This document shows, in pieces, positions 1 through 9,448 of a DNA stretch of 9,448 nt. Location of the stretch: positions 1-9,448 of the forward strand of contig JAAZVJ010000025.1 of the NCBI GenBank assembly GCA_018623675.1, in the 5' to 3' direction. The stretch is from Synechococcus sp. HW_metabat.54 (GTDB lineage Bacteria > Cyanobacteriota > Cyanobacteriia > PCC-6307 > Cyanobiaceae). The position numbers and the translations under genes were made by a program. Numbering within the stretch: the first letter of the stretch is position 1; each line of letters opens with the position of its first letter. The notes under the pieces are model-generated. The model did not search any database and had not been told where the DNA came from. It saw nothing but the letters and a program-made list of their open reading frames with translations.

Positions 1-487
1 AGATGGTGGTGAGTGAACGAATAGACTCTGGAGCAAAGGCAGGGAAGATCCGATTGATCGGCGCCATCAGAGGATCACGGCGACAGCGGAGCCGGATGAT
101 GCGCTCACAAGCCTCAAGAAAAGGCTCGGTGTCGAAATAGGCATCCATGCCTCCGGTGGCATGCCAAAACATCGCCTTCTGGCAATACTCCGCATACTCG
201 AAATTGATGCGATCACCCATCAGATGTTTCCAGAGGCGATCAAGCGCAAAGCCCTCGTGGAAAAAGCGCATCACAGGGAAGGGCTTCAAAAGCTGGGTTT
301 CCCCCTGGAACACCAAATTCCGGCTGTAAGCATCGAGAACAATGCCGTAGCTCTCCAACACATTGACCACCTGGAGCAGATGGTCTGGTGTATCGGCCAG
401 CAATGGACGATCCGAAAGCAGACGGCCCATCAGCTCATCGAGATCGGGGATTGCCTGAGTGGAGGGAGGAGTCTTGGTCACAGTCAT
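1..487 (-). CDS. chpX: ChpX/CupB CO2-hydration subunit of NDH-1 (5' part, cut by window edge)
   Basis: The first 162 residues of a ChpX/CupB-type protein are present; the 3' end lies outside the window. I translated it by hand from an ATG at 487-485. The recognisable core is FHEGFALDRLWKHLMGD followed by RINFEYAEYCQKAMFWH and a TGGMDAYFD segment, the family signature. In the solved CupA complex a zinc is held by a His and an Arg five residues apart. The equivalent pair here is His88 and Arg93 (HLMGDR), so the catalytic site looks intact. The family acts on the cytosolic side of the thylakoid NDH-1 membrane arm and hydrates CO2 to bicarbonate, driven by electron flow. The start codon overlaps the ndhD stop by one base (TGATG), implying translational coupling, and a GGAG lies 10 bases upstream. 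Assignment to CupB/ChpX rather than CupA/ChpY rests on the ndhF4-ndhD4 context and on known distribution, so the paralogue call is slightly less certain than the family. Confidence 0.93.
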   Translation of the reverse strand, partial: MTVTKTPPSTQAIPDLDELMGRLLSDRPLLADTPDHLLQVVNVLESYGIVLDAYSRNLVFQGETQLLKPFPVMRFFHEGFALDRLWKHLMGDRINFEYAEYCQKAMFWHATGGMDAYFDTEPFLEACERIIRLRCRRDPLMAPINRIFPAFAPESIRSLTTI

Positions 488-1992
488 CAGGAAAGAGCTC
501 CGGCGATCGAAGTGACAGCGAGTTGGCTGAGGCCCGTGGTGGCCGCTTCACTCAGGCCCACAAGCAAATGGGGAACAAGACCCAGCACGAGCACCCCAAG
601 AGACAGAAGGATGGCAGGCATTTGTTGAGCCAAGGGAACAGGTGAGAGAACCCTTGGATTGGGATCCTGCCCTGGAGCGATGGCCAGACGACCAAAAAAT
701 GCTCGGTTAACCAACAGCAAGAAGTAAACGGCGGTCAAGCCGGATCCCACCATGCTCATCAACGTTGCGAGGGGAAAGGGCCCAAGGCTTCCTCGGAAGA
801 TGAGGAATTCGGAAATGAAGCCAGCCATCCCAGGAATTCCTGCACTGGCCATCACACCAATAATCATGAGGGTGCCACTGAGAGGCAAACCACGCTGTGG
901 GTTGAGCAGCCCTCGCAGGATATTGAGATCGCGGGTTCCGGTGCGGTCGTACACAACCCCAACCACCAGGAAGAGAATGGCTGAGATCAAACCATGACTC
1001 ACCATCTGGAAAAGCGCACCGATCAAACCAAGTGGAGTTGCAGCCGCAGCAGCCAGCAGCACGTAGCCCATGTGACCCACGGAGCTGTAAGCGACCATCT
1101 TTTTCATGTCCGTCTGAGCGATGGCAGCGAGGGAGCCATAAAGCACAGAAACCGCTGCCCAGCCAGCCAGCCATGGGGCTGCCAGGTGCCAGGCCTCTGG
1201 GAAGAGGCCAAGGCAGAAGCGCAACAAGCCATAGGTGCCCAGCTTCAACAACACCCCTGCCAACAAAACAGACACTGGTGTTGAGGCCTCGGTGTGAGCA
1301 TCCGGAAGCCAGGTATGGAAGGGGAAGAGGGGGATCTTGATGCCGAAGCCAATCAGCAGTGCCCCCATCAGCAGCAGTTGAGTGGCGATCGGCAACGCAC
1401 CCGGCATGACCGGGTTGAGGCTGAAGTCAACACTGCCCGACAGCAGCGCCAGGCCAAGGAAGGCACCAAGGATGAGCATCCCCGACACCGCAGTGACAAT
1501 CAGAAACTTGGTGGAGGCGTAAGCCCTATTTGCGCCGCCCCAGATGGCAATCAACATCCACAGGGGGATCAATTCCAATTCATAGAAGAGGAAGAAGAGC
1601 AGAAGATTCTGCGCCAGAAACGCGCCATTCACTGCTCCGCTGATCACCAGCAGGAGTGCGAAGTAAATCCTGGGGCGATTCTCAATGCTCCGAGATGCCA
1701 GAGCAGCAACCAGGCACAGCACTCCATTCATCAGCAGCAGAGGCATGGAAAGGCCGTCCACCGCTAAGGCGTAATCGAGGCCGATGCTGGGAAGCCAGCT
1801 GACCTGCTCAATCAACTGAAGACCAGAATCAGCCGGATTGAAGGGGATCAGTAGGGCCGCACTGGCAACGCACTGAGCAATGAGCACCACCACCGAAAAC
1901 GAACGGTAAAAGGCACTGTTGCGATCACCTGGGATCAAGGTGATCAGCAATGCTCCCAGGAACGGGATGATGAGGAGAAGAGAAAGGAGCAT
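487..1992 (-). CDS. ndhD4: NdhD4-type NDH-1 membrane subunit, CO2 uptake
   Basis: A 501-residue hydrophobic protein of the NuoM/NdhD antiporter-like family, of normal length, with about 14 predicted membrane helices. Family motifs are clear: FYELELIPLW near residues 136-145 with the conserved proton-channel Glu138; GIKIPLFPFHTWLPDAH near 217-233 with the conserved membrane Lys219; a second Lys at 250; and TDMKKMVAYSSVGHMGY further on. The family forms part of the proton-pumping membrane arm of complex I-like NDH-1. Sitting between an NdhF4-like gene and chpX, it should be the D4 paralogue of the low-affinity, usually constitutive NDH-1 CO2-uptake complex rather than the respiratory NdhD1/D2. 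The ATG at 1992-1990 lies six bases after the ndhF stop and has no evident Shine-Dalgarno sequence. The stop overlaps the chpX start. The D4 versus D3 choice is inferred from context; the family call is firm. Confidence 0.95.
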   Translation of the reverse strand: MLLSLLLIIPFLGALLITLIPGDRNSAFYRSFSVVVLIAQCVASAALLIPFNPADSGLQLIEQVSWLPSIGLDYALAVDGLSMPLLLMNGVLCLVAALASRSIENRPRIYFALLLVISGAVNGAFLAQNLLLFFLFYELELIPLWMLIAIWGGANRAYASTKFLIVTAVSGMLILGAFLGLALLSGSVDFSLNPVMPGALPIATQLLLMGALLIGFGIKIPLFPFHTWLPDAHTEASTPVSVLLAGVLLKLGTYGLLRFCLGLFPEAWHLAAPWLAGWAAVSVLYGSLAAIAQTDMKKMVAYSSVGHMGYVLLAAAAATPLGLIGALFQMVSHGLISAILFLVVGVVYDRTGTRDLNILRGLLNPQRGLPLSGTLMIIGVMASAGIPGMAGFISEFLIFRGSLGPFPLATLMSMVGSGLTAVYFLLLVNRAFFGRLAIAPGQDPNPRVLSPVPLAQQMPAILLSLGVLVLGLVPHLLVGLSEAATTGLSQLAVTSIAGALS

Positions 1993-1998
1993 CGGTGA

Positions 1999-3843
1999 TC
2001 AGCGCAACAGCCAGCTCAATGAGCTGAGGAAGAGAAGAATGGCGGCGACCACTGTGAGCACGTAAGTCTGGCTACGGCCGCTAATGCTGAGCTTGAGGCT
2101 CTCTGCACTGCTGAGGGAGAAGCGCGCCATGCCATGGAGCAAGCCGTCAACCACAACACGGTCGAACGCGTAGGCGAGTCTCGAGAAACCAGCCACAACG
2201 TTGACGATGGTGATGCGATAAAAGCGCTCGGTGTAGAAATCGAAGGCCAGAAGATCTTGAAGCGATCGCACGAGGGGGTTGAGCGAGCGAGACCACGCCT
2301 TGTTCAGGGGAAGCAGGATTCCAGCGATCAGGCCGATCAAACCGCTGCCAACCACAAGCCCCGCGGCCCAGAGAGGAAAGGCCAGCAGACCATCGAGAGA
2401 TTCGAGTCGGATCAGAAAAACAGGGGTCAGGATCACGATGACGGTCATCGCCACCATGGGGAACGCCATCTGCCAGTTCACCTCAACGGCGCGGCGAGTC
2501 TTAAGGAGAGGCTGCCCCAAGAACACATGGCGGTAAACACGTGCAAGGTTGAGGGCGGTCAAGGCATTGGTCACCAAAAAGATGGTTACCAACCCGGAGG
2601 AGCGTGCACCAATCAACTCAACGGATTGGGCAAGACAAAGAAATCCACCAAGGGGGAGTAAACCAATCAGACCAGCTCCACCCACGAGGAAGGCTGTCGT
2701 TGTGGCAGGCATGCGTCCACCAAGACCACCCAGCTCGGTGATGTCCTGACAATTGGTCGCGGCGATCACACCACCAACGCTCATCGAAAGCAAGGCCTTC
2801 GAGACGGCGTGAGAAAACAAAATCAGGAGGGCCAGAACTGGCACCTGCAGGGCAATCGCAATAAACACCAGCCCGAGATAGGCAGTGGTGGAGTACGAAA
2901 GCGTTCGCTTGATATCAACTTGCGCAATGGAAACAAGAGAGCCGCCAATGGCACTGATGGCCCCAACCACTTGAAGCACCACCAGAGTGACAGGGGCGTG
3001 CTGCAGCAGAGGCATCACCTTGAGAAGCACGATGGCCCCGCAGGTCACCACCACCGAATTGCGAAGGATCGACGCAGGATTCGGGCCTTCCATGGCTTCG
3101 TCGAGCCACAGGTGCATTGGGAACTGAGCGCACTTACCCATCGGACCTGCAATGAGGCCAAGACCGATCAGGGTTGTCGCCAGGGGCGAGAGCTTGTCTT
3201 CGGCAGCCCACTCATAGAGATCATCGAAACCCATCACTCCTGCGTAAGCCGCAATGGCGACGACACCCATCAGGAGCAACACATCACCAACGCGCTTGGT
3301 GAGAAAGGCATCCCTGGCGGCGGTGATCACTAGAGGCTGGGCGTACCAGAACCCCACCAAGAGGTAGGTCGAGAGAGTGAGCATCTCCAAGAGGAAATAG
3401 CTCTGGAAGAGGGTGTCACTGAGGACAACACCTGACATCGCACCCTCAAAAAAGCCGAGCAGAGCAAAGAAGCGGGCCAGTGCCCACTCTTTGTCCATGT
3501 AGCCAAGGGAATAGATCTGAGACACGAGGCTCAGACCGGTAATCAGCTCAAGAGCTGCCACATTCGTGAGCGACAAGCTGAAGCTGATGTCGAGCTTCAG
3601 GTCAGCAACGCTGAGCCAGGGGTAATGGAGCGTTGCGGGGCCAAGCGTCATCACGTCCTGCAGGACAAAGCTTCCATGAACGAAAGCCAGCAGGGTGAGG
3701 AGGATGTTCAGGTAGGCCGCAGGGCGATGGGCATCACGGCGGAACCAGCCCGCAGCCCAGGGAAGAGCCAACACCATCCCGGTAAATCCATAGAGAGGGA
3801 TTAACCAGGACGTCTGTTCAGCGAAGGTCAGATCCGAAATCAA
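1999..3843 (-). CDS. ndhF4: NdhF4-type NDH-1 membrane subunit, CO2 uptake
   Basis: A 614-residue membrane protein of the NuoL/NdhF family in the CO2-uptake branch. Key residues of the antiporter-like core are visible: Glu153 (FLLEMLTLSTYLLVGFWY region), Lys237 in GPMGKCAQFPMHLWLDEAMEG, His244, Lys275, and DIKRTLSYSTTAYLGL. The C-terminal third carries the lateral-helix type extension ending in hydrophobic residues. It sits at the distal end of the proton-pumping arm, where in the CO2-uptake complexes it contacts the CupA/CupB subunit. The start is TTG at 3843-3841. It is the only standard start between the upstream in-frame stop (TGA ten codons back) and Met23, and it gives an N-terminus reaching WLIPLYGF as expected for the family. 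No Shine-Dalgarno sequence precedes it; instead the leader reads CACCTCCTC. It is the first gene of the ndhF4-ndhD4-chpX unit, 112 bases after csoS1E. The F4 label is inferred from its neighbours. Confidence 0.94.
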   Translation of the reverse strand: MISDLTFAEQTSWLIPLYGFTGMVLALPWAAGWFRRDAHRPAAYLNILLTLLAFVHGSFVLQDVMTLGPATLHYPWLSVADLKLDISFSLSLTNVAALELITGLSLVSQIYSLGYMDKEWALARFFALLGFFEGAMSGVVLSDTLFQSYFLLEMLTLSTYLLVGFWYAQPLVITAARDAFLTKRVGDVLLLMGVVAIAAYAGVMGFDDLYEWAAEDKLSPLATTLIGLGLIAGPMGKCAQFPMHLWLDEAMEGPNPASILRNSVVVTCGAIVLLKVMPLLQHAPVTLVVLQVVGAISAIGGSLVSIAQVDIKRTLSYSTTAYLGLVFIAIALQVPVLALLILFSHAVSKALLSMSVGGVIAATNCQDITELGGLGGRMPATTTAFLVGGAGLIGLLPLGGFLCLAQSVELIGARSSGLVTIFLVTNALTALNLARVYRHVFLGQPLLKTRRAVEVNWQMAFPMVAMTVIVILTPVFLIRLESLDGLLAFPLWAAGLVVGSGLIGLIAGILLPLNKAWSRSLNPLVRSLQDLLAFDFYTERFYRITIVNVVAGFSRLAYAFDRVVVDGLLHGMARFSLSSAESLKLSISGRSQTYVLTVVAAILLFLSSLSWLLR

Positions 3844-3863
3844 GAGGAGGTGACGAGAACAGT

Positions 3864-3892
3864 TGCGGAATCACCGCATTGGCTGCGGAATC
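3864..3892. repeat. Nested palindrome and 20-base-spaced direct repeat upstream of ndhF4
   Basis: TGCGGAATC occurs at 3864-3872 and again at 3884-3892. The first copy is also the left half of the palindrome TGCGG-AATCA-CCGCA (3864-3878). The repeat spacing is about two helical turns, as is common for dimeric transcription factors. The region lies 21-51 bases before the ndhF4 start. It does not resemble any regulator site I can name with confidence. Confidence 0.4.
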
Positions 3893-3893
3893 T

Positions 3894-3923
3894 AAACCGC
3901 GGAACCTTGAAACGACGCGGTTT
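3894..3923 (-). terminator. GC-rich stem-loop downstream of csoS1E, possible weak terminator or processing site
   Basis: Eight-base perfect inverted repeat (AAACCGCG and CGCGGTTT) with a 14-base loop, starting 32 bases after the csoS1E stop. Transcribed from the minus strand, it ends in only three U before AGATT, so it lacks a full U-tract. It could end the cso transcript partially, protect its 3' end, or be a regulator site for ndhF4. Confidence 0.3.
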
Positions 3924-3955
3924 CAGCCAGATCAGCCGGGGGCTGTAAAGGGACT

Positions 3956-4573
3956 TCAGAGTCGGCGGGTCGCACCAGAGGCCACCAGAGCAGGCTCAAC
4001 TTCCTGATGAGGACGGGCAATGATGTGGGCCGCAACCAGGCCATCACCAACACGCTCACAGGCATCGGCACCAGCTCTTACAGCCGCGTTCACGGCGCCG
4101 GTTTCTCCGCGCACCATCACGGTGACGTAGCCGCCCCCCACAAATTCGCGGCTGATAAGGGTGACTTCAGCAGCCTTGGTCATGGCATCGGCCGCCTCAA
4201 TGGCGGGAACCACACCGCGGGTCTCGATCATGCCAAGGGCAATGCCTTGAACAGCACGATCGGGTGCTGCGCTGGAAGCGCGAAGAGAGCTGGAGCCACC
4301 ACCGCCCTTGCTGGCGCCAGAACGGGCGGTCGTCGAACGGCTGCTCCGTGACGTGGTGCTGCGCGCAGCACTGCTACGACGTGTGGTGGTCGAGGTCGCC
4401 GACTTGGCAGCGGATGAAGAGGGTGTGGCCACGGGGGTGACGTCGATGGTGGTCTGAGCAGCCGAGGCGGCCGGCTTGGCAGCTGCAGAGGAGCTGGCAG
4501 CAGTCGAAGTCGCTGGCTTCGCAGATGAAGAGGAAGCAGCGGTTGAGCGACGACGGGGAGAAGGAGTGGCCAT
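3956..4573 (-). CDS. csoS1E: CsoS1E-like BMC-H shell protein with long cationic N-terminal extension
   Basis: 205 residues, about twice the usual length of a CsoS1 shell protein (about 100). Residues 107-197 form a complete BMC-H domain: AVQGIALGMIETRG, then the pore-loop segment FVGGGYVTV (144-152), RGETGAVNAAVRAGADACE, and GDGLVAAHIIARPH. It should form hexamers that tile the carboxysome facets, with metabolites passing through the central pore. Residues 1-105 are low complexity, made mostly of Ala, Ser and Thr with many Arg and some Lys. They contain almost no acidic residues (one Asp near 44 before the BMC domain), so the segment is probably disordered and strongly basic. The gene is the last of the cso operon, 43 bases after csoS4B, with no clear ribosome-binding site before the ATG. 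The name follows the BMC-plus-extension architecture and its position at the end of alpha-cyanobacterial cso operons. It is not the main csoS1, which is expected upstream of cbbL outside this window. Confidence 0.9.
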   Translation of the reverse strand: MATPSPRRRSTAASSSSAKPATSTAASSSAAAKPAASAAQTTIDVTPVATPSSSAAKSATSTTTRRSSAARSTTSRSSRSTTARSGASKGGGGSSSLRASSAAPDRAVQGIALGMIETRGVVPAIEAADAMTKAAEVTLISREFVGGGYVTVMVRGETGAVNAAVRAGADACERVGDGLVAAHIIARPHQEVEPALVASGATRRL

Positions 4574-4616
4574 GACGAAAACGGATGAACGGGACGGAGA
4601 GGGAGCGCGGCGTTAG

Positions 4617-4868
4617 CTATCCATCCGGCGTCCAGTGGTCGATGATCCCACCGATGGTCAGGTCAGTGAGAACGGTGTTGTCGGGACAGGCGTGACGGGC
4701 GGCAGAGCCACTGGCAGTGAACACCCAGTTGCCCTCTCGGGCACCCACGGGATCGACACCCACAAGAATTTTGCCCTTGTTGTTCTTAAGCAGGCGCAGG
4801 TGCATGTGATCCAACCCGGCAACGCGGTAGGTACACACCAAGGTTCCTGTCACCTGCATGATCTCCAT
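4617..4868 (-). CDS. csoS4B: CsoS4B, BMC-P pentameric vertex protein
   Basis: 83 residues, the normal size for the EutN/CcmL/CsoS4 family. The sequence opens with MEIMQVTGTLVCTYRVAGL, contains the GKILVGVDPVGAREGNWVF segment typical of these five-stranded barrels, and ends with DLTIGGIIDHWTPDG. The family forms pentamers that cap the twelve vertices of the icosahedral shell. The ATG at 4868-4866 overlaps the csoS4A stop by one base (TGATG), so the two paralogues are probably translated in a coupled way. A second Met at position 4 is a possible alternative start. The stop is TAG at 4619-4617. Assignment as B rather than A follows operon order and the shorter form. Confidence 0.95.
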   Translation of the reverse strand: MEIMQVTGTLVCTYRVAGLDHMHLRLLKNNKGKILVGVDPVGAREGNWVFTASGSAARHACPDNTVLTDLTIGGIIDHWTPDG

Positions 4869-5200
4869 CAGCCAACCGTCCCCTTAGAGGAGGGAGGAGT
4901 CGCTCCAGAAGACTTCGGTGCGGGGGATGGAGCCGAGCTTGAGGACGATTTGGGCGGATCAGGCTCCCAATGATCAATGATGCCCACGATGGTGAGATCA
5001 CTGGGATACGACTTGCTGCCGGCCGCTTCGCGGGCCGCAGAACTACTCACGCAGATCACCCAATCTCCGGGCTTGGCACCAACAGCGTCGACAGCCACTT
5101 TTTTAGTACTGCCATCCAGCACAACCTGAAGGTGCTTGTGCTCAAAATCCGGGATGCGGTTCGTCGAGACGAGCGGCTTAATGACCTTGACAATCAGCAT
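4868..5200 (-). CDS. csoS4A: CsoS4A, BMC-P pentameric vertex protein with Ser/Pro-rich tail
   Basis: 110 residues. Residues 1-80 are a complete EutN/CcmL-type pentamer domain: MLIVKVIKPLVSTNRIP, KKVAVDAVGAKPGDWVI, then SDLTIVGIIDHWEP. The family caps shell vertices as pentamers. Residues 81-110 are an added tail rich in Ser and Pro with three Lys, probably disordered. Typical CsoS4A proteins, as I recall them, end soon after the core, so the tail is unusual, and I see no frameshift that would explain it. The ATG lies two bases after the csoSCA stop. A perfect AGGAGG lies 10 bases upstream inside the csoSCA coding end, the clearest ribosome-binding site in the window. Confidence 0.95.
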   Translation of the reverse strand: MLIVKVIKPLVSTNRIPDFEHKHLQVVLDGSTKKVAVDAVGAKPGDWVICVSSSAAREAAGSKSYPSDLTIVGIIDHWEPDPPKSSSSSAPSPAPKSSGATPPSSKGTVG

Positions 5201-5202
5201 GA

Positions 5203-6984
5203 TCAGTGCGCCTCCTGCTTCACAGGATCGAGGGTGGACCCTACCGCTTCGGCAGGTGTGGGTAAGTCACGGTCACGAACCGTGAGCAAGGTGTGGAGCA
5301 AGCCATCACGAACAAGCTCCTGGTAGCGGGCTGAAATCGCGTCCTGCACACGATGGCAATCGGCAATGGCACGCTCACGAGCTCCGGGAACTTTGCCGGA
5401 GTAATCGAATCGAATCACAACGGGGATCGGCAGATCACGAGAAACATTGAGCCCCTTAAAGATCTTCACGCCCACATCCAGATCTGGGGCGCCTTCTTCA
5501 ACGGTGTCCAAATGAGCGAAATAAGTGAGGTTGCGTAGATGCACCTCCTTGAAGCCAATCCCAACACCGATGAATCGTTCGGCGTGCCCAGCATCGGGGT
5601 AAGGCCCCTGATGGAGAGAGCGAACGTAATCCTGCTGAGAAATGTTGTTCATCAACAGATGACTGATCAACTTCACCATCCCGGGCTCAGGAGCTTCGAC
5701 ACAATGGGTCTGCACAGCTGCTGAAACAGCCTCTGAGGCCTGCGTTGCAGTGAGAGAGGCCGTGCTCTCATAGAGCGTTTGAGCACACAACCAACGGTCG
5801 AGCTGAATCTCGCCGTCACGGCTAGGTACGTGCACCCGGATGGCATCAGTGTCGGTATCCAGGCCGATCAGCAGAAGATCAACAGACGCTCCACAGCAGA
5901 AACTGTTCTCGACCGCTTCACGGAAGTCGTGGAGACGCTGTAACCCAGCGCTGGCGGCCAAAGCATCGTTGCTTCCGTGGGCTGCACAGCCCTGATGCTC
6001 AGGATCGAGCGAGCTGAAGTGGTAGGTGACCACCTTGAGATAACGGGTCGGAGCATGGGCCTCATTGGGCACACTCTCGCGGTAGCGACGGTGCTCGGTT
6101 TTCACCCAACGGTTCACCGTGTTCTCCACGTCGAACATGGCTCCTGCATGGGAGCGACGACGCACGGAACTGAATGGAATCCGAAGTGCGTAAGCAATGG
6201 AATGGGCAAGACGCCCATCAGCGCAAGGCGTCACATCGAGAAGATGAAAGCCACACTCGAGCAGAAACGCATTGAACTGCTCAGCGCGCTGACTGCCCGA
6301 AGCGCTGGCGAGGGGGTCATCTAAGAAAAAGCGTTCGCTGAACGACTGATGCGACTGGAAAACACACCAGGCGAAAAGAGCGCGCATATCGAGCGGACGC
6401 ACCCAAGCTTTTTCAAGGATGTGATCCGGAAGATCAAAGCCAAGCTCGGCCCTCGAAAGGCGTTGGGCTTGAGTAATGAAGTCAGCTTCGTGCTGAAAGG
6501 CAGACACCTTCTGCAGCACAGGAACAATGCGATCAAAGCGCCCCTTGATCTCCTGCTCATAAGCCTGGAGACGTTTGTTCTCAGCAAGATCGGTGAGTGG
6601 GTGGGCACCAAGCACACCACGCTGTGAAGCGGTGGCAGTGCGGAAACGAGCCGATGGAGAACAGGAAGCAGGCTGTTGATTGCCTGATTTTTCACGGCGC
6701 ACCCAGGTGGGGCGCTGAACGACAGGGCGTCGATTGTCTTGTCTGGAACGAACACGACCCCCACTCACAGCACTGTCTTTGAGGACAGCGGCTTTGCCTG
6801 ATGTCGTGAGAGCTTTGCGCCGCTCTAGAGCGGCGCTGCGGGTTGTGGAGACTGGATCAGAATCCGCGGTGTTCTGGCTCGGGAGCGAGTCAGTTGCGGA
6901 AACCTGAAAGGATTGCAACTGACGCCGGGTTGGAGCAGTGGGAGCCTGTAGGCGCCCACGCCGGGAAGGTTGTGGGCGCACCAT
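5203..6984 (-). CDS. csoS3: CsoSCA (CsoS3) carboxysomal carbonic anhydrase
   Basis: Epsilon/beta-like carbonic anhydrase of the alpha-carboxysome, converting bicarbonate to CO2 at the inner shell. Using the ATG at 6984 it has 593 residues, longer than the roughly 514 of the Halothiobacillus enzyme. The active site is intact: Cys254-x-Asp256-x-Arg258 (PCADGRLAH), His322 (TYHFSS) and Cys333 (HQGCAAHG). Their spacing matches the known zinc ligands Cys173, His242 and Cys253 and the Asp175-Arg177 pair. The degenerate second half needed to complete the fold follows. Residues 1 to about 125 are basic, Ser/Gln-rich and probably disordered. Within them residues 49-64 nearly copy the first CsoS2 N-repeat, a likely Rubisco-binding motif. 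A GTG at 7005 would add seven residues and overlap csoS2 by 14 bases. I prefer the ATG, which lies seven bases after the csoS2 stop. Neither start has a good ribosome-binding site at ideal spacing. Confidence 0.95.
   Translation of the reverse strand: MVRPQPSRRGRLQAPTAPTRRQLQSFQVSATDSLPSQNTADSDPVSTTRSAALERRKALTTSGKAAVLKDSAVSGGRVRSRQDNRRPVVQRPTWVRREKSGNQQPASCSPSARFRTATASQRGVLGAHPLTDLAENKRLQAYEQEIKGRFDRIVPVLQKVSAFQHEADFITQAQRLSRAELGFDLPDHILEKAWVRPLDMRALFAWCVFQSHQSFSERFFLDDPLASASGSQRAEQFNAFLLECGFHLLDVTPCADGRLAHSIAYALRIPFSSVRRRSHAGAMFDVENTVNRWVKTEHRRYRESVPNEAHAPTRYLKVVTYHFSSLDPEHQGCAAHGSNDALAASAGLQRLHDFREAVENSFCCGASVDLLLIGLDTDTDAIRVHVPSRDGEIQLDRWLCAQTLYESTASLTATQASEAVSAAVQTHCVEAPEPGMVKLISHLLMNNISQQDYVRSLHQGPYPDAGHAERFIGVGIGFKEVHLRNLTYFAHLDTVEEGAPDLDVGVKIFKGLNVSRDLPIPVVIRFDYSGKVPGARERAIADCHRVQDAISARYQELVRDGLLHTLLTVRDRDLPTPAEAVGSTLDPVKQEAH
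5211..5216 (-). promoter_or_regulatory. Consensus Shine-Dalgarno AGGAGG for csoS4A
   Basis: AGGAGG on the minus strand, 10 bases before the csoS4A ATG and within the last codons of csoSCA (Gln-Glu-Ala). Most other genes here lack a clear site, so this one suggests csoS4A translation starts independently and strongly, rather than only by coupling to csoSCA. Confidence 0.7.
6793..6840 (-). other. CsoS2 N-repeat-like motif within the CsoSCA N-terminus
   Basis: Sixteen codons encode RSAALERRKALTTSGK. CsoS2 repeat N1 in the same operon reads RELALERRKALTTAGK, identical at 13 of 16 positions. Ten of those 13 shared residues use different codons. In CsoS2 this helix-forming, arginine-rich motif is the known Rubisco-binding element, so this copy probably lets the carbonic anhydrase bind Rubisco. 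Confidence 0.8.
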
Positions 6985-6991
6985 CCCTCGA

Positions 6992-9367
6992 TCAGCCCCG
7001 TGCACCGCCAGAGACGGTGATCAGAGAACCCTTATCAGTGTTGCCACTGGAACCGGTCACACGGCTCACAGGCCACTCGGTCTCTTCATTGCGCTTGCGC
7101 TCGAAAGGAGACATGGCACTCATGGGGCCGGGACGGCTGGGGTTACGGCGACGGGCCGAAGCGCCCTCAGTACCAGTGACATGCTCTCCACGATCCCAGT
7201 CGTCGCCGGTGATCTTGGTGGAGGAACCTTCGCCTGTCACCCGGGAAGCGGGCTTCGCAGGGGGCTCACTGACCACAGCCACGGTGGGCTGGAACTGACG
7301 CTGCTGCTGACGGTTTTGGAATTCGCGGTTATCGAAGCGGAATTGCTCGGTACCGGTCACCTTGCCGCCAGCCATGTCAAAAGGGCCGGTGATGCGATTG
7401 CCCTGCTCATAGGACGTACCCGTGACTCCGGAGTTGGCCTCACGTTGTTGCTGAGCAGCACGGGCGGGAGACACAACGCTGAAGCGGGTCCAGGCCGCAC
7501 CTTGAGGAGCTTCGCCGTGGGTGTCGGTGCCAGCTGGAGCATCAGCTCCACAAGCTGCAGCCAACTGATCGGCGCCCACATAAGGGGTACCGGTGACGGC
7601 TTCGCAAGCTCCGCGCTCATCGCCGGTCATCACACCACCGATTCCGGGCTGAAGACCGGTCATGGCAGCGGACGGGGTGCCGAGACGCACTGGAGTGCGC
7701 TCGCGGATGGCTTGAACAGCAGGGGTTCCGCAGTGCTGGCCTGCCTGCTCGAGGCCTGCATAGGGGGTACCGGTGACGGCCTGGCAGCTACCGGGCTCAT
7801 CACCAGTGACGCGCTCAGAGCGACCTGTGCGGGTACCGCTCACGACCTGGTTGCGGTTGGTGATGCTGAAACCCACCTTCGCGGCCTCCGGCTCGGGCTT
7901 AGCGCCACAAAAGGAGTTGACCTGCTCAGCACTGACGTACTGATCACCTGTCACCCGATGGCAGGAACCAAACTCATCTCCGGTGACACTGGCGGAACGA
8001 CCCACCATGGTGCCGGTCACACCGGAGCCTGAAAGGGTTGCCGAAACGCCCACCTTGGCTGCAGGACGGCCTTCGGGAAGGGGGTCAGAACCGAGGTACT
8101 GATCACCCGTGAGGCTGCGGCCTGCACCGGCTTCGTCGCCGGTGACGCTGGCGGAACGACCCACCATCACACCGCTAACTGGACGGCCCTCGAGGGTGAG
8201 GCTGTGGCCGACTTTGCGAGGCGAAGGATTGGAGCCACCGCAGTAAGCCGCAGACTGATTTGCTGAGATGTATTCGGTACCCGTTACGGCCTTGCAGGTG
8301 CCGGGCTCATCGCCCGTGACCTTTTCGGAACGGCCGACTTCGTTGCCGGTGACGCGGTTGCCGTGGCTGGTGGCGGTGACGCGCACCTTGGCCGGAGTGG
8401 TGGCAGCGGGAGCGGTCTGACAGAAGGTCTGGAAGACCTCAGCGCCCAGGTACTCAGTACCCGTGATCGAACGGCAGGTGCTGGCTTCGTTGCCGGTGGT
8501 TTTCACCGAGCGGTTGGCCTGGGTGCCGGTCACGGTCTGGCCACCCGTGGTGGTGCTTTCTCCCACCTTCCAGTGGGCATCAGCAGCGGCGGCTTGCTTG
8601 GCGCCATGACGGTTAGGACCAGTGGGGCGGGTCACACCAGCGCTTTGTTTGTTGCGGGCACCAGCTTTGGTGCGCAATTCGCGCACCTGTTGCGCAAGCT
8701 CACGGCTGGTGAGGTCGGGGTTGGCCTGGCGCGCCACGGCTGCAGCGCTAGTGGGTTGCTTGCCAGCGGTTTTGCCGTGCTTCGCCATGGCTTCACGACG
8801 GGCAAGAACCAGTGCGCGACTGGGGTTCTCAATCGCACGACGCTTAGGGGAGGCGCTGCGACGCTCTGCAGCTGCGCGGCGGTCACCGGAGCGATTACTC
8901 AGCTCAACAGTGACCGCAGGGCGGGCGGATTTCTCAGCAGCTCGGGCGCCACCACAGCCACACTCTTTCTTGGCTGGCTCAGCAGCAACGGCTGGTGGCT
9001 TGGTCGTGCGAGCAACATCAGAGCGGTTGCGATCACGGCTGGTATCGGCAGTTTTGCCACGGCGTGAAAGGGCTTCACGACGGGCCAACACCAGTTCGCG
9101 ACTGGGTTGACGCACAGCCTTCACCTGGGAGGAATGGGAAGCTGAACGCGGAGCACTGGGGCTCAGACCGGAGGTACGGGGCGGGGCGGCAGGTGCAGCA
9201 GCGACTGGGGCAGCAGCTTCAGCAGCATTAGTACGGGTCGGACGTGCATCGGAAGCGCTACGCACACGATTGGCCTTGTCACCGGCAGCAGCCGATGCCT
9301 TTTTACCGGCCGTAGTCAACGCCTTACGGCGCTCAAGTGCGAGTTCGCGACTGGAGAGTCTTGCCAT
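6992..9367 (-). CDS. csoS2: CsoS2, disordered scaffold of the alpha-carboxysome
   Basis: 791 residues, within the usual cyanobacterial size range. It has the classic three-part layout. The N region (to about 240) carries Rubisco-binding repeats at 6-22, 89-105 and 183-199 (SRxLxLxRRxAxxxxGK) and a degenerate fourth at 221-237 lacking the RR. The M region (266-606) has six repeats of about 50 residues with VTGTxxGRSxxVTGDE and VTGTxY motifs, which in the known family contact shell proteins. Most M-repeats carry two Cys (298/316, 358/376, 469/487, 528/546, 588/606); the third has none. The C region (607-791) has further VTG motifs and the conserved end SPFERKRNEETEWPVSRVTG, which anchors to the shell. 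It nucleates carboxysome assembly by linking Rubisco to the shell. The ATG is at 9367-9365, with only a weak GGGCGG close to it. A CGCGG cysteine motif sits at 136-140. Whether a short isoform arises by frameshifting, as in Halothiobacillus, cannot be told here. Confidence 0.97.
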   Translation of the reverse strand: MARLSSRELALERRKALTTAGKKASAAAGDKANRVRSASDARPTRTNAAEAAAPVAAAPAAPPRTSGLSPSAPRSASHSSQVKAVRQPSRELVLARREALSRRGKTADTSRDRNRSDVARTTKPPAVAAEPAKKECGCGGARAAEKSARPAVTVELSNRSGDRRAAAERRSASPKRRAIENPSRALVLARREAMAKHGKTAGKQPTSAAAVARQANPDLTSRELAQQVRELRTKAGARNKQSAGVTRPTGPNRHGAKQAAAADAHWKVGESTTTGGQTVTGTQANRSVKTTGNEASTCRSITGTEYLGAEVFQTFCQTAPAATTPAKVRVTATSHGNRVTGNEVGRSEKVTGDEPGTCKAVTGTEYISANQSAAYCGGSNPSPRKVGHSLTLEGRPVSGVMVGRSASVTGDEAGAGRSLTGDQYLGSDPLPEGRPAAKVGVSATLSGSGVTGTMVGRSASVTGDEFGSCHRVTGDQYVSAEQVNSFCGAKPEPEAAKVGFSITNRNQVVSGTRTGRSERVTGDEPGSCQAVTGTPYAGLEQAGQHCGTPAVQAIRERTPVRLGTPSAAMTGLQPGIGGVMTGDERGACEAVTGTPYVGADQLAAACGADAPAGTDTHGEAPQGAAWTRFSVVSPARAAQQQREANSGVTGTSYEQGNRITGPFDMAGGKVTGTEQFRFDNREFQNRQQQRQFQPTVAVVSEPPAKPASRVTGEGSSTKITGDDWDRGEHVTGTEGASARRRNPSRPGPMSAMSPFERKRNEETEWPVSRVTGSSGNTDKGSLITVSGGARG
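7550..8572 (-). repeat. CsoS2 M-region: six shell-interacting repeats
   Basis: Units of about 50 codons: M1 8572-8420, M2 8389-8240, M3 8215-8078, M4 8056-7907, M5 7879-7730 and M6 7687-7550. Each has a VTG or VSG triplet set around GRS and TGDE, and most end in Cys. M6 is shortened at its front. M3 and M4 share a perfect 20-base identity (8148-8167 and 7989-8008), consistent with recent duplication or gene conversion. Confidence 0.85.
8657..9352 (-). repeat. CsoS2 N-region: four Rubisco-binding repeats
   Basis: Repeat units lie at 9352-9302 (N1), 9103-9053 (N2), 8821-8771 (N3) and 8707-8657 (N4). N1 to N3 share SR-x-L-x-L-x-RR-(K/E)-A and end in GK. N4 (SRELAQQVRELRTKAGA) keeps the SREL start but loses the paired arginines, so it may bind weakly or not at all. 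Linkers are Ala/Ser/Arg-rich and low complexity. Confidence 0.85.
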
Positions 9368-9394
9368 GTCCGCCCGTTGGTTTCGACGTGAATG

Positions 9395-9412
9395 GAAGGG
9401 AGGAATCCCTTC
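9395..9412 (-). promoter_or_regulatory. Perfect 7-bp hairpin in csoS2 leader
   Basis: GAAGGGA and TCCCTTC form a perfect seven-base stem with a four-base TTCC loop in the minus-strand transcript. It begins two bases after the U-tract of the terminator-like hairpin and ends 27 bases before the csoS2 ATG. It has no U-tract of its own. It may stabilise the 5' end of a processed csoS2 mRNA or modulate translation; this is inference. Confidence 0.5.
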
Positions 9413-9414
9413 GG

Positions 9415-9447
9415 AAAAAAGTTGAGCCCTGATGAAGGTCAGGGCTC
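9415..9447 (-). terminator. Rho-independent-type terminator between upstream gene (probably cbbS) and csoS2
   Basis: GAGCCCTGA and TCAGGGCTC form a perfect nine-base stem with a six-base loop. Two adenines, a C and six T follow in the minus-strand transcript. This is a textbook intrinsic terminator shape. It lies before csoS2, where cbbL-cbbS normally precede in this operon type, so it probably stops most Rubisco transcripts and lets a fraction read through to the less abundant scaffold and shell genes. The identity of the upstream gene is outside the window and is inferred. Confidence 0.8.
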
Positions 9448-9448
9448 G

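Follow-up and report, generated by a model that had tools for sequence, protein, structure and literature searches.

How carbonic anhydrase enters alpha-carboxysomes has been solved structurally in Halothiobacillus, where the enzyme CsoSCA and the scaffold CsoS2 use different motifs to bind one and the same Rubisco groove, and where the motif of the enzyme is not a conserved one (Blikstad et al. 2023, PMC10614612; this and the other papers given by PMC number are cited from excerpts of their text). The N-repeats of CsoS2 carry the Rubisco-binding pattern RxxxxxRRxxxxxxGK. Arg10 of the CsoS2 peptide is stacked between CbbL Tyr72 and CbbS Tyr96, and Arg23 of Halothiobacillus CsoSCA hydrogen-bonds the hydroxyl of CbbL Tyr72 (PMC10614612). 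Judging from the CsoS2 N peptide that is fused to Rubisco in 6UEW (SSGRDLARARREALSQQGKAAV), Arg10 is probably one of the paired arginines of the pattern. CsoSCA hexamers are reported for both Cyanobium and Halothiobacillus (PMC11086599, PMC12646314). The excerpts of Blikstad et al. 2023 (PMC10614612) also state that 'a handful' of CsoSCA from Prochlorococcus have the CsoS2 motif, 'suggesting an evolutionary relationship'. Thus, the core idea is already in print. In the literature listings and excerpts covered there was no further mention of the motif in CsoSCA. The full length of the shared module, how widely it occurs in marine Synechococcus, its losses, the agreement with a single gain and the lack of co-evolution with the scaffold were not found in the published text covered, and appear to be new.

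The N1-like module of the CsoSCA tail

The window, that is, the whole stretch of 9,448 nucleotides that was analysed, carries csoS2 and csoSCA side by side (Table 1), with the ATG of csoSCA just behind the csoS2 stop. The csoSCA product matches Pfam CsoSCA_N (E 1.3e-41), CsoSCA_cat (5.7e-117) and CsoSCA_C (4.3e-55). A disordered tail of about 127 residues stands ahead of the folded domains, and PDB matches start only at the folded domain.

Table 1. Features of the csoS2-csoSCA region, in window positions.
Feature	Position	Strand	Remarks
csoS2 (carboxysome scaffold)	6992..9367	(-)	immediately upstream of csoSCA; Pfam CsoS2_M E 1.5e-219
CsoS2 repeat N1, RELALERRKALTTAGK	9302..9349	(-)	CsoS2 residues 7-22; likely donor type
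RVRSASD element behind N1	9248..9268	(-)	from sequence and census
CsoS2 repeat N2, RELVLARREALSRRGK	9053..9100	(-)	without RVR element after it
CsoS2 repeat N3, RALVLARREAMAKHGK	8771..8818	(-)	without RVR element after it
csoSCA (carboxysomal beta-carbonic anhydrase)	5203..6984	(-)	read from ATG 6984, on the basis of Pfam domains and start context
PTAPTRRQLQ island	6913..6942	(-)	residues 15-24; cyanobacterial PTAPx[R/K]R motif; a further docking candidate
Whole N1-like module (motif, spacer and RVR element)	6727..6840	(-)	residues 49-86; putative capture from csoS2
N1-like motif, RSAALERRKALTTSGK	6793..6840	(-)	residues 49-64 if the start is ATG 6984
GRVRSRQD element of CsoSCA	6736..6759	(-)	counterpart of NRVRSASD behind CsoS2 N1
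RPTWVRR island (family form QPGWVRR)	6694..6714	(-)	residues 91-97; conserved, pN/pS 0.24

The N1-like motif of the tail is an exact RxxxxxRRxxxxxxGK, as in the CsoS2 N-repeats. A sequence-only reading of this DNA had counted 13/16 identities between residues 49-64 and CsoS2 N1, with different codons at ten of the 13 shared residues, and both counts were reproduced. Its further observation that this likeness exceeds that between N1 and N2 is also borne out, in the window (13/16 vs 10/16, the latter counted by eye) and across 55 motif-bearing genomes, where the mean is 11.87/16 for CsoSCA with N1 and 9.47/16 for N1 with N2, and the former is the higher in 52/55. The excess is most simply a matter of descent, N1 being the probable donor. 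In 20,000 shuffles of the tail, the top identity of any 16-mer to N1 was 9/16, reached once.

The R, RR, AL and GKAAV of the 6UEW peptide are common to the CsoSCA tail, which thus resembles an N-repeat in its exact pattern, in its GKAAV ending and in the RVR element that follows, as after N1. Outside the defining residues, AL, TT and the AA after GK are 93-100% conserved among the CsoSCA motifs. Unlike N1, the CsoSCA motif does not keep the acidic residue at position 2, and it is present as one copy per chain on the tail of an enzyme reported as hexameric in relatives, whereas the scaffold has three strict copies. For a short helix of the N-repeat kind there is a weak hint in CsoSCA: the full-length protein modelled with AlphaFold2 (mean pLDDT 62.6; taken solely as a helix hint) has a low-confidence helix at residues 48-62, with ten-residue block pLDDT means of 37-49 over the motif.

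The likeness extends beyond the 16-mer. The sequence-only reading understated the match, because a downstream RVR[ST]xxD element is also common to both proteins (post-GK sequence AAVLKDSAVSGGRVRSRQDNRR in CsoSCA vs KASAAAGDKANRVRSASDAR in N1). In a census with the pattern R[VIT][RH][STNG]xx[DE], the element was found 12 residues after GK in 53/56 distinct motif-bearing CsoSCA, where shuffled segments have it in a mean of 0.065 of 56, and 10-13 residues after GK in 122/127 N1 repeats; it was found behind N2 in 0/127 and behind N3 in 0/127. The 127 CsoS2 come from a set of 157 distinct loci, of which 30 were dropped before counting; in those kept, CsoS2 has three strict repeats, neither more nor fewer, and the first of them lies near the start. 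When just the segments behind GK were compared as HHalign profiles, P was 1.6e-4 for N1 (probability 50%), 0.018 for N2, 0.18 for N3 and 0.48 for a linker control. As the element is common to CsoSCA and N1 and not to N2 or N3, the shared module is about 37 residues long. A 42-position profile of the module matches window positions 6727-6849 with E 8.4e-20, the window's own rows being included in the profile. Halothiobacillus CsoS2 has a GRVR element behind its second repeat; thus, the element is old and belongs to the N-repeats.

A profile search of 31 genomes of the window's genus, 28 of them with strong matches, found all matches better than E 1e-3 in CsoS2- or CsoSCA-sized frames, and no third protein with the motif at better than E 0.0017. 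In a single case, locus L194 (genome G141), Val stands ahead of GK in both the CsoSCA motif and N1.

Distribution, selection and origin

CsoSCA_N was found in 364/399 genomes of the order, and loci were drawn from the places listed: 100 were fetched, chosen across genera and then from the two motif-bearing groups and other long forms. In this set together with the window, the motif is present in 23/25 loci of the window's genus (g1), in 24/25 of a second group (g9) and in 0/51 of other genera. Since the large groups g2 and g8 were not part of it, 30 genomes were added (2 g1, 18 g2, 10 g8), and the motif is found in both g1 genomes, in 0/18 g2 and in 0/10 g8. The totals are 25/27 for g1 and 24/25 for g9, both genus groups of marine Synechococcus, and 0/79 loci examined in other genera. 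The motif is thus conserved in close relatives (49/52 loci), a check that had been proposed with the sequence-only reading.

Among the best 80 named loci, partly from the same genomes as the fetched loci, the motif is found in 19/21 titled Synechococcus and in 1/3 with a general cyanobacterial title, but in 0/53 titled Prochlorococcus or Prochlorococcaceae and 0/3 titled Cyanobium. This differs from the handful in Prochlorococcus that the excerpts of PMC10614612 describe. Among the best 120 of 2724 protein matches, 95/96 of at least 540 residues have the motif, compared with 0/24 of the shorter ones; named members include Synechococcus sp. RS9916, MEDNS5, CS-197 and CC9616. The median length of the CsoSCA tail goes from about 48 to 120 residues.

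Within the 56 distinct sequences, pN/pS was computed from raw proportions with near-saturated synonymous sites, and so ranks regions without measuring strength. The motif has a value of 0.24, which becomes 0.34 when the five columns that the pattern fixes are left out; QPGWVRR also has 0.24, the RVR element 0.39 and the PTAP island 0.14. The linkers and spacer have 0.86, 0.67 and 0.59, the highest value being that of the linker ahead of the motif, and the references are 0.11 for a 135-codon catalytic stretch and 0.05 for CsoS2 N1. The CsoSCA motif is thus under purifying selection, as had been proposed from its codons, although it is less constrained than N1.

That the motif is not a recent DNA copy also holds, as synonymous differences between genomes are about 0.7 per site and nucleotide identity to the N1 of the same genome is not raised. 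This identity is 0.632 to the genome's own N1 and 0.638 to the N1 of other genomes, and recent gene conversion from csoS2 was rejected on this ground. The suggested co-evolution of N1 with the enzyme is not supported by a covariation check by permutation: in 55 genomes the residue identity of the CsoSCA motif is 0.742 to the own N1 vs 0.748 to the N1 of other genomes, and 1939/2000 permutations reach or exceed the observed own-N1 identity. N1 itself is nearly frozen.

The origin of the motif was read from a tree of 68 selected rows that joins the CsoSCA core, the CsoS2 sequence from its middle region onwards and CbbL, rather than from the tree of CsoSCA only; it is an operon tree and not one of species. 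In the operon tree, all 36 rows of marine Synechococcus fall into a single clade (100/100), and three changes of the motif are needed, in keeping with one gain and two losses. Locus L067 (G192) is the sister of marine Synechococcus in this tree, on a long branch, and its CsoSCA is without the N1-like motif; its CsoS2 has four strict N-repeats. In the CsoSCA-only tree (157 rows), Prochlorococcus is placed among Synechococcus and the motif needs four changes; with 67 rows, L067 being left out, a single clade of Synechococcus is not rejected, however (p-AU 0.434). Nearly every alpha-cyanobacterial CsoS2 read has N1, suggesting that the direction was from CsoS2 to CsoSCA.

The three clade loci lacking the motif are of two kinds. 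A 72-base in-frame deletion in L035 takes the 16-mer and its upstream flank and leaves RVR and QPGWVRR, and in L044 and L175 everything between PTAPTRRQLQ and QPAW[IV]RR is missing. A further long CsoSCA without the motif, P0098, has a short deletion as judged by eye against relatives. With losses in three of 52 clade loci and in P0098, the motif appears to be helpful but not indispensable. The apparent deletion in P0098 lies between KAA repeats (relatives RKAALDRRRALTTAGKAAQL, P0098 RKAAQL).

Predicted docking and alternative readings

The reading judged probable is that a module of about 37 residues was captured once in the ancestor of marine Synechococcus, and it is predicted to dock CsoSCA at the Rubisco groove used by the CsoS2 N-repeats. 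Binding of the CsoSCA motif to Rubisco is likely, as a prediction from sequence, and a docking code shared by enzyme and scaffold is plausible. In each tail the motif would form a short helix lying on the groove of CbbL and CbbS, where one of the paired arginines (the choice between the two being presumptive) would stack between CbbL position 72 and CbbS Tyr96. With six such tails a CsoSCA hexamer would gain avidity, and CsoSCA would be carried into the Rubisco-CsoS2 condensate. Because the tail keeps the older PTAPx[R/K]R island, the new motif would add a foothold and not replace the only one.

The site itself was compared in alpha-cyanobacterial relatives, as both cbbL and cbbS of the window's own genome are off the contig. 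CbbS Tyr96 is conserved in 133/133 sequences and CbbL Asp99 in 137/137. CbbL position 72, in Halothiobacillus numbering anchored on S345-F346-I347 in the alignment, is Phe in 137/137 and Tyr in Halothiobacillus, and in this residue the site departs from the one in the solved structure. Since Phe72 can stack on arginine and offers no hydroxyl, the CsoS2-like mode may fit cyanobacteria better than the Halothiobacillus enzyme's mode. The excerpts of PMC10614612 call Tyr72 conserved in alpha-carboxysome Rubisco, whereas Phe72 is found in all 137 sequences here.

The Halothiobacillus peptide cited in the sequence-only reading is indeed reported to bind Rubisco, but with a different motif, PRLDLIEQA, and a different pose (PMC10614612), so that its binding does not itself show that the N1-like motif binds. 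The marine tail resembles that of Halothiobacillus neapolitanus CsoSCA (PDB 7SMK) in being a disordered tail of the same enzyme family, with the same Rubisco region as its predicted target. It differs in motif and pose, and the Tyr72 hydroxyl that serves as partner there is absent in alpha-cyanobacteria, which have Phe72. No PRLDLIEQA-like element is present in the window's CsoSCA tail.

An unlikely explanation is convergence, in which a short Rubisco motif arose anew in a drifting tail and came to resemble N1 by fitting the same groove. The bare pattern RxxxxxRRxxxxxxGK does occur in 21/20,000 shuffled tails, the CsoSCA of Halothiobacillus came to bind this site by a different motif (PMC10614612), and there is no surplus of DNA likeness between motif and N1 within a genome. 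However, the RVR[ST]xxD element lies outside the 16-mer, at a near-equal distance in both proteins, and among the repeats it follows only N1. The CsoSCA consensus is also closer to the N1 of Synechococcus-type genomes than to that of others (12.7/16 vs 10.3/16). One capture of the module from the neighbouring csoS2 is considered likely on these comparisons.

If capture is accepted, the module may still serve a partner other than Rubisco, be it a shell protein, CsoS2 or the tail of another CsoSCA chain. All five defining residues of the CsoS2 Rubisco motif are intact, with AL, TT and the AA after GK conserved as described above, and CsoSCA-CsoS2 binding went undetected in a published Halothiobacillus screen (excerpts of PMC10614612), which makes another partner quite unlikely, even though CsoSCA is reported to interact with shell hexamers in Halothiobacillus (PMC12646314), the RVR and QPGWVRR islands are without a known role and some strains dispense with the motif. 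Alternatively, the captured segment could now be a neutral relic, with binding resting on PTAPx[R/K]R. The losses in some strains are in keeping with this, as is the hold of the older island, which is found as PxAPx[RK] in 59/59 distinct CsoSCA of Synechococcus type and in 93/98 of the others, and is the more constrained of the two. A relic is nevertheless very unlikely, given that the motif has a pN/pS of 0.24 against 0.86 in the preceding linker, with synonymous sites near saturation, and so is not drifting neutrally.

Should capture and docking at the N-repeat groove be correct, they would be a case of a docking code passing from one protein of an organelle to another, and the module would be a ready tag for loading enzymes beside cyanobacterial form IA Rubisco. 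In pyrenoids, several proteins of one compartment carry one Rubisco-docking code, although the case is eukaryotic and its motif and site are unrelated; Meyer et al. reportedly described this common motif in 2020. A scaffold-derived motif that is widespread in marine Synechococcus and deleted in a few strains also provides natural pairs with and without it in cyanobacteria. A bolder idea, possible but doubtful, is that marine Synechococcus CsoSCA is a second scaffold, cross-linking Rubisco and helping to build the carboxysome core rather than just riding in it. Each tail would then have at least two docking motifs, the ancestral PTAPx[R/K]R and the captured N1 module, so that a hexamer would offer twelve or more footholds, and the binding module would have been taken from the neighbouring scaffold gene.

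Other islands and neighbouring genes

The PTAPx[R/K]R motif of cyanobacterial CsoSCA (PMC10614612) is present in the window's tail as PTAPTRR, in an island separate from and older than the N1-like motif, with 24 residues between PTAPTRRQLQ and the motif. QPGWVRR stands behind the module and is kept in all three loci lacking the N1-like motif. When profiles of the two islands were searched against eight genomes, only CsoSCA-sized frames at the place of csoSCA scored better than E 0.01. In G095 the QPGWVRR profile gave E 0.013; in G141 it had no match within E 1, and that of the PTAP island reached 0.8. In L194, the locus of G141, the PTAP island has changed to QAPSRRQLRQ and is present in two copies of NGRPQAPSRRQLRQNQDRS, the second of which stands where QPGWVRR is expected.

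The long tails of g8 are without the CsoS2 motif and have conserved islands of another kind, KVLRQRELA and RRVRPVA, in 10/10 loci (L232, L233, L235, L237, L239, L243, L250, L251, L225 and L228; L251 reads KVLHQRELA). These islands are a candidate independent docking element. In four genomes tested, the likeness of the island around KVLRQRELA to the CsoS2 of the same genome is not above that of shuffles.

Elsewhere in the window, a BMC-domain protein with a long Ser/Ala/Thr-rich N-terminal extension (3956-4573, (-)) fits the description of CsoS1E in the excerpts of PMC4499774. Directly behind the carboxysome genes are two NDH-1-type proton-antiporter subunits by Pfam (487-1992 and 1999-3843, (-)). 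These are presumably the NdhD4/NdhF4 pair of a CO2-uptake complex.
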